Shown here piece by piece: positions 1 through 64,000 of a stretch of DNA of 64,000 nucleotides. Within the stretch, counting starts at the first letter, position 1; each line of letters opens with the position of its first letter. The notes beneath the pieces are model-generated. The model was not told where the DNA came from and ran no database searches. It saw nothing but the letters and a program-made list of their open reading frames with translations. The stretch is from Pelotomaculum schinkii (GTDB lineage Bacteria; Bacillota; Desulfotomaculia; Desulfotomaculales; Pelotomaculaceae): positions 682,001 through 746,000 of the forward strand of contig NZ_QFGA01000001.1 in NCBI RefSeq assembly GCF_004369205.1, read 5' to 3'. Both the position numbers and the translations under genes were made by a program.

Positions 1-255
1 TCCCAGCTAATTTGATATTTAGGTAATTATCTAAATATATTATAATTCACCTGCCACCATGAGTCAATATTCCTCTGGCCCTTTCGAAAACAATAAAGGT
101 CTAATCCGTTATCCTGATACCTGCATGAAACGAGCAACGTGAAAGTGGTATTTGTTTTTTCCCGAACTCTAAAATAGCATTAGAATAGTAGGTAAGATAG
201 CGTTGTATATCGAATTCATATTCATAACGGTCTTTTATGTTTGGAGGCATTATTA

Positions 256-1833
256 TTGGAGACAAAAAAAAGCCATATTGCTTTGATTCAATGGAAAAGC
301 TTTCGTTTAAAAATATTTTTTGAGGGAATTTTGGTCGGTTTATTCGCTGGTATACTGGTCGTGGCGTTTAGGTACCTCTTGGAAAAAGCCGAATTATTGC
401 GCGAACATATCTATACTGTTTTAGAGGTAAACGGCTCTGGGGTCACTTTTTTATGGTTTATTGCGCTAATAATGGTGTCTGTCTGCCTGGGTTTTATTTC
501 CCATATAGTCCCTATGGCCAGCGGAAGCGGCATACCACAGGTAAAAGGTATTATCCTGGGTCACTTCAAGATGGGCTGGCTAAAAATAATCATAGGGAAA
601 TTTCTTGGCGGAGTTCTTGCTATTGGTTCAGGCATGTCGCTGGGACGTGAGGGTCCCTCCATCCAATTGGGAGCTATGGCGGGTCAAGGCGTCAGCCGCC
701 TTTTAGGCAGGTTAAGAATAGAGGAAAAGTATTTAATTACAAGCGGCGCCAGCGCTGGTTTAGCAGCAGCTTTTAATGCGCCGCTCGCTGGAGTAATCTT
801 TGCGCTTGAAGAATTGCACAAAAACTTTTCCCCGGCTGTCTTGATGTCGGCTATGGCAGCATCGCTAACAGCCGATTTAATAACCCAACAAGTCTTCGGC
901 CAAAAACCTGTCTTTAACTTCCATGATCTCGTTGTGTTACCGCATAATTACTACATTTATGTTGTTGGTCTTGGTGTCATCTGCGGGTTTTTGGGCTTTC
1001 TCTTTAACCGGACGCTGACAAAGACAATGGATAGTTACAATAAGATCACCTGGCTGCCAAAAACGTTTATGTCGGCGCCAGCCTTAATACTCGGTGGAAT
1101 ATTGGGCTTTTTCCTGCCTGAAGTTCTGGGGGGAGGAAACAAACTCATCGACTCTGTTGGACAGGCCAGCTATGGGATCGCTATTTTATTAATATTTTTT
1201 ACTGTTAAATTTATATATACCATGATCAGCTACGGTTCCGGCGTACCGGGAGGAATATTCATGCCGATGCTGGTTATCGGAGCGCTGGCCGGAGCTATAT
1301 ATGGCAATATGCTCATAGTCTATTTTCATATTGATCAACATTTCTTTAATAATTTTGTTGTTTTGGCCATGGCTGCTTATTTCACCGCCATTGTCAAGGC
1401 GCCGGTGACCGGCAGTATTCTAATTACTGAAATGACAGGTTCTTTTGACCATTTATTAGCGCTAATCATCGTTTCGGTAACTGCCTATATGGTTAGTGAT
1501 ATCTTAAAAACCGCGCCAATATATGAAACATTATTGGCGCGGTCGCTGGTTAAAAAGAATCACAATATTTACTCCGGTTGGGACAATAAGACCCTGATTG
1601 AAGTTGCCGTATGTCTTGGTTCAAAGCTGGAAGGCAAAAGAATAATGGATATCGCCTGGCCGCCTCACTGCCTGCTGATAAGTATTAAGCGGGGCGAAGC
1701 CGAAATTATCCCCAGGGGAAATACAAAAATCATAGTCGGTGATTATCTATTCGCGCTTGCCAATGAAAATGAATCGGCAGATATAAAAGAAGCATTGTCT
1801 CTCATGGCAGGGACCGCTCAAACCATGGAATAG
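256..1833 (+). CDS. ClC-type chloride/proton antiporter with C-terminal TrkA-C domain
   Basis: Integral membrane anion transporter of the ClC family, about 525 residues. The diagnostic ClC motifs are in order: GSGIPQVKG near residue 90, GREGPSIQLGA near 130 and GVPGGIFMPML near 330. The glutamate of GREGP is the gating glutamate of H+/Cl- exchangers, so exchange rather than a pure channel is likely. The last 80 residues look like a TrkA-C (RCK C) regulatory domain, which in other transporters binds small ligands. An upstream in-frame TTG exists at 241, but its own bases form the Shine-Dalgarno TGGAGG for the TTG at 256, which I take as the start. It converges on the aminomutase gene next door. 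c-di-AMP is known to govern ion and osmolyte balance in Firmicutes, so the pairing with a c-di-AMP-controlled gene may be meaningful. Confidence 0.9.
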   Translation: METKKSHIALIQWKSFRLKIFFEGILVGLFAGILVVAFRYLLEKAELLREHIYTVLEVNGSGVTFLWFIALIMVSVCLGFISHIVPMASGSGIPQVKGIILGHFKMGWLKIIIGKFLGGVLAIGSGMSLGREGPSIQLGAMAGQGVSRLLGRLRIEEKYLITSGASAGLAAAFNAPLAGVIFALEELHKNFSPAVLMSAMAASLTADLITQQVFGQKPVFNFHDLVVLPHNYYIYVVGLGVICGFLGFLFNRTLTKTMDSYNKITWLPKTFMSAPALILGGILGFFLPEVLGGGNKLIDSVGQASYGIAILLIFFTVKFIYTMISYGSGVPGGIFMPMLVIGALAGAIYGNMLIVYFHIDQHFFNNFVVLAMAAYFTAIVKAPVTGSILITEMTGSFDHLLALIIVSVTAYMVSDILKTAPIYETLLARSLVKKNHNIYSGWDNKTLIEVAVCLGSKLEGKRIMDIAWPPHCLLISIKRGEAEIIPRGNTKIIVGDYLFALANENESADIKEALSLMAGTAQTME

Positions 1834-1865
1834 ATAACAATACCGTGCCAGGCGGGTGTAATCAT

Positions 1866-3134
1866 TTATTCTCCTTCGGGCAGGCAACGGTAGTCCAGCA
1901 ACCTGTTTTCCCACGTACGCATCCTTACCTTACCGTCTCCTTGGTTCAGTATATAAGGAGGCATAACAGGAGTTTTTCCGTAACCGTTGGGGGCATTGAT
2001 AATGTATGTCGGGACGGCCAAACCGGAAGTATAGCCGCGCAGTTTTTCCATAACTGCAATACCCTCGTCCACAGACGTAATAAAATGGCGTGTACCCTTT
2101 ACCGCTTTAGCTTGAAAAATATAATAGGGCTTGACCCTTATCTTCAAAAGTTCCTGGTTAAGTTTTTTCATAACGTGCGGGTCGTTGTTTATTCCTTTTA
2201 AAAGAACCGCCTGATTCCCTAAAACCACACCGGCTTCAACTAGTCTATCGCAGGCCTGCTTGCTCTCCGGTGTAATCTCCCGTGGATGGTTAAACTGCGT
2301 ATTAATATAAATTGGGGGATGTTTCTTAAGAACCTCACATAACTCCGGTGTGATTCGCTGCGGCAAAGTGACAATGGTCCTGGTGCCCAGACGCTTTATT
2401 TCCACATGCTTGATATTATCCAGTTCACCCAGCAGCCAGTCTATCTTTCTGTCGCTTAGAAGCAGCGCGTCGCCGCCTGTGATCAGGACATCGCGAATTT
2501 CCTTGTTTTCCCGGATATAGTCCAACGCAGCCATTAGATTCTGATGTGGCTTGTGTTGATCCACCTCGCCGATATTCCTGCGCCTCTGGCAATGGCGGCA
2601 GTACATGGCGCACTGGTTGGTAACGTTGATAATCAACCGGTCCGGATAGCGCCTGGTGACGCACGGCGCTGGGGAAGTGAATTCCTCGGCCATGGGATCG
2701 ACATAACCGGTACTGTCCATCTCATCGATAGAAGGTACCGATTGCATGCGGATCGGGTCGTGGCTGCAGTCTCCTTCCATCAGCGAGGCATAGTAAGGTG
2801 ATATTGCCCATCGATAACGCATCCCCACTCTTCTAATATGAGTGCACTGTTCATCATTAAAGCCAAATAGCCGGGCTAGCGTAAATACATCTTTGATCCG
2901 GTTGGCCATCTGCCAGCGCCAGTCATGCCAGTTTTCTTCGCTGGCGTCGAAATAACCGAGCTGCCTTTCCTTGTTAAAATTAATCATTTCCTGCATATCA
3001 AAACCGGTCTTTATTTCATCTTTTTTTTCCAGATAATCATTAATTCTCTTTTTTAAATCATCCGCCCGTTTAAGCGCAATAGCCTGTTTTTCTTCGTTCG
3101 TAAATTCGAATTTCTCAATAGAAGGTATGGACAT
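1866..3134 (-). CDS. eam: glutamate 2,3-aminomutase (radical SAM, PLP; KamA family)
   Basis: Radical SAM, PLP-dependent aminomutase of the KamA family, about 422 residues. The cluster motif CAMYCRHC supplies C176, C180 and C183. The PLP lysine is K388 in NGYGK. In clostridial lysine 2,3-aminomutase two aspartates (D293, D330) hold the substrate side-chain amine. The aligned positions here are K344 (FQAK) and N381 (IINAPNG), with exactly the same 37-residue spacing and the same 7-residue distance to the PLP lysine. This Lys/Asn pair is the signature reported for glutamate 2,3-aminomutase, so the product is probably beta-glutamate, a known compatible solute. Start ATG at 3134 (GTG 3137 is possible) behind AAGGAG. 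The 5' leader carries a c-di-AMP riboswitch and a terminator. Substrate is inferred from two residues and context. Confidence 0.8.
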   Translation of the reverse strand: MSIPSIEKFEFTNEEKQAIALKRADDLKKRINDYLEKKDEIKTGFDMQEMINFNKERQLGYFDASEENWHDWRWQMANRIKDVFTLARLFGFNDEQCTHIRRVGMRYRWAISPYYASLMEGDCSHDPIRMQSVPSIDEMDSTGYVDPMAEEFTSPAPCVTRRYPDRLIINVTNQCAMYCRHCQRRRNIGEVDQHKPHQNLMAALDYIRENKEIRDVLITGGDALLLSDRKIDWLLGELDNIKHVEIKRLGTRTIVTLPQRITPELCEVLKKHPPIYINTQFNHPREITPESKQACDRLVEAGVVLGNQAVLLKGINNDPHVMKKLNQELLKIRVKPYYIFQAKAVKGTRHFITSVDEGIAVMEKLRGYTSGLAVPTYIINAPNGYGKTPVMPPYILNQGDGKVRMRTWENRLLDYRCLPEGE

Positions 3135-3188
3135 CACAAGTATCTCCTTTCAAATTTTATTTGTAATGCAAGAAATAAAGTGCAGAAA

Positions 3189-3213
3189 ACCCCCGGAGCA
3201 TACGTCCGGGGGT
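3189..3213 (-). terminator. expression-platform terminator of the c-di-AMP riboswitch
   Basis: Perfect 8-bp stem CCCCCGGA/TCCGGGGG with a 7-nt loop, followed on the minus strand by TTTTCTGC. It lies between the riboswitch aptamer and the aminomutase start, as expected for a ligand-induced OFF switch. Confidence 0.8.
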
Positions 3214-3242
3214 TAAAAGAGGTCAAGCAAGTCAAAGGCTGG

Positions 3243-3408
3243 TTGTAGACCGCCTGTTTCCTCCCTTTCAACGCTTACGAAGTTAGCTGACGGATTCGGG
3301 CCGAAAGAGTAGCCCTACGATGCCGACAACACGTTGGAGTCTGGTCGAGCACCGATTCACCCCGTAAATTGGTTCCCCCGCTTCTTTTTATGAAGAATTA
3401 AGCGAATT
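3243..3408 (-). promoter_or_regulatory. c-di-AMP riboswitch (ydaO/yuaA type)
   Basis: Read on the minus strand, the conserved ydaO-yuaA blocks appear in order: GCGGGGGAACC, then GGGTGAATCGGTG, then GTAGGGCTACTCTTTCGGCC, then CGAATCCGTCAGCTAAC, TTCGTAAGCGTTG and AAAGGGAGG. These match the Bacillus subtilis ydaO aptamer closely in sequence and spacing. A terminator hairpin and then the aminomutase gene follow. The family binds c-di-AMP and normally turns expression off when the second messenger is high (low turgor demand). Boundaries are approximate. Confidence 0.93.
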
Positions 3409-3955
3409 AGGAGCAATATTAAATTCAAGATATACTGACAACAGACAACTTATATCATTCAATAAGGTTGCCTGTTGTCAGTATATCATAATAAATTTTC
3501 CAGGTCAATCTTATATTGACGTTCTTATATTGACGTTCTATTAATAATTAACCCCAGTGGTGCAATCAAGGCTGATATAATCACCATGGAACTATAAGAA
3601 ATAGTTGCTGCTCCCCCAAAAAAATTATATTATTGCAGCTATTCCCCAAACTCCATACATGCCTCCCGGTCATAAGTTCCGAACCGGCATTGATACAATG
3701 AAGGAGTCTTAATAACTGTTAGACATGCTCTGAATTATACATACCCTCCTTTGTAAAAGCCAGGCGCCATCATAAATTTGGGAATCTTTTGTTTAATCAG
3801 GCGATTTGCTATATTGACCAAGTAATCTAACTATGATATCATAAAACAACCAACAACTTGATTATATTAATAAAGTTGTCTGTTATTGTGTGTCACGCTA
3901 ACTATTTTTCCCCATTGCAAGTCAAAGTAAGGTGAAATTCATAAAATTTTAGAAT
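3409..3955. other. intergenic region with MITE-like hairpins and a decayed reading frame
   Basis: No intact gene. A strong inverted repeat lies at 3429-3487 (arms about 23 nt around GACAACAGACAACTT). A related but weaker one lies at 3843-3895 and ends in AAGTTGTCTGTTATTGT, so the outer ends of the two are inverted copies of each other. A 14-bp tandem duplication (CTTATATTGACGTT) sits at 3510-3537. Between them, minus-strand bases 3541-3660 can be read with one frameshift as a short hydrophobic, permease-like stretch (for example GGAATISYSSMVIISALIAP), probably a gene remnant. The whole could be a small degenerate transposable element, but no target duplication is clear. Confidence 0.4.
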
Positions 3956-3961
3956 GTAATC

Positions 3962-4075
3962 GGGATATCCCCTGGTTATTTAAAGCTTATATCAAGTCAA
4001 GGCAGAATAGGTTAGCAAAACAAGCTAAAGCCAGTTTGCCAAAGTCCCAGGGATATTCCTGGGTTTTATGTTTTA
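3962..4075 (+). promoter_or_regulatory. structured leader with attenuator, upstream of amino acid ABC transporter
   Basis: A terminator stem CCCAGG/CCTGGG (4046-4063) followed by TTTTATGTTTT lies 75 bp before the first gene of the transporter operon. The segment ATATCCCCTGG at 3965-3975 can pair with CCAGGGATAT at 4047-4056, which would break the terminator. In between is a hairpin GGTTAGC/GCTAAAGCC at about 4012-4032. This is the architecture of a transcription attenuator. It does not match any riboswitch class I can name. Confidence 0.5.
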
Positions 4076-4149
4076 AGATGCAAGTTTAAGGAGGTGGACA
4101 AGAGGACCAGCTTATAGAAAAAAATTATTATGGGAGGCGAAATCATTTT

Positions 4150-4938
4150 ATGATACGGAAAACCCTGTTACACGCGATTCTGGTGGCCATGCTGGTATTC
4201 GCCGTGGCCGGCTGCGGCGGATCTAAAGAAAGCGAAAATCCAACTACCGGCGAGCAGGTTAAAGAAACATTCAGTTGGTCCTGTTCCGGCCAATACCGCC
4301 CGTTTAACTATTATGACGAAGGCAATAACCTGACCGGCTTCGACGTGGAAATCGGCAAAGCCCTGGCTGAAAAAATGGGCCTGGAGCCAACACCTGTTAC
4401 GGCGCCATGGGACAGCCTGATTAACGGACTGCAGGCCAAGCGGTATGACGCCATTCTAGGCAGTATGACTATAACCGAGGATAGAAAGCAACAGGTCGAT
4501 TTCTCAGACCCCTATTACGTTTCCGGAGGCCAGCTCTTTGTCTATAAGGAATCTGGGATAAAAAGCGTAGCAGACCTAAAGAAAGATACCAAGATCGGCG
4601 TGCTCACCACGAGTACTTATGACGAAGAAGCAAGAAAATATTCACAAAATATTATTAACTACTCAAGTGACGAGACTGCTCTGCGTGACCTTGACGCCGG
4701 CCGCTTGCAGGCTGTCATCACCGACCGCTTTGTCGGCAAACTTGCCATAGATGAGACCGGACTGAAAAACATCGAAATGGTCGGAGACCTCCTGTTCGTG
4801 GAGGAAATCGGTATTGCCTTCCGCCAGGAGGATGACACTTTGAGGGAAAAAGTAAACAATGCCCTTAAGGAAATTAAGCAAGACGGTACTTATCTGGAAA
4901 TCAGTAAAAAGTATTTTGATCAAGACATCAGTAAATAA
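4150..4938 (+). CDS. polar amino acid ABC transporter, substrate-binding lipoprotein
   Basis: Extracellular solute-binding protein, 262 residues, family SBP_bac_3 (GlnH/HisJ/ArtJ type). The N-terminus is a lipoprotein signal ending in VAGCG, so it would be lipid-anchored at the cysteine near residue 22. The stretch GQYRPFNYYDEGNNLTGFD, then EIGKALAEKMG, and the central ILGSMTITEDRKQQVDFSDP are typical of the ligand-binding fold. First gene of a three-gene import operon (binding protein, permease, ATPase). Substrate cannot be fixed from sequence; glutamine, arginine or cystine are all possible. SD GGAGGCG lies before the ATG. Confidence 0.9.
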   Translation: MIRKTLLHAILVAMLVFAVAGCGGSKESENPTTGEQVKETFSWSCSGQYRPFNYYDEGNNLTGFDVEIGKALAEKMGLEPTPVTAPWDSLINGLQAKRYDAILGSMTITEDRKQQVDFSDPYYVSGGQLFVYKESGIKSVADLKKDTKIGVLTTSTYDEEARKYSQNIINYSSDETALRDLDAGRLQAVITDRFVGKLAIDETGLKNIEMVGDLLFVEEIGIAFRQEDDTLREKVNNALKEIKQDGTYLEISKKYFDQDISK

Positions 4939-4956
4939 AAGGTTAGACAACCTTTT
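4937..4956 (+). terminator. intra-operon stem-loop after the binding-protein gene
   Basis: Perfect hairpin AAAAGGTT-AGAC-AACCTTTT overlapping the stop codon and followed by ATTCTT. Such hairpins after binding-protein genes usually stabilise the upstream transcript or partly terminate, giving more binding protein than permease. Confidence 0.5.
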
Positions 4957-5046
4957 ATTCTTATATTGCCGGCATGCTATTCATACTAGAGGGAGGGGAC
5001 ACGCCCAGGCGGGTTCCCCTTCCCTAGAAAGTTGGGGGGTGTTGAC

Positions 5047-5700
5047 TTGCATTTCTTATCCGATCTGATAACCTACGGACCGTTTTTTTTCAAGGCCATG
5101 CAGGTTACGGTACTGCTGACAGCCGCTTCAATAACTATAGGTATGGCCATCGGTCTGTTGTTTGCCCTCCTCAAAATTTCCAAGCGAAAATTATTTAACC
5201 GTATTGCGGATATTTATATAGGTTTAATCAGGGGTACACCTCTAATTGTACAGCTTTTCTTCGTTTATTTTGGCCTGGCTGAGATTGTGGACTTCGGCCA
5301 GTTTTGGTCGGCCTCAATTGCCCTGGCGGTTCACAGCGGCGCTTACATTGCGGAAATATTCCGGGCCGGCATACAGTCCATAGATCGCGGCCAGATGGAA
5401 GCGGCTCGCTCACTGGGTATGAGTTATCCGCTCGCCATGCGCCGGATCATCCTGCCTCAGGCATTTAAGCGCGTTATCCCACCACTTGGCAATCAGTTTA
5501 TCATTGGGCTCAAAGACTCCTCTCTGGCAGCCTTTATCGCCATGGATGAACTATTTCACCTGGCACAGAGGTTTGCAGCTTCTACCTTCCGTTCAATGGA
5601 ATTTTATGCCATGGGTGGTCTCTACTACCTGTTTCTGATTACTATTTTCACTTTAGCTGTTAATGCCCTTGAACGGCGTCTTAAAGTAGATGAAATTTAA
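5047..5700 (+). CDS. polar amino acid ABC transporter permease
   Basis: Inner-membrane permease of the His/Glu/Gln/Arg family, about 217 residues with five predicted membrane spans. The EAA loop that docks the ATPase is clear: [20 protein letters not shown], followed by the conserved [13 protein letters not shown]. The TTG at 5047 is preferred over the in-frame TTG at 5032 because the GGGGGGT at 5034-5040 is then a properly spaced ribosome-binding site. It probably works as a homodimer with the flanking binding protein and ATPase. Confidence 0.9.
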
Positions 5701-5714
5701 AGGAGGTGTTTTAT

Positions 5715-6530
5715 TTGATAAAAATTAAAAACCTCAACAAACATTTTGGCTCCCTGCATGTACTACGTGACATTGACCTCAATGTGGGGAAAAGCGATGT
5801 GGTTGTTATCATCGGCGCCAGTGGCTCGGGAAAAAGCACTCTATTGCGCTGTATTAATCTCCTTGAGGAACCCAGCAGCGGAGAAATATGGATTGAAGGA
5901 AATATAGTGGACCGTCGCAAAAAAAACCGACTTAACATCCTGCGCCGGGATGTAGGGATGGTCTTTCAGCACTTTAACCTGTTTCCCCATTTTACCGTGC
6001 TTGGTAATATTACCGAAGCGCCTGTGCAAGTCCGCCAAGTGGATAAACAGCAAGCATATGAGAGCGCCATGGCATTGCTGGAAAAAGTAGGCTTGACTGA
6101 TAAGGCCCATGCCTACCCATCTCAACTGTCAGGCGGCCAGAAACAGCGGGTGGCTATTGCCCGGGCCCTGGCTATGAAACCCAAGGTTATGCTGTTTGAC
6201 GAACCGACTTCGGCCCTTGACCCCGAACTGGTGGGAGAGGTATTGGCGGTGATGAAGCAGCTTGCCGCCGAGGGCATGACCATGATTGTGGTATCCCATG
6301 AAATGGCCTTTGCCAGGGAGGTAGGCGATTGGTTGGTTTACATGGATGAAGGTAAAATTGTGGAAGTCGGGCGCCCGGAACAGATTTTCGAGGAACCCCG
6401 TCACGAACGGACAAAAACTTTCTTAAGCAGGGTTAGAGAACCGAACAATTTTAGGAAGAGAGAGCCCCGGCTTTTCACTCCCCGGACAGGTAAAGGAGAA
6501 AACCGGGGACTGGCCACAGACGCAGTTTAA
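5715..6530 (+). CDS. polar amino acid ABC transporter ATP-binding protein
   Basis: Cytoplasmic ATPase of the GlnQ/HisP class, about 271 residues. Walker [11 protein letters not shown]-loop [10 protein letters not shown], signature [15 protein letters not shown], Walker [15 protein letters not shown] and the H-loop [11 protein letters not shown] are all intact. The start is TTG at 5715, 7 bases after AAGGAGGTG. An upstream GTG at 5706 lies inside that SD. The protein carries a basic C-terminal tail of about 30 residues beyond the usual family end, of unknown role. Last gene of the operon. Confidence 0.92.
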
Positions 6531-6537
6531 TGCAGAC

Positions 6538-6576
6538 GGGACAATTCCGGGTATCATCACCACCAGGAATTGTCCC
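6538..6576 (+). terminator. terminator of the amino acid ABC operon
   Basis: Perfect 11-bp stem GGGACAATTCC/GGAATTGTCCC starting 8 bases after the ATPase stop. The 3' T-tract is weak. Confidence 0.55.
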
Positions 6577-6654
6577 ATCTATTCACAACCTGGACTTTCA
6601 TGTATATTAAGACAAAACAACTGCACGTATTATGGTAAGCTGCCTAAAGAAAGC

Positions 6655-6690
6655 GTCACTGACCATAATCTCCTAATTCTGGTCAGTGAC
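6655..6690 (-). terminator. terminator-like hairpin downstream of yedF
   Basis: Perfect 11-bp inverted repeat GTCACTGACCA/TGGTCAGTGAC about 30 bases past the yedF stop. The minus-strand side is followed by GCTTTCTTTAGG, a modest T-tract. Confidence 0.5.
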
Positions 6691-6720
6691 ACCACAGAGA
6701 TCTGCTGCTTTCCGAAAACA

Positions 6721-7329
6721 CTACCCCACAGTAATGACCTTGCCCGGTTCAATAAGTCGACTGTTGATATCGTACATATTGGAGACCACTCCAACGGCCA
6801 GCTTTTCTTTCAGCTTGTAATAATTCAGGCAGGTACCGCAGACCAGTATTTCCGTCCCCGCAAGAGCCAGCTTTTGCATTTGTTCCAACACCGGTGAGCC
6901 TTCCAAAGCCAGGTACACTCCGGTATTAAGAAGAAGCAGCGCTTTGGCTGACTTTTGTTCAGCGAGCGTAACCATCAGGCTTTTCATCAGGACTTCACCC
7001 AGGTCGGGTGAACCCTGACCAATGGCGTTGCTTGTTATAAAGTACACCGCCCTGCCTTCTTCAACCTCCGCCACGACTTTCTTAGCGGGGTCCGTAGCGG
7101 GGACCTCCCCTCCTGTTCCACCGATGATCAGGTGGTAGGCGCCGTCCTTCTCCTCGACCTCTACGCTGCGTCCGGCATTCCCGGCAAAACGGGAAACATT
7201 TTCCCTGGCAGCGTCATTATCGACGATTACAAGAAGGGGCTCCACCCCTACTTCTTCCAATGCCTTTTTGGTGTTAATCACTGGAGCGGGGCAGGCCAAC
7301 CCCCGGCAGTCAAGCACCTTCACGGTCAT
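6721..7329 (-). CDS. yedF: selenium metabolism protein YedF (TusA domain + DsrE-like domain)
   Basis: 202 residues. The N-terminal 75 residues are a TusA/SirA-like domain with the CPxP-type motif DCRGLACPAPVINTKKAL, whose cysteine carries sulfur or selenium as a persulfide/perselenide. The C-terminal half is DsrE-like, with a second conserved cysteine pair in LVCGTCLNYYKL. This two-domain fusion is the YedF family found in genomes that use selenium. No selD, selA or selU gene lies in the window, so the link rests on the family only. ATG start behind AAAGGAAGAG. Confidence 0.88.
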   Translation of the reverse strand: MTVKVLDCRGLACPAPVINTKKALEEVGVEPLLVIVDNDAARENVSRFAGNAGRSVEVEEKDGAYHLIIGGTGGEVPATDPAKKVVAEVEEGRAVYFITSNAIGQGSPDLGEVLMKSLMVTLAEQKSAKALLLLNTGVYLALEGSPVLEQMQKLALAGTEILVCGTCLNYYKLKEKLAVGVVSNMYDINSRLIEPGKVITVG

Positions 7330-7449
7330 AGAATCTCTTCCTTTGCTTAATATATTAGATTATATGGAAGAATTCAGGACTTGCAATAAAATACCTTCAT
7401 TATTTTAATAGAAAATATTTATCATTAGACCGTGTGAAATGTAAATTTA

Positions 7450-8334
7450 TTATGACCTCTGGCTTGCCGTTTTCAAGATAGCCTCCAGCTCTGGAGCTGC
7501 GAAGATATGCGTACGGCCGCAAAAGTGACAGCGAACCTCGGCCTGCCCCTGTTCTTGTAAAATTTTTTGGATCTCCTGTTGGCCCATGGCGACAAGAATA
7601 TCTCCAATTCTTTCATGCGAACACCTGCATTTGAAACTCAAGGGGACTCTTTCCAGGTAATGTACCTTTAGTCCCCCGACAGCTTCAGCAACAATTTCCT
7701 CGGGGGGCAAGCCACGGGCAACCAGGGTGCTGACCGGCGTCAGCTGGCTGATGCTTTTTTCCAACAGGGTCAAGACCTCCTCCTCCGCTCCTGGAAAAAG
7801 CTGTACAATCAAACCACCGGAAGCTCTAACACCGCCGTCAGGGGCTACCAGTACCCCGAGCGCCACTGCTGAAGGGGTTTGTTCGGAAACTAAAAGGTAC
7901 TGGGCAATGTCCTCGCCGATTTCGCCGGAGACAAGCTCCACACTCCCGGTAAAGGGTTCCTTTAATCCCAGGTCCTTGGTAACGTATAAAACGCCTTTCC
8001 CGACCGCTGCCCCCACCGGCAGCTTCCCGCCGGCTGCATGCTCAAGGTCGGTATGGGGTTCCTGGACATAACCCCTGACTTCACCGGCTGCGTTCGCGGT
8101 TACTATAATTGCTCCAAGCGGCCCGTCCCCGAAGATACGCAGGGTAATAAGGTCCTCGCCCTTTAGGTTCGCACCCAGCAGCAGGCCGGCTGTCAACGAC
8201 CGGCCCAGGGCGGCGCTGGTCACTGGCCAGGTATCATGCCTCTTTCTTGCTTCTTCAACCAGATGAGTGGTAGTCGCGGCAAAAACCCGGAACTTGCCGT
8301 CTTCCCCGACTCCCCGTACCAGATAATCCTCCAT
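7450..8334 (-). CDS. hslO: redox-regulated chaperone Hsp33
   Basis: Cytoplasmic holdase, 294 residues, usual length. The N-terminal Hsp33 domain is recognisable (DYLVRGVGEDGKFRVFAA). The C-terminal zinc site is intact: CRC near residue 239 and CHFC near 271. These four cysteines bind zinc when reduced and form disulfides on oxidative stress, which activates the chaperone. ATG start behind AAGGAG. Monocistronic between yedF and a divergent gene. Confidence 0.95.
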   Translation of the reverse strand: MEDYLVRGVGEDGKFRVFAATTTHLVEEARKRHDTWPVTSAALGRSLTAGLLLGANLKGEDLITLRIFGDGPLGAIIVTANAAGEVRGYVQEPHTDLEHAAGGKLPVGAAVGKGVLYVTKDLGLKEPFTGSVELVSGEIGEDIAQYLLVSEQTPSAVALGVLVAPDGGVRASGGLIVQLFPGAEEEVLTLLEKSISQLTPVSTLVARGLPPEEIVAEAVGGLKVHYLERVPLSFKCRCSHERIGDILVAMGQQEIQKILQEQGQAEVRCHFCGRTHIFAAPELEAILKTASQRS

Positions 8335-8476
8335 ACCATACTCCTTTATTTTGCCGTTCTATGCTGACTCTTTCGTGTATACTTTCACCATTTTACCATG
8401 AACCTACTAACATCATACATAGCTTGCTGATTTTTTGAGAAAATAACAGCAGAATAATGCCAGGGAGGTAACCTGA

Positions 8477-9211
8477 GTGGCAGAAAATCAGGAAATGTCA
8501 AATAAGCTTGACGAAAGGTTCCAGCACAGCGCGCCCAGGCGAGATCTTATGGAAAAAGGAGCCATTCTGCAGCGGGACGGCTCCTACGCCATCGCTCCCC
8601 ATATCCCCGGGGGAGTAATCACCGACCCCGAATTGCTGATTAGAATCGCCAACGTAGCAAAAAAATATAACTGCCCGGCCTTAAAAGTCACGTCTTCCCA
8701 GAGAATAGCCATCGTTGGACTAAAAGAGGAAGATATAGATGCAGCCTGGCAGGACCTGGGTATTGTCCCGGGAGCCGCCATCGGGCTTTGCGTCCGCAGC
8801 GTCAAGTTCTGCCCCGGGACCACCTTCTGCAAGCGGGGTCAGCAGGACTCGGTAGGTCTCGGCAGCGAGATTGACAACCGCTACCACGGTATGACCCTGC
8901 CCTCCAAGTTCAAAATCAGTGTGAGCGGCTGCCCCAACAAATGCATGGACTCCATGGTGATTGACTTTGGGGTGGTGGGTATGCCCAAGGGCTTTACCAT
9001 TTATGTAGGGGGAAACGGCGGACTCGACCCGCGCTTTGGCCAAAAGCTGATTGAGAGCCAGACCAGCCAGCAGGTGCTGGCCTTACTTGACCGCACGATT
9101 GATGTATATAAGAAAGAAGCCCGCACCAACGAGCGCCTGGGCCGGTTTATCGACCGAATCGGCTTTGACCGTTTCCGCGAAAAAGTTTTGGAAGAATCGC
9201 TGGTCCATTAA
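8477..9211 (+). CDS. small nitrite/sulfite reductase-like protein (4Fe-4S/siroheme domain)
   Basis: 244 residues containing a NIR/SIR ferredoxin-like half-domain followed by the siroheme/4Fe-4S domain. The cluster motif is complete: CPGTTFC (C-x5-C) near residue 115 and CPNKC (C-x3-C) near 155. It is about half the length of a classical assimilatory reductase and lacks a second repeat and any extra ferredoxin domain. Small proteins of this type occur in methanogens and anaerobic Clostridia and their reaction is mostly unknown. The usual electron partners are not adjacent. GTG start behind GGGAGG. Confidence 0.8.
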   Translation: MAENQEMSNKLDERFQHSAPRRDLMEKGAILQRDGSYAIAPHIPGGVITDPELLIRIANVAKKYNCPALKVTSSQRIAIVGLKEEDIDAAWQDLGIVPGAAIGLCVRSVKFCPGTTFCKRGQQDSVGLGSEIDNRYHGMTLPSKFKISVSGCPNKCMDSMVIDFGVVGMPKGFTIYVGGNGGLDPRFGQKLIESQTSQQVLALLDRTIDVYKKEARTNERLGRFIDRIGFDRFREKVLEESLVH

Positions 9212-9219
9212 AAGCAAAA

Positions 9220-9244
9220 AACCCGCAGGTTTGACCTGCGGGTT
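9220..9244. terminator. bidirectional terminator between convergent genes
   Basis: Perfect 10-bp stem AACCCGCAGG/CCTGCGGGTT with a 5-nt loop. It sits between the reductase-like gene (plus) and the universal stress gene (minus), with A-rich and T-containing flanks. Confidence 0.85.
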
Positions 9245-9266
9245 CCATTTATACCGGCTTATTCCG

Positions 9267-9713
9267 CTAGTTCTTGGCCACCAGGACCATGCGCTTGGCG
9301 TGGTGAATGACGTAATTGGATACACTGCCCAGGAATAACCTGTCCAGGATGCCCCGGTTATTAGAGCCTATAGCGATAAGATCAGCCTTAATCTCTTCAG
9401 CGTACCAAACCAAGGTTTTGCCGGGATTTCCTTCCAAAACCTTGGTAGTCACGGCAAGCCCTTCCTCCTTTACCCTGATGGCAGCCTGTTCCTGTAACTT
9501 TTCAAAATACAGACGGGTATTATCGTAAAAGAACTTGGTAATCGAGATATTATCAGGAGGCAGCATATCGGGAGAAGATATATAGAGAGGTATATCCAAT
9601 ACTGATACAATAAAGATTTCCGCTTTGTTATTTCTGGCCATCTCAATTGCAGTTTCAAGAGCTTTTTGTGAAAGTGCACCGTCGTCATAACCGACCAATA
9701 TCCTTTGAATCAT
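9267..9713 (-). CDS. universal stress protein (UspA family)
   Basis: 148 residues, one Usp domain. The N-terminal strand QRILVGYDDGALSQKALETA and the C-terminal nucleotide-binding loop IAIGSNNRGILDRLFLGSVS (G-x2-G-x9-G[ST] type) indicate an ATP-binding member. The start is ATG at 9713, 7 bases after GGAGGC. An in-frame TTG two codons upstream overlaps that SD spacing. Stand-alone gene; role in stress is known only for the family. Confidence 0.9.
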   Translation of the reverse strand: MIQRILVGYDDGALSQKALETAIEMARNNKAEIFIVSVLDIPLYISSPDMLPPDNISITKFFYDNTRLYFEKLQEQAAIRVKEEGLAVTTKVLEGNPGKTLVWYAEEIKADLIAIGSNNRGILDRLFLGSVSNYVIHHAKRMVLVAKN

Positions 9714-9760
9714 AAGCAATGCCTCCTTTGAGATAGCTGCTGGTTAACTATTATCTAAGC

Positions 9761-9800
9761 AAAGAAGGAATTCCGCTTATTTAAGGGACATTCCTTCTTT
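9761..9800 (-). terminator. hairpin downstream of idi
   Basis: Perfect inverted repeat AAAGAAGGAA/TTCCTTCTTT, 60 bases after the idi stop on the minus strand and just upstream of the stress-protein gene. There is no long T-tract, so it may instead be an operator of the downstream gene. Confidence 0.4.
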
Positions 9801-9858
9801 TAAAGTTAAAATATTTTTTGATTTTCGAAGCTGATTAATCGGATATAGCGGTTAGAAG

Positions 9859-10473
9859 TTAACCCATGCTTTCGATAAGTTGCGGCTTCACAGGCGGCAG
9901 AACGGAATCAAGAATCTCATCAACCTGCACATCAAATTTCCACTTGTCTACAAATTGACCTTTTATATTTTTATCAAGAAGTTTTCCCAGAGCAATTTTA
10001 AACCATGGCGTATATATTGCCGGGTTTTTTTTAATATCTTCCCTTAAAATATCCTCTGAAATCCACTTGTAATCAGCTACCTCTGTTACATTTATTTTTG
10101 GTGTTCCATCCCATTTCCCCACAAAAATATGATCGTATTCCTCTTCCGTCAGGCCATTATCAAACTGGGCTTTATAAATAAATGCAAAAGATTTCACCAT
10201 TTTAGTATCAAAGCCCATCTCTTCCTGAAGTCTTCTATGCGCGGCTTTCTCCAAGGATTCACCTGGCCGCGGATGACTACAGCAAGTATTCGCCCACATC
10301 CCTGGACAATGATATTTATTCTCAGCACGTTGCTGAATTAACAATTTACCCTTTGAGTTGAAAATAAAGATTGAAAACGCCCGGTGCAGCTTTGGGTTCT
10401 TATGAGCATCAATTTTCTCGGCGATTCCAACCGAATTATCATTTTCATCTACTAAGATAACATATTCCTTCAC
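9859..10473 (-). CDS. idi: isopentenyl-diphosphate isomerase, type I (Nudix)
   Basis: Interconverts IPP and DMAPP in isoprenoid synthesis. About 204 residues with a Nudix fold. The catalytic cysteine lies in NTCCSHPRPGES, the Nudix box region is AAHRRLQEEMGF, and the second acidic site is GLTEEEYDHIFVG. The start is taken as GTG at 10473, 7 bases after GGAGGT. An upstream ATG at 10539 has no SD and adds a non-conserved stretch. Many Firmicutes use the unrelated type II enzyme, so a type I gene is a little unusual. Monocistronic. Confidence 0.85.
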   Translation of the reverse strand: MKEYVILVDENDNSVGIAEKIDAHKNPKLHRAFSIFIFNSKGKLLIQQRAENKYHCPGMWANTCCSHPRPGESLEKAAHRRLQEEMGFDTKMVKSFAFIYKAQFDNGLTEEEYDHIFVGKWDGTPKINVTEVADYKWISEDILREDIKKNPAIYTPWFKIALGKLLDKNIKGQFVDKWKFDVQVDEILDSVLPPVKPQLIESMG

Positions 10474-10718
10474 CAGTTCCACCTCCAGATACCCTAGATT
10501 ATACCTGAATCCGTACTGCTTTGAAATACAAATATCCATATAACATTATATGGGATATTATTAATAAGTATGCAAATAAAGCAATTTATGTCGTATAGTG
10601 AATTTCAATTTATTATTTTAGCTTATCTTACTATCAAAAAATGAAAAAATGAAATATTTGTTTTTAATTATTTTAATAGGTTATGCTGATTAATAGTACG
10701 GATACAAGCTGCATAATA

Positions 10719-10765
10719 AAAAAAGCCGTCCACTGCTTGATAACTAAAGAATGAGACGGTTTTTC
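10719..10765 (-). terminator. terminator downstream of radC
   Basis: Stem AAAAACCGTC/GACGGCTTTTT on the minus strand with a long loop, ending in a T7 run. It lies 60 bases past the radC stop. Confidence 0.6.
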
Positions 10766-10824
10766 ATTAATCGTTTTTTCGCATTATCATATGAAAACTA
10801 GTAACTGTCCCAATGTAATTAATT

Positions 10825-11502
10825 TCATATGAATCCTTTCTCTGCGAAACTAAAATATCTGTCTCCAGCAACAATAATATGATCCGCTACATGCACAGAA
10901 ATTGCCTCCAGCGCGGCAATTATCCTTTTAGTAATCTGCAAATCGGCATCCGACGGCCGCATGGAGCCACCAGGATGATTGTGGGCCAAGATCACACTGT
11001 TCGCCTGATGCCGCAAGACCGTTTCAACAATGATTCTTGGATACACCGGTGTCTCATTGATAGTCCCTTCATGGACCAGCACAGCATAATTGACTCTGTT
11101 TTGTGAGTCCAGGCAAATAACATAAAACACCTCGTAAGTGCGGCCCGTAAAAAGCGAAACAGCATATTCACCAGCTTTAGTAGAACTGCTCAATACCGGC
11201 TTCTCACCCCATTTACCCTTGAAATATCGCCGGGTCAAGGAGGGAATGATTGAAAGAAGTATTGCCGTATTTTCACTTACTCCGCAACGTTTGCATATAT
11301 CTTTAGGATCTGCTTCAAATATGTTGGCCAGTGAACCAAACTCACCGATTATTTTATGCGCCAGTTCGTTGGTGTCCTTCATTGGTATACAATAAAACAA
11401 CAGGAGTTCCAGTACTTGATGGTCTTCGAAAGAGTCCAGTCCTTCCGCCAGATACCGGCCTTTCACTCTCTGCCTGTGCCCTTCGTGCAATTTCTTCCCC
11501 AT
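10825..11502 (-). CDS. radC: RadC-like JAB/MPN domain protein
   Basis: 225 residues. An N-terminal helix-hairpin-helix region (residues about 1-100) is followed by a JAB/MPN metal-binding domain with the catalytic motif HNHPGGSMRPSDAD, where both histidines and the aspartate coordinate zinc. Despite the name, a role in DNA repair is doubtful in well-studied bacteria. The domain resembles deubiquitinase-type metalloproteases. Single gene with its own downstream terminator. Confidence 0.92.
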   Translation of the reverse strand: MGKKLHEGHRQRVKGRYLAEGLDSFEDHQVLELLLFYCIPMKDTNELAHKIIGEFGSLANIFEADPKDICKRCGVSENTAILLSIIPSLTRRYFKGKWGEKPVLSSSTKAGEYAVSLFTGRTYEVFYVICLDSQNRVNYAVLVHEGTINETPVYPRIIVETVLRHQANSVILAHNHPGGSMRPSDADLQITKRIIAALEAISVHVADHIIVAGDRYFSFAEKGFI

Positions 11503-11756
11503 AATAATACCTTGTTTTTCTATCAGATTACATAATCACTATTATTATAAAACATTTCCATATTTTACTTCAACCATATAATTTGGATTCCATTCGGCAC
11601 ATCTCATATTTTTGATTATGGATATAATTTTTGTATGTATCTCATTCTTCGTATCTATTTCTCCATTTTAATACGCCTAATTTATAATTGACATATTGTG
11701 ATACAATATCTAATATGAGAGTAAAATAAAGTTTAAATAAAAGGAGATGCCTATAA

Positions 11757-12159
11757 GTGGAAGAAGTACTAAAGTTTTTAAGTGAGAATAATCCGTTCTA
11801 TTTTGCAACAGTTGATGGCGCCAAGCCGAAAAGTAAGGCCGTTTGGCTTTTTTATGTGTTATGAGAACAAGCTTTATTTCGGCGCAGGTAAACATAAAAA
11901 ATCCTATCAGCAAATTTTAGCAAACCCCTACGTTGAAATTTCCACTACAAGCGCTAAGGGCGAATGGATTCGCATTAATGGCAAGGCCGTTGTTGATGAT
12001 AGAGAAAATGCTCTTGAGAAAGCATTTGAAACGTTGCCAAGATTAAAGGAAATCTACAATGAAAAAACAGGATATAAAATGGGATTATTTTACCTGGAAG
12101 AAGCAACAGCAGAAATTGCTGACACCACAGGCGGCTTTAAAAAAATAACTTTGAGTTAG
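11757..12159 (+). pseudogene. pyridoxamine 5'-phosphate oxidase-like flavoprotein, frameshifted
   Basis: The family's usual N-terminus is encoded from GTG 11757 (MEEVLKFLSENNPFYFATV, SD AAGGAG at 11741). The frame then closes at a stop near 11865. From about 11835 onward the plus-one frame continues the same protein (RPFGFFMCYENKLYFGAGKH through ADTTGGFKKITLS). Removing a single A near 11835 would restore one 133-residue reading frame typical of small FMN-binding pyridoxamine oxidase-like proteins. It is either a recent pseudogene or a sequencing error. Confidence 0.8.
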
Positions 12160-12233
12160 CCATCTAAACATTCATTTTGTGAATAAGCTGTACAGACGAC
12201 GTACAGCTTATTGGTATTGGAGGATTTGTTTTT

Positions 12234-13463
12234 TTGACAGAATTAGTAGATGACCTACAGGCCAAAGGCAGCCTAACACTGAAACAAACAGCCTCCATTT
12301 GGACCAGGAATTTCACCTTGCTATGTTTAGCCAATTTAACCCTATTTATGAGTTTACAGATGCTCCTCCCCACCCTGCCTGTGTATCTTTTGGAAATTGG
12401 CGGTGACCAAAGGGACGTTGGATATGTGATGGGCGTCTATACCATTAGCGCGATGGTTATTCGCCCCATATCCGGCTGGTTGTTAGATAACTATGGCCGG
12501 AAAAAATTTATGATCATGGGTCTGGTGATGGTGGTGGCCATCACTTTACTATACAAGTTTGCAACGGATATCCAATTATTGATGGTGATACGAGGTTTTC
12601 ATGGTCTAGCCTTCGGCTTGGTCACCACGGCCATCGGCACCATCGTATCGGATAGTTTGCCCCTTGCCCGTATGGGCGAAGGCATGGGGTATTTCGGGTT
12701 AACCACTTCTCTTTCGATGTCTTTAGCCCCCATGCTGGGTTTTTGGTTAGTGGGAAGAGCAGGTTACACCACATTATTTTTAATGATAACTCTATTGGCC
12801 TTGGTGGCCTTCTGCTGCAGTTTGCCTGTCCGGGAAGCCAATGCTCCCGCCAGAACTCCAGCCAGCTCTGTCACAGGGCTCTGGGCCAGCCTTCTGGAAA
12901 AAACCGCCATGCCGGCATCCGGAGTGATGTTCTTTCTGGCGGTTGTTTACGGTTCAGTGCTTTCGTTTATTGCTTTGTACGCGACTGAACGCGGCATTGC
13001 CAATATCGGTTTGTTTTTTACCGCCACTGCCCTGACTATGATAATTTCCCGGCCTATATCCGGTCGCTGGACGGACAGAGGCGGCGCCGATATGGTCTTA
13101 CTCATTGGCCACCTGGCCCTTTTCATTGGCATGGCCGCCATTGGCCTGTCCAATACCATCACGGGCTTCCTTTCTGCCGGCGCAATCGTTGGCCTTGGTT
13201 TTGGCTTTTGCATTCCTACTTTACAGGCCCAGGCCGTGCGTTTTGCGCCAGTTCATAGACGGGGCTCCGCCACCAGCACTTTTTTTATCGCCTTTGACCT
13301 GGGCATTGGTTTGGGGACGATTCTCTGGGGCTATGTGGCAGAGGCAACCGGTTATCAAATTATGTATTTCATTACACTCTTTCCCCTGGCTCTGTCCGGA
13401 GCGCTTTTCTACAGGTTTAGCGCCGCGCGTCAACTCTTTATTAAATCCCGGCAATGTGGTTAA
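12234..13463 (+). CDS. MFS transporter (drug efflux type, 12 TM)
   Basis: 409 residues with about 12 hydrophobic segments. The loop 2-3 motif GWLLDNYGRKKFMIMG and motif GFHGLAFGLVTTAIG fit the major facilitator superfamily, closest in style to YfcJ/arabinose-efflux-type permeases. TTG start 12 bases after GGAGG. The stop codon abuts, with no spacer, the stop codon of the convergent MFS gene. Substrate not predictable. Confidence 0.85.
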   Translation: MTELVDDLQAKGSLTLKQTASIWTRNFTLLCLANLTLFMSLQMLLPTLPVYLLEIGGDQRDVGYVMGVYTISAMVIRPISGWLLDNYGRKKFMIMGLVMVVAITLLYKFATDIQLLMVIRGFHGLAFGLVTTAIGTIVSDSLPLARMGEGMGYFGLTTSLSMSLAPMLGFWLVGRAGYTTLFLMITLLALVAFCCSLPVREANAPARTPASSVTGLWASLLEKTAMPASGVMFFLAVVYGSVLSFIALYATERGIANIGLFFTATALTMIISRPISGRWTDRGGADMVLLIGHLALFIGMAAIGLSNTITGFLSAGAIVGLGFGFCIPTLQAQAVRFAPVHRRGSATSTFFIAFDLGIGLGTILWGYVAEATGYQIMYFITLFPLALSGALFYRFSAARQLFIKSRQCG

Positions 13464-14879
13464 TCACGCAGCGACATTATGGGCTTCATTTGTCATCGCA
13501 AAAGTACAAAAAAAGCCCAGGGTTCCAAACATAGCCCCAACCCACATAACAATTGAAAATGCGTGTAAAAATGCGGGTACCGTGTCCGCACCCTGGTGGG
13601 TGAAGTACCCAATTAACAAATAGAAAAGCGACCCTCCAATTGTAATTCCACACATCATGCCGATATAGCGAACTGTGGCTAAAACCCCGGATGCCACACC
13701 CTGTTGAGAACGCGGAGCCGCACCCAAGATCGCTGAGTTGTTCGGAGCTGCAAAAGTACCTGTTCCTAATCCTGCAAAAATCAGCCCAGCGATCAATGTC
13801 CAATGTGCTGTTAAACCCAGCTGAACCATGATCCCGAACAAAGCCAGGCTTATAGTATTGAAAGCCATCCCCAACGTAGTTAGCGTCCGTGGACCATACC
13901 GGTCTGACATAGCGCCTGCGATGGGAGCGCAAACCGTCATAACCAGTGGTGTAATGGCCATAAACATGCCCACCGTTGAGGCCGGAAAATGCAAAACCTG
14001 GTCAAAATAAAAAGGAAGAAGGAATATAATCAGAAAGAAGCACAGATAATTTAGCGCCGCGCCTAATGCTCCGAAGCCAAAATTATTAATTCTAAAGAGT
14101 TCAAGGTCGATCATTGGATCTCCTTGCTCACGTTCAGTGTGAATAAAAGCCCAAATTGCACCCACGAAAACGATAACAAGTAGTGACAGAATAAGGGTAC
14201 GGTATTGTTTGATGGCATTAGAATTCAGCAACAAAGTTACGGCTGCCATTCCAAGTATGAACAAGAAAGTCCCTTTCAAGTCTAGAGCTTTTGGGTCCGC
14301 CACAACAACTTTTGGAACTGCCCATATACCTAATAGAAGGCCGCTGATACCAAAAGGAACTGTTACAAGGAAGATTGTCTGCCATCCCCAAGCCTGTGTC
14401 AACCAGCCTCCAAGGACTGGACCCAGTGAAAGCCCTATATATGTCATAAGTGCTTGAATCCCGAGCACTCTGCCACGCTGTTCAATCGGGAATGTGGTCG
14501 TTAAGATGGCAGGACCTACTGACATGATCATGGCTCCACCAAGAGCAACCAACGCCCTTCCCCACAATAGCGAAAAATAATTTTGCGATACACCGCATAG
14601 TACCGCTGCTGATGTAAAAATAGCAAATCCGAATAAAAGCACCCGCCTGTGTCCCCATAAATCCGATAGCCTTCCGATTGGTATCAGTAATATAGTCAAA
14701 ACGAGCAGATAAATCAGGACAATCCATTCCGACTGAACCAGCGTGATCCCCAGGGATCGTTCGATTGTGGGTAATACTGTGTTTGTGGTGCTTGTGTTTA
14801 AGGAGGATAAAAAGGTACCAACCCCTACGGTGAATAATACGTACCAGGAACGAAGATAACCGGGTGTAAATTTCTCCAT
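13464..14879 (-). CDS. MFS transporter, DHA2 (EmrB/QacA) family
   Basis: 471 residues, about 14 predicted membrane spans, the DHA2 arrangement. Diagnostic pieces are LNTSTTNTVLPTIERSLGI in helix 1, IPIGRLSDLWGHRRVLLFG in loop 2-3 and ALGGAMIMSVGPAILTTTFP in helix 4. Likely proton-coupled efflux of hydrophobic or cationic compounds. ATG start. No TetR or MarR regulator is adjacent. Confidence 0.88.
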   Translation of the reverse strand: MEKFTPGYLRSWYVLFTVGVGTFLSSLNTSTTNTVLPTIERSLGITLVQSEWIVLIYLLVLTILLIPIGRLSDLWGHRRVLLFGFAIFTSAAVLCGVSQNYFSLLWGRALVALGGAMIMSVGPAILTTTFPIEQRGRVLGIQALMTYIGLSLGPVLGGWLTQAWGWQTIFLVTVPFGISGLLLGIWAVPKVVVADPKALDLKGTFLFILGMAAVTLLLNSNAIKQYRTLILSLLVIVFVGAIWAFIHTEREQGDPMIDLELFRINNFGFGALGAALNYLCFFLIIFLLPFYFDQVLHFPASTVGMFMAITPLVMTVCAPIAGAMSDRYGPRTLTTLGMAFNTISLALFGIMVQLGLTAHWTLIAGLIFAGLGTGTFAAPNNSAILGAAPRSQQGVASGVLATVRYIGMMCGITIGGSLFYLLIGYFTHQGADTVPAFLHAFSIVMWVGAMFGTLGFFCTFAMTNEAHNVAA

Positions 14880-15080
14880 TTAAAATCATACCCTTTCCCA
14901 TCGGGATCGCTCTTAAACAAAGTATGATTTATTATAGCAATATGCCTATATATATGACTAATATTTATTATTTATAAATATTGTATGAAATTGCTTTTAC
15001 TTCAAGGTCTTGATTTCAGTTTTCCATGACATCTACTTGTTTTTCGTTTTATCTTAGAATACAATCAAAAATAAGTTAGA

Positions 15081-15332
15081 GCTAATAGAATATATTCGGA
15101 TTATCTTTCCGCCGAGATTAAGGAAGTGACAGTTGGCGGTGAATCGGGAAATAACGCCCGTATTTGCAGGTACGACTGGGTGCTTGACATTCGGGAGCAA
15201 TGCCTTCGAGCGGGAGTGCCTTTCTATTTTAAGCAAACTGGCGCTCGTTTTGAAAAGGACGGCAGACTCTATACCATCCCCCGAAAGTATCAGCATTACC
15301 AAGCGCAAAAAGCAGGTATCAATTTCCCTTAA
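15081..15332 (+). pseudogene. C-terminal remnant of a DUF5131 (phage Gp37/Gp68) protein
   Basis: The frame reads SAEIKEVTVGGESGNNAR, then YDWVLDIREQCLRAGV, then PFYFKQTGARFEKDGR to the stop. This is the characteristic tail of DUF5131/Gp37Gp68 proteins, which are radical-SAM-like and common in phages and mobile elements. A stop precedes it in frame at 15072, so the N-terminal two thirds are gone. Sign of past phage or element insertion here. Confidence 0.75.
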
Positions 15333-15472
15333 TCGTTCGATATCATCTGTTTCTCTTGCTGCTGTTTTCATGTCACCCTGCGCTGGCATCATAATTCCAG
15401 GAATTAATTGGCGCCGTTGAATGATCCTTCTAAAAGTACCGTAAATTTGCTTGCGGATTTGGACTAGCTAAT

Positions 15473-15514
15473 AAAAAAGCGGCTGCTTTTTAATAAATAA
15501 GCAGCCGCTTTTTT
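15473..15514. terminator. bidirectional terminator
   Basis: Perfect 14-bp stem AAAAAAGCGGCTGC/GCAGCCGCTTTTTT. It serves the flavodoxin-like gene on the minus strand and whatever was upstream on the plus strand. Confidence 0.85.
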
Positions 15515-15521
15515 ATTTTCG

Positions 15522-16175
15522 TCAACTAATACTTTGACGGGCGAACTTTACCCCCATCTCAAAGGCTTTTTGGCAGTCCACGGGGAAGACTTCTTTCCGT
15601 CTCTTTGCCTTCTCTTCCACATTGAAAGCTGACGTCTCATATTTGGAATAATCGTCAAACTGATATGTATCGGTAACAAATAGCGCTTCCGATGCACCAA
15701 AAGTTCTCTTCATTGCCATTTCCGTTCCTTTGAGATTCTGCTGGTATGCCATCTCCTCCAAACGTCTCTGATTCACATTCATTGTGTAAATAAAACCTGT
15801 CGGGATTCTCCTTTTAAAAAGACTGGAATAGTTTGCATCATACACCAGGTACTGAAACATTAACCGCTCCAGGAAGGATCTCATCCCGCCCGTTGTCACC
15901 CCAAAGTATATCGGTGAACCCAGAATAATGGCGTCGGTTTCTTCAACTTTTTCAAGAATTGGTTTTAGATCATCATCTACAACACACCTGCCATAACTTT
16001 TACCGCCTTTCAGCTTACAGGCAAAACAACTGATACAGCCCTTATAATTGTAATCATAAAGATGGATAAGCTCTGTATCAGCTCCTTGCGAAGCGGCGCC
16101 TTTAAGCGCGTGGTCAAGCAGCGTCGCAGTATTCCAATTTTTTCTCGGACTCCCGTTAAAGGCAATAACTTTCAT
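15522..16175 (-). CDS. flavodoxin-family NAD(P)H-dependent oxidoreductase
   Basis: 217 residues with an FMN-binding flavodoxin fold. The phosphate loop is AFNGSPRKNWNTATLL and the second flavin loop GSPIYFGVTTGGMRSFLER. Between them is a cysteine cluster CISCFACKLKGG plus a later C, of the kind seen in iron-sulfur flavoproteins of anaerobes, so it may carry or sense a cluster; that part is inference. ATG start behind AGGAGG. Confidence 0.85.
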   Translation of the reverse strand: MKVIAFNGSPRKNWNTATLLDHALKGAASQGADTELIHLYDYNYKGCISCFACKLKGGKSYGRCVVDDDLKPILEKVEETDAIILGSPIYFGVTTGGMRSFLERLMFQYLVYDANYSSLFKRRIPTGFIYTMNVNQRRLEEMAYQQNLKGTEMAMKRTFGASEALFVTDTYQFDDYSKYETSAFNVEEKAKRRKEVFPVDCQKAFEMGVKFARQSIS

Positions 16176-16421
16176 AAAACGACCTCCTGGAGCGATATTT
16201 TTGAATAGCCAATCCTTCCTGTTGGCATAAGAATCTCATTAAACACTTTCAAGACAGTTTTTTTCAAGTTAGTCTCCTGACTTCCATGCCGGCAGTCGGG
16301 CCATCATTTTTCGGGCCGCAACTTCTTTGATAATATCGATCGGTGCTTTTTTTAATGACCCTACCGCTATTATATCATAATGATAGTATAATGATGCCAG
16401 ACAGCGCCAACTTCAATGGCA

Positions 16422-17216
16422 TCAACCGAGCAGCATTCTGTCATTATCAAGCATTGAGCCGCTTTTCTTGCCAAAAAGTTCAACCAGATCTTCCACCGTC
16501 ATATCTTCTCTTTCTTTCCCTTCGATATCAAGTATTATTCTGCCATCGTGCATCATGATAGTCCTTGTGCCATATTCCAATGCCGCCTTCATATTGTGGG
16601 TAATCATAATCGTACTAAGCTTCTGTTCGGCTACAATGTCCCGTGTAAGCTGCAATACCTTGCTTGCTATGGACGGGTCCAAGGCAGCCGTGTGTTCATC
16701 AAGCAATAACAGCTTCGGCTTGACGATGGTAGCCATGAGCAGCGTAAGGGCCTGGCGCTGCCCTCCCGAAAGCAGCCCGACCTTCTGCTCCATTCTATCT
16801 TCTAATCCCAGTTCCAAAAGTGACAAGCGCTCTCTAAACAGTTTCAGGTCGTTCTTTCTTATCCCTGCTCCCAGTCCAACGGGCTTACCTTTTGCATACG
16901 CTATGGCCAAATTTTCCGCAATGCTCATATCATAGGCATTACCTTTCATCGGATCCTGAAACACCCTGCCCATATATCTTGAACGTTTGTACTCGGGGCT
17001 GAAGGAGATATCGATTGAGTCTATCATTATTTTTCCACTGTCTATACCATGCACGCCTGATATGCAGTTTAACAGAGTAGACTTTCCTGCTCCGTTTCCA
17101 CCAATCACAGTGGTGAACTCGCCTTCACCGATGGAAAGACTGATATTATCCAAAGCCAGCTTCTCATTGACGCTGCCTTTACCAAATGTTTTGCTTATTT
17201 TTTCGATTTTTAACAA
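16422..17216 (-). CDS. ABC transporter ATP-binding protein (tryptophan/tyrosine type)
   Basis: 264 residues. Walker A GGNGAGKST, signature LSGGQRQALTLLMA, Walker B KLLLLDEHTAALDPS, and the H-loop ITHNMKAALEYG are intact. The family is the ATPase of COG2984/COG4120-type importers (TrpXYZ-like), cytoplasmic. Third and last gene of a T-box-controlled operon, 17 bases after the permease. Confidence 0.88.
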   Translation of the reverse strand: MLKIEKISKTFGKGSVNEKLALDNISLSIGEGEFTTVIGGNGAGKSTLLNCISGVHGIDSGKIMIDSIDISFSPEYKRSRYMGRVFQDPMKGNAYDMSIAENLAIAYAKGKPVGLGAGIRKNDLKLFRERLSLLELGLEDRMEQKVGLLSGGQRQALTLLMATIVKPKLLLLDEHTAALDPSIASKVLQLTRDIVAEQKLSTIMITHNMKAALEYGTRTIMMHDGRIILDIEGKEREDMTVEDLVELFGKKSGSMLDNDRMLLG

Positions 17217-17233
17217 CAGGGTTGCCCTCCTCT

Positions 17234-18127
17234 TTAGCTTCTTGCGTCCAATCTCTTTTTCATAACTTCAAAACCATCTTTTATCGTAGACATAGATAGT
17301 GCCAAAGCTACTATCACCGCTGAAACAAGCTTCAGATCTGTTGTCGGCATACCGAGTTCAAGGGCAAAGGCGATGACCAATCTATAAATGATAGAACCAA
17401 GTATTACGGCAATAAGCCTTTTGAGCAGGGTCTTAGTCCCGAATATAACTTCCCCTACAATGACAGAGGCCAGACCAATAATGACCATACCGGTTCCCAT
17501 GCTGATGTCGGTAAATGATTGATACTGAGCTATAATCGATCCGGATAAAGCCACCAGTCCATTGGATATAGCCAGACCAACAAGTATGGTAAAGTCCGTA
17601 TTCACACCGAGAGCCCTCACCATTTGGTCATTATCGCCAGTTGCCCTCAAAACAAAGCCTAGTTTGGTTTTAAGGAACAGAAACAGAATTACTAGAATAA
17701 CCAGTAATATACCAAAAGATATGACTATTTTCGTATAATCATTTAATAAAAAACCTTCAAAACTGCTGAAGATGGTAGCCATATTAATAAGTGGTATATT
17801 CGCTTTGCCATGCATTACTTTTAAGTTTACGGAATACAAGGCCAGCATGGTCAGTATCCCGGCAAGAAGCGGCTGAATCTTTAATTTGGTATGAAGCAGC
17901 GCAGTTATACAACCGGCTCCGCAGCCAGCCACAAAAGCCAGCAGCAATCCTGTGAACGGATTGCTGTTTGTACACATAACCGCCGATATGGCCGCACCCA
18001 GGACAAAGCTTCCGTCCACCGTCAGATCGGGAATATTGAGCGTCCTGAAGGATATGAAAACACCCAGGGCCATTATGGCATATATAATTCCTAATTCTAT
18101 GGATCCTTGAAACACCGTCAAAGACAT
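17234..18127 (-). CDS. ABC transporter permease (tryptophan/tyrosine type, BPD-like)
   Basis: 297 residues with 8-10 membrane spans. The region IMALGVFISFRTLNIPDLTV near the N-terminus and LGFVLRATGDNDQMVRALGV in the ATPase-contact loop are typical of the branched-chain/COG4120 permease group. Middle gene of the operon. A strong inverted repeat separates it from the binding-protein gene. Confidence 0.88.
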   Translation of the reverse strand: MSLTVFQGSIELGIIYAIMALGVFISFRTLNIPDLTVDGSFVLGAAISAVMCTNSNPFTGLLLAFVAGCGAGCITALLHTKLKIQPLLAGILTMLALYSVNLKVMHGKANIPLINMATIFSSFEGFLLNDYTKIVISFGILLVILVILFLFLKTKLGFVLRATGDNDQMVRALGVNTDFTILVGLAISNGLVALSGSIIAQYQSFTDISMGTGMVIIGLASVIVGEVIFGTKTLLKRLIAVILGSIIYRLVIAFALELGMPTTDLKLVSAVIVALALSMSTIKDGFEVMKKRLDARS

Positions 18128-18180
18128 ATCAAACTACCCCTTTAAAATACTTTAGTCAGCACACAATAGCCTTATTAAAT

Positions 18181-18226
18181 GCAATAAAGAATTTACACCT
18201 CTTTTGGATTGTAAATTCTTTATTGC
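18181..18226. repeat. inverted repeat between binding-protein and permease genes
   Basis: Perfect 16-bp arms (GCAATAAAGAATTTAC and its complement) around a 14-nt loop. Probably an mRNA-stabilising or partially terminating hairpin that raises the amount of binding protein relative to permease. Confidence 0.6.
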
Positions 18227-18262
18227 TGCTTATCAGCTCAATTTGTTCTGCTGCTTATTTTT

Positions 18263-19264
18263 TTAAAAAACCTGTGCCGCCTCTTTTAATACGTCTTCGG
18301 GTATGGTTATACCTATTGCCTGAGCGGTATCCTTATTTAAATATATATCCATCTGATTCATTCTTTTAACCGCCATGTCCCCGGGCTTTTTGCCATTCAG
18401 TATTTCTATGGCCATGTCCCCTGTCTCTTTGCCAAGCACCGTATAATTTACGCCACAGGTAGCAAGCCCGCCGTCCTTAACCATTGAGTCGGCTCCCACA
18501 TACACAGGTACCTTAGCCTTATTGGCAACCTGGGCAACTACAGGCATGGCCGATGCAACAGTATTGTCAATTGGTGAAAATATGGCATCCGCTTTTCCAG
18601 CAAGAGATTGTGTTGCCTGCTGCACCTCAGATGAATTGGTAACTGTCGCTTCCACAACAGTCAGTCCATTATTCTTAGCATATTCTTTTAATTCATTGAT
18701 TACTGAGATAGAGTTGGTTTCACTTGAATTATACAAGGCTCCGACAGTTTTGATATTAGGCGTAATACGTTTTGCCAGCTTCATGATCTGTTCTGCTGAT
18801 ACGGCATCGGATGTACCTGTAACGTTGCCACCCGGCTTATCCAGGCTTTTTACCAGGCCTGAGCCGACTGGATCGGTACAGGCTGAGAAGAGAACCGGTA
18901 TATCCTTTGTTTCACCTGCTGCGGTCTGCGCTGATGGGGTCGCGATGGCAATAATCAAATCATATTTGCTGTTGGCAAACTTCTGGCATATGGTTTTAAG
19001 GTTGGTCTGATCACCCTGCGCGTTCTGATAATCTATGGTAATATTTTCTCCGTCCTTAAAACCTTTGTCAGCCATTTCCTTTATTATGTTTTCTCTTATT
19101 GTGTTCAGTGACGGGTGTTCAACTATCTGGACGATACCGATCTTTTTCTTTGCGTCACTTGTTTTTGGGGTACTGCTGCTTTGATTCTTTGAACACGCCG
19201 TCATGGTCAACATTGCTGTAACCATCATACAAATCGTTAGGACCACTGATAACAACCTCTTCAT
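18263..19264 (-). CDS. ABC transporter substrate-binding lipoprotein (TrpX-like, COG2984)
   Basis: 333 residues. Lipobox LTMTACSKN gives a lipid-modified cysteine near residue 24. The periplasmic-binding fold is of the COG2984 group: KKIGIVQIVEHPSLNTIREN, then ATPSAQTAAGETKDIPVLFS and VYVGADSMVKDGGLATCGVN. Members with this fold bind tryptophan, tyrosine or related aromatics in Gram-positives. First gene of the operon, with a T-box leader upstream, which fits an amino acid substrate. Confidence 0.88.
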   Translation of the reverse strand: MKRLLSVVLTICMMVTAMLTMTACSKNQSSSTPKTSDAKKKIGIVQIVEHPSLNTIRENIIKEMADKGFKDGENITIDYQNAQGDQTNLKTICQKFANSKYDLIIAIATPSAQTAAGETKDIPVLFSACTDPVGSGLVKSLDKPGGNVTGTSDAVSAEQIMKLAKRITPNIKTVGALYNSSETNSISVINELKEYAKNNGLTVVEATVTNSSEVQQATQSLAGKADAIFSPIDNTVASAMPVVAQVANKAKVPVYVGADSMVKDGGLATCGVNYTVLGKETGDMAIEILNGKKPGDMAVKRMNQMDIYLNKDTAQAIGITIPEDVLKEAAQVF

Positions 19265-19297
19265 TGAAACTCCTCCCTTATCTTTTTAATTTTTTAA

Positions 19298-19565
19298 ATA
19301 AAAACACCTGCCCTCTGAATAAGGACAGGTGTAATAACCTGCGGTGCCACCTTGATTGATGCATTGAAACTCCATTTCAATGCATCCTCTTTTGCAGGGC
19401 GCCAACACACCCCTCACCAATAACGCCGGCTGCGCGTCGTAAGCTACTAAACTTTCACTCCGCCCTCAGAGGCCCATTTGTCTGCCCCAATGCCTGCCAG
19501 GTTTCCATCATCCCCGGCTCTCTATAAAGCTGGTTTGCAGTTTTACTCCCTCTTCATAGGTTTAA
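19298..19565 (-). promoter_or_regulatory. T-box riboswitch leader of the ABC transporter operon
   Basis: On the minus strand the T-box core AAGGTGGCACCGC lies at 19353-19341. The terminator ACACCTG/CAGGTGT followed by TTTTTA lies at about 19330-19300. Stem I features precede it: an AGTA bulge (GGGAGTAAAACTG) and an AG-bulge/apical region around AGAGAGCCGGGGATGATGG. Uncharged tRNA would stabilise the antiterminator. I could not place the specifier loop with certainty. A TGG triplet at 19476-19474 is a candidate and would mean tryptophan, in line with the transporter family. Confidence 0.92.
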
Positions 19566-19633
19566 TGGAATAATACCATATGAAAAATACACCGTCAACT
19601 GCTTTTACAGACTATGATAATACTAAAACCGTC

Positions 19634-20209
19634 CTATTCCAAGCCTCTTAACACCTTTCCCACCTGGAGGAGATCTTTCTTAAACAGCTCTTTTTTCTCT
19701 TCGTCGTGAAAAATCGCAGCAGGATGATAGGTGGGAATCACCTTTGTACCATCCTTTTCTCTCCACTCTCCCCTGATTTGGGTGATCTTGGCCTTCGGCT
19801 CAAGAATCGCCTGCACGGCGATGCTTCCCAGACATACGATGACTGCCGGGTGTATCAACTCAATTTGCCGTAACAAAAAGGGCAAGGACTCTTTTATTTC
19901 CGCTTTTCCTGGTGTCCGGTTACCGGGAGGCCTCACTTTTAAAACATTGGTGATATAAACATCCTCCCTGGCTATTCCCGCTTCCTCCAAATATTTATTA
20001 AGCAGCCTCCCTGCATTCCCTACAAAGGGACGACCTGTTTTGGCCTCCTCTTTCCCTGGCGCTTCCCCGATCAGCGCCAGGCGGGCAGGTTCCGGTCCTT
20101 CGCCGAACACAATGTTTTCCCCCGGCGCCGGCAAAAATATACGCAAACAAAGGTTTTTCAATGTTTCCATATCTGTTATGGTCTCCAGGCTAACCGTCCT
20201 GCCCGTCAT
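19634..20209 (-). CDS. family 4-like uracil-DNA glycosylase lacking the Fe-S cysteines
   Basis: 191 residues of the uracil-DNA glycosylase superfamily, family 4/SPO1-polymerase-related group. Motif A GEAPGKEEAKTGRPFVGNAG and motif C IPTYHPAAIF are intact. Family 4 enzymes bind a 4Fe-4S cluster through four cysteines. Compared with the Thermotoga enzyme only the first (C21) remains. The second is I, and the two in the NVVKC and AAC positions are V (NVLKVRPP) and S (KESLPF). Third gene of the LexA-box operon, one base after DUF72. Either a cluster-free glycosylase or a protein with another activity. Confidence 0.85.
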   Translation of the reverse strand: MTGRTVSLETITDMETLKNLCLRIFLPAPGENIVFGEGPEPARLALIGEAPGKEEAKTGRPFVGNAGRLLNKYLEEAGIAREDVYITNVLKVRPPGNRTPGKAEIKESLPFLLRQIELIHPAVIVCLGSIAVQAILEPKAKITQIRGEWREKDGTKVIPTYHPAAIFHDEEKKELFKKDLLQVGKVLRGLE

Positions 20210-20210
20210 T

Positions 20211-20990
20211 TTAAACTCCCTCCTTCTCCAGCATCTTTTTCAGCATGCGCCCGTTGATCACAGCCTGGGCCCGGTAATGATTGTTCATACTGACAAAAGT
20301 CTTTTTTGTCTGCCGGAGAAGTTTTAAAATCCTGGGGAGCCAGTCCTGCAATTCCTCTTCTGTATATAAATAATCGTAGCGTTCGTGGGTTTCCTCATGG
20401 CGCCACCATTTTTTGTAATTGCGTCCATGGAAACGCACATACCCAATGGAACCGGTGGCCCTGATCACAGGTGGAACTAAGGTTTTAAACTGGGGTTCAT
20501 CGACACAAACATAACCTAATCCTTCTTCTTCCAGGAGCTCAAAAGTTCTTTCGTTAATCCACTCTTCGTGGCGAAATTCAACGACAACAGGGATGTCTCC
20601 CAGCTGCTCCTTAAACTCTTTCAAATAGTCCGTGTTCTCATCCCGGTCCCGGAAGCTGGTAGGAAACTGGGCCAGGATACAGCCCAGTTTACCTGTTTCA
20701 ATCAGTGGTTTTAGAGCTTCTTTAAAATCGCTGAAATGCTGGGCATTGTCTTCCCGTTTATGGGTCAGTCCCCGGTAGGCTTTAATCACGAATTGAAAAT
20801 TGTCAGGAGTTTTTTCCTGCATGTGATAAAGCATAAAGCGGTTAGGGAGCCTGTAAAAGGTTGTATTTACTTCCGTGAAAGCAAATTCCCGGGCATAAAA
20901 ACTGAGCATTTCTTTCTTGTCGATATCTTCAGGGTAAAAGATGCCCCGCCAGTCCTCATAACTGTACCCGGCGGTACCGATCAAAAGCAT
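20211..20990 (-). CDS. DUF72 family protein (YecE-like)
   Basis: 259 residues, TIM-barrel-like DUF72 domain from end to end. The N-terminal GTAGYSYEDWRGIFYP and EVNTTFYRLP, and the internal VVVEFRHEEWIN and GYVRFHGRNYKKWW, are the family's conserved blocks. Biochemical function is not established; the fold resembles xylose-isomerase-type/AP-endonuclease-like barrels. It sits two bases after the DnaE-type polymerase and one base before the glycosylase-like gene, so it is part of an SOS-type operon, which suggests a role in DNA damage. Confidence 0.88.
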   Translation of the reverse strand: MLLIGTAGYSYEDWRGIFYPEDIDKKEMLSFYAREFAFTEVNTTFYRLPNRFMLYHMQEKTPDNFQFVIKAYRGLTHKREDNAQHFSDFKEALKPLIETGKLGCILAQFPTSFRDRDENTDYLKEFKEQLGDIPVVVEFRHEEWINERTFELLEEEGLGYVCVDEPQFKTLVPPVIRATGSIGYVRFHGRNYKKWWRHEETHERYDYLYTEEELQDWLPRILKLLRQTKKTFVSMNNHYRAQAVINGRMLKKMLEKEGV

Positions 20991-20992
20991 AG

Positions 20993-23900
20993 TTACCCTC
21001 CCATGGCTTTAATTTTTTCAGCGACAATATGCAAATTCTTGTCCTCTGAATGGAGAATTCCTTCTACTATTATGCCCTGTGGATTTAATTCATACAGGCA
21101 GGCCTTGTATGTCTTGGGATATAAACTCACTTCCACCATCCCGGAATGATCCTGAAGAACAAGAAACAGGACATATTCCCCGTTCCCTGTGGGGTGACGC
21201 CTGCTGTGTATAATTGCGCCACAAATTCGAACCCGCTTATTCTTTTGCCCCTCACATAAGGTATCAATGGGAGCTATTTGATAGCGTTTTAAAAATTGCC
21301 GCCACTTATGGGAGGGGGGTTGCACCAGGGAAAATCCCAACAACAATTTTTCCTTTCTCCTCTTTTCACTCGCGGAAAAATCTTCGATTGTATCGAGGGA
21401 TTCACCGGCAAAAAGACTGTTTTGTAAAGAATTTAGCGAGAAAATCATTTGCCGCCTGTTGTCTCCCAAACTGTCACAGGCGCCTGCAGCGATCCATCCT
21501 TGCAAAACCGGCCTTTTAACACCATAGGCTTTCATCCTTTTAACCAGTTCCTGAAAAGAGGTAAAATGACCGTCTTTTTGGCGGGAGCATAACAGGGAAG
21601 CCACTGCTTCCGGACCGGATCCTTTGATGGCATCCATTCCTATACGGATCCCCTCTTTCTCCGGCAGGAAGCCAAAACCACTGCCGTTCACATCTGGGAC
21701 GAGCAGGGGAATCCCCATTTTCACAGTTTCCCGGAAATACACTCTTTTGTCGTAGTATCCTCCTTCCAAACTTAATAGGGCTGCCATATATTCTTTGGGA
21801 TAGTGGGTTTTTAGATAGACAGTCCAGTAAGAAATATAAGCATAGGAAACACTATGGGCTTTATTGAAACTGTAGCCGGCAAAGCGGGCTAAAAAATCAA
21901 AAACAGCGGCAGCCTCCTCTTGCGAGCGGCCCCGTGCCATGGCCCCCCGGACAAAGCGCTGGCGGTGACGGGCCAAACCCGCAGCGGATTTTTTAGCAAG
22001 CACACGCCGCAGGGAATCGGCTTCCCCCATGGAATAGCCGGCCAATACATGGGCGATTTGCATCACCTGTTCCTGGTAAAGAATAAGGCCGTAGGTCCGT
22101 GAAAGTATCTCTTCCAGTTCGGGAAGGAGAAAACTACTTTTCTCCTGGCCGTGCCGCCGGCGCAAATAAGTTTCAACGATCCCTTCCTGCCAGGCCCCGG
22201 GCCGGTATAGGGCCAGCAAAGCCGTAAGATCCTCCAGGTTTTGCGGTTTCAGCCTGCGCATCAGGCTCCGGATTCCCATGCTTTCCAACTGAAAACAACC
22301 GAGGGTATCCCCCTTTTCCATGGTACGGAAGGTATCCGGATCATCCAGAGGAATATCTTTAACCTCTATTTCCCTTCCTGTAAGATTCCGAATGGTCTGG
22401 AACGCGCCATTAATCACACTGAGATTGCGCAAGCCCAGCAAGTCTATTTTCAATAAGCCGAGGGCTTGAATGTCCTCCTTGTTAAAGGAGGTCATCAGGG
22501 CTCCATTGGGTCTATGCTGCAGGGGGATGACGCCGGCTAACTCTTCATGCCCGATGAGAATTCCCGAGGGATGGGCAGAGTGATTGCGGGGTAATCCTTC
22601 CATACGTTGGGCATAGTGAAACAGGGATTGATACGGTTCCTGCCTGACCGGTAATTTCCGCAGTTCAGGCAGCTTTTCCAGGCAATGCCGGATTCCACCC
22701 TGGCCGGTAAAGGGAGGAAGAAGCTTGGCCAGAAGATCAATGTGTTCCTCCGGCAGCTTCAAGTATTTTCCCGCTTCCCGAATCGCCCCCCGCGTACCGA
22801 AGGTGTTTAACACACCGATATGAACAACCCGGCCGGCTCCGTACTTGTCCTTGATGTACTGCAGTATTTCCGGGCGCCTCACCTGACAGACATCCAGGTC
22901 AATGTCCGGTAAATCAGCCCGATCCGGGCTTAAAAAACGTTCAAAAGACAATTCATGCACAAGGGGATTGACCTCCGTGACGCCTAATAAATATACCACT
23001 AGACTTCCTGCCGCCGAACCTCGCCCCGGACCAACTGGTATTTTGCTTTGCCGGGCAAATTTCACCATATCCCAAACGATAAGAAAATAAGAGGCCAGGC
23101 CGCGAGCAAAAATCACAGCCAGCTCCTGTTCCATCCGCTCCATAACTTTCTGCTGCTCCCCGTCACTTAAGGCCTGCAAAGCAAAACGTCTGTGCAAACC
23201 TTCCAGGCAAAGATGTTTTAGATAGGCTTCCTCGTTCCAACTTTCCGGCACTGGAAATTGGGGCAGCCTGTAACATCCAGGGTCCAATCTTACCTGGCAG
23301 CGCCGGGCAATAATGCCCGTATTGGCTAAAGCCGCCGGAAGGCCACAAAATTTTTCCTCCATTTCCTGGGGGGAGGGAAAATAAAAGGGCCTTGCCGCTG
23401 TTTGTTGAGTCTGGGGGTTATTTTGCAGCATTTGAAGCAGAGAGGCGTCTTCGGAAACAAGGTAATGCGCATCATGGGTAGCCACCAGGGGAATCTCTGT
23501 TTTCTGAGAAAGTTTGACAGTCCGCTCCATGATCATACGCTCATCAGCCAAACCGTGATCCTGCGCCTCAAGATAGAAGTTTCCCTCCCCGAAACACTTT
23601 GCATATTCACGAGCCTGCTCTTCCGCCAGATCCATCTCTCCCCTGGCCAGTAAACGATAGATGCTTCCGTTTCTTCCCCCGCTCAAGGCAATCACATCCC
23701 CGGGAAAAGGCGGCGGTGGGGAAAAACCATTGTTCAACCATTTAACGATCCGGGCATACCCACTGTTCGTAGCAGCTAACAGAATGAGCGATTCTCCCGC
23801 GTCATTAACCTTTATTTCACAGCCAATAACAGGATGAAGGCCATATTTCCGGGCCAATTCATAAAAGCGAATGGCTCCGTCAATTCTGCCCTTATCTGTG

Positions 23901-24028
23901 ATGGCCAGGGAATTCATACCGAAAGACTTTGCCTTTTGGATTAACTCTTCCAGACGGCAAGTGGCCTCCAGAAGACTGTATTCCGTATGAACATGCAAAT
24001 GTACGAACCCTGTGACTTTTACTTTCAT
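20993..24028 (-). CDS. DnaE-type DNA polymerase III alpha subunit (SOS-associated)
   Basis: C-family DNA polymerase, about 1011 residues, shorter than the usual replicative DnaE of about 1150. Domains: PHP (residues 10-200), palm with catalytic PDIDLD near residue 375 and GPGRGSAAGSLVVYLLGVTE before it, fingers/helix-hairpin-helix, and a C-terminal OB fold (KRVRICGAIIHSRRHPTGNG). The PHP metal motif HLHVH is present, but the usual DHG is DKG (AITDKGRIDG), so the PHP site may be inactive. The start is ATG 24028 behind GAGGGG, not the upstream in-frame codon at 24052. A LexA box sits in its promoter. Length, SOS control and repair neighbours suggest a translesion or repair polymerase rather than the main replicase. 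Confidence 0.85.
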   Translation of the reverse strand: MKVKVTGFVHLHVHTEYSLLEATCRLEELIQKAKSFGMNSLAITDKGRIDGAIRFYELARKYGLHPVIGCEIKVNDAGESLILLAATNSGYARIVKWLNNGFSPPPPFPGDVIALSGGRNGSIYRLLARGEMDLAEEQAREYAKCFGEGNFYLEAQDHGLADERMIMERTVKLSQKTEIPLVATHDAHYLVSEDASLLQMLQNNPQTQQTAARPFYFPSPQEMEEKFCGLPAALANTGIIARRCQVRLDPGCYRLPQFPVPESWNEEAYLKHLCLEGLHRRFALQALSDGEQQKVMERMEQELAVIFARGLASYFLIVWDMVKFARQSKIPVGPGRGSAAGSLVVYLLGVTEVNPLVHELSFERFLSPDRADLPDIDLDVCQVRRPEILQYIKDKYGAGRVVHIGVLNTFGTRGAIREAGKYLKLPEEHIDLLAKLLPPFTGQGGIRHCLEKLPELRKLPVRQEPYQSLFHYAQRMEGLPRNHSAHPSGILIGHEELAGVIPLQHRPNGALMTSFNKEDIQALGLLKIDLLGLRNLSVINGAFQTIRNLTGREIEVKDIPLDDPDTFRTMEKGDTLGCFQLESMGIRSLMRRLKPQNLEDLTALLALYRPGAWQEGIVETYLRRRHGQEKSSFLLPELEEILSRTYGLILYQEQVMQIAHVLAGYSMGEADSLRRVLAKKSAAGLARHRQRFVRGAMARGRSQEEAAAVFDFLARFAGYSFNKAHSVSYAYISYWTVYLKTHYPKEYMAALLSLEGGYYDKRVYFRETVKMGIPLLVPDVNGSGFGFLPEKEGIRIGMDAIKGSGPEAVASLLCSRQKDGHFTSFQELVKRMKAYGVKRPVLQGWIAAGACDSLGDNRRQMIFSLNSLQNSLFAGESLDTIEDFSASEKRRKEKLLLGFSLVQPPSHKWRQFLKRYQIAPIDTLCEGQKNKRVRICGAIIHSRRHPTGNGEYVLFLVLQDHSGMVEVSLYPKTYKACLYELNPQGIIVEGILHSEDKNLHIVAEKIKAMGG

Positions 24029-24046
24029 TACTATACCCCTCAAATA

Positions 24047-24090
24047 GAACATTTGTTCTTATCATACCGGGGTAACCGCACTTTTGTCCA
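24047..24090 (-). promoter_or_regulatory. promoter with LexA (SOS) box for the polymerase operon
   Basis: On the minus strand: -35 TGGACA (24090-24085), 18-nt spacer, -10 TATGAT (24066-24061), then the palindrome AGAACAAATGTTCT centred at 24052-24053. GAAC-AAAT-GTTC fits the Gram-positive SOS consensus GAACRNRYGTTY. The box covers the expected transcription start, an ideal place for LexA repression. Confidence 0.85.
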
Positions 24091-24375
24091 TTGGATATTG
24101 TTGGTAGAAGTTTTCATGTGCTGTTTCAATGCTTCGCAATACACTTCCGTCGGATAAATATAAAAATCGCCAGCCCTCAAGCTGACGATGTGAGGATAAC
24201 GCTGTATTCTATTGATTCATTGACACAGCAAGCCCCGCTATCATCGCCGCAAGACAGATGATTGTTGAGGGAGCCGAATGTGTCAAGCGGCGAAAAAAAG
24301 ACAAAAATATATTTGAAAGGCGAAATTTATTAGAAACGGACAGGTTCGCAAACCCATGTGTCGGTTTTAGACGGG

Positions 24376-27300
24376 TTATTCAAAAAGAGCGGCTTGCTGG
24401 TATTGAGGCGTTTGCTTGGGCGTAAAAGCATGCTCTCTTATCAGGTGCTTTTCGGATAGGTCGGCAATAAAAAGGGATGGGGTACGGTAGGTCAGCAGGA
24501 TAAGTTCATCCCGGGCCCTGGTCATCCCGACATAAAACAGCCGTCTCTCCTCATCCATATTGCATTGAAGGCGGCTGTTCCTTAAAGGAATCCTTCCATC
24601 GGTGACTCCGCAGATGAACACGACGGGAAATTCCAGGCCTTTAGCGGCGTGGATGGTCATTAAGGAAACCGCATCCGGCGAATAGACTTTGCCGCCGCTG
24701 CGGACTACATCACTTTCCCGGCCCAAAATCAGGTTTTGCATCAAGGAAGGCATTTGGGTATACATAACAGCGGTATGGGAAAGCAATGCCATGGAATGGC
24801 TATCGGACAGGTTATGGTCGTCAATCCAGGAATCTATGATTTGCTTCGGCTTTTCCTTCCGAATGATTGGTGCATACTTTCTCAGCATCTCCAGGAAATT
24901 CCCGGGTTGGTCCGGTTGTTCCAGGGGCAGTCGAATCTCTTCCATGATTCTTGCCAGAGATGCCAGGCTTTTATTCCCGGCCGTATAACTTTCAAAAATT
25001 TTTTTGTTCAGGTCTGCCGAATAGCTCTCTTCTGCTTTCAGATATCGCAACAGGGAAACCGTATCCCCGGGGTTGAGCAGAAATTTGAAAAAAGCAAGGG
25101 CATGGCGCACCGGCTTATCTGTCAGGAACTCCTCCCGCCCGGCCACCACATATGGAATCCCCTCTTTTAAAAGACATTGCTCCAAAATTCGCGCCTGGTG
25201 ATTGGTGCGGTATAATAAGGCTATATCGGAAAAGCCTCGGGGATGTTTGGCTCCGATTCTTTTGGAACGGGATGCCGATAGCGCCTGGGTATCCAGCATA
25301 TCGATACCGCCGACCATCCGGTTTATTTCCTTGGCCACAAACAGGGCTTCAGAAAACTCATCCCTGGCATCTATCAGACGTACTCTGCTGCCCCTTGCCC
25401 TGCCGGCCTCCAAGAAAACCCCGCGCTCCCCGGCATTTTTCCGGGAGATTAGCGCTTGGGCGCAAGCGATGATCTCGGGCGTGGAGCGGTAATTCTGCGT
25501 CAGCCGGACCTGCTGGAGTCCTGGAAAATCATCTTTAAACCTTGCAAAATAGCGCAGATCCGAACCCCGGAAACCATAAATCGACTGGTCCGGGTCGCCG
25601 ATAATAAAAATACTCTCGCTTTTCCTGCTCCATGCTTTAATCAAGCGGTATTGAATCTCGTTGACGTCCTGAAACTCATCCACAAGCAGGTGGGAGAAAG
25701 GGTTTGACACGTTCCTGCCTGCGGTATCCTCTGTGCTTCCACCTTCAAACTGGTAAAGGACCTCCAGGAGGATATCGTCATAGTCCATTACCCCGTAACC
25801 CTTAAGTTGCGCGCAGTATGCATCGTAGACCAGGACCGGGGGCACACCGTCGCTGAGGGGGCCTCCCTTTTTTTTATCTCCCACCGGGGATATACCGTTT
25901 TTAACCAGCGATATCCCTTTCATGACATCTCGAGGGGAAAGCTCCAATTTCATATCCTTGACGATTTCCCCGATGATGGCCAGGACATCCTCCTCATCAA
26001 TAATCGTCATGTTATTTTTGCCCTTCCATTGGGACAAAATTTGCAGGCTTATGGAGTGAAAGGTCCCTATGGTCATGGCGGCCGTTGTCCGTTTTTCCCC
26101 GAAGTGCCTCTCCAACCGGACACGCATCTCCTGGGCGGCCTTATTGGTAAAGGTAACGGCAGTGATCTGGTCGGGATGGACACCACATTTTTCAACCAGG
26201 TAGATAATACGGTATACCAGTGTTTTGGTTTTGCCCGTTCCAGGGCCGGCCATGACAGCAATGGCTGGGCTGGGGGAGGAAACGGCTTCCCACTGCTCTT
26301 TGTTCAATTCATAAGACGTTTCCACGGGAACCGCGGTCTTTGTATCCTCGCGGCCCCTGAACGAAACAGCATCCTCTAGAACCGGCAGCAACACGGTTTC
26401 TTGCCGGGCCGAAGCCTTTTCAGCCGCAATCGTTTTGGATATTGATGGACTTGGCAGTGCATCGCTTTGATCGTTGAAAATGTATAGCTGACCGGAAAGC
26501 CGCTCGATTTCGCTTTTGTCCATGACTGTAATTTTACCGTATTCTCCGTCAAAACCGGGTTGTATGTCGATCTTGCCGCACCTCAGCCTGCGGATACCCT
26601 CAGCGATCCAGGAGCCGGCTACCAGTTCAATATCGGGCAGCGTTGCCTGGCGGAGTATAAACAACTCCGGTCCGATGCTCCGGATTAAATTCTCGTATGT
26701 TTCCTTCACCTTTTTGCTGGTGACCGTACAACCGATCGAGGAAGCGATGATCTCCTGAAGAGGAATCAGGCTTTCAAAATGCTTGGCCGCCGGTGCTACA
26801 AACCCTTCTTCCCGGTCGGCCATGGCTTCAACCCGGTGAAGCACGCCCACTGTAATTCGACCGCCGCAGACCGGGCATATACCTTGCGCAGATATTGTCT
26901 CCGCAGGCTTCCAGCACACCTTGCAGTTTCTATGCCCGTCATAGTGGTATTTTCCTTCTTCCGGAAAAAACTCTATGGTACCGAAAAACTCTTTTGTACT
27001 GCGGTTGTTTAATGCCTGCAAGATACTTTGATAAGAAAGCGCGGTATCAAAAATATTGGCTTCTCTTCCTAGGTTGGCGGGGGAATGGGCATCCGAGTTG
27101 GAAACCAGCGTAAAGCCATCCAAGGCGGAAAGGCGCCAATTCATGGGAGGATCTGAGGAAAGGCCTGTTTCGAGGGCATAAATATAGCCGGTTAAATCTT
27201 CAAAGCACTCTTGAATGTGATCGAATCCGGAATAAGCGCCGTACAGTGAGAAATGCGGGGTCCATATGTGAGCAGGTATCAATATAGCCTCCGCGCACAT

Positions 27301-27747
27301 ATCAAGTACGATCTCCAGCAAGTCCCTGCTGTCCAGGCCCAATATGGGCCGACCGTCAGAGTTCAAATTGCCTATGGCCTCAAGCCTGTGCGATACCAAC
27401 TCAGCATGTTCCAGGCTGGGTAAAAGGATCAGGTTGTGGACTTTTCTTACTCTGCCGTTCTTTTTGTATATGGAACTGATTTCGCCAGTGACAATAAATT
27501 GAGGCTTGAGGCTTCCTCCCGCCACCAGATCCTTTTGGCGGAAATCATCCTTGAGAATATAAAGGCCTTCGCCAGTAGGGACCAGCTTTTCTTTTAATTC
27601 CTCACGCCAGGCCGGATGCGTGAAATCGCCTGTGCCGATAACGTCAATTCCTTTGCGCCGCGCCCAAAATTCGAGCATCTCAGGTACACAATTCTTACTG
27701 GTGGCTCTTGAGTATTTTGAATGTATATGAAAATCAGCGATAAACAT
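24376..27747 (-). CDS. EndoQ-like PHP nuclease fused to UvrD/PcrA-type helicase
   Basis: 1123 residues. Residues 1-240 are a PHP nuclease domain with all metal ligands visible: FHIHSKYS, GTGDFTHP, TGEIS, KVHNLILLP, PAHIWTPHFS, SNSDAHSP. A zinc finger follows (C275, C278, C291, C294), then a further alpha/beta segment to about 400. This layout is that of endonuclease Q, which nicks 5' of deaminated bases (uracil, hypoxanthine). After a linker, residues 480-1100 are a superfamily 1A helicase: Walker A AGPGTGKTKT, FTNKAAQEM, DEFQDVN, GDPDQSIYGFRG, LTQNYRST, TIHAAKGLEF and VGMTRARDE. Nicking and unwinding would be combined in one chain. Neighbouring glycosylase-like and polymerase genes support a deamination-repair role. 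Confidence 0.88.
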   Translation of the reverse strand: MFIADFHIHSKYSRATSKNCVPEMLEFWARRKGIDVIGTGDFTHPAWREELKEKLVPTGEGLYILKDDFRQKDLVAGGSLKPQFIVTGEISSIYKKNGRVRKVHNLILLPSLEHAELVSHRLEAIGNLNSDGRPILGLDSRDLLEIVLDMCAEAILIPAHIWTPHFSLYGAYSGFDHIQECFEDLTGYIYALETGLSSDPPMNWRLSALDGFTLVSNSDAHSPANLGREANIFDTALSYQSILQALNNRSTKEFFGTIEFFPEEGKYHYDGHRNCKVCWKPAETISAQGICPVCGGRITVGVLHRVEAMADREEGFVAPAAKHFESLIPLQEIIASSIGCTVTSKKVKETYENLIRSIGPELFILRQATLPDIELVAGSWIAEGIRRLRCGKIDIQPGFDGEYGKITVMDKSEIERLSGQLYIFNDQSDALPSPSISKTIAAEKASARQETVLLPVLEDAVSFRGREDTKTAVPVETSYELNKEQWEAVSSPSPAIAVMAGPGTGKTKTLVYRIIYLVEKCGVHPDQITAVTFTNKAAQEMRVRLERHFGEKRTTAAMTIGTFHSISLQILSQWKGKNNMTIIDEEDVLAIIGEIVKDMKLELSPRDVMKGISLVKNGISPVGDKKKGGPLSDGVPPVLVYDAYCAQLKGYGVMDYDDILLEVLYQFEGGSTEDTAGRNVSNPFSHLLVDEFQDVNEIQYRLIKAWSRKSESIFIIGDPDQSIYGFRGSDLRYFARFKDDFPGLQQVRLTQNYRSTPEIIACAQALISRKNAGERGVFLEAGRARGSRVRLIDARDEFSEALFVAKEINRMVGGIDMLDTQALSASRSKRIGAKHPRGFSDIALLYRTNHQARILEQCLLKEGIPYVVAGREEFLTDKPVRHALAFFKFLLNPGDTVSLLRYLKAEESYSADLNKKIFESYTAGNKSLASLARIMEEIRLPLEQPDQPGNFLEMLRKYAPIIRKEKPKQIIDSWIDDHNLSDSHSMALLSHTAVMYTQMPSLMQNLILGRESDVVRSGGKVYSPDAVSLMTIHAAKGLEFPVVFICGVTDGRIPLRNSRLQCNMDEERRLFYVGMTRARDELILLTYRTPSLFIADLSEKHLIREHAFTPKQTPQYQQAALFE

Positions 27748-27859
27748 CTAAAAACACCTGTTTTCTATATTGGGGCGTATGGGGAAAATCTGTAGCAAAA
27801 TCCTCCCGTCGTATGGGCACTGCTTTTAAAAACGTCTGCCAGTCGTTACTGTTGTTCAT
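27734..27859 (-). CDS. possible 41-residue protein overlapping the EndoQ-helicase start
   Basis: A 41-codon frame from ATG 27859 reads MNNSNDWQTFLKAVPIRRED and ends KQVFLDVYR. Its stop overlaps the first codons of the EndoQ-helicase gene, which would give translational coupling. A TATAAT box at 27899-27894 (minus) lies about 35 bases before the ATG. The composition looks protein-like, but no strong SD is visible. I do not recognise the sequence. It could also be the tail of a lost gene. Confidence 0.35.
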   Translation of the reverse strand: MNNSNDWQTFLKAVPIRREDFATDFPHTPQYRKQVFLDVYR

Positions 27860-28014
27860 TACTCATTTATGAAAAATCAGAAGTTAATATAATTATAGCA
27901 CAAATGTTAAAATAAGGTCGAAAAACTGTTTCTTTGCTGCAGAATAGAAAATGCCGTAGTCGCTGTGCGAGGCAGAGAAATGCTCAACTGCCGATAGCAC
28001 CATTACGCAAGGAT

Positions 28015-28347
28015 CTATAAGGATTTTCGTAAACAATCTGCCGTAATTGTTTCTCCATTTTTCAACATCTCCAATGGCGTCCCTGTAAATACAACTTGTC
28101 CACCATTTTTACCGCCCTCTGGGCCAAGGTCGACAATCCAATCGGCGGCTTTTATAACCTGCTGATTGTGTTCCACTACAATTACAGTGTTTCCGGAATC
28201 TGCAACGCGGTTCAAAAGTGTAAGAAAATTGTCAACATCCATTGGATGCAATCCGGTCGTAGGCTCGTCCATCAGATATAAGCTGTGCTTGCCTGTATTG
28301 TTAATCAGTTCTTTTGCCAATTTTAAGGTCATCATACCTGCGGCCAA
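28015..28347 (-). pseudogene. C-terminal fragment of a UvrA-type ABC ATPase
   Basis: 110 residues. TLKLAKELINNTGKHSLYLM is followed by DEPTTGLHPMDVDNFLTLLN and ends with VVEHNQQVIKAADWIVDLGP. This is the last Walker B, D-loop and H-loop region of UvrA or UvrA-like excinuclease/antibiotic-resistance ATPases. Everything upstream, including Walker A and the signature, is missing. The break lies near 28340, where a helicase fragment on the other strand begins. Confidence 0.85.
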
Positions 28348-28465
28348 TAACGAAACCTACTCCAGCGTATACGACCGCAGCCTGCTTTACATTGCCTGCA
28401 CTCGAGCAATGCACCGGCTGTCTTTGACATATACCGGCGAGCTGACTCGGCTAATTGGTCCATAA
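28328..28465 (+). pseudogene. C-terminal fragment of a HelD/UvrD-like helicase
   Basis: The plus strand reads VIIPAANNETYSSVYDRSL, then LYIACTRAMHRLSLTYTGE, LTRLIGP and a stop. This is the helicase motif VI region and the end of HelD-type proteins. It is joined end to end with the uvrA fragment on the opposite strand, so a deletion or recombination fused two unrelated gene tails. Confidence 0.75.
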
Positions 28466-28501
28466 TCTACTTCTTCATGCTGTACGGCAGATTGCTCTGC
28501 T

Positions 28502-28627
28502 TCAAGCTGGGAGCAAATACCCGGCGCGGAGAAAACCGTATTTGTCATACAGGTCCGCCTGAATGGTCTTTCCGTCGCCTGCCTGGCAGGGTAACTGTCT
28601 CGTCGGGTTTGGTTTTGTAATTTTCAT
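28502..28627 (-). CDS. possible 41-residue ORF coupled to the toxin gene
   Basis: The frame begins with an ATGA overlap with the toxin stop (MKITKPNPTRQLPCQAGDGK) and ends LRAGYLLPA. The 4-base overlap is typical of translational coupling, but the surrounding region is gene debris, so this may be accidental or a remnant of a mobile-element gene. Not recognised. Confidence 0.25.
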   Translation of the reverse strand: MKITKPNPTRQLPCQAGDGKTIQADLYDKYGFLRAGYLLPA

Positions 28628-28926
28628 AGCAAAAATTCATATTGCCTTCGCCTATATAGTATTCGCCGTATTTGCACTGTTTTACCACTTACAACGTAGA
28701 ACACTACATAATTATGCACCACCAGCATACGGTATTGTTTTGCTCGAAGCACAGTATTTTTAGCAAGGGGACAACACATTGGCATTTGCTCAAGAGAAGC
28801 GATGCTATCAACAATTTCATCATAGATTTTAAGAGCAGCCTGCGGTGAAAGCTCATTTAGATAATCAGTAATATCCTTTAGATCTTGCTCAGCCAAGGGA
28901 AATATCTTCAGTTCATACTTTTCCAT
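28624..28926 (-). CDS. ParE/RelE-family toxin
   Basis: About 100 residues from ATG 28926. EKYELKIFPLAEQDLKDITD and the end VVFYVVSGKTVQIRRILYRR are the classic ParE/RelE fold landmarks (amphipathic helix, then the final strands with basic residues). The gene overlaps the antitoxin by 14 bases. ParE-type toxins poison gyrase and RelE-type cut mRNA; which applies is not clear here. The upstream part of the open frame lies inside the antitoxin and is not translated. Confidence 0.85.
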   Translation of the reverse strand: MEKYELKIFPLAEQDLKDITDYLNELSPQAALKIYDEIVDSIASLEQMPMCCPLAKNTVLRAKQYRMLVVHNYVVFYVVSGKTVQIRRILYRRRQYEFLL

Positions 28927-29185
28927 GAACATAAGCCCTGAACTTTTTTGCCACTTCAAAAAAGTCCTTTCCCTCTGCACCGTTTGCAATCTCAGCCTCA
29001 GCTTCAGCCAACTTGCTATAGAGTTCAATTAAAGCCTGTTGTCGCTCATAGGTTTCTATGCTCATCACCACCATGTCACCTACGCCGTTCTTTGTTATGA
29101 AAACAGGCTCGCGTTCTTTATGGCAGAATTCGGAAATCTCGTTTGCATTATTGCGCAAATCAGAAATGGGACGTATATTTGGCAT
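28913..29185 (-). CDS. Phd/YefM-family antitoxin
   Basis: 90 residues from ATG 29185, behind AAGGGTGAGGG. MPNIRPISDLRNNANEISEF and ITKNGVGDMVVMSIETYER are the conserved Phd/YefM DNA-binding and dimerisation segments; the C-terminal tail would wrap the toxin. It is first in the operon and probably autorepresses. Closely similar in its first 20 residues to the antitoxin at 44.7-44.95 kb. Confidence 0.88.
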   Translation of the reverse strand: MPNIRPISDLRNNANEISEFCHKEREPVFITKNGVGDMVVMSIETYERQQALIELYSKLAEAEAEIANGAEGKDFFEVAKKFRAYVHGKV

Positions 29186-29241
29186 ATCCCTCACCCTTCT
29201 CAATATTTATGTATTTATAATATCATAATTTTGAGAAAGCC

Positions 29242-29592
29242 TCAATCCCTCTTGCACCACAGATTACCAAAGCTGAGGCTTTTATTGGTCATCATCTTAA
29301 TAAAGATCGGAACTAAAGTAGGATCAAACTGGGTTCCTGCTTTGAGACAAAGTTCATGTAGAGCTTCGTTTATAGTCTTGGCGGGTTTATAAGGCTGCTG
29401 GTGGGTCATGACATCAAAGGCGTCTAAAATGGATATGATACGCGACAAAAGAGGAATCTCATCTTCTTTAAGTCCCTGGGGATAGCCTTGGCCGTTCCAC
29501 CATTCATGGTGATATAAAATGATATCGGCCAGATGGGCAAATTCTCCGGACGCGTAAGCAATTCGATAGCCAATTTCGACATGTTTTTTCAT
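29242..29592 (-). pseudogene. HD-GYP domain fragment
   Basis: 116 residues matching the second half of an HD-GYP cyclic-di-GMP phosphodiesterase domain: MKKHVEIGYRIA, YHHEWWNGQGYPQGLK (HHE and GYP motifs), LSRIISILDAFDVMTHQQPY, and GTQFDPTLVPIF. The first half with the HD pair and any sensor domain is absent. The frame can be followed about ten codons upstream (INESEWF) and then fades. A truncated, probably non-functional gene. Confidence 0.75.
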
Positions 29593-29720
29593 AATAAACC
29601 ATTCTGATTCATTTATTTTGCCTTATTCCTATAATAATCGTAGCAATGCCAATGCCTGATAATATTAGTTCTCAACTATAGAAAATTATTCCAATGATAG
29701 CGTGCGAGCACTTGAAGCAC

Positions 29721-31001
29721 TCAATTCTGCTTCACTATCCACTCCAGCACCGGATCAGTCCCTTCCAGGTAAGCGGCAAAAGTCTCTTCTATCACCTTAT
29801 CCGGCTCCAGCGTGTTGACATCCTGATCCAACCAATGGAAATACTTCGTCGAATAACGAACCGGTTTTTCACTGTTCGGCAGTTTGAATTGTTTTACCTC
29901 TCCGTAGTGGTTCGGCTCACCGCCGGTCGCTTCTCCTACAAGATAGGCCTTCGTATCTTTCTTTAAACTGATCGCATTCAGAATAGCAGAAGAGAAAGTG
30001 TCTTTACCGATGATCACATAAAGCTTGCCATGCTTGTTAAAGCTGCTGTTTTTCACTTCTCTGATCAAAGGGTCCAGAATAGTCGAGATACCGCCGCGGT
30101 TTTCCCTGATATCAATAACAAGCTTGTTCACTTCATGGCTTTGAACAAAATTCCAGAATTCCTTGTCAAAGATTTCAAACGGCTTTTCTCTCATTTGGCC
30201 GCACCTGCTATAATTCAAATAAATGACTTTCTCGTCCTTTAAATATTCATACCAATAATTTTCGTCTGGATGGCTCCGGTATAGCGGAACAGATACTTCC
30301 GGCTGTTCGGCGGCCATATAGTCTTTATAACTAACCGGTTTCAGTTTGACCGTTTGCCTTTGGCCGTTTTTCAGTTCCACACCCAGTTCGATCTCATCTG
30401 CCTTGCTTAAGCCATAATATTTGAGAACACCCGGCATTGGCAGATAATAGACGATTTGAGTTTTAAACCAGCTTTCATTGGCCCCCGCTAGTAAGGGCCT
30501 GAGCGTATTGGCCGCTTCTTCGATTTTTTGGCCGTTCAGGGTGATGATTCTGGCATTCAGCAATTCCTGATATTCTTTGCTTGAACCCGTAATATAGATA
30601 CCTTCGGCAAACCAATGAAGCTCCAGCGGGTACCGGTATTCCGAACCGATACTTGATCCGGTATGGGTATCACCGATACCGGCCAGAATAACGCTTAAGG
30701 CGATCTCGATCTGTTCGTCCGAATAAGCGGGAACCTTTTTCTTCAGCTCTTCCAGCTGCTGGTGGAACTCTTGCTCGGAAAGGTGAAAATACAAATTCTT
30801 ATGGACTTTCGGCAGCGTTTTTTCCAGATAGGTGATATCGTTCACCCAACGGGTTTCCCTGTCTTTGGCCAGGTAAGGCTTGGTTGAAGGGACACTGCCG
30901 CAGCCCGTCAGCGAAATCATAAGCGTAAATATCAGTAGAAAGACAAGAACAAAAGGGACGCTTGCCAACCGGCAGTTCTTTCCACAATTAGAATGATTCA
31001 T
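29721..31001 (-). CDS. S41-peptidase-like lipoprotein
   Basis: 426 residues. The signal segment VFLLIFTLMISLTGCGS ends in a lipobox, so it is anchored outside the membrane. The C-terminal 200 residues resemble the S41 (C-terminal processing/tricorn) fold: VNKLVIDIRENRGG, and GKDTFSSAILNAISLK, where the serine of TFSSA aligns with the S41 nucleophile. The central part is PDZ-like (RIITLNGQKIEEAANTLRPL). Its start overlaps the BceB-like permease stop by 14 bases, so it is translated with the transporter. A protease acting on peptide antibiotics or on the sensor is possible but unproven. Confidence 0.75.
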   Translation of the reverse strand: MNHSNCGKNCRLASVPFVLVFLLIFTLMISLTGCGSVPSTKPYLAKDRETRWVNDITYLEKTLPKVHKNLYFHLSEQEFHQQLEELKKKVPAYSDEQIEIALSVILAGIGDTHTGSSIGSEYRYPLELHWFAEGIYITGSSKEYQELLNARIITLNGQKIEEAANTLRPLLAGANESWFKTQIVYYLPMPGVLKYYGLSKADEIELGVELKNGQRQTVKLKPVSYKDYMAAEQPEVSVPLYRSHPDENYWYEYLKDEKVIYLNYSRCGQMREKPFEIFDKEFWNFVQSHEVNKLVIDIRENRGGISTILDPLIREVKNSSFNKHGKLYVIIGKDTFSSAILNAISLKKDTKAYLVGEATGGEPNHYGEVKQFKLPNSEKPVRYSTKYFHWLDQDVNTLEPDKVIEETFAAYLEGTDPVLEWIVKQN

Positions 31002-32940
31002 AATTCTCCCACCTCTTTACCACCATATCACGATATTTCTTGCATATAAAAAGATAGAAACCTGTCATGGCCAGGATCAAAACACCAACTCCTGTCAAGA
31101 TACTGCCGGTAAATTGATAATGGATACACGATTCCAAGGCTTTAATGGCCATAGTTCCATGCAGGATTCCCAATAAAACCGGCAGAATAAAGGCAATACC
31201 TACTTGGGTATAAATACTTTTGGCTATTTCCTGTTCCGTCACTCCGATCTTCATCAGGATCTTATATTGTTCCCGGTCCAGGATGGCGTCGCTCAAAATC
31301 TTGAAATACATGGTACTGAAAGTAGAAATCATAAAAACAACGGCCATCACCAAGCCCATAAAATAAAAGGCCCCGATCAGATAGTACTTATATTGATATT
31401 GACCGGCATAGCTGTTGAGATTATCACTGGGGTTTTTTATCACCCCGGCGATTTTTTTTACCAAGGACATGCTGTCCTCCGGATCGGTAATATTGATCCC
31501 GTACATCGTCATCTCTTTACCGTCTTCTTTTAATTCATTGTATTGGTTATCCGTGACGATATAGGTATCATTATGGCCTATACCCTCCAGTTCACCGATA
31601 AACGGAATTTTCATCACTTTTTTCAAGTTATAGTCCCTACCCTGAATAACAAAGTCCTGTCCGATATAACTGACACCCGAAAAAACCAGATTGGAATGCA
31701 AGATACTTACAGTTTCATTATCATCAAGTTCAATTTCTTTTAAGATTTGCTGATAATTCTCAGGCCAGATGATCATCAAAGATTTTTTTACTTCGGAAAA
31801 ACTGGTAATTAAACATGTTTCAGTACGCTCGCCTTTGCCATTATTATAGGAAACATTACCAGTCAGAAAATGGGACTCATGCTCGGCCAGAATCTGATGC
31901 GGCGATGCTTGAATCAGCGCTCTGATCTTTTGGTTCGTAACCTCGTCCTGATCGTAATAAGTAATGCTGTAAGGCGCTTCGACTGCCGTATTGGTGTCGG
32001 CAAAATACTTTAGGGCCAGGCTTCCGCTGAGGGCAGCCAAAGTTGCGGCACATAAAATCGCTGTCATGGACAGGCTCCGGTAATGCGTGCCCAGCCGGAA
32101 TAACGTATTGCTAAAGCTTATAAGTCTTGATTTTTTATAAATAACTTTTTTCTTTTGAATCAGCGCGTTAAGGACAATCGCCAAAAAGCTGCCGAAGAAA
32201 AAATAGGTGCCGCAGCAGATCAGGATCAGGATTAAAATACTAGTCTGGAAAAAATCAATTGGTAAATTAAACGGTAAATCAAGAATATTCAAAGCCAGAT
32301 AATAGGCCGCGGCAATGCAGACCACACCTGCGATGCCGCCAATCCATCTTATCTTAGGCAGTCTTTGTTCTTTTTTGGCCGCGTTCAGGATTTCGATCAG
32401 CTTGCTTCTTCGAACCATCCGGTAATTCTTTATGCCCATCAAAAGAATAATAAAGGCCAGGATTAAGAGCAGCGTGCCGATCGCCTTGAGCGGGATATAA
32501 AATGGAATCTGAGTGTCCAGAATCATCGCTTTGCTCAGTAGCATAAAAAAAAGCTTGGAAAACAGCAGGCCGAGAGGCAGGCCAATGATAACGGCTGTTC
32601 CCCCGAGCAGGATACTTTCCAGGGCAAAGACCGTTCCGATTTTACTGCCGGGAATGCCCATCAACATATATGTTCCGATTTCTTTGTAACGCAGCTTGTA
32701 AAAGAAATTATTGGCATGGAACATAAAAGAAAATACAGTCAGAAATAGGATGATACTGCCCAAGGAACTGGCTACTTTCGCAAAGACGTACTGCTCATTG
32801 AGAACCTCTAAGTAAGGGTTAAAGTTGACCGCCAGAAAATTATAATAAATGGCCGTCGTCAGGATAAGGACCATAAGATAAAACTGGTAGAGTTTCAGGT
32901 TATTCTTAAAGAGCAGCCAGGAGATTTTAAAGGCGTTCAT
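30988..32940 (-). CDS. BceB-like FtsX-family ABC permease
   Basis: About 650 residues with 10 predicted spans and a large extracellular domain of about 200 residues between spans 7 and 8 (roughly residues 320-520), the hallmark of BceB-type peptide-antibiotic detoxification permeases. The N-terminus reads NAFKISWLLFKNNLKLYQFY. Start ATG 32940 behind GGGGGTG; an in-frame GTG lies three codons upstream. It partners with the adjacent ATPase and, in the family, directly signals to the BceS kinase. Confidence 0.9.
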   Translation of the reverse strand: MNAFKISWLLFKNNLKLYQFYLMVLILTTAIYYNFLAVNFNPYLEVLNEQYVFAKVASSLGSIILFLTVFSFMFHANNFFYKLRYKEIGTYMLMGIPGSKIGTVFALESILLGGTAVIIGLPLGLLFSKLFFMLLSKAMILDTQIPFYIPLKAIGTLLLILAFIILLMGIKNYRMVRRSKLIEILNAAKKEQRLPKIRWIGGIAGVVCIAAAYYLALNILDLPFNLPIDFFQTSILILILICCGTYFFFGSFLAIVLNALIQKKKVIYKKSRLISFSNTLFRLGTHYRSLSMTAILCAATLAALSGSLALKYFADTNTAVEAPYSITYYDQDEVTNQKIRALIQASPHQILAEHESHFLTGNVSYNNGKGERTETCLITSFSEVKKSLMIIWPENYQQILKEIELDDNETVSILHSNLVFSGVSYIGQDFVIQGRDYNLKKVMKIPFIGELEGIGHNDTYIVTDNQYNELKEDGKEMTMYGINITDPEDSMSLVKKIAGVIKNPSDNLNSYAGQYQYKYYLIGAFYFMGLVMAVVFMISTFSTMYFKILSDAILDREQYKILMKIGVTEQEIAKSIYTQVGIAFILPVLLGILHGTMAIKALESCIHYQFTGSILTGVGVLILAMTGFYLFICKKYRDMVVKRWENYESF

Positions 32941-33691
32941 TCCTTTCACCCCCTAACAAGGCCACCATATTTAGAATCTTTTTGAAGAACTCTTCGGCGT
33001 TGCCGTTTGTTTCCAACTTACCGCTGATCATCCCGTCTTTTAAAAACATTACCCGGTCACAGTAACTGGCGGCGGACGCATCATGCGTGACCATTACCAC
33101 CGTTGTCCCGTATTGGTTTTTGACGTTTTGGAAACAAGCTAAAAGTTCGGAAGCTGATTTAGAATCCAGCGCGCCGGTAGGCTCGTCGGCAAACAGTATT
33201 TTGGGTTCATTGACCAGAGCTCGGCAGACTGCCGCTCTTTGTTTTTGCCCGCCCGAAAGCTGGTAGGGATATTTGTCCAACTGGTTATCGATGCCGAATA
33301 ACACCGTCAACTCCTGGACTTTACGTAAGATTTCTTCTGCTTTAATATTATTCAGCGTGAGGGGCAAAGCAATATTATCCCGGATTGTCATATTATCCAA
33401 CAAATTGAATTCCTGAAAGACAAAACCGATGACATCCCTGCGGAACAGGGCCAGTTCCCTTTCCTTGAAAGCCCCAGTTTCCCTGCCGTCGATTATGACC
33501 GTTCCTTCAGTCGACTTGTCGATGGTGGAAATTATATTCAGTAAGGTCGTTTTCCCGGAACCGGACGGTCCCATGACGGCGACAAACTCCCCGGCGCCTA
33601 TCTCCAAACTGACCTCATGCAACGCCCGGCAGACAACGCCGCGCTGACCGTAAAGTTTGGTCAGATTATTTACTTTAATCATCGAAACCAT
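32927..33691 (-). CDS. BceA-like ABC ATPase
   Basis: 254 residues. Walker A GPSGSGKTTLLN, Q-loop VFQEFNLLDN, signature [15 protein letters not shown], Walker B ILFADEPTGALDSKSASE and H-loop VTHDASAASYCD are typical of the LolD/MacB/BceA group. Overlaps the permease by 14 bases. The start may be the internal ATG at 33682. Confidence 0.9.
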   Translation of the reverse strand: MVSMIKVNNLTKLYGQRGVVCRALHEVSLEIGAGEFVAVMGPSGSGKTTLLNIISTIDKSTEGTVIIDGRETGAFKERELALFRRDVIGFVFQEFNLLDNMTIRDNIALPLTLNNIKAEEILRKVQELTVLFGIDNQLDKYPYQLSGGQKQRAAVCRALVNEPKILFADEPTGALDSKSASELLACFQNVKNQYGTTVVMVTHDASAASYCDRVMFLKDGMISGKLETNGNAEEFFKKILNMVALLGGERNERL

Positions 33692-33816
33692 GAACCTTCC
33701 CCCTTGTCATCTACCCATCCTGTTATGAACAGAACCGATACATTAATGGACGTAATCGATGCTTTTATTCTAGTATTCCTTCTGCTCCAGTTCCATCGGT
33801 TTTGATGACATTTCGG

Positions 33817-33832
33817 AAGTCAAATGTGACTT
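33817..33832. promoter_or_regulatory. palindrome upstream of bceA-like gene, candidate BceR operator
   Basis: AAGTCA-CATT-TGACTT (minus reading) is a perfect 6-bp inverted repeat with a 4-bp centre, flanked by further TGACA/TGTCA half-sites at 33807 and 33836. It lies between the kinase stop and the transporter genes, where BceR-type regulators bind to activate their transporter promoter. Confidence 0.5.
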
Positions 33833-33842
33833 TTTTGTCATT

Positions 33843-34886
33843 TTAGAGTCGCTGGCGCTGCATGTAATCAGACAGCTTATAAAAAGATAAAACAAATTCG
33901 GTATACACCCCTTGCTCACTCTGTATGTTCAGCCCTATTCCCAGGGTATCGGCCATTTTTTTTGCGTAGTACATGCCCATTCCGGTGGACTTGGTACTGT
34001 TTCGGCCGTTGCTGCCGGTAAATCCTTTGTCAAAGACACGGCCGAGTTCCTCTTTCGGAATACCGATGCCGTTATCTTTCAGACGCAGATGGTAACCCCA
34101 TTCATCTTCCTGACCGCTGATTGTCATTTCACCGTTTTTCTCCGTGTACTTGGTGCTGTTATTGAGGATTTGCGAAACGATATAATGGATCCACTTTTTA
34201 TCGCTGATAAAATGATACGGCCTGATATTGCTCTGAATATTGATACTCTTCGCGATAAAAAATTCGGCGTTATCGCCGATAGCTTCTTTAACAACCTGTT
34301 CCAGGTCAACATTTTCCGATATGATATCCTCGCTGTAATGATTGGCTCGGGTGATCGATAAGGCTTGATTAATCCGGAATTTCATCTGTTCGATCTGAAA
34401 TAACAATTTGTTGGCAATATCCGTTTCATTTTCCAACCGGTTTACAACCATTTCACTGACGGAAAGGTTCACTTTCAAGTCATGGACGGTCTGGGTCAGA
34501 TAATCTTTTAAATCGTTCATCCTTTGCCGGTAATCGTTTTCTTTTCGGCTGAAGCCGTTGTTTTTATATTCCAGCAGTTCTTTCATCAGACTGATTCCCG
34601 GGACACTTTTTCCTGCTGAGGCTGAAGGGCCACGGAAAAGCCAGTCGATGTCCAGGCCCCCGGCCATTGTTTGCCTGATTTTCGTATAGGCTTTATTCAG
34701 CCGCCGATAATGAAAGGTATACCCCGCAGCGGCTACGAAAATCATAAGTAAATCCAGATAAAAAATCTCCCCCAGAGTTTTCGCCAGGGGAGTGCTTGTC
34801 AATAAAATCAAATTGACCAGGATAATAATACCCGCCTGACTGGCTATCCATTCCCACTGTCCCTTGATATAAGCTATCGTCTTCAT
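33843..34886 (-). CDS. BceS-like intramembrane-sensing histidine kinase
   Basis: 347 residues. Two closely spaced N-terminal membrane helices with almost no extracellular loop, as in BceS kinases that sense through the transporter. Phosphoacceptor region QTVHDLKVNLSVSEM. ATP-binding motifs: N-box LNNSTKY, G1 DNGIGIP and G2 STGMGMYYAKK. The gene overlaps the response regulator by 4 bases. Confidence 0.9.
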   Translation of the reverse strand: MKTIAYIKGQWEWIASQAGIIILVNLILLTSTPLAKTLGEIFYLDLLMIFVAAAGYTFHYRRLNKAYTKIRQTMAGGLDIDWLFRGPSASAGKSVPGISLMKELLEYKNNGFSRKENDYRQRMNDLKDYLTQTVHDLKVNLSVSEMVVNRLENETDIANKLLFQIEQMKFRINQALSITRANHYSEDIISENVDLEQVVKEAIGDNAEFFIAKSINIQSNIRPYHFISDKKWIHYIVSQILNNSTKYTEKNGEMTISGQEDEWGYHLRLKDNGIGIPKEELGRVFDKGFTGSNGRNSTKSTGMGMYYAKKMADTLGIGLNIQSEQGVYTEFVLSFYKLSDYMQRQRL

Positions 34887-35590
34887 AGAATCACATACCC
34901 CATTCCTTTTTTGGTCGTGATAAATGACTGAAGTCCCAGTTCCTCCAGCTTAAGCCTGACACGATTGACATTAACGGTCAGGGTATTTTCATTCACATAG
35001 ATTTCATCATCCCATAAACTCCTCATCAAGGCTTTCCGGGTGACTATTTTCCCTTGGTTTTCCATAAGGAGTCTTAGAATCTTCAGTTCATTTCTAGTCA
35101 ACTCACATTTTTTATTATCATAGACCGCCGTCGCTTCCTCCAGATTAACAGTCAGTCTGCGGCAGCAAAGAACATGGGATTCCTGGAAACTATACTCATA
35201 GGTTCTGCGGATGACTGCCTGGAGTTTCGCCACTAAGACGGCATTGTCAAACGGCTTGGTCAGGTAGTCGTCACCGCCGTTATTCATTCCCATTATAACG
35301 TCCATACTGCTGTCCCTGGAGGAAATATAAATGATCGGAACAGCGGAAATGTCCCTGATTTTCTTACACCAATAAAAGCCGTCAAAGCTTGGGATATTGA
35401 CATCCATTAATACAACATGCGGCTGTACGGTCAGAAACTCATCCAGGATGTTATCAAACATTTCCGCTATCTGGACTTCGTACCCCCATTTCATCAGCAG
35501 CCGGCAGATCTCATCGGCCAACATCCCGTCATCTTCAACAACATATATCCGGTATCGTTCTTTGGTTATCATCTTATTTTCCTCATACAC
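34883..35590 (-). CDS. BceR-like OmpR-family response regulator
   Basis: 235 residues. The receiver domain has the acidic pair EDD and the phospho-aspartate in VLMDVNIPSFDGF; the switch lysine is in DYLTKPFDN. The C-terminal winged helix has VTRKALMRSLWDDEIYVNEN and ends KGMGYVIL. First gene of the five-gene regulatory and transport block. Expected to activate the transporter promoter in response to peptide antibiotics. Confidence 0.9.
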   Translation of the reverse strand: MYEENKMITKERYRIYVVEDDGMLADEICRLLMKWGYEVQIAEMFDNILDEFLTVQPHVVLMDVNIPSFDGFYWCKKIRDISAVPIIYISSRDSSMDVIMGMNNGGDDYLTKPFDNAVLVAKLQAVIRRTYEYSFQESHVLCCRRLTVNLEEATAVYDNKKCELTRNELKILRLLMENQGKIVTRKALMRSLWDDEIYVNENTLTVNVNRVRLKLEELGLQSFITTKKGMGYVIL

Positions 35591-35654
35591 TTTATTTTTA
35601 TCTTTAGCTTAAAGATCTGAATAGACTCAGCAAAATTCTGTTACCCTATTAAAA

Positions 35655-35714
35655 TTACATCCAAATTAACCGTACAGCTACCTCGTAATACGTTGTTGAT
35701 GTAATTCGGATGTA
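35655..35714. promoter_or_regulatory. inverted repeat upstream of the bceR-like gene
   Basis: Arms TACATCCAAATTA and TAATTCGGATGTA (12 of 13 complementary) separated by 33 bases, located 65-125 bases before the regulator gene. Possible operator pair; unrelated in sequence to the palindrome upstream of the transporter. Confidence 0.35.
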
Positions 35715-35846
35715 CTATTATTTTAGGATATATAGTATTTTTTCGCCATACATAGAAACTTTGTTTTTAAAATCGGCCAGGATTTAGATATAGCTGTTAT
35801 ACAGATTCCCACTCATATTTTTGACAGCATAACACAAATTTCCACA

Positions 35847-35899
35847 TGCCTTGAGGATACAAAAAAGATGCCGTGTGAAGCTGGTGGGACCTTGGCGGA
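35847..35899 (+). repeat. 53-nt island repeat, copy 1
   Basis: First of four same-length, same-orientation copies (others at 45085, 48722 and 50031). It begins TGCCTTGAGGATAC, continues with AAAAAAGATGCCG and ends CCTTGGCGGA. Shares 46 of 53 positions with copy 2 by eye. It lies 98 bases beyond the jetC stop and marks the left end of the island. Confidence 0.9.
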
Positions 35900-35925
35900 C
35901 AGCTCTATTTTAACTACAGTTGTTA

Positions 35926-35968
35926 ATTACATTTTCGGCAAATGATATATCATTGCCGAAAATGTAAT
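35926..35968. terminator. large hairpin downstream of jetC
   Basis: Near-perfect inverted repeat: ATTACATTTTCGGCAA pairs with its complement around an ATGATATATCAT centre that is itself palindromic. It lies 29-71 bases after the jetC stop. No T-tract, so it may protect the transcript end or be a cruciform/operator rather than a classic terminator. Confidence 0.5.
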
Positions 35969-35996
35969 GGAAGCTACAGCTGGTCCAATATCTAAG

Positions 35997-38900
35997 CTAA
36001 AACTTTATCCGCTTTTTCTCTTGTGCTTCAAGTTCAGCAAAGAATTCATTAAGTGCTTCTTCGTTACGTTCTTTAAGTACTACGATGCCATGTCGACTAG
36101 GTGTATTGATTACCCGTAAGAGCAGGCCAAACTCACTGAGATAATTACGCGAACTACTCCTTGGCGTAATACTAATAATTTTCTTCCCGAGTTTTTTCAA
36201 AACCTGAAATACAGTTTGAGCTTTTAAGGGGTCCAGATTGGCATCCCATTCATCAAGCAGTAAATATCCACCGCTCTTACCTTCCATTTTCTTTTCTTCT
36301 TTAATGCTAAGAATAGAATACATCATCATAAGCGATACAATTGCATGTTCACCGCCAGATAAACCACCACGCTCGGTCACCACCCTCATCTGTTGTTCAT
36401 GGGTCTTTTTAAACCACATAACTAGCCGGCGATGGCCACCGCCCTCTTCTTTATTGCGATATTCGAGTTGAACCGTGTAGTTCATAGGAACGAAAACTTC
36501 ATTCAGTCTTTCAGAAATTGCCCGGATAGAACTGGTAATGATACCTTCAACCGTTCTATAATCGGACTCAACGATGCCTCTGAAAGAGGCAAGTTCCTCC
36601 TCAAGTCGTCGTTTGTCACGCATATTCTTCTCAAACTCTAGTTTTAGAATTTCATAGTCTTTCACTGCGGACTCTTTAATTGGCCTCATCGTCAGGGTGC
36701 GTAATTGCTTTAATGAGTGATTAATAACCAGACGGCCCTGAGTATATTTTTGTTCTTCAATAATTTCCTGACTTTCAAGGTTGAGTAATTCCATAAACTC
36801 ATCGAAGCCTGGCATATACTCTTGTTGGACAGCTTCGGAAAACTTGCCATTATATAGAAGACGAAAAATCGGCAAACAATCTCCCAACGTAATCTGCGAA
36901 AAGTTATCTTCACTAAGGCGCCGGTAATCGTATTCTTCATCTAGTGTCGGGGTAACGTCTTTTTTAAGCTCCTCTAATTGCTTCGTTAAAAGATTATTAT
37001 CCTCATTTAGTTTTTGAATAACACCGTCGATATCTTTTAATTCCTTTTCAACCGGGGCAATTTTGAGTTGGATTTGTTCAAGCTGTTGACGATACTCTTC
37101 TTGCTTAGTGGCCAGATTATGGAATTCTTGCAGTAGCTTACGATGTTTCTCCCGTTCCACCTTTAATTTTTCAAGTGCAAGCTCGTATTGATTTAAAAAT
37201 TCAAAATCGATTTCCTGGTGCTTGTTAAAATACTCCTGGTATTGTTCCAAACTCTTTTGAGATTTCTCCTGATTTTCCTTTAACTCATTTATCTTCTTTT
37301 CCAAGACTCTAATATCTATTGAACAGTTATTGGTCTGATTGCGCAGCTCTGTAATGGACTCTACTAGCTGCTTCTTTTCAGGCATACGATCAACTACTTT
37401 TTGGGCGTCTACAACTTTAACGCGTTGCTCTTCACGCCGCGATTTTTCAAGTCTGAGGTTTTCAATTTCCTTAGTTAGGTTACCACTATCAGTCAAAATT
37501 GTGTTAAGCTGCTGCTCATAAAGATATAGATTTTCAGACTTCGCCTGAATTTCCTCCAGAGATAAAACACCATCATTTTCCACTAAAGAATTCTCGATAT
37601 TGAGATAAAAAGTTTGCCGGGAAAAGTATCTGTCAAATTCATTAATCCATTGTTCAATGGTTCTTAAAAGCTTATCCTTTTGCACATAGCTCTGCTTGAG
37701 AGATTCGAGCTTGTCTTTTTCCTGCGCCAACAATGCAAGCCAAACTTGAATATCTGAATTGACTTTCTCCAGCTTTTCTTGATTTACCTTGTACTCAGCT
37801 AATTTTGATTCTAGTTTTGCTATCTGAGCAGTGTTAGCTTCAAGCTTACTCTTTGTCTCTATCTGCAGTTTTTTGCTACTTTCAAACAACTCAATCTGCT
37901 CTTTTAACTCTGTCATTCTTGTAAGGATCTCATTTAATTCAAATGACAGGGTTGAAGTTTGTTGATCATACGCTTCTTTAAATACATCTTTAACTGAATT
38001 GATTGTTTCCTGAAACCCGCGGCATTTCGCTTCCTCCGCTTGAAGACTCTCTTCGTTCTTACGATACTCTTCAAGATTTTTTCCTAATTGAGCAGCTTTT
38101 TCTGTTAACTCGCTTAGTTTGGAAAGTAAATTATCGATATCGTTCTTTTGGGCTTCAAACGTTGATGTAATTTCTTGTTGTTCAGAAGAATGAGTACTTA
38201 ATTCAATGATTCTTGCTTCTTTCGTAGTGATTTTTGCCCGCAAAATAGCCTTGGTATATTCTATGGCAGCAGCACTGAGAAAATAGCTTACATTATCAGG
38301 ATCATACCCTCTTATTCCAATGTTATCTTTAATAAGTCCGTTTTCTCTGAGGTAACCGCTGATTTGTCGCAGCCATGAAACTGCTTTCTTGGCATTGGTG
38401 GGATTAATATTGTTTTTGAACGAAAGGCCAAACGGTAAAGGCTCTATAGAATTGTCCGGTGCATACTCATTCAATGGAACATGATAGTGCCCGGAAAAAG
38501 GGAACAAATCTTTTTCGTCTGCATCAACCAGGATAGTATATTTTAAGAGGGATAAATTCTTCTCTTTCTCTTGATTAAGTTCACTATCCTTAAATTCGAA
38601 AACATCTTGAAAAGCATATGTTTTAAAACCCTGCTTAGCCATCGACTCCCGTTGAGAAGAGTCAAATATTCCTTGGTCAATTTTCACAAGTTGATCTTTT
38701 AACTCAACTATTTGTTGAGTTACCCGTTCCGTTTCCAAATTTAAATCATTTTCTATTTTCCGAGATTCTTTGATCTTTTGCGCATATTCCTCTGAACTTA
38801 GAGGGTATTTTTCTAACTTTGCTTGAGTGTTTTTTTGCTCGGTATAAAGATCGTCCATCGACTGCTTGGTCATATCTATCTGAGTTTTTGCTTGTTGAAG

Positions 38901-40688
38901 CCCGTCTTCGATTTCTCGTATTTGCTTTGCTAATTCTTCGCCCGTTTTCTTAATACTGTGATATAGACCGACCACCGCTGGACCATTCTGCTCAATAATT
39001 TCTTTATAACCCTTTTCCTTAACATTAAGATTCTCATTTTCATTGGTAAGGGATGAGATAGTAGCACTCAATTGTTCAGCAGATTCCTTAGATAATTCAT
39101 TTTCCAAGATAATCTTGTCCCGGTCTAACTTCTGGAGATCGTCGTGGCATTGCTTAATCTGGGTTTCTTCCTGAGTGATTTCCTTTTGTAAATTTTCAGT
39201 ATCCTTTGCCAATGTCTTTTTATGAAAATCAAGTGCCATAGCAATTAAGGTTAGTTCCTTTTCAATTCTTAATCTATCGTTCTCCTTATTTGAAAGTGCT
39301 TCTCTTTTATCTTCAATGTCCAGCACAATACCTTCAATCCATTCCTGAAGAGTAGCTACGTCCGGGTTTTCTTCAAGGATGGATTGAGCGCGAGCGATTT
39401 TTCCTTCGAGTTCCTCTTTCTCCGACTCTAAAGCTGCGATTTTTTCTTCAAATTCTCTCTTGGCCTTTTCCTTATTGGTTGACTCTAATTCATTTTGTTC
39501 AATCACTAGTTTAGTCGTTATTAAGTCCGATTGCAGTTTTTCGATCAATCTTTGCAATTCTTCAACGCCAAGTTCCTTTTGCTTAAGGATATCGAGAAAT
39601 TCTTTAATTTGATGGTACTTACTCTTGCCTTCGTCAATTTCATGTTCAAGATTCGATACTGATTGGCTTACGCTCACCATTTGTTCATTGACTTTCTGTA
39701 TTTGAGACATACATTGGTCAGAATCTGTCTGAATTGTTGCCTTTTGCTTCAGAATAGCATTCAATTCTTCTTCGACTTGAGCTTCCCGGACATTCTGTTC
39801 ATTTAAGGCGTGCTCATTTACCGAAACCTTACCTTTGAGCACTTCGGTAGTTTTCGTATGGTAGTCAATGAGCGCATTTAATTTATCGACAAAATCAGCG
39901 GAGCCAGCCATGAGTTCCTCATCACGCCGTTCCTTCTCCTTCTTGTCAATTTCTTTATTCCTGAGATCGAGTTCCAATTGTAAACAGTTATTAGAAACGA
40001 TTTCAACATCCTTCTCTTTCTCGGCTTGTTGCTGAATCATTCGATCAAGGTTCATAATGCTTTCTTCAATACCCATCATACGTGCGAATTGGTTGAAGCG
40101 CTCAACATCTTTAATCTGGGTAAATTTACTGGTCTCCCCTTGTTTCCAATACAAAAGATATTTGTCCGGAGATATGCCCAAAGCCTCGATTTGTTTCCTA
40201 TACTCGTCCAATTTACCGTACTTATCATTTTTATTACTATACACATACTCGCGGGCAGTTTTTAATTCTTCAATCGAATCTGATTCTTTGATCGTAAAAT
40301 ATTTAGAGCGTATTCTGGGCTTTTCATGTTCTGTGATTCCCTCGAAGCGAGCGTTAATCTCGATAAACATCTTATTATCTTCAAGTGACCCGTCATTATA
40401 AAATATCAAGCGTCCTTTGAAGAGCCAAGGGTTCTCGTCAGAGTACGCTTGACTTGAAGAGATTAGATCAACTGGATCCGCTTCATTAACATCAGCGTTG
40501 AGAATGCAAACAAAAACAGCAGCAATGGTAGATTTTCCCGTACCATTCAAACCGCCAATCAGGACGTTATCCTTATAATGGTTGGCGATTTCAGAAATGT
40601 TTTCAAAACCTTGAGGATCGGCAAAATAGACCGATTGCTTCTTGAATTCCCGGGCGTTTTCAAACGTCAATTCAATGGGATAGAGCAT
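35997..40688 (-). CDS. jetC: Wadjet JetC: SMC-like coiled-coil ATPase
   Basis: 1563 residues, larger than the roughly 1100 residues of the best-studied JetC proteins. Head parts: Walker A GGLNGTGKST at residues 45-54, ABC signature GGLSGGEHAIVSLMMM and Walker B YLLLDEWDANLDPLKAQTVF near the C-terminus. Between them are very long heptad-rich coiled coils with a hinge-like region around residues 650-850. It would form the loop-extruding motor that recognises closed circular DNA of plasmid size and delivers it to the JetD nuclease. Last gene of the operon, 16 bases after jetB. Confidence 0.9.
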   Translation of the reverse strand: MLYPIELTFENAREFKKQSVYFADPQGFENISEIANHYKDNVLIGGLNGTGKSTIAAVFVCILNADVNEADPVDLISSSQAYSDENPWLFKGRLIFYNDGSLEDNKMFIEINARFEGITEHEKPRIRSKYFTIKESDSIEELKTAREYVYSNKNDKYGKLDEYRKQIEALGISPDKYLLYWKQGETSKFTQIKDVERFNQFARMMGIEESIMNLDRMIQQQAEKEKDVEIVSNNCLQLELDLRNKEIDKKEKERRDEELMAGSADFVDKLNALIDYHTKTTEVLKGKVSVNEHALNEQNVREAQVEEELNAILKQKATIQTDSDQCMSQIQKVNEQMVSVSQSVSNLEHEIDEGKSKYHQIKEFLDILKQKELGVEELQRLIEKLQSDLITTKLVIEQNELESTNKEKAKREFEEKIAALESEKEELEGKIARAQSILEENPDVATLQEWIEGIVLDIEDKREALSNKENDRLRIEKELTLIAMALDFHKKTLAKDTENLQKEITQEETQIKQCHDDLQKLDRDKIILENELSKESAEQLSATISSLTNENENLNVKEKGYKEIIEQNGPAVVGLYHSIKKTGEELAKQIREIEDGLQQAKTQIDMTKQSMDDLYTEQKNTQAKLEKYPLSSEEYAQKIKESRKIENDLNLETERVTQQIVELKDQLVKIDQGIFDSSQRESMAKQGFKTYAFQDVFEFKDSELNQEKEKNLSLLKYTILVDADEKDLFPFSGHYHVPLNEYAPDNSIEPLPFGLSFKNNINPTNAKKAVSWLRQISGYLRENGLIKDNIGIRGYDPDNVSYFLSAAAIEYTKAILRAKITTKEARIIELSTHSSEQQEITSTFEAQKNDIDNLLSKLSELTEKAAQLGKNLEEYRKNEESLQAEEAKCRGFQETINSVKDVFKEAYDQQTSTLSFELNEILTRMTELKEQIELFESSKKLQIETKSKLEANTAQIAKLESKLAEYKVNQEKLEKVNSDIQVWLALLAQEKDKLESLKQSYVQKDKLLRTIEQWINEFDRYFSRQTFYLNIENSLVENDGVLSLEEIQAKSENLYLYEQQLNTILTDSGNLTKEIENLRLEKSRREEQRVKVVDAQKVVDRMPEKKQLVESITELRNQTNNCSIDIRVLEKKINELKENQEKSQKSLEQYQEYFNKHQEIDFEFLNQYELALEKLKVEREKHRKLLQEFHNLATKQEEYRQQLEQIQLKIAPVEKELKDIDGVIQKLNEDNNLLTKQLEELKKDVTPTLDEEYDYRRLSEDNFSQITLGDCLPIFRLLYNGKFSEAVQQEYMPGFDEFMELLNLESQEIIEEQKYTQGRLVINHSLKQLRTLTMRPIKESAVKDYEILKLEFEKNMRDKRRLEEELASFRGIVESDYRTVEGIITSSIRAISERLNEVFVPMNYTVQLEYRNKEEGGGHRRLVMWFKKTHEQQMRVVTERGGLSGGEHAIVSLMMMYSILSIKEEKKMEGKSGGYLLLDEWDANLDPLKAQTVFQVLKKLGKKIISITPRSSSRNYLSEFGLLLRVINTPSRHGIVVLKERNEEALNEFFAELEAQEKKRIKF

Positions 40689-40704
40689 CTATTCATCCCC
40701 CTCA

Positions 40705-41355
40705 CTAAAACAGTGATTGTGGTTTAGGATTGGGAACTTCTTTTCTGAAAAACTCCAAAACAACATCTAGCGAATAGTTTTGCGACATGGTCACGTCAGT
40801 AAGCCGTTTAAGTAAAATCGGTGTCATAAACGCTTCGCCAATACGGGTTATCGTATAGCTTTGAGCTTCCTTGTCTTCTTTTATCAGGCAGTATTCTATT
40901 AAAGGCTGCATTATGCTGGCAATCTTTTGGTCTGGTCTATCTGTTACGGAAGAGTCGATAATTTCAAGCAACTCACGGACACTGGTGGAAGGGTGGCCAA
41001 GCGTGATCTGGTTGTAATACATAAGCAAAAAGAGCAGGATAGGTGCAGTTTTTAAGCGATCTGTCAAAATTATGGGATGAACCGTCTGAACATAAACGTA
41101 ACGGTTAATAATGTCATCATAAATAATTTTAGCCGGTATTGTTTCTTGTTCCAGACGCATGTTACTGATCGCTATAAAATCTTTAATTTCCTGATCACTT
41201 TTGGCGTTAAGGGCTTTCTTCAATCCGTCCTTTGTCAGTCCAATCCAATCACGCCTTAAAATAATGCTCGAACTGGCAGCAAGCAGTTGAATAGCATTTT
41301 TATATTTGGGAAGTAACGAAATGCTATTACTTGTTGTTTGTTCCATTTTCTTCAC
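40705..41355 (-). CDS. jetB: Wadjet JetB: KITE-like subunit
   Basis: 216 residues, small helical/winged-helix protein with ILRRDWIGLTKDGLKKALNA and YVQTVHPIILTDRLKTAPIL, as expected for the MukE/KITE-like JetB (DUF4194-type). It overlaps jetA by up to 29 bases (the start could be ATG 41346). It would bridge the JetA kleisin and the JetC heads. Assignment relies on position and size more than on a strong motif. Confidence 0.78.
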   Translation of the reverse strand: MKKMEQTTSNSISLLPKYKNAIQLLAASSSIILRRDWIGLTKDGLKKALNAKSDQEIKDFIAISNMRLEQETIPAKIIYDDIINRYVYVQTVHPIILTDRLKTAPILLFLLMYYNQITLGHPSTSVRELLEIIDSSVTDRPDQKIASIMQPLIEYCLIKEDKEAQSYTITRIGEAFMTPILLKRLTDVTMSQNYSLDVVLEFFRKEVPNPKPQSLF

Positions 41356-42856
41356 TCCTGACTAATCCTCTTAATTCTCCTAACGTGTTGCCTGCTTCCA
41401 GTTCATCTATTTGGGGAAAGCGAACAAGTTCATTTCCGCTCAACAAATTACTGGCACCTTTTACGGTTAGAAACTCCCAGTTGCCGATTTGTTTGGTTTT
41501 TGAGGTCCCCGTTTTTAAAAGGTTGAAATAGCTAGGCATTAGTGTTGATAAATAAGAGATAAGGTCCATAAAGGTTACCGCTTTCAGACGATCCGGGTTC
41601 TCAAAAAGATAAATCCAGTCTTTAATCGTTTCCTCTCGTCCGGCATTCTGAACTCCCATCTCAAGCACTTCTTCAAACTCTTGAAGGTAACTGCTGTCTC
41701 CCGCTGTATTTTGATTGTATTGTCCTTCTATTTGAGCAATTTCTTTCATATTGGCATATTCAGGAGCAGTGTTTTCAATTTCCGTATGCAGAATATCCAA
41801 TCTTTTATTGGGTATAAAATCAAATCCAAAATCACCTCGTTCACCATCTTCGATCGCCTGCCATACATCATTTGGTGATATCCCGCCAAATATCTTCGCC
41901 GGCAAATAGGCTACAGGTTTATCCTCTGTTTCCATTTGGATCATGATTTCATAAGCCGATTGGATTTCGCTTTCTTCGTAATATTCATGTTGAACGGCTG
42001 ACTTGATCTTTTCCCGCAAGGCAGTGCTGAACTTTTCTCTGGATATACTTGCAGTCCAGACTTGCAAGGCAGCGATACTTATCGCTTTGGCGACTTCTCC
42101 TAACCCTTCTTGTCCAACCAGAATAGCTTTTTGGATAATTCCTTCAATATAATGATTTCTCAGGCGAAAATCATCGAGCTTTTCCGTTATTGTCTCTTCT
42201 TTGGTGTAATCTTCAATTTTATGGACAGATTCAAGGATCAAGTCTTTGAGCTTACTAATTTCTTCAAGGGCATTTTCCTTTTGGATATAATAGGGTATAT
42301 TGCGCTGGACGAGTTCAGTCATGCGGTAAACCGAGTTTAATAATTGCAAGAAGTTGGGCATACTGTCCAATCTTAACTTCCGACTCGTTTCAAGGTTTAA
42401 CGAAGATAACTCTGCGATAAAAATCTCTTTCTGCAAGTCATCCTTTTCGTGATATACATAGTTTCTTTGCACCATATCTAAAAGCAATGTGCCCATGCGA
42501 ATGCCTGCATTGGTGATCCTAATTCCGTCCTGCTTTGTTTTATCAACCCATCCTGCGGAGCGCATTTGGTAAAGGACCTGTTGGACAAATTCGTCAGTGA
42601 TGGGACGCTTAAAGCGATTTCTTAATCGATTGGCCAATTGCTCTTCTGTATCCAGCCGCTCATCCGGATCAAAAGCGGTTTGAAGAACTAAATGAACCAA
42701 AAGTAAAAAGTCCAGTTGAAGCTTATACTGGTTGGTTTCGCGCACAAGAAACGACAAAACCCGGCTCAAGTGTGACAGCTCATTAAGACTGCGCCCCAGA
42801 ATATCGGTATCACCTTCTGAGTCAGGCAAGAAAGGAATACGCTCAATCATTGACAT
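41327..42856 (-). CDS. jetA: Wadjet JetA: kleisin-like subunit
   Basis: 509 residues, mostly helical. N-terminal winged-helix-like part (TEEQLANRLRNRFKRPITDE) and a central long-helix region, fitting the MukF/kleisin-like JetA. It overlaps jetD by 14 bases and jetB by 29, so the operon is tightly coupled. Recognised by operon context and length; the sequence itself has no catalytic motif. Confidence 0.78.
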   Translation of the reverse strand: MSMIERIPFLPDSEGDTDILGRSLNELSHLSRVLSFLVRETNQYKLQLDFLLLVHLVLQTAFDPDERLDTEEQLANRLRNRFKRPITDEFVQQVLYQMRSAGWVDKTKQDGIRITNAGIRMGTLLLDMVQRNYVYHEKDDLQKEIFIAELSSLNLETSRKLRLDSMPNFLQLLNSVYRMTELVQRNIPYYIQKENALEEISKLKDLILESVHKIEDYTKEETITEKLDDFRLRNHYIEGIIQKAILVGQEGLGEVAKAISIAALQVWTASISREKFSTALREKIKSAVQHEYYEESEIQSAYEIMIQMETEDKPVAYLPAKIFGGISPNDVWQAIEDGERGDFGFDFIPNKRLDILHTEIENTAPEYANMKEIAQIEGQYNQNTAGDSSYLQEFEEVLEMGVQNAGREETIKDWIYLFENPDRLKAVTFMDLISYLSTLMPSYFNLLKTGTSKTKQIGNWEFLTVKGASNLLSGNELVRFPQIDELEAGNTLGELRGLVRSEENGTNNK

Positions 42857-44204
42857 TTCCCTCCAAAACGATTGCCTCTAACAAATCAAAATCCCATAAA
42901 AAATTTTCTTGCTCCGTTAAGTGGTTTGTGCCGGCCAATTCTTTTAATTGCTTTAAGCCTTCTGCATAGGAAACCAGGAGGAGCGTTCCCTGTTTTTTGG
43001 CAACAAACTTAAACTGTTCAAATTCCAAAGCATAAAGTTTTTCAACCATAGCGATTGCGGCCCTGTCATAGTCGCTCCAAATAATAATTTGACCGACACC
43101 CGCATTCTTGAAATGACGCAGTAAATCATAGACAGCAGAGCGTACTTGACCGTCAAACCCAACGATGCCAATATGGGCCCTATGTCCATAGGGTATATGT
43201 TTAATCAGCTTTCGAACGACCGCTCTGTTTTCAGCAGCAAAAATAGTTCTAATATTTTTTGCGTCTATCGACTGTAAATAATGCACTTCTTCGTCAGTTA
43301 CTTTAGCTAAAACCGGAGCTTTTTCATAGTTATACATACCAAATGTAAAGACCAACCGGCACTGAGCAGCCAGTATGATATCCCTGTTTCCCGGCCGTGT
43401 TGTCAGGTGGATACTGCTAACGGGGTCACCTATGATTTCTTCCAGCTCTTCCAGCAGTGCAACCATGTTTCCATCAAACATTTTTGACGCAGCATGGACT
43501 TTCTCTTTAAAATAGGAGTTTGTCCCTATCTCTTTCCAATCAAAAAAAGGTGCTTTGGAAGCGGTTATAAGAACAGAAAGGAAAAAGTCCAAATGTTTTA
43601 TCGAAATTTTCTTTTCGTTAATTCGATTTAAAAGCCATTGCTTTAATGTTTCAAAACCCACATGCGCATATGGATTGGTTAGGTTGTTCAGGATTTCGGT
43701 AAACGCTCTGATAAGTTTTTTATTCTGTTCTTCATTTTCTCGCGCTTGAGTTTTCCAATAATTTAGCAAATTGAAACCCGGAACATAATATGTATTTTTA
43801 AGATTAATTCCTCGGTCGGCAAATTCATTAACCTGAATAAGAATACCCAGGGCTACCCACTTATTAGTTTGATGAGAAAATGCCAAGCCACTTAACCCGG
43901 AACCTGACCAGTTTTTAAGTTGCGAAGCAGTCTTCTTCTTACTCCATGGCGTTTTATTTTGTATTTCTGGGGGTATATCGTTTTCTTCAAGAGAGTAAAT
44001 CAGTGTTTTTGTTTTGTACTGAACAATTTTTTGCTGTTGGTGAATAACTCTCTCATGAATTCCTCTATCGTCTGCAATATCGGAAATGACGATTTCACCA
44101 TTGTTCAAAAATGTATTTAAATAGCTGTCATGCATTACTCTTTGAAGACCCCCCTTCGACTGGAGACTTCTCATACAATCATAAACTTCCATGCCTATTG
44201 ACAT
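42843..44204 (-). CDS. jetD: Wadjet JetD: Toprim-type nuclease
   Basis: 453 residues. The C-terminal part is a Toprim domain related to topoisomerase VI/Spo11: conserved glutamate in IFAAENRAVVRKL near residue 315 and the DxD motif in IIWSDYDRAAIAMVEKLY near 375. These are the metal-binding residues needed for plasmid cleavage in JetD proteins. First gene of the operon; a TATAAT box lies at 44283-44278 on the minus strand. Gene order D-A-B-C differs from the A-B-C-D order usually drawn. Confidence 0.85.
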   Translation of the reverse strand: MSIGMEVYDCMRSLQSKGGLQRVMHDSYLNTFLNNGEIVISDIADDRGIHERVIHQQQKIVQYKTKTLIYSLEENDIPPEIQNKTPWSKKKTASQLKNWSGSGLSGLAFSHQTNKWVALGILIQVNEFADRGINLKNTYYVPGFNLLNYWKTQARENEEQNKKLIRAFTEILNNLTNPYAHVGFETLKQWLLNRINEKKISIKHLDFFLSVLITASKAPFFDWKEIGTNSYFKEKVHAASKMFDGNMVALLEELEEIIGDPVSSIHLTTRPGNRDIILAAQCRLVFTFGMYNYEKAPVLAKVTDEEVHYLQSIDAKNIRTIFAAENRAVVRKLIKHIPYGHRAHIGIVGFDGQVRSAVYDLLRHFKNAGVGQIIIWSDYDRAAIAMVEKLYALEFEQFKFVAKKQGTLLLVSYAEGLKQLKELAGTNHLTEQENFLWDFDLLEAIVLEGNVND

Positions 44205-44339
44205 AAATCACTTATCCCACACTTATTGCCCTAATGGGTTCCTGAAGTACTTTATCATCCGACTTTCTTCGACTATGATTATAACACCAATGTAAAAATA
44301 AGGATATAAACAAGATTAGCACTCCCTATCAATTGAATA

Positions 44340-44361
44340 AGCCGCCACACCTGTGACGGCT
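44340..44361 (-). terminator. hairpin between toxin gene and Wadjet operon
   Basis: AGCCG/CGGCT stem with inner CACA/TGTG pairing, 16 bases after the toxin stop. Short T-content follows (TTATTCAATT on the minus strand). Confidence 0.45.
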
Positions 44362-44376
44362 AAACAATACCTGATT

Positions 44377-44700
44377 TTAGTCCTCGGTCAGCTCATCTGA
44401 AAAAAGAACTGACAGGTAATCCCTTACCCCATTCAATATACGATAAACTGAAACGAATTCTCCCTCGATCTTGTAAAATACCAGATAAACGCCACAAACA
44501 AGGAAGCGATAATCCGTTTTTAGATTAATCTTTGCACCAAGCGAGACTCCCATTTCAGGAAAATCAGCCAAATTTTCTATTTTAGAATAAATGACGGCTC
44601 CCATCTGTATAGCTGCTTCCGGATTATCCTCAGCGATGTAGGCTTTTATTTCCTGCACATCAGCAATGGCCATAGGGTTGATTCTAATTTTGTATTTCAC
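44377..44700 (-). CDS. ParE/RelE-family toxin
   Basis: 107 residues. YKIRINPMAIADVQEIKAYI at the N-terminus and YLVFYKIEGEFVSVYRILNG near the C-terminus are standard ParE/RelE landmarks. Two bases downstream of its antitoxin. Same family as the toxin at 28.6-28.9 kb but not closely similar in sequence. Confidence 0.87.
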   Translation of the reverse strand: MKYKIRINPMAIADVQEIKAYIAEDNPEAAIQMGAVIYSKIENLADFPEMGVSLGAKINLKTDYRFLVCGVYLVFYKIEGEFVSVYRILNGVRDYLSVLFSDELTED

Positions 44701-44702
44701 CT

Positions 44703-44951
44703 TCAGACCTCCAATGCTTTCTTGAGGTCATCAAGGGTCTTCCATTCCTTTCCTGTTTTAATGGTATCCTCCGCTTCAGCAAGCTTTGATAAAAGCTTAA
44801 CTACAGCCTGTTGCTTTTCATATTCCTGTATATCCAGAAGCACGTAACGACCTCTGCCGTTTTTGGTCAAAAACACAGGCTCCCCAACCTGGCAAGAACG
44901 AAGAACCTCGTTATAATTTCTCAAATCTGAAACCGGTTTTATATTGGGCAT
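44703..44951 (-). CDS. Phd/YefM-family antitoxin
   Basis: 82 residues from ATG 44951, 9 bases after GGAGG. An upstream in-frame GTG at 44966 overlaps that SD. MPNIKPVSDLRNYNEVL and FLTKNGRGRYVLLDIQEYEK match the Phd/YefM family. Operon with the toxin, just upstream of the Wadjet operon. Its position between repeat copy 2 and the defence genes suggests it helps keep the island. Confidence 0.87.
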   Translation of the reverse strand: MPNIKPVSDLRNYNEVLRSCQVGEPVFLTKNGRGRYVLLDIQEYEKQQAVVKLLSKLAEAEDTIKTGKEWKTLDDLKKALEV

Positions 44952-45084
44952 CCTTTGCGCCTCCACAGTTTATTGCGTTGTAATCATTATATGCTAATGT
45001 TTCGTAAAATTCAACATCATATTTAACAGCAAACCCTCAATCCATCAGTCTTTTACTTTTTCAAGCTTCACAACCGCCTCGCAA

Positions 45085-45137
45085 TGCCTTGAGGATACAA
45101 AAAAGATGCCGTTTGAACCCGGTGGAGCCTTGGCGGA
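45085..45137 (+). repeat. 53-nt island repeat, copy 2
   Basis: Begins TGCCTTGAGGATAC, continues AAAAAAGATGCCGTTTG and ends GCCTTGGCGGA. Lies between the toxin-antitoxin/Wadjet block and the broken PEP-synthase-like gene. On the minus strand a 65-codon open frame (from 45258) reads into it. Its first 40 codons (FASKRRSKSTVSRWRDNK, RLTFYTKTF) may be the end of a lost gene. Confidence 0.9.
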
Positions 45138-45558
45138 ATGTTTTTTTAATTTCAAACGTTTTAGTGTAAAAAGTTAAACGGGGCTTATTATCCCGCCATC
45201 TGGATACCGTGGACTTACTCCGGCGCTTAGAAGCGAAAATTTGGTTATCTTCCGGCAAAGTATATTTGACAAATGCTTATCGCAAGGAGTACTTTTAGCT
45301 AAACAAGTTTTCCATCTTATCATATACTCTTTGTAAATTGGCCGTAGACCGATTGAACAATTCTAAACGTATTGCTGCTTGAATTTTCTAAAAAGTGTTA
45401 TGTGAAATTCTGGAGGACTAATCTTTGGCTATTGACAACATTATGAAATTGTCTCATGTAATTACTTTTTTCCTTCTGAGAAAGCGACCCTGATTGGGCC
45501 GCCTTCCTAGCTTTCATCTTTTATTTAGCTCCCCAGGAGGAAGACAACATCTTCCCCA
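45138..45558. other. intergenic remnant region
   Basis: No intact gene. Holds the possible gene tail on the minus strand ending into repeat copy 2, and an inverted repeat GGGGAAGAT/TCTTCC at about 45537-45558 just after the PEP-synthase-like stop, probably its terminator. Nothing else recognised. Confidence 0.4.
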
Positions 45559-48174
<2,616 letters not shown>

Positions 48175-48324
48175 ACATTTGCCTCCTTTGGCGATTTCTT
48201 CTTTGATAATTTTGATGACATCCTTTCCATAATAATCCTCTCCAACAAATCGCATTAACATACTATTGCATTATAGCAGTAGCAAATCGGAACAAATAGT
48301 CTACATTTAGAATTTTTTATATGT

Positions 48325-48480
48325 TATAATTAAAGTGGGGAGGATTCAATTTTCAATGAAGTAAACCTTAAAGAAGCACCAGATGCCAAGGTGCATCCTT
48401 TTATAAGCAAATGAAAACAGTTATTTAACGAGCTGAAATAGTTTAAACATGTAAGGGAGGGTAGAAACCCCCTCCTTTTG
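48325..48480 (+). ncRNA. candidate small RNA with own promoter and terminator
   Basis: An extended -10 (TGTTATAAT, 48322-48330) is followed about 120 bases later by a strong terminator, AAGGGAGGG/CCCCCTCC then TTTTG (48453-48479). Inside is a hairpin GCACC-AGATGCCAA-GGTGC near 48380-48400. The only reading frame is ATGAAGTAA. It could equally be the leader of a lost gene. Confidence 0.35.
48453..48479 (+). terminator. rho-independent terminator
   Basis: Stem AAGGGAGGG/CCCCCTCCTT with loop TAGAAA and a short T run on the plus strand. Confidence 0.7.
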
Positions 48481-48590
48481 TTATTCTAGCAGCAATCTAA
48501 ATCGATTAAACTTACAATTATCCTACTAATGCGAATGTCTGATTTTTGTTCTTTGCCCCTGTTAACATCAAAAATCAAAACCCCTAAAAA

Positions 48591-48626
48591 AACAGGCCGA
48601 AAAATGCACTTTTTCAGCCCGTTTTT
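48591..48626. terminator. bidirectional terminator in the island
   Basis: Stem AACAGGCCGAAAAA/TTTTTCAGCCCGTT with loop TGCAC and T runs on both sides. It separates repeat copy 3 from the candidate small RNA. Between it and the repeat are two partial direct repeats of TAGTGGTTTGAAG-type sequence (minus strand). Confidence 0.7.
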
Positions 48627-48721
48627 GCTCATTTTTTACTCCAAAACCACTACATATAGTGGTCAACCTGCCTTATTTGCCCTTCAAACCACTATTGGTC
48701 ATCAGAACTATACTCTCAACG

Positions 48722-48774
48722 TGCCTTGAGGCTACAAAAAGTATGCCGCTTGAAGCTGGTGGGGCCTTGGCGGC
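48722..48774 (+). repeat. 53-nt island repeat, copy 3
   Basis: Begins TGCCTTGAGGCTAC, continues AAAAAGTATGCCGCTTG and ends GCCTTGGCGGC. It lies only 3 bases beyond the stop codon of the unknown 401-residue gene (minus strand). Confidence 0.9.
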
Positions 48775-48777
48775 ACA

Positions 48778-49983
48778 CTAGTTATTTTCTCTTAAATTTT
48801 CAATAGTATTTTCTAAACTGCAGGTAAAACTTTTTAAATAACTATTCTGATGGGTTAAGCAATATTGTTCGCGTTTAAAAGTATTTTCAAATAAGATTGA
48901 CTTAATGTCCAAATCCTTGCAAATGTTATCAAAATCTCTTTCATATTTAGGATAAGCTTCACCCTTATATAATATGAGACGCTTTATAGGATTGGCCTTT
49001 AAAATGTCAATTAAGCCCTTATCATGCGAAGCAATGGAATGTGCATAAAATATATTTGAATTATTATTAATTGTGCTCCTAATGGCCATTTCAGTCTGAA
49101 TATTCCTTATATGAAGGATATCCCACGTCATATTTTTAATTACATCTGTTATGTTATCCTTATCAGGCTGCATTAGCCTAAAAAAATAGGATAATTTAGG
49201 ATCATTCTTCAAGAACAAACAACATATAACAAGTTCAAATTCTAAATAGCAATATAACTCATTATTCATAAACTCAACTAATTCTTTTACTTTATTTTCA
49301 TATGATTTTTTGCTGCCAAATTTAATTAAATAAGTCTTACACAACACACAATATATGACTAAATATCTGTCAAATAGATCTTCATTAAAGTCAGAATTAA
49401 TTACATCCCAAGCATCGTCCGCCAACAGATAATCTTCGATGCTGGGCATTACCTTGAAATAATCTTCTTGGAGTTGTTTTAAAGATAAACGACTAAACAG
49501 AAAGAAATAGAGAATATTTTGATAAACTATGCTTTTTTCTAATATTTTTTTATTGTATGTACATTCTAAAATATACGGGGAGGCGCTAGTTTGCACGTTT
49601 GCTTTTTTTATGCTGATCAATAAATTTAAAAGGCTGTGCTTATTTACCAGCTTTTTACCACTAAATAGTTTGTAGATATCACTAACAATATTTGAGTCTA
49701 AATTAATACAATACGCAACTTTAGTTGGAAAATCACTACCATATTTGGCAACTTTAAAACCATCATTATTTAGTATTCCCATTTTCTGATAGTCTGCTAA
49801 AGGTACTACTTGATAACCACCGCAATCTATCTCTGCATAAGATTTTCTAAATGCTGTCGAATCTGCATCAAATAATATACACATGGATTGTGCTAAATAG
49901 TTACCTGTTTTTAAGTATTCTTTAATTGGGTTTATAGCAGCAAGAATACGTTTAATCTTATCTTTTTCACTTTCAGCTATCAT
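48778..49983 (-). CDS. unknown protein of the defence island, 401 residues
   Basis: Not recognised. The start is ATG 49983 (MIAESEKDKIKRILAAIN), behind AAGGAG with long spacing; the frame is open further upstream, but that part is repeat copy 4. Visible features: an acidic/hydrophobic block CILFDADSTAFRKSYAEIDC near residue 35, a long leucine/phenylalanine-rich helical middle, and an alpha/beta-looking C-terminal third (LIDILKANPIKRLILYKGEA, DLDIKSILFENTFK). No signal peptide or membrane span. AT-rich like the Wadjet genes. It is flanked on both sides by 53-nt repeats and lies next to an HNH nuclease, so a defence-related role is possible but is inference. Confidence 0.7.
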   Translation of the reverse strand: MIAESEKDKIKRILAAINPIKEYLKTGNYLAQSMCILFDADSTAFRKSYAEIDCGGYQVVPLADYQKMGILNNDGFKVAKYGSDFPTKVAYCINLDSNIVSDIYKLFSGKKLVNKHSLLNLLISIKKANVQTSASPYILECTYNKKILEKSIVYQNILYFFLFSRLSLKQLQEDYFKVMPSIEDYLLADDAWDVINSDFNEDLFDRYLVIYCVLCKTYLIKFGSKKSYENKVKELVEFMNNELYCYLEFELVICCLFLKNDPKLSYFFRLMQPDKDNITDVIKNMTWDILHIRNIQTEMAIRSTINNNSNIFYAHSIASHDKGLIDILKANPIKRLILYKGEAYPKYERDFDNICKDLDIKSILFENTFKREQYCLTHQNSYLKSFTCSLENTIENLRENN

Positions 49984-50030
49984 TGTAAAACTATTTCTCC
50001 TTTTTGTATAGAAGAACCACACATTCCACA

Positions 50031-50083
50031 TGCCTCGAGGCTTCAAAAAGCATGACGGGAAAAACTGGTAGGGCCTTGGTGGA
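50031..50083 (+). repeat. 53-nt island repeat, copy 4
   Basis: Most diverged copy: TGCCTCGAGGCTTC, then AAAAAGCATGACGGG, ending GCCTTGGTGGA. Eleven bases beyond the HNH gene stop (minus strand) and just before the unknown gene's start region. Outer flanks TTCCAC/GTGGAA are complementary. Confidence 0.88.
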
Positions 50084-50093
50084 AACAATAATT

Positions 50094-50792
50094 TTAATAA
50101 TTATTAGTATACTTCATATTTAAATATTTCTTCGAGGGATAATTCTTTTGATCAGATGGGTAAAGAATTTTTTGATATGGAATATTCAAGCTCTCACTAT
50201 ATACTTCAATATCTCCATTCATAGTTATCTTAATCAATCCTTGATCATAGGCAATTTCATGATTTGTGCAAAGACATAGTCCATTTTCTATCTTATCGTT
50301 ACCACCTTTTGTTACAGGGACAATATGTGCCGCTCTTAGTATTTTAGGCTCTTTTACTCCACATATGGCGCATTGATTATCATACGCCTCTAAAACTAAT
50401 TTTCTAAACACATTTTGTTTCCTATATGGTTTCTTTATAACTTTTTGTGTCCACTCACGGTTTTTGTATGGAAATTTTTTTCTTATTTGTTCGTCTGTTT
50501 CAAAGATAAATTTTCCGTTTACATCTGTTTTATATTGAGGCAACATCCCATATCTCTCCGACGACATGTCAAGAAAACCAGTATTTCCTTTTTCGTCCAG
50601 TACAATTTGAACCCTAATCTCATCTCTAGTATGATAAAACATCAATACTATAGGTATGATAATATCATCTGGTAAGTTATCCAAATAATCTTCCTTTAGT
50701 TGACGATTTCTATTTTCTCTTATTGCCGCATTATTATATTCAATTAGCAGCCATTTTGTAAAATACTTTTTAATTTTCATAGCTCCAGTCAT
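50094..50792 (-). CDS. HNH endonuclease
   Basis: 232 residues. The C-terminal half has an HNH nuclease with a zinc knuckle: CAICG (C141, C144), ILRAAHIVPVTKGGND with H156, the asparagine in IENGLCLC, and CTNHEIAYDQG with H178. The N-terminal 130 residues are unrecognised and may give specificity. Similar HNH proteins act as restriction enzymes or in phage defence. The start ATG 50792 overlaps the rlmD stop as ATGA, or ATG 50780 is used. Immediately followed by repeat copy 4. Confidence 0.85.
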   Translation of the reverse strand: MTGAMKIKKYFTKWLLIEYNNAAIRENRNRQLKEDYLDNLPDDIIIPIVLMFYHTRDEIRVQIVLDEKGNTGFLDMSSERYGMLPQYKTDVNGKFIFETDEQIRKKFPYKNREWTQKVIKKPYRKQNVFRKLVLEAYDNQCAICGVKEPKILRAAHIVPVTKGGNDKIENGLCLCTNHEIAYDQGLIKITMNGDIEVYSESLNIPYQKILYPSDQKNYPSKKYLNMKYTNNY

Positions 50793-52198
50793 CCTCTTAA
50801 ATTTGTAACAAATTGTTTCTGCAACAAGACTATAGATTCTACGTGGTGCGTCCAGGGGAACATATCCACCGGCTGGACTTCTCTGACCTGATATCCCTTC
50901 CCAACCAAGTATCCCAAATCACGCGCTAGGGTGCCAGGATCGCATGAGACATAGACCAAACGCGGCGCCTCCATTGCGATAACCGTAATCAAAGCTTCCT
51001 GGTCACAACCCCGGCGGGGAGGATCGAGCACAACCACGTCCGGGCGCAGGCCCTGACCGGCCAAAGACGGAAGAAGCCTTTCCACCTTGCCGGCCAAAAA
51101 CTCGGCGTTCCCGATTTTATTAAGAACTGCGTTGTGTCGGGCATCTTCAACTGCAGCGGATACAACCTCAAGACCGTAAACCTTGCCGGCTTGTTGAGAT
51201 AGATACAATGCGATGGAACCAATCCCGGAATAGGCGTCGAGAACGGTTTCTTTGCCTGTCAAGGCAGCGTACTCTGCGGCTTTTCCGTATAAGATCTGTG
51301 TCTGCAGCGGGTTGACCTGATAAAAAGAATCCGGCGATATTCTGAAGGTCAGGTGGGCCAACCGGTCATAGATAGCGTCCCGGCCTGCCAGAAGCCTGAA
51401 CTCCTTGCCCATAATCTCCCCGGACAAACCTGTGTGGATGTTGCGGACCAGGGAGGTTATCCCCGGCTGTTGGGACATAAGCTCACTTGCAAAGTCCTTC
51501 TCGCGCGGCCAATCCCGGCTTCCGGTAACGACTACGGCCATCATTTCGCCTGTAAAGAAAGCCTTACGCAATACCAGGTGTCTAAAAAAAACAGGCTCCC
51601 GTTCCAGGTCTCCTCCGTACTTGTTAAGGAGTGTCCCACAGAGGGAGGCCAACTGGTTCAACCCGGTGTCTACCAGGAGGCAACCAGGTTGCCGGCAGTT
51701 TCCGGCGCTGAAAAAATCGGTCAGATTATGGGAGCCCTCTTCAAAAAAACCAAGTTGATAGCGACCGTCTTGCTTTTCAACCTTAAAATGGACTTTATTG
51801 CGGTAGTGCCAGGGATGCTCCATACCCACGGTCTCACCAACCACTACCTCACCCAAACCGCCGATACGGGCTAAAGAATCCTGGACCAGACCAGTTTTCA
51901 GCCTCAAATGCTCCTTATAAGACACATGCTGCAAACGACAGCCGCCACAGGCGGCATAGTGGACGCACTGCGGCTCAAGCCTGCAGGAAGAAGGCTCCAG
52001 AATTTCCAACAGCCTCGCTACCGCATAATTTTTTTTCTTTTCTAAAACCTCGGCTAAAACCTTATCCCCGGGCAATGTCCCGGGGATAAATACTGCCAAC
52101 CCATGGTAACGACCCACACCTGCTCCTGAGTGGGTGATCCCGGTAATAAGCACTTCGGCTTTTTCTCCAGTTCTGATGGTGGTCTTATTTGTTGTCAA
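50789..52198 (-). CDS. rlmD: 23S rRNA (uracil-C5) methyltransferase, RlmD/RlmCD type
   Basis: 469 residues. N-terminal TRAM domain (GEKAEVLITGITHSGAGVGR), then the Fe-S cluster site CVHYAACGGCRLQH with four cysteines, then a SAM methyltransferase domain (LDAYSGIGSIALYLSQQAGK, VVLDPPRRGCDQEAL) and the catalytic VSCDPGTLARDL. Makes 5-methyluridine in 23S rRNA. In Firmicutes one enzyme may do both the 747 and 1939 sites, so the exact position is uncertain. Core gene bordering the island. Confidence 0.93.
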   Translation of the reverse strand: MTTNKTTIRTGEKAEVLITGITHSGAGVGRYHGLAVFIPGTLPGDKVLAEVLEKKKNYAVARLLEILEPSSCRLEPQCVHYAACGGCRLQHVSYKEHLRLKTGLVQDSLARIGGLGEVVVGETVGMEHPWHYRNKVHFKVEKQDGRYQLGFFEEGSHNLTDFFSAGNCRQPGCLLVDTGLNQLASLCGTLLNKYGGDLEREPVFFRHLVLRKAFFTGEMMAVVVTGSRDWPREKDFASELMSQQPGITSLVRNIHTGLSGEIMGKEFRLLAGRDAIYDRLAHLTFRISPDSFYQVNPLQTQILYGKAAEYAALTGKETVLDAYSGIGSIALYLSQQAGKVYGLEVVSAAVEDARHNAVLNKIGNAEFLAGKVERLLPSLAGQGLRPDVVVLDPPRRGCDQEALITVIAMEAPRLVYVSCDPGTLARDLGYLVGKGYQVREVQPVDMFPWTHHVESIVLLQKQFVTNLRG

Positions 52199-52207
52199 TT
52201 AGCAGCC

Positions 52208-53818
52208 TCACTGTTTGGCGAATCTTACGAAAAATGTAGTTCCTTCAGATCCGGTCTTAACCTTGATGGTGGCGTTGTGGCGGGCGGCGATGCTGTAGCA
52301 AACTGCCAGACCCAGGCCGGTTCCCTTTTCCTTGGTGGTAAAAAACGGAGTACCCAGCTTTTTAAGGACTTCCGGATCAATACCCGTACCCTGATCCTGC
52401 ACGGACAGGACTACTTTGCCGTTATCCAGGCACGTCTTGATAGTCAGGTGCTTGCCGGGTTGCATGGCTTCCATCCCATTCCGGAACAAATTTAGGATTA
52501 ACTGGCGTATTTCTTTTTCGTCCAGGTTTAAGTTTATTATTTCTCCAAGTTCTATTTTTATCTCCTTGTCACTTACCATTGCGTCGGCCTGAATAAGGGG
52601 ATACAAGCTTTCAATAATATCATTGAGGTTGTGATGCTTCAACTCCACCGCCCTGCTTCTGGCAATGGAGAGGAATTCAGAAATAATTGCATTGGCCCGG
52701 TCTAGTTCGAGGATCATCAGGTCGTAGTATTCTTTGTATTGCACACAATCCTTTTTGCCGCTCAAGTATTGCAGAAAACCCTTAACCGCGGTCATTGGGT
52801 TTCTTATCTCGTGAGCAATCCCGGCAGCCATTTCGCCAACCAGGTTGAACCTTTCGAGCCGGGCCATCTCTATTTCCAGTTGCTTCTTTTCGGTAATATC
52901 AATGGAGTTAGTTAATACGCACTGTTCTCCACCAAGGGCTATGACATCCGCCGACAACAGACCTATCCGGATTTCACCCGACTTGGCTCTAAGCTTAACC
53001 TCCATGTTCCTGACTATACCATGTTTTTTAATTTCGCGTATATATTTCTGGCGATCTTCCACTTCCGGCCATAAGTTCAAATCCATACATGAACGGCCCA
53101 GGCTCTCCTCCAGGCTATACCCCAATACCCGTTCAAATGTCAGGTTTACGTCAATATACCTGAAATCTTCAAGTCTTCTAAGCGTCTGAATGATTGAACT
53201 GGTGTGAAAGATTTTATAAAAACGTTCCTCCGAATGGCGCAGGGCTTCTTCCGTCTTTTTATGTTCTGTTATATCGCGCCAGGTGACGGCAATCCCATCA
53301 CCCAGCTTCACGGCCCTGATATCGTACATCCCGTATATAATTTTTTTTACAGGATCCTCATAGGTCATTTTTTCTCTGACCAGAGGGACACCTCGATTGG
53401 CAACCAAGCAGAATTCATTGAAAATGCCCGCTTCTTTATAAAGGGGACGCAGCTCCAGAATGCTCCTGCCGATCTGCTCCTCTCTGGTCATTTTGAAGTT
53501 GTGACATGCTGCGTCATTAACATAGTCAAGCAGGAAATCTGTGATTTTCCCGGACTTGTCCCGCACAGCCGAATAAACCGCAAAACAATCCAGCATACTG
53601 TCTACAAAGGTTTGAAAGCGTTCCTCGTTTTTTTGAATTCGTTCCTCCATGTTACGTAGTTGGGTAAGAAGCATCGCGCACTCAGGTGTTTTTAAAATTT
53701 CCTCATTGACAAACTGAGATCCGTACTTATTCTGGTAATCACAAATTTCACGACGGTTAATATAAGTATCCAAAGCTTTTCTTCTCAGCCCACCAGGTAT
53801 ACTTAATTTTACACTCAC
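52208..53818 (-). CDS. PAS-domain sensor histidine kinase
   Basis: 536 residues, no membrane span. An N-terminal 60-residue helical part is followed by two PAS domains (about 65-190 and 195-310). Then come a HisKA domain with AAGIAHEIRNPMTAVKGFL and a HATPase with N-box NLFRNGMEAMQPG, G1 DQGTGIDP and G2 KGTGLGLAVCYS. This soluble, PAS-rich type resembles sporulation phosphorelay kinases of spore formers. No response regulator is adjacent, which fits an orphan kinase. Nine bases upstream of rlmD, so possibly co-transcribed. Confidence 0.9.
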   Translation of the reverse strand: MSVKLSIPGGLRRKALDTYINRREICDYQNKYGSQFVNEEILKTPECAMLLTQLRNMEERIQKNEERFQTFVDSMLDCFAVYSAVRDKSGKITDFLLDYVNDAACHNFKMTREEQIGRSILELRPLYKEAGIFNEFCLVANRGVPLVREKMTYEDPVKKIIYGMYDIRAVKLGDGIAVTWRDITEHKKTEEALRHSEERFYKIFHTSSIIQTLRRLEDFRYIDVNLTFERVLGYSLEESLGRSCMDLNLWPEVEDRQKYIREIKKHGIVRNMEVKLRAKSGEIRIGLLSADVIALGGEQCVLTNSIDITEKKQLEIEMARLERFNLVGEMAAGIAHEIRNPMTAVKGFLQYLSGKKDCVQYKEYYDLMILELDRANAIISEFLSIARSRAVELKHHNLNDIIESLYPLIQADAMVSDKEIKIELGEIINLNLDEKEIRQLILNLFRNGMEAMQPGKHLTIKTCLDNGKVVLSVQDQGTGIDPEVLKKLGTPFFTTKEKGTGLGLAVCYSIAARHNATIKVKTGSEGTTFFVRFAKQ

Positions 53819-54218
53819 CAGTAATACCTCCAGAATATGGCACGATACTTATTTTATTTATTTAGACAAATATCTCACATTTCCTTCATGAATATTGTCG
53901 AAATCTGAAAAATTTCTAAATTTTTTTTCAATTTCGTAATCGCATAAAACAAGAAATATGCCTCTATTCAAGGCGCTTTCAACTTGTATTGAAGTAATTT
54001 TTATTATTTTTTTGTTAATTATTGTTAGATTATATTTTTAAAGGAATTTCTTTCATGTAAATACATTAAGCTAATATGCATGATAACGTAATTGATATGA
54101 TTATTGTCATGGCAAATGCATGTGGGTGATTTTGGAAGCGGCAAATCGATCATTCCATAAAAACCGGCAATCATGGTAGGTATAGATTAATATTATTGTA
54201 ATTGAGGTGAATAATTTC
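53819..54218. other. AT-rich intergenic region, no gene seen
   Basis: About 400 bases upstream of the kinase. Very AT-rich, with several TATAAT-like strings but no convincing reading frame or RNA motif. Presumably holds the kinase promoter. Confidence 0.4.
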
Positions 54219-54220
54219 AT

Positions 54221-54254
54221 AAAGAAAAACGCCCTATTCAGGCGTTTTCTTTAT
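54221..54254 (-). terminator. terminator downstream of the nitroreductase, beside the rnpB 3' copy
   Basis: Stem AAAGAAAACGCC/GGGCGTTTTTCTTT on the minus strand. It has the same arrangement as the true rnpB terminator at 55498-55521, next to a copy of the same rnpB 3' end. Confidence 0.75.
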
Positions 54255-54283
54255 TGATGTGTGAGTAAATCAATAAGCCGGGT
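54255..54283 (-). repeat. partial copy of the rnpB 3' end
   Basis: 27 of 29 bases match 55529-55557, the 3' terminal part of RNase P RNA (ACCCGGCTTATYGATTTAC on the minus strand). Only this tail is present. With the real rnpB end it brackets the nitroreductase and MarR genes as direct repeats. Confidence 0.85.
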
Positions 54284-54317
54284 ATAGATTTATATTCATT
54301 TTTGGTCCTCCACAATA

Positions 54318-54848
54318 CTACTTAACGTAGTTTACGTACCGTCCAACTTTAAATTCTTTTTCCATAAATTCTTTTTCTGCTGTATTGCCCACAATTACTC
54401 CTGCTAACGGGGTAAATCCTTCCGGCACCCCCACTTCTTTTATCAGTTCAGGAGCTACAGAAAATGCGGCCAAAAAGCCTGTCAAGTAGACTGAACCCAG
54501 ACCCAAAGCAGTTGCTGCAATTAGCACATTTTCTCCGGCACATGCTACATTTGCACCTGCTCCGCCATATGAGGTTTCGTTGTTACCAGAAATAACCAGC
54601 AAAGTTGGAGCCCCATAAAATGGGGTGTAGCCTTCTCCTTGACAAAAAGCTGTTGCTGCTGCCTGAATCAGCTTTCTGAGCAGTTCCTTGTTCTGAATTA
54701 CTGAAATATGCACGCATCCCTCTGCCCCTCCTGCCTTTGGAGCTGCATCTGCTGCGAAAAGAAGTGTTTCCAACTGTCTGTCTGAAATCTGTTCTGTTGT
54801 ATAGCTCCTCGTACTCTTTCTCTTTGCGATTGCTTGTAATGCTTCCAT
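54318..54848 (-). CDS. nitroreductase family protein
   Basis: 176 residues, FMN-binding nitroreductase fold. The N-terminal KRKSTRSYTTEQISDRQLET holds the family's RRSxR-like FMN contact, and GENVLIAATALGLGSVYLTG the C-terminal binding helix. Reduces quinones or nitro compounds with NAD(P)H; the true substrate is unknown. SD AAAAGGAG. An operator-like palindrome shared with the MarR gene lies upstream, so MarR control is likely. Confidence 0.9.
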   Translation of the reverse strand: MEALQAIAKRKSTRSYTTEQISDRQLETLLFAADAAPKAGGAEGCVHISVIQNKELLRKLIQAAATAFCQGEGYTPFYGAPTLLVISGNNETSYGGAGANVACAGENVLIAATALGLGSVYLTGFLAAFSVAPELIKEVGVPEGFTPLAGVIVGNTAEKEFMEKEFKVGRYVNYVK

Positions 54849-54924
54849 TTTGCATTTCTCCTTTTATAATTTAATCTTTTTGTTATGTTTACAAGCACAC
54901 CTCCATATCCAGGTTTTTCATCAT

Positions 54925-54936
54925 GTTAGACGTCTA
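54925..54936. promoter_or_regulatory. MarR-type operator upstream of nitroreductase
   Basis: TTAGACGTCTAA, a perfect 12-bp palindrome. Its half-site AGTTAGAC recurs in the MarR gene's own promoter at 55424-55440. Confidence 0.6.
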
Positions 54937-54976
54937 ACTATATACGCAAAAAAATAATCCTTGGATTATATGTGAT

Positions 54977-55411
54977 TCATATTTGTTTATCCAGTCTGGA
55001 GTTTACCTTATTCAATAACATTTCAAAAACCTCTGATTCTTCATCTGTAAAATCACCATAGAGCATGGCATTAAGCTTTTCAGAAATATCCTCAAAAATT
55101 GGTCTCAGTTCAATTCCCTTATTGGTTAATTTTATATAGGTTACTCTACTATCCGTATAACTTTTTTCCTTTTGAATAAAACCATACTCCGCCAGCTTAT
55201 CTATCAATACAGTAACTGTTGGCTTTGTCCTATTAATTTTATCTGCTAACTCCTTCATAGTGTATTTCTCTCCATGAAAAAGGATAACTAAAATATCACC
55301 ATGAGAAGGAACAAGCCCTTTAATTCCATGACTTTCGAGTTCCCTGATGATAAACTTATTTGCTTTTTCTCTTATCCTGCCTATTAGGGAAAGCGCATTT
55401 TTTTGTTTCAT
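54977..55411 (-). CDS. MarR-family transcriptional regulator
   Basis: About 144 residues from ATG 55411. The winged helix reads KYTMKELADKINRTKPTVTV, then LIDKLAEYGFIQKEKSYTDS with the wing DSRVTYIKLTNKG. The frame is open upstream to 55528, but that part lies in the promoter and the rnpB terminator. The -10 box ends 6 bases before this ATG, so the mRNA would be leaderless. It probably represses itself and the nitroreductase. Confidence 0.85.
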   Translation of the reverse strand: MKQKNALSLIGRIREKANKFIIRELESHGIKGLVPSHGDILVILFHGEKYTMKELADKINRTKPTVTVLIDKLAEYGFIQKEKSYTDSRVTYIKLTNKGIELRPIFEDISEKLNAMLYGDFTDEESEVFEMLLNKVNSRLDKQI

Positions 55412-55417
55412 ATTCAC

Positions 55418-55446
55418 AGTATAGTTAGACATCGAACTATTGTCAA
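55418..55446 (-). promoter_or_regulatory. marR promoter with embedded operator
   Basis: TTGACA (55446-55441), exactly 17 bases, TATACT (55423-55418). The spacer contains TAGTTCGATGTCTAACTA, an inverted repeat with the same half-site as at 54925. Transcription should start at about 55411. Confidence 0.8.
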
Positions 55447-55497
55447 GTTTTTTAGTCAATCGACAGAGAAATAAATTTAGAAACCCACAAACTAAAA

Positions 55498-55521
55498 AAT
55501 ACGCCCAATTTAGAGCGTATT
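55498..55521 (-). terminator. rnpB terminator
   Basis: Stem AATACGC/GCGTATT followed by TTTTTTAGTTTG on the minus strand, 14 bases after the RNase P RNA. Confidence 0.85.
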
Positions 55522-55534
55522 CCGTCATTGACGT

Positions 55535-55902
55535 GTGAGTAAATCGATAAGCCGGGTTCTGTCTTGAGTGATCATCTATCTAGGACGACTGTTTCCAGCC
55601 GCCTCAAGCGACCTTACCCGGGAACGGGACGGGCCGTCCCTATGTTCCTCTATTCGGTCTTGCTCCAGGTGGGGTTTACCTAGCCGGCCGGTCGCCCGGC
55701 CGCTGGTGCGCTCTTACCGCACCGTTCCATCCTTGCCTCACACCGGAAGGTCAAACCTTCCGGCGGGCGGTCTGCATTTCTGTGGCACTTTCCTTGGGGT
55801 CGCCCCCACTGGGAGTTACCCAGCACCCTGCCCTGCGGAGCCCGGACTTTCCTCAGGCGCCACCTTTCGGCCTTGCGCCCGCGACCACCTGATTTACTCA
55901 CT
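55535..55902 (-). ncRNA. rnpB: RNase P RNA, bacterial class A
   Basis: The catalytic RNA of tRNA 5' processing. The 5' strand begins GTGAGTAAATCAGGTGGTCG, which pairs as P1 with the 3' end GATTTACTCAC. The conserved core GAGGAAAGTCCGGGCTCC, the CAGGGTGCTGGGTAACTCCC region, the universally conserved AGACCG-type P8/P10 area, and CTGGAAACAGTCGTCCTAG, then ACAGAACCCGGCTTATCGA at the end, are all present. Open reading frames on both strands inside it are not genes. Followed by its own terminator. Confidence 0.97.
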
Positions 55903-55972
55903 AGCATTTATATAACATATTATATCACTAAATATATAATAATTGCAAATCTCGCGCTCCGACTTGTCCGGT

Positions 55973-56683
55973 CTACCTTTCCCAGAATAAAAGCCGGCCG
56001 CAGTTGCTGCAGTATACCAGATCTGCTCCATGCTTTAAAAGGCGCAGGTCATTGAAAGGTACCCCCATCCGGCAACCCAGACAGATCCCTTTTTCGACCT
56101 TGGCCAGGGGGTCATTAAACCTTTTTTTCATCTCCTGGTATTTGTTCCAGAGGTTAATATCCAGTTTATCCAATATTTTTTGTCTTGATAGGGGCAACTG
56201 GGCTAAAACACTTTTTATCTTTTGCTGGTTGGCCAGGTATGTGCCGTGCATCTTACGAAACTCATCGGCTTTTTTATTTAACTCTACGCTCTTCTTCTCC
56301 AGCTGAGCGCGCAGGCTGTCCAGATGCTCCATGATATTAAGGATTTCATCCTCGGTCTTATTGACGACGCTCTTCAAGCTGTCAAGCTTGATTTTGCTGG
56401 TGTTGATTTCTTTGATGTTGGTGATAGTACCGCTGTATAATTTTTGCCCGAGATGATCCACCTGCTCAGTTGCCGCGGCAGCATCCATTTCTTTTTTTTT
56501 CAGCTCTTTTTTTAAACTATTATACTTTTCCTTTAACTTATCAAAGTCCGCCCGGCCCTGTTCTATTTCACTCCTGAGAGCCTTTAAGTCTTTGGAAATC
56601 TGCCCCTCCTTCAACTTTATCTCCAGCGCCTTCCTCTGACTATCCAGCAGCTGGATTTCCCACAGCGGTTTTAAATCGAGCAT
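55973..56683 (-). CDS. zinc-ribbon coiled-coil protein (COG1579 type)
   Basis: 236 residues. Residues 1-180 are heptad-rich coiled coil (LKEKYNSLKKELKKKEMDAA). A C-terminal zinc ribbon follows, with CLGCRMGV and YCSNCGRLL. Proteins of this type bind nucleic acids or ribosomes in other bacteria; exact function here is not known. It lies after the Nif3-like gene in the conserved trmK-nif3-zinc ribbon order and just before rnpB. Confidence 0.88.
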   Translation of the reverse strand: MLDLKPLWEIQLLDSQRKALEIKLKEGQISKDLKALRSEIEQGRADFDKLKEKYNSLKKELKKKEMDAAAATEQVDHLGQKLYSGTITNIKEINTSKIKLDSLKSVVNKTEDEILNIMEHLDSLRAQLEKKSVELNKKADEFRKMHGTYLANQQKIKSVLAQLPLSRQKILDKLDINLWNKYQEMKKRFNDPLAKVEKGICLGCRMGVPFNDLRLLKHGADLVYCSNCGRLLFWER

Positions 56684-56735
56684 AGCAAACCTCTCTCCTC
56701 GACAAAATTAATAAAGGATAGGAATATTTCCTATC

Positions 56736-57854
56736 CTAAAGATACTCAAACGGGTCCGTCTTGGTCTCAGACAAGATTACCTCAATATCCATGTTCAATT
56801 CGCGGCAGCGGCTCCGGAGATAGTTCTGCAGCGCCGGCAGGACCACGGCTTCCGTGCCATAGTGCCCAGGATCCACAAACTTGAGTCCGGCGTCCAGTAT
56901 TTTCTGGGCTGTATGGTACTTGATATCGCTGGTGACCAGGGTATCGGCTCCGCAAGACAAGGCTGCCTCCCAGAGCTCGGCGCCCGATCCGCCGCACACG
57001 GCCACCTTGCTGACGGTTTCCTCAAGGGATCCCCCAAAGCGCAGGGCAGCTAAACCCAGGACATCTTTCACCTTTTCGGCAAACCGTCCCAATGGCATCG
57101 GCTGGGGAAGCGCGCCAACCCTGCCTAGACCATAAGCCGCGCCGGGATTGTCCAGACGATAGAGATCGTAGGCGACCTCTTCGTATGGGTGGGCCTTGCT
57201 CATGGCCTGCAGGACCCCGTTTACCCGTTTGGCAGGAACTACGGTCTCCAGCCTTATTTCCTGCACCTGCTCTATTTCTCCGATACTGCCGATGAACGGA
57301 TTGGCGCCTGCCAGCGGCTTGAAGGTACCAGTGCCAGGTACGGCAAACGTGCAGTGGCTGTAATTGCCGATCCAGCCGGCGCCGGCTTCAGCGATAGCGG
57401 ACCTGACCTGGTCCAGGTGTCCCACCGGGACAAACACAGCCAGCTTAAAATATGCGTCACGGCCGGCCTCTTGCAATATCGAAAGGTCGTTAAGACCGAG
57501 CCTCCGGGCCAGGGCTGTATTCACCCCTCCCTCCGCCAGGTCAAGGTTGGTATGGGCCGCGTAAACGCAAATATTGTGGGAGATGAGGTAACGGATCAGT
57601 TCACCTTCCGCACGGTCAAAGCGGATAGCTTTGACCGGTTTAAAAAAAAGCGGGTGGTGGTTCACAATTAAACCAGCGCCTTTTTCCCGTGCTTCGGCGG
57701 CCACAACTGGGTTGACATCAAGCGCGAGCAGGACGCGGGCGATTTTATCTTCCGGGTCCCCCAACTGGAAGCCGCTGTTATCCCACTTTTCCGCAAGATA
57801 TAGAGGCACAGCCTCTTCAATAAGACGAATTATCTCACTGACTTTTACAGGCAT
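56736..57854 (-). CDS. Nif3-like dinuclear metal protein (GTP cyclohydrolase I type 2 family)
   Basis: 372 residues, the long form with the inserted PII/CutA-like domain (about residues 130-240: YFKLAVFVPVGHLDQVRSAI). Metal ligands: GLIVNHHPLFFKPVKAIR, YAAHTNLDLAEGGVN, and the C-terminal SDIKYHTAQ and PGHYGTEAV. Toroid-forming protein of poorly known function. Overlaps trmK by 10 bases. Confidence 0.9.
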   Translation of the reverse strand: MPVKVSEIIRLIEEAVPLYLAEKWDNSGFQLGDPEDKIARVLLALDVNPVVAAEAREKGAGLIVNHHPLFFKPVKAIRFDRAEGELIRYLISHNICVYAAHTNLDLAEGGVNTALARRLGLNDLSILQEAGRDAYFKLAVFVPVGHLDQVRSAIAEAGAGWIGNYSHCTFAVPGTGTFKPLAGANPFIGSIGEIEQVQEIRLETVVPAKRVNGVLQAMSKAHPYEEVAYDLYRLDNPGAAYGLGRVGALPQPMPLGRFAEKVKDVLGLAALRFGGSLEETVSKVAVCGGSGAELWEAALSCGADTLVTSDIKYHTAQKILDAGLKFVDPGHYGTEAVVLPALQNYLRSRCRELNMDIEVILSETKTDPFEYL

Positions 57855-58534
57855 GCCGAAACCTCCCTGATTCTAGCCACTTTTGCCTCGATTTCCAGGG
57901 CTTTTTCCCTGGCCGCCGTACTATGGGCGAGGGCCAGCCCCGCCAGAACACGCTCGTACTTAACCATAAAACTGTTCAGGTACCTTTCCAGCAACGGGCT
58001 TTTTTTCTCCAGCAGTCTGGGGCCCAGCTCCAAATAGAGCGGGTCACAGGTAACTTCACATCCCGGTTCGGCGGCAATGACAACATATATCCGGCCTTCT
58101 TCTTCTACCAGTTCCTCATCGGCAATTTTCCAACCGTTAGCTGCCAGCCAATTCCTTAAGTCCCCCGCGTCGGTCATTGGCTGCATTACCAGCCTTTTAA
58201 TTCCCGCCAATGTTGGCGGCGCCCCGGCCAGGATGCCCCTGATCGTGTTGCCGCCCATCCCGGCCAGGACCAATACCTCGACCTCGCCCGGCTTTAACGG
58301 TTGCAGTCCGTCTCCCAGGCGCAAAATTATCCGGTCTTCCAGGGTGTGCTCTTTAATCTTGTGTTTTGCTGACTGGAATGGTCCTTCCCTCAGGTCGGTA
58401 GCAATTACAAAACGGCATATTCCTTGTTTAACAAGAAAAATTGGGAGGTAAGCATGGTCGGTCCCTATGTCGGCGGCAATACTGCCGTATGGTATAAATG
58501 CCGCCAGCGCGGCTAAGCGCTTTGGAAGCTCCAT
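57845..58534 (-). CDS. trmK: tRNA (adenine(22)-N1)-methyltransferase
   Basis: 229 residues from ATG 58534 behind GGTGGAGG. SAM-binding motif I is GSIAADIGTDHAYLPIFLV, and the catalytic region LAGMGGNTIRGILAG and LVMQPMTDAGDLRNWL. Makes m1A22 in tRNA. The frame extends 20 codons upstream, but those lack an SD. First gene of the trmK-nif3-zinc ribbon operon. Confidence 0.92.
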   Translation of the reverse strand: MELPKRLAALAAFIPYGSIAADIGTDHAYLPIFLVKQGICRFVIATDLREGPFQSAKHKIKEHTLEDRIILRLGDGLQPLKPGEVEVLVLAGMGGNTIRGILAGAPPTLAGIKRLVMQPMTDAGDLRNWLAANGWKIADEELVEEEGRIYVVIAAEPGCEVTCDPLYLELGPRLLEKKSPLLERYLNSFMVKYERVLAGLALAHSTAAREKALEIEAKVARIREVSACL

Positions 58535-58600
58535 GTTTTCCTCCACCATATTTTGCATCAGAACCAGTATAGACCATTTTTCAAAAAAAGACAAACCCCG

Positions 58601-59458
58601 CTATCCAGCGGGGTAACCGGAGTCATTTTTGCTCCTTCCAAATTCTGCTCCCAGCAGAGATCTCCATAGTATTGAAGACTTGTCGACATCACATTCATTT
58701 ATAGCCTTGGCGGTTGTATCGAAGGCTTTCTCGATAACCAGCTTTCTGACCCCGTCCGGCGCGCCGCATGATATAACCTCATCCGCCGCGGGGCAGTTTA
58801 AAAACTCCGGCAGAAACATACGCATGCTGGCAAAAAGAGAATGTACCAGTTCCGCATACGTTTTGTTAAAATCATTAACCCTGTAGTAGACAAGCAACTC
58901 CAGATAGTAAGGGTCAAACGGCCTGGCGGCTGAAAGGTTCCACGCTTTGATTACCTTAACCAGCTGTAAAAATCTACCCGAGGAGGCTTTGTCTTTTGCC
59001 TTAAATAGCGCTTCCTCCTTATCCGGATTAGACTTAAACCAGCCGCCAAGGCCGTTGGGCGTAAGGTAACCAAATGATTTTAGTTTTATTGAGAGTACAA
59101 GGTCGAGGTCAACCCCCGGGCTTTTCACTCTGATAACCATCCCGTCTTCCCCTACCAGGGCATTACCGGCAAATTTCGATAACCTGTTTTTCAGGAAGTA
59201 AAGCAGTTTGGTTGAGTTTTTCTGGTAGCTATAGTAATATTTGGAACCAAGGACCAGGTGCAGCCTGAGTGTGTCGGAAGGCACACCTGTCCCCCTGCGG
59301 TAAGGGCCTCCGAAAAAGGAGCCGTTGACCTTCAATTCTCTCCCGGCCAACTCAATGAGCTGCTGACTTTTTGCCATTGCGGGGACAACGCTTTGTTCTG
59401 TTAACTCCAGTCCGGCTATGAAGTTCAGAAAAGCTTCTTCAATGGTTCCGTAAGGCAA
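58601..59458 (-). CDS. CD-NTase/OAS-fold nucleotidyltransferase-like protein with degenerate active site
   Basis: 285 residues. It has the GS signature NGSFFGGPYRRGTG at 45-58, a strand pair ending VDLDLVLSIK at 116-125, and the SMODS-type spacer YLTPNGLGGWFKSNPDKEEA then RFLQLVKVIKAWN, as in bacterial cGAS/DncV-like nucleotidyltransferases. The strand that normally carries the two catalytic aspartates (DxD) instead reads DTLRLHLVL. So at most one remains, with R, L and H in the positions expected to bind metal. No CBASS effector gene lies nearby. Probably a non-catalytic or repurposed member. It lies 67 bases upstream of trmK on the same strand. Confidence 0.7.
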   Translation of the reverse strand: MPYGTIEEAFLNFIAGLELTEQSVVPAMAKSQQLIELAGRELKVNGSFFGGPYRRGTGVPSDTLRLHLVLGSKYYYSYQKNSTKLLYFLKNRLSKFAGNALVGEDGMVIRVKSPGVDLDLVLSIKLKSFGYLTPNGLGGWFKSNPDKEEALFKAKDKASSGRFLQLVKVIKAWNLSAARPFDPYYLELLVYYRVNDFNKTYAELVHSLFASMRMFLPEFLNCPAADEVISCGAPDGVRKLVIEKAFDTTAKAINECDVDKSSILWRSLLGAEFGRSKNDSGYPAG

Positions 59459-59560
59459 GGGCTAACCCTCCGTCAGCTTGAAATTTAAGCCTCCGTTGTG
59501 TTAACCAGAGGACTAAATTCCAAAATTATCGACCTAAGCGCTATGGCCAAAATTGTAAGT

Positions 59561-60979
59561 TTAAATGTCATAATAAAGCATAAACTCGTACGGATGGGGT
59601 CTGAGTCTGATGGCGTCAACTTCACGGGCTATTTTATATTCAATCCAGGCATCCAGCACATCCTTGTCAAAGACGCCCCCTTCCAGGAGGAATTCATAGT
59701 CACTCTCCAGGGCCTTAAGAGCCTGGTCCAGTGACCCTGGTACGGAACGGATTTCTTTGGCCTCCTCGGCGGGCAGATCAAAAATGTCCTTGTCCATCGG
59801 TTCACCCGGGTAAATTTTATTTTTGATCCCGTCAAGACCGGCCATCAGCATGGCGGCAAAGGCCAGGTAGGGGTTGCAGGACGGGTCGGGCGGCCGGAAC
59901 TCGATGCGTTTGGCCTTGGGGTTGTTGGAATACATGGGAATACGGACCGCCGCGCTCCTGTTCCGCATGGAATACACCAGGTTTACCGGGGCTTCATACC
60001 CGGGAACAAGCCGCTTGTAAGAGTTGGTGGTGGGACTGGTCAGGGCTGTAAGCGCATGGGCGTGCTTCAACAGGCCGCCGATATAATAAATGGCCGTTTC
60101 ACTTAACTTGGCATAACCGTTGGCATCAAAAAACAAAGGTTTACCGTCCTTCCAGAGGCTCTGGTGGACATGCATGCCGGTACCGTTGTCCTGGAAGAGC
60201 GGCTTCGGCATAAAGGTCGCCGTCTTGTTGAATTTCCTGGCCACATTTTTAACGATATACTTAAACATCATTACCTGGTCGGCCATTTTGGTGAGCGTGC
60301 CGTACTTCATATCAATTTCAGCCTGGCCGGCGGTAGCCACTTCGTGGTGCTGGCACTCTACATGAATGCCGGCAGCCTGCATGGTCAGGACCATCTCGGT
60401 ACGCATGTCCTGCTGGCTGTCCGTGGGCGGTACGGGGAAATATCCTTCTTTGTAGCGGGGCTTGTAGCCCAGGTTCGGATTTTCGTCCCGGCCGGAATTC
60501 CAGATTCCTTCCACGGAATCAACAAAGTAGTAGCCCGAATGCTGGTTTTGGTCATAGCGAATGGAATCGAACACGAAGAACTCTGCTTCCGGACCCCAGA
60601 AGCTCTGGTCCGCAATACCGCTGGCCTTTAAGTATTCTTCCGCCTTCTGAGCTATCCCCCGCGGGTCCCGGTTGTACCTATCCCCGGATACGGGATCAAA
60701 CACATTGCAAATAATACTGAGCGTCTTCACCTGGCAGAAGGGATCTATACAGGCTGTGGCCGGGTCTGGAATAAGGACCATATCGCTTTGGTCGATGGCC
60801 CTGAACCCGCGGATACTGGAACCGTCAAAGCCAAGTCCTTCTTCAAATATTCCCTCGTCAAACTCTGATACGGGTACGGTGAAGTGCTGCCAGATGCCAG
60901 GCAGATCGATAAATTTGACATCAACCATTTTAACATCTTTGTCCTGGATTAAAGCAAGAACGTCCTGCGGTGTTTTCAC
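59561..60979 (-). CDS. glnA: glutamine synthetase, type I (GSI-beta-like)
   Basis: 472 residues, the length and ending ([12 protein letters not shown]) of GSI-beta enzymes rather than the 444-residue GSI-alpha common in Firmicutes. Active-site motifs: [39 protein letters not shown], and [20 protein letters not shown]. The adenylylation tyrosine of enterobacterial enzymes (NLYDLPPEE) is phenylalanine here (F400 in [10 protein letters not shown]), so GlnE-type control is not possible. Preceded by a leader with an attenuator and a clear promoter. Confidence 0.95.
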
Positions 60980-61051
60980 TATGTATACCTCCTTTGTGAT
61001 ACATCAAAATGTAAAAACAACGGTCCTCCTTTCAAGTTCTTCTATGGAAAT

Positions 61052-61150
61052 AAAAAACCTCATACAGGCCACCTTTTTGGTGACCCGTATGAGGCTTCAT
61101 TACCTCATGGAAACTACTCAGTTCCAAGTATAAGAAACAACCCTGTTTCT
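61052..61150 (-). promoter_or_regulatory. glnA leader: attenuator with alternative hairpins
   Basis: Minus strand: a terminator stem CCTCATACGGG...CCTGTATGAGG followed by six T (61094-61052). Just upstream, ATGAGG (61108-61103) can pair with the terminator's 5' arm CCTCAT (61094-61089), a competing antiterminator. Further upstream is a perfect hairpin AGAAAC-AGGGTT-GTTTCT whose hexaloop has A at 1 and G at 4, as in ANTAR-protein binding sites. The second hairpin of an ANTAR pair is not clean (GGAACTGAGTAGTTTCC). Confidence 0.6.
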
Positions 61151-61179
61151 GTATTCTTATAATATTTTAATTAACTTAT

Positions 61180-61207
61180 ATTATACATCTAATCTTACCA
61201 AAATCAA
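61180..61207 (-). promoter_or_regulatory. glnA promoter
   Basis: TTGATT (61207-61202), 16-base spacer, TATAAT (61185-61180), about 200 bases before the glnA ATG, which leaves room for the attenuator leader. Confidence 0.7.
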
Positions 61208-61264
61208 GAACCATAAATTGAAATAATTGTATAGCCAAACTAAATCCATTTGGCGCCTGTTTAC

Positions 61265-64000
61265 TTATACTTTCAGATACATTATTTTTTCCTTGGCACG
61301 TTCCGCAATGCTCCTGAACAGGGTGCCCCAGACAATAGGAGCTGAAGAAATCGCCAGGATAATGGCCCAGTGCTCGCCGTTCAAAGGTACGGTGTGGAAG
61401 ACCGGCTGCAGAAATGGCACATATACCGAGGCAAGCTGCAGCGTAGCGGAAAACAGAACGGCCCCCACCAGATAGGGATTGGTTCCCAGCCCCACCTCGA
61501 GAATGCTGTGAAATTCGGAACGGCAGATGAAAACATAAAACAACTGAAAGAACACCAGGGTGTTAAAAGCCAGGGTCCTGGCCAGGGCCAGGTCGCCCAG
61601 TGACAGGCCGATCCGGAAGGCAAGCAGGGTACCGGCTCCTATTACCACCCCGTTGAGGCCAATACGCCAGGTCATGCCGTGGGAAAACACACTCTCCTTG
61701 GGATGGCGCGGCGGCCGGTTCATAATGTCACGGTCGTACCGGTCAACCCCCAAGGCCATGGCCGGCAGGCCGTCGGTGACCAAATTCATCCACAGGATCT
61801 GGATCGGTACCAGCGGGAGGGGTAAGCCCCCCAGTACGGCCAGAAACATGGTCAGCACTTCCCCCACATTGCAGGAAAGCAGGTAGCGAATAAACTTCCG
61901 GATGTTGTCGTAGATGCCCCTGCCTTCTTCGATGGCGGCGACAATACTGCTGAAATTATCGTCCGACAGCACCATGGCCGAGGCTTCTTTGGTGACATCC
62001 GTCCCGGTCGTCCCCATGGCGATGCCGATATCAGCTTCCTTAACCGCCGGCGCGTCATTAACCCCATCCCCGGTCATCGCCACCACATGGCCCGACTGCT
62101 TTAAGGCGCGGACAATCCTAAGCTTGTGCTTGGGCGACAACCTGGCATATACGGATACCTTCCCCGCGGCCTCCTGCAGTTGCTTGTCCGATAACCGGTC
62201 AATTTCAGTGCCCGTCAGGATATCGCCTTTCTTGGACAGAATGCCCAGTTCTAGCGCTACGGCGCGGGCTGTCAACGGGTGGTCGCCGGTAATCATAACT
62301 ACTTTGATGCCTGCTCTGTGACAGGTATGAACAGCGGTTACGGCGGCAGGCCGCGGCGGGTCGATCATGCCGGCCAGACCTAAAAAAACCAACCTCTGCT
62401 CAACAGCCTCCTCCGATAATTCTTCCGCTCCGGCCGGCAGCTCCCGGTAGGCAAATGCCAGCACGCGCAGGGCCTTCTCTGCCAGCAGCCCGTTGTGGCG
62501 CAGGATTTCTTCCCTGTCCCGCGCCGAGAGGGGGACCGCGATCCCGCCCCGGTAAGTGTGGGTACAAAGTTCAACGATACTGTCCGGCGCTCCCTTGACA
62601 TAGGCCGCAACCTTTCCGGATGGTTGCCGGTGCAGGACAGTCATGCGCTTGCGGTCCGAGTCAAAAGGAAGTTCGGCGATCCTCGGCTCTTTAAGCTCCA
62701 GCCTCTCCCGCCAATAACCGGCCTTGGCGGCCATCACCAGGAGCGCTCCTTCGGTAGGGTCTCCCAGGATCGACCAGTCATGAGCGGGCCGTCCCTTCAC
62801 TAATCCTCTGAAAAGCCCTGCGACACTGACTCCTCCCCGTTCCAGCACGGCATTGTTGCAAAAGGCCGCCGCCTTCATCAGCAGGGTAAACTTTATATCC
62901 CGCATGTCCCCTCTTCCCTCAAATTCACCCTTGGGATCGTAGCCTTCTCCGGTTATGTCAAACACATCACCATTTATGACAACCTTCCTGACAGTCATCT
63001 GGTTCTGGGTCAGGGTACCGGTTTTATCAGAGCAAATTACCGTGGCGCAGCCCAGGGTTTCTACAGCGGGCAGCTTGCGAATGATGGCATGACGCCGGAT
63101 CATCCGCTGGACCCCTATGGCCAGGGCCACGGTTACAATGGCGGGAAGTCCTTCAGGTATAGCAGCTACCGCCAGACTAACCCCGGCCAGGAACATCTGG
63201 TAAGCTTCTTCGCCCCGGGCAATACCCACCACTACCACCGCCGCGCAAATCAATAGGCAAAAAGCCACCAGCCCTTTGCCGAGCTGTCCCAGGCGGCGCT
63301 GCAGCGGGGTTTCTTCCTGGCCGGCTTCCTGGATCATGCCGCATATCTGCCCCATCTCCGTAGACATGCCGGTGTGGATTACCACACCCCGCCCGCGCCC
63401 GCGTGTAACCGCGGTGCCAAGGTAGGCCATGTTGCGGGCGTCAGCCAGGGCAACTTCCTGACCGGGTAGAGCTTCTTCCCGCTTCCGTACGGGTACAGAC
63501 TCGCCGGTAAGAGATGACTCTTCTATTTCCAGGTTGGCGGTCAGCAAAAGCCGCAGATCGGCTGGAATCCTGTCGCCCTCTTCCAATAAGACCAGGTCCC
63601 CGGGAACAAGCTCCGAGGCAGGGATTTTGCGTTCCTGGCCGCTGCGTACCACCCTGGCCTCCGGCGCGGTAAGCTGTTTCAGAGCTTCTATGGATCGCTC
63701 GGCACGGCACTCCTGGACGAAACCAAGAATGGCGTTAACCACCACGATTATCATAATGGTAACAGCATCGGCATATTCGCCCAACAGTCCTGATATAAAG
63801 GTAGCCGCCAGCAGCACCAGGACCATAAAATCTCTGAACTGGTTTGCAAAAAGACTCCATAGTGACGTTTTGGCGGCACGGGCCAGTTCATTGGGACCAA
63901 AACGCCCCAACCTTTCTTTAACTTCTTTCTCATTAAGACCTTTTTTACTATCGGTTTGCAGCTTCGTCAGAACTTCTTCCCCGGTTAAGGCATACCAGCG
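61265..64000 (-). CDS. P2A-type cation (Ca2+) transporting ATPase, 5' end beyond the window
   Basis: Over 900 residues; the frame is open to the right edge, where it reads [20 protein letters not shown], so the true start is outside. Motifs: phosphorylation site [17 protein letters not shown] dephosphorylation loop ([12 protein letters not shown]), hinge [21 protein letters not shown]4 PEGLPA and M6 [21 protein letters not shown] with the N-x3-D of M6 is the SERCA/PMR1-like calcium signature. It would export Ca2+ (or Mn2+) using ATP. Ends about 60 bases from the glnA promoter. Confidence 0.93.

Follow-up and report, generated by a model that had tools for sequence, protein, structure and literature searches.

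We analyzed a 64,000-nucleotide stretch of the Pelotomaculum schinkii genome (the window), which contains a gene of the KamA family of radical SAM/PLP enzymes, eam, behind a leader with a c-di-AMP riboswitch aptamer. The features of the locus, in window positions, are as follows.

241-1833, plus strand: ClC-type chloride transporter with a C-terminal TrkA_C (RCK_C) domain (PF00654, 340.3 bits; PF02080, 43.5 bits)
1866-3134, minus strand: eam, predicted glutamate 2,3-aminomutase gene, KamA-family radical SAM/PLP enzyme (TIGR04368)
3144-3149, minus strand: ribosome-binding site AAGGAG, read from the sequence
about 3182-3212, minus strand: terminator-like hairpin, expression platform (CCCCCGG...CCGGGGG followed by UUUUCUGC)
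3256-3414, minus strand: c-di-AMP (ydaO/yuaA) riboswitch aptamer (RF00379, 98.2 bits, full length)
3440-3476, no strand assigned: 37-bp palindrome AACARRCAACYT-N13-ARRTTGYYTGTT, candidate operator, following immediately on the candidate -10 box of eam
3480-3508, minus strand: candidate promoter TTGACC-17-TATACT with TG before the -10 box (consensus scan, 10 of 12)
3848-3884, no strand assigned: second copy of the palindrome with one mismatch, after TTGACC-17-TATCAT, a candidate promoter of the divergent ABC transporter
4150-6530, plus strand: polar amino-acid type ABC transporter operon, by family matches (binding protein 4150-4938; permease 5032-5700; ATPase 5706-6530)

Along the minus strand the order is thus candidate promoter, palindrome, aptamer, hairpin, ribosome-binding site and eam. 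The consensus scan that returned the promoter gave, as a whole, no more matches than shuffled sequences. None of the matches shown for the ABC transporter was an NCBIfam equivalog above its cut-off; its leader has a terminator-like hairpin at 4046-4063 and no convincing Rfam match.

The eam reading frame extends from an ATG at 3134 to a stop codon at 1866. An alternative GTG start is present at 3137; the ATG is the likelier start because a sister species (L007) has TAA at the position of this GTG. The window protein scored 712 bits with the NCBI model for glutamate 2,3-aminomutase (TIGR04368, equivalog cut-off 650) and fell below the cut-offs of the models for lysine 2,3-aminomutase (TIGR03820, 462.7 bits versus 525.4) and arginine aminomutase. 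The CxxxCxxC cysteines (C176, C180 and C183) and the PLP lysine (K388) are present, all residues being numbered from the GTG start. The sole solved relative detected by phmmer was lysine 2,3-aminomutase 2a5h, and alignment to this protein placed K344 and N381 of the window enzyme in the columns of its Asp293 and Asp330, the two Asp residues by which that enzyme binds lysine. These two positions presumably determine substrate choice, and we take Lys/Asn, as opposed to Asp/Asp, to be diagnostic for glutamate 2,3-aminomutase, the enzyme on which Ruzicka and Frey are said to have reported in 2007. When the window protein was compared with 80 relatives (the best 80 of 314), Lys was found in the first column in all 81 proteins and Asn in the second in 80, the exception (L079) having Ser, whereas AblA of the same genome has Asp in both. 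The PLP lysine was conserved in 80 of these 81 proteins. The exception, L064, has Gln in this column; its match is cut short where its sequence ends, and the substitution may be an alignment end effect. The above-cut-off equivalog score and the Lys/Asn positions, both shared with glutamate 2,3-aminomutase, bear out the initial annotation of a glutamate-type KamA enzyme, and we refer to the window protein as a predicted glutamate 2,3-aminomutase. A second KamA gene adjoins eam in two of the best 80 of 314 relatives (L018 and L019) and in genome G029.

The aptamer matched the Rfam model RF00379 with 98.2 bits (gathering score 38; E 4.8e-22 for the 64-kb window) over model positions 1-134 of 134, with one non-standard pair marked. 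Its conserved core nucleotides are present in the alignment to the Rfam consensus; our own alignment of 27 aptamers contains the window aptamer and is therefore no independent test of its core. The hairpin downstream has a predicted stability of -15.6 kcal/mol (-18.7 for a longer piece). It was not listed by a consensus terminator scan, probably because its loop is long or bulged. A ydaO-type aptamer and a terminator in the leader of a KamA-family gene, as originally described, are thus both found; the range given, 1866-3408, misses the first six bases of the aptamer. A full-length aptamer followed by a separate terminator-like hairpin is a feature shared with the RF00379 riboswitch class; the target of this predicted member is eam.

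The hairpin and its U-run lie 3′ of the aptamer, as in an OFF-type expression platform. The ligand-free minimum-energy fold of the leader still contains the terminator, and folds of truncated leaders gave alternative pairings with no unique antiterminator among them. For this reason we infer the OFF direction by analogy with the ablA leader of Dehalobacter sp. CF, in which a tandem Na+/c-di-AMP riboswitch precedes a lysine 2,3-aminomutase gene and c-di-AMP has been demonstrated to terminate transcription (PMC9337991). At both loci a c-di-AMP aptamer and a terminator precede an aminomutase gene of the KamA family, whereas the window locus encodes a glutamate-type enzyme and gave no match to the Na+ aptamer model (RF03071) between 2900 and 4200 at E values up to 5. 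A remnant of a Na+ riboswitch 5′ of the window aptamer was also considered and none was detected at the same threshold; weak micro-RNA matches in this segment coincided with the palindrome and were taken as chance.

We propose that the region before eam exerts osmotic control at two levels on a putative beta-glutamate-making enzyme, and that low c-di-AMP allows read-through and beta-glutamate is made; we give this reading a probability of about three in four. Transcription of eam would start beside the palindrome, which is probably bound by an osmoregulatory DNA-binding protein, and the nascent leader would fold the c-di-AMP aptamer. At high c-di-AMP, when there is no osmotic need, ligand binding to the aptamer would free the downstream hairpin and transcription would stop; at low c-di-AMP, under hyperosmotic stress, the leader would be read through into eam, whose product may convert L-glutamate to beta-glutamate, a compatible solute. 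If true, c-di-AMP, a messenger best known for restraining osmolyte and potassium transport, acts on the synthesis of a beta-amino-acid osmolyte, and lower c-di-AMP should raise beta-glutamate. Osmoprotectant synthesis was reportedly among the c-di-AMP riboswitch targets described by Nelson et al. in 2013. The c-di-AMP system itself is present: two domains encoded in the genome are diadenylate cyclases and a third is of the 7TMR-HDED (PgpH) type.

The initial annotation presented this control as a direct osmolyte-synthesis target of c-di-AMP. This is less new than it implied, since PMC9337991 already contains the ablA tandem and names eam, together with dapB and ablA, as a target of Na+ riboswitches. 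In our literature search on c-di-AMP and aminomutases this paper alone bore on the question, and eam may stand in published riboswitch lists; we take the pairing of a c-di-AMP aptamer with eam to be new or unlisted. A route to beta-glutamate through a glutamate aminomutase was ruled out by early NMR studies of methanogens (PMC1224877), so this enzyme is not the only route to the compound.

The initial annotation had also suggested a survey of riboswitch-aminomutase pairs, and the pairing indeed recurs. Proteins above the glutamate 2,3-aminomutase (EAM) cut-off occurred in 68 of 94 genomes of the class. Aptamers were searched in 23 genomes, namely the genome of the window and 22 EAM-bearing genomes chosen by us. 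An aptamer was located 48-333 nt upstream, on the same strand, of 19 of their 24 EAM genes, the others being those of G012, G015, G018 and G019 and a second copy in G029. By comparison, an upstream aptamer was found for three of the 19 KamA paralogues with lower scores (430-530 bits), which are presumably of the lysine type; in G029 a further such paralogue lies directly behind the aptamer-bearing EAM gene. These 23 genomes contain 82 aptamers above cut-off (one further match, below cut-off, was dropped), and 19 of the 82 belong to eam.

A similar pattern was observed in the named relatives (the best 80 of 314), of which 75 have more than 300 nt of upstream sequence. With our own 27-aptamer model, an aptamer was detected in 50 of the 75, including L048, in which a contig end leaves only the end of the aptamer; the same applies to L024 and L043, two of the five loci with short upstream sequence. 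Because 22 of the 27 training aptamers came from eam-type loci, Rfam's own model serves as the independent check: of 43 loci searched with RF00379, 35 have an aptamer ahead of the gene, and L043 is among the misses. The 25 of these 75 relatives that lack an aptamer are mostly more distant and include L019, L023 and L031. Among 29 further loci from the class search, 15 had a full aptamer and one a cut aptamer. The named loci and class genomes are partly the same records and the sets therefore overlap; overall, between a fifth and a third of the examined relatives are without an aptamer. Of the 50 leaders with an aptamer, 35 have a terminator-like hairpin with a U-run between aptamer and gene, compared to 8 of 150 mononucleotide shuffles. 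Seven of the 50 have fewer than 60 nt between aptamer and gene and no passing hairpin, which would fit control at the ribosome-binding site, and eight have neither hairpin nor short gap. As judged from sequence comparison, recurrence of this pattern supports a putative role of eam in salt stress.

Three of the 43 loci searched with Rfam models (L008, L013 and L018) have a Na+ aptamer ahead of the c-di-AMP aptamer of eam, the order of the published A-and-not-B arrangement; five Na+/c-di-AMP tandems are tabulated in PMC9481103. Locus L008 has an additional aptamer before a divergent dapB-like gene.

Within the 4.4-Mb genome of the window we detected six aptamers and two KamA genes (E up to 0.001), and both KamA genes lie directly behind an aptamer. 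The second, ablA, had been missed in the initial annotation. It is followed by ablB, and both scored above the cut-offs of their models (TIGR03820, 646.9 bits versus 525.4; TIGR03827, 262.8 versus 205.1). The five aptamers other than that of eam precede dapB (140.9 bits, cut-off 122), ablA-ablB, two CAP-domain genes and a LysM/cell-wall hydrolase gene. As three of these targets are of cell-wall type, c-di-AMP control might represent cell-envelope homeostasis, and beta-glutamate might serve redox or light stress, nitrogen storage or as a building block. Such a role would also fit the transcriptome of Moorella thermoacetica, in which eam was among the genes most induced under blue light (PMC7835215). 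Its authors read osmoprotection from this response, which speaks for the osmotic reading; that the stimulus was light, not salt, speaks against it. A c-di-AMP aptamer precedes eam in M. thermoacetica DSM 21394 (L046), possibly another strain than that of the transcriptome, and eam of Desulforamulus putei has one as well. We consider this explanation unlikely: the targets of aptamer and palindrome include dapB, ablA-ablB and glycine-betaine transport, and no co-directional biosynthetic partner gene (e.g., for beta-glutamine) adjoins eam in the window.

The ClC-type transporter, which the initial annotation cited in support of the osmotic theme, is real. However, its gene is convergent with eam, and a ClC relative was found beside the aminomutase gene at only one (L007) of 80 loci (best 80 of 314; some loci are short). 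We rejected this neighbour as general evidence, and its TrkA_C domain is suggestive only. The riboswitch class, the enzyme family, the terminator-bearing leader and a comparative link to osmolyte genes are supported by computation, and the ClC gene is weak support.

The palindrome, common to eam, dapB and the amino-acid transporter, had likewise escaped the initial annotation. Its pattern was drawn from the window and L007, so the absence of mismatches at 3440-3476 follows from construction. Allowing three mismatches, the genome has three sites and none for the reversed pattern. Two are those at eam and at the divergent amino-acid ABC transporter; the third immediately precedes the aptamer of dapB. 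In the 94 genomes of the class, forward and reverse counts were 41 and 37, versus 6 and 7 for the reversed pattern, and 44 distinct sites were listed, some of which are expected by chance according to this control. For 13 of the 44, a KamA gene follows at a distance of 25-432 nt, an EAM gene in eight cases and a lower-scoring one in five; when the genome of the window and its sister G084 were removed, the fraction was 11 of 40. The eight sites with at most two mismatches are found beside eam (three), dapB (two), an ablA-type gene, the gene of an OpuAC glycine-betaine binding protein and the amino-acid transporter of the window. In G083, a c-di-AMP aptamer is present between the palindrome and dapB. 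The single intergenic region concerned (L153) carries a Na+ aptamer (1572-1628, minus strand), the c-di-AMP aptamer before dapB (1863-2097, plus strand) and the palindrome.

Among the three-mismatch sites examined, five were before M23/G5 peptidase genes (L133, L139, L140, L142 and L146), one precedes an MttB-type methyltransferase gene, and one (L126) precedes the gene of a CBS-bearing ABC ATPase (1657-2784) with an in-frame stop, either a pseudogene or a sequencing error. Four sites fell within genes or at gene ends (L136, L137, L138 and L147), that of L136 being inside a MerR-like gene, and others, such as L125, L135 and L148, were beside genes with no evident osmotic role. The neighbours of about ten of the 44 sites were covered only where they are KamA genes. 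None of the downstream genes of 18 loci was recognized as a regulator gene controlled by the palindrome.

In eam leaders of the named relatives, the palindrome (up to five mismatches) was found in seven of 75 (best 80 of 314), compared to about 0.1 expected in shuffles and none for the reversed pattern. As only seven leaders contain it, it appears to accompany the aptamer in a limited set of lineages. The palindrome occurs without an aptamer at six distinct eam genes, three with the 13-base spacer (G010, L068/L110; G012, L107; G013, L109) and three with a 12-base spacer (G011, L071/L113; G017, L089; G020, L096). Except for the last three sites, the 12-base form was near the reversed-pattern background in the 94 genomes. 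A narrow literature search found no trace of the palindrome, which is apparently undescribed.

Judged by its positions and targets, the palindrome looks like a DNA operator of an osmoregulator. A hexamer resembling a -10 box was found within 18 nt before it at 13 of 21 sites checked, a count made without a shuffle control. This placement suits a repressor site over the transcription start, but it suits RNA equally, since the palindrome could then form the 5′ end of the transcript, as a stem-loop that stabilizes the RNA or senses a signal by itself with no protein operator involved. The arms speak against such a hairpin. At 28 sites, selected by us for their position before genes, combinations of G-U and of A-C were equally common on the transcribed strand (22 each), whereas an RNA stem would favour G-U. 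In addition, two sites with five mismatches (L021 and L022) contain a TATAAT box within the spacer, which would leave the left arm untranscribed. Both observations favour an operator in duplex DNA, and an RNA stem-loop seems quite improbable to us.

Another candidate reader of the palindrome is a c-di-AMP-sensing repressor of the BusR type, through which the messenger would act on eam at initiation as well as termination. BusR represses a glycine-betaine transporter from GAC-N22-GTC sites (PMC8517857), and the sites described here resemble its operator in their inverted GAC/GTC half-sites about 22 bp apart and in having osmolyte genes among their targets; one of the sites precedes an OpuAC gene. 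The consensus of the main form is however GAC-N23-GTC, one base longer than the BusR rule; N22 is found in the 12-base-spacer form. Moreover, none of the nine GntR and three TrkA_C places in the genome of the window (E up to 0.001) coincide, so that a BusR-type GntR-TrkA_C (RCK_C) fusion was not detected there, and a regulator of this type appears unlikely. Elsewhere in this genome (G000:C2:717.6k, L154), a gene for a TrkA_C-domain protein is followed by a CPA2-type cation/proton antiporter gene, an arrangement that we take to resemble the KhtT/KhtU pair.

The eam leader is also closely related to a second leader of the same genome. A near-copy of its promoter, palindrome, aptamer and terminator precedes dapB (G000:C4:281344-281558; L001, L124), with a promoter similar to the candidate promoter of eam. 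From promoter to terminator, the two leaders are 84.8% identical over 336 alignment columns, whereas the eam leaders of the window and of the sister species L007 are 76.8% identical over 400 columns. The enzymes encoded by eam and dapB are unrelated. Promoter, palindrome, riboswitch and terminator thus seem to have moved as one unit between the two genes.

The palindrome links eam to dapB, ablA-type and OpuAC genes. On balance, and with limited confidence, we lean towards an undescribed osmolyte regulon of Desulfotomaculum-type anaerobes with its own 37-bp operator and a putative regulator. Its members would be eam, ablA and dapB, together with genes for glycine-betaine uptake, an amino-acid transporter and M23 cell-wall peptidases, a set that matches in kind the targets of c-di-AMP riboswitches. 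At eam and dapB, an initiation gate would be followed by a c-di-AMP termination gate, the whole promoter-operator-riboswitch-terminator module having been copied between them in this genome. The shared palindrome would then offer a way to find a putative osmoregulator in these experimentally difficult anaerobes.

Two other structured RNAs, both ordinary, were detected on the minus strand of the window: a T-box leader just above cut-off (19318-19566) and the RNase P RNA (55532-55900).
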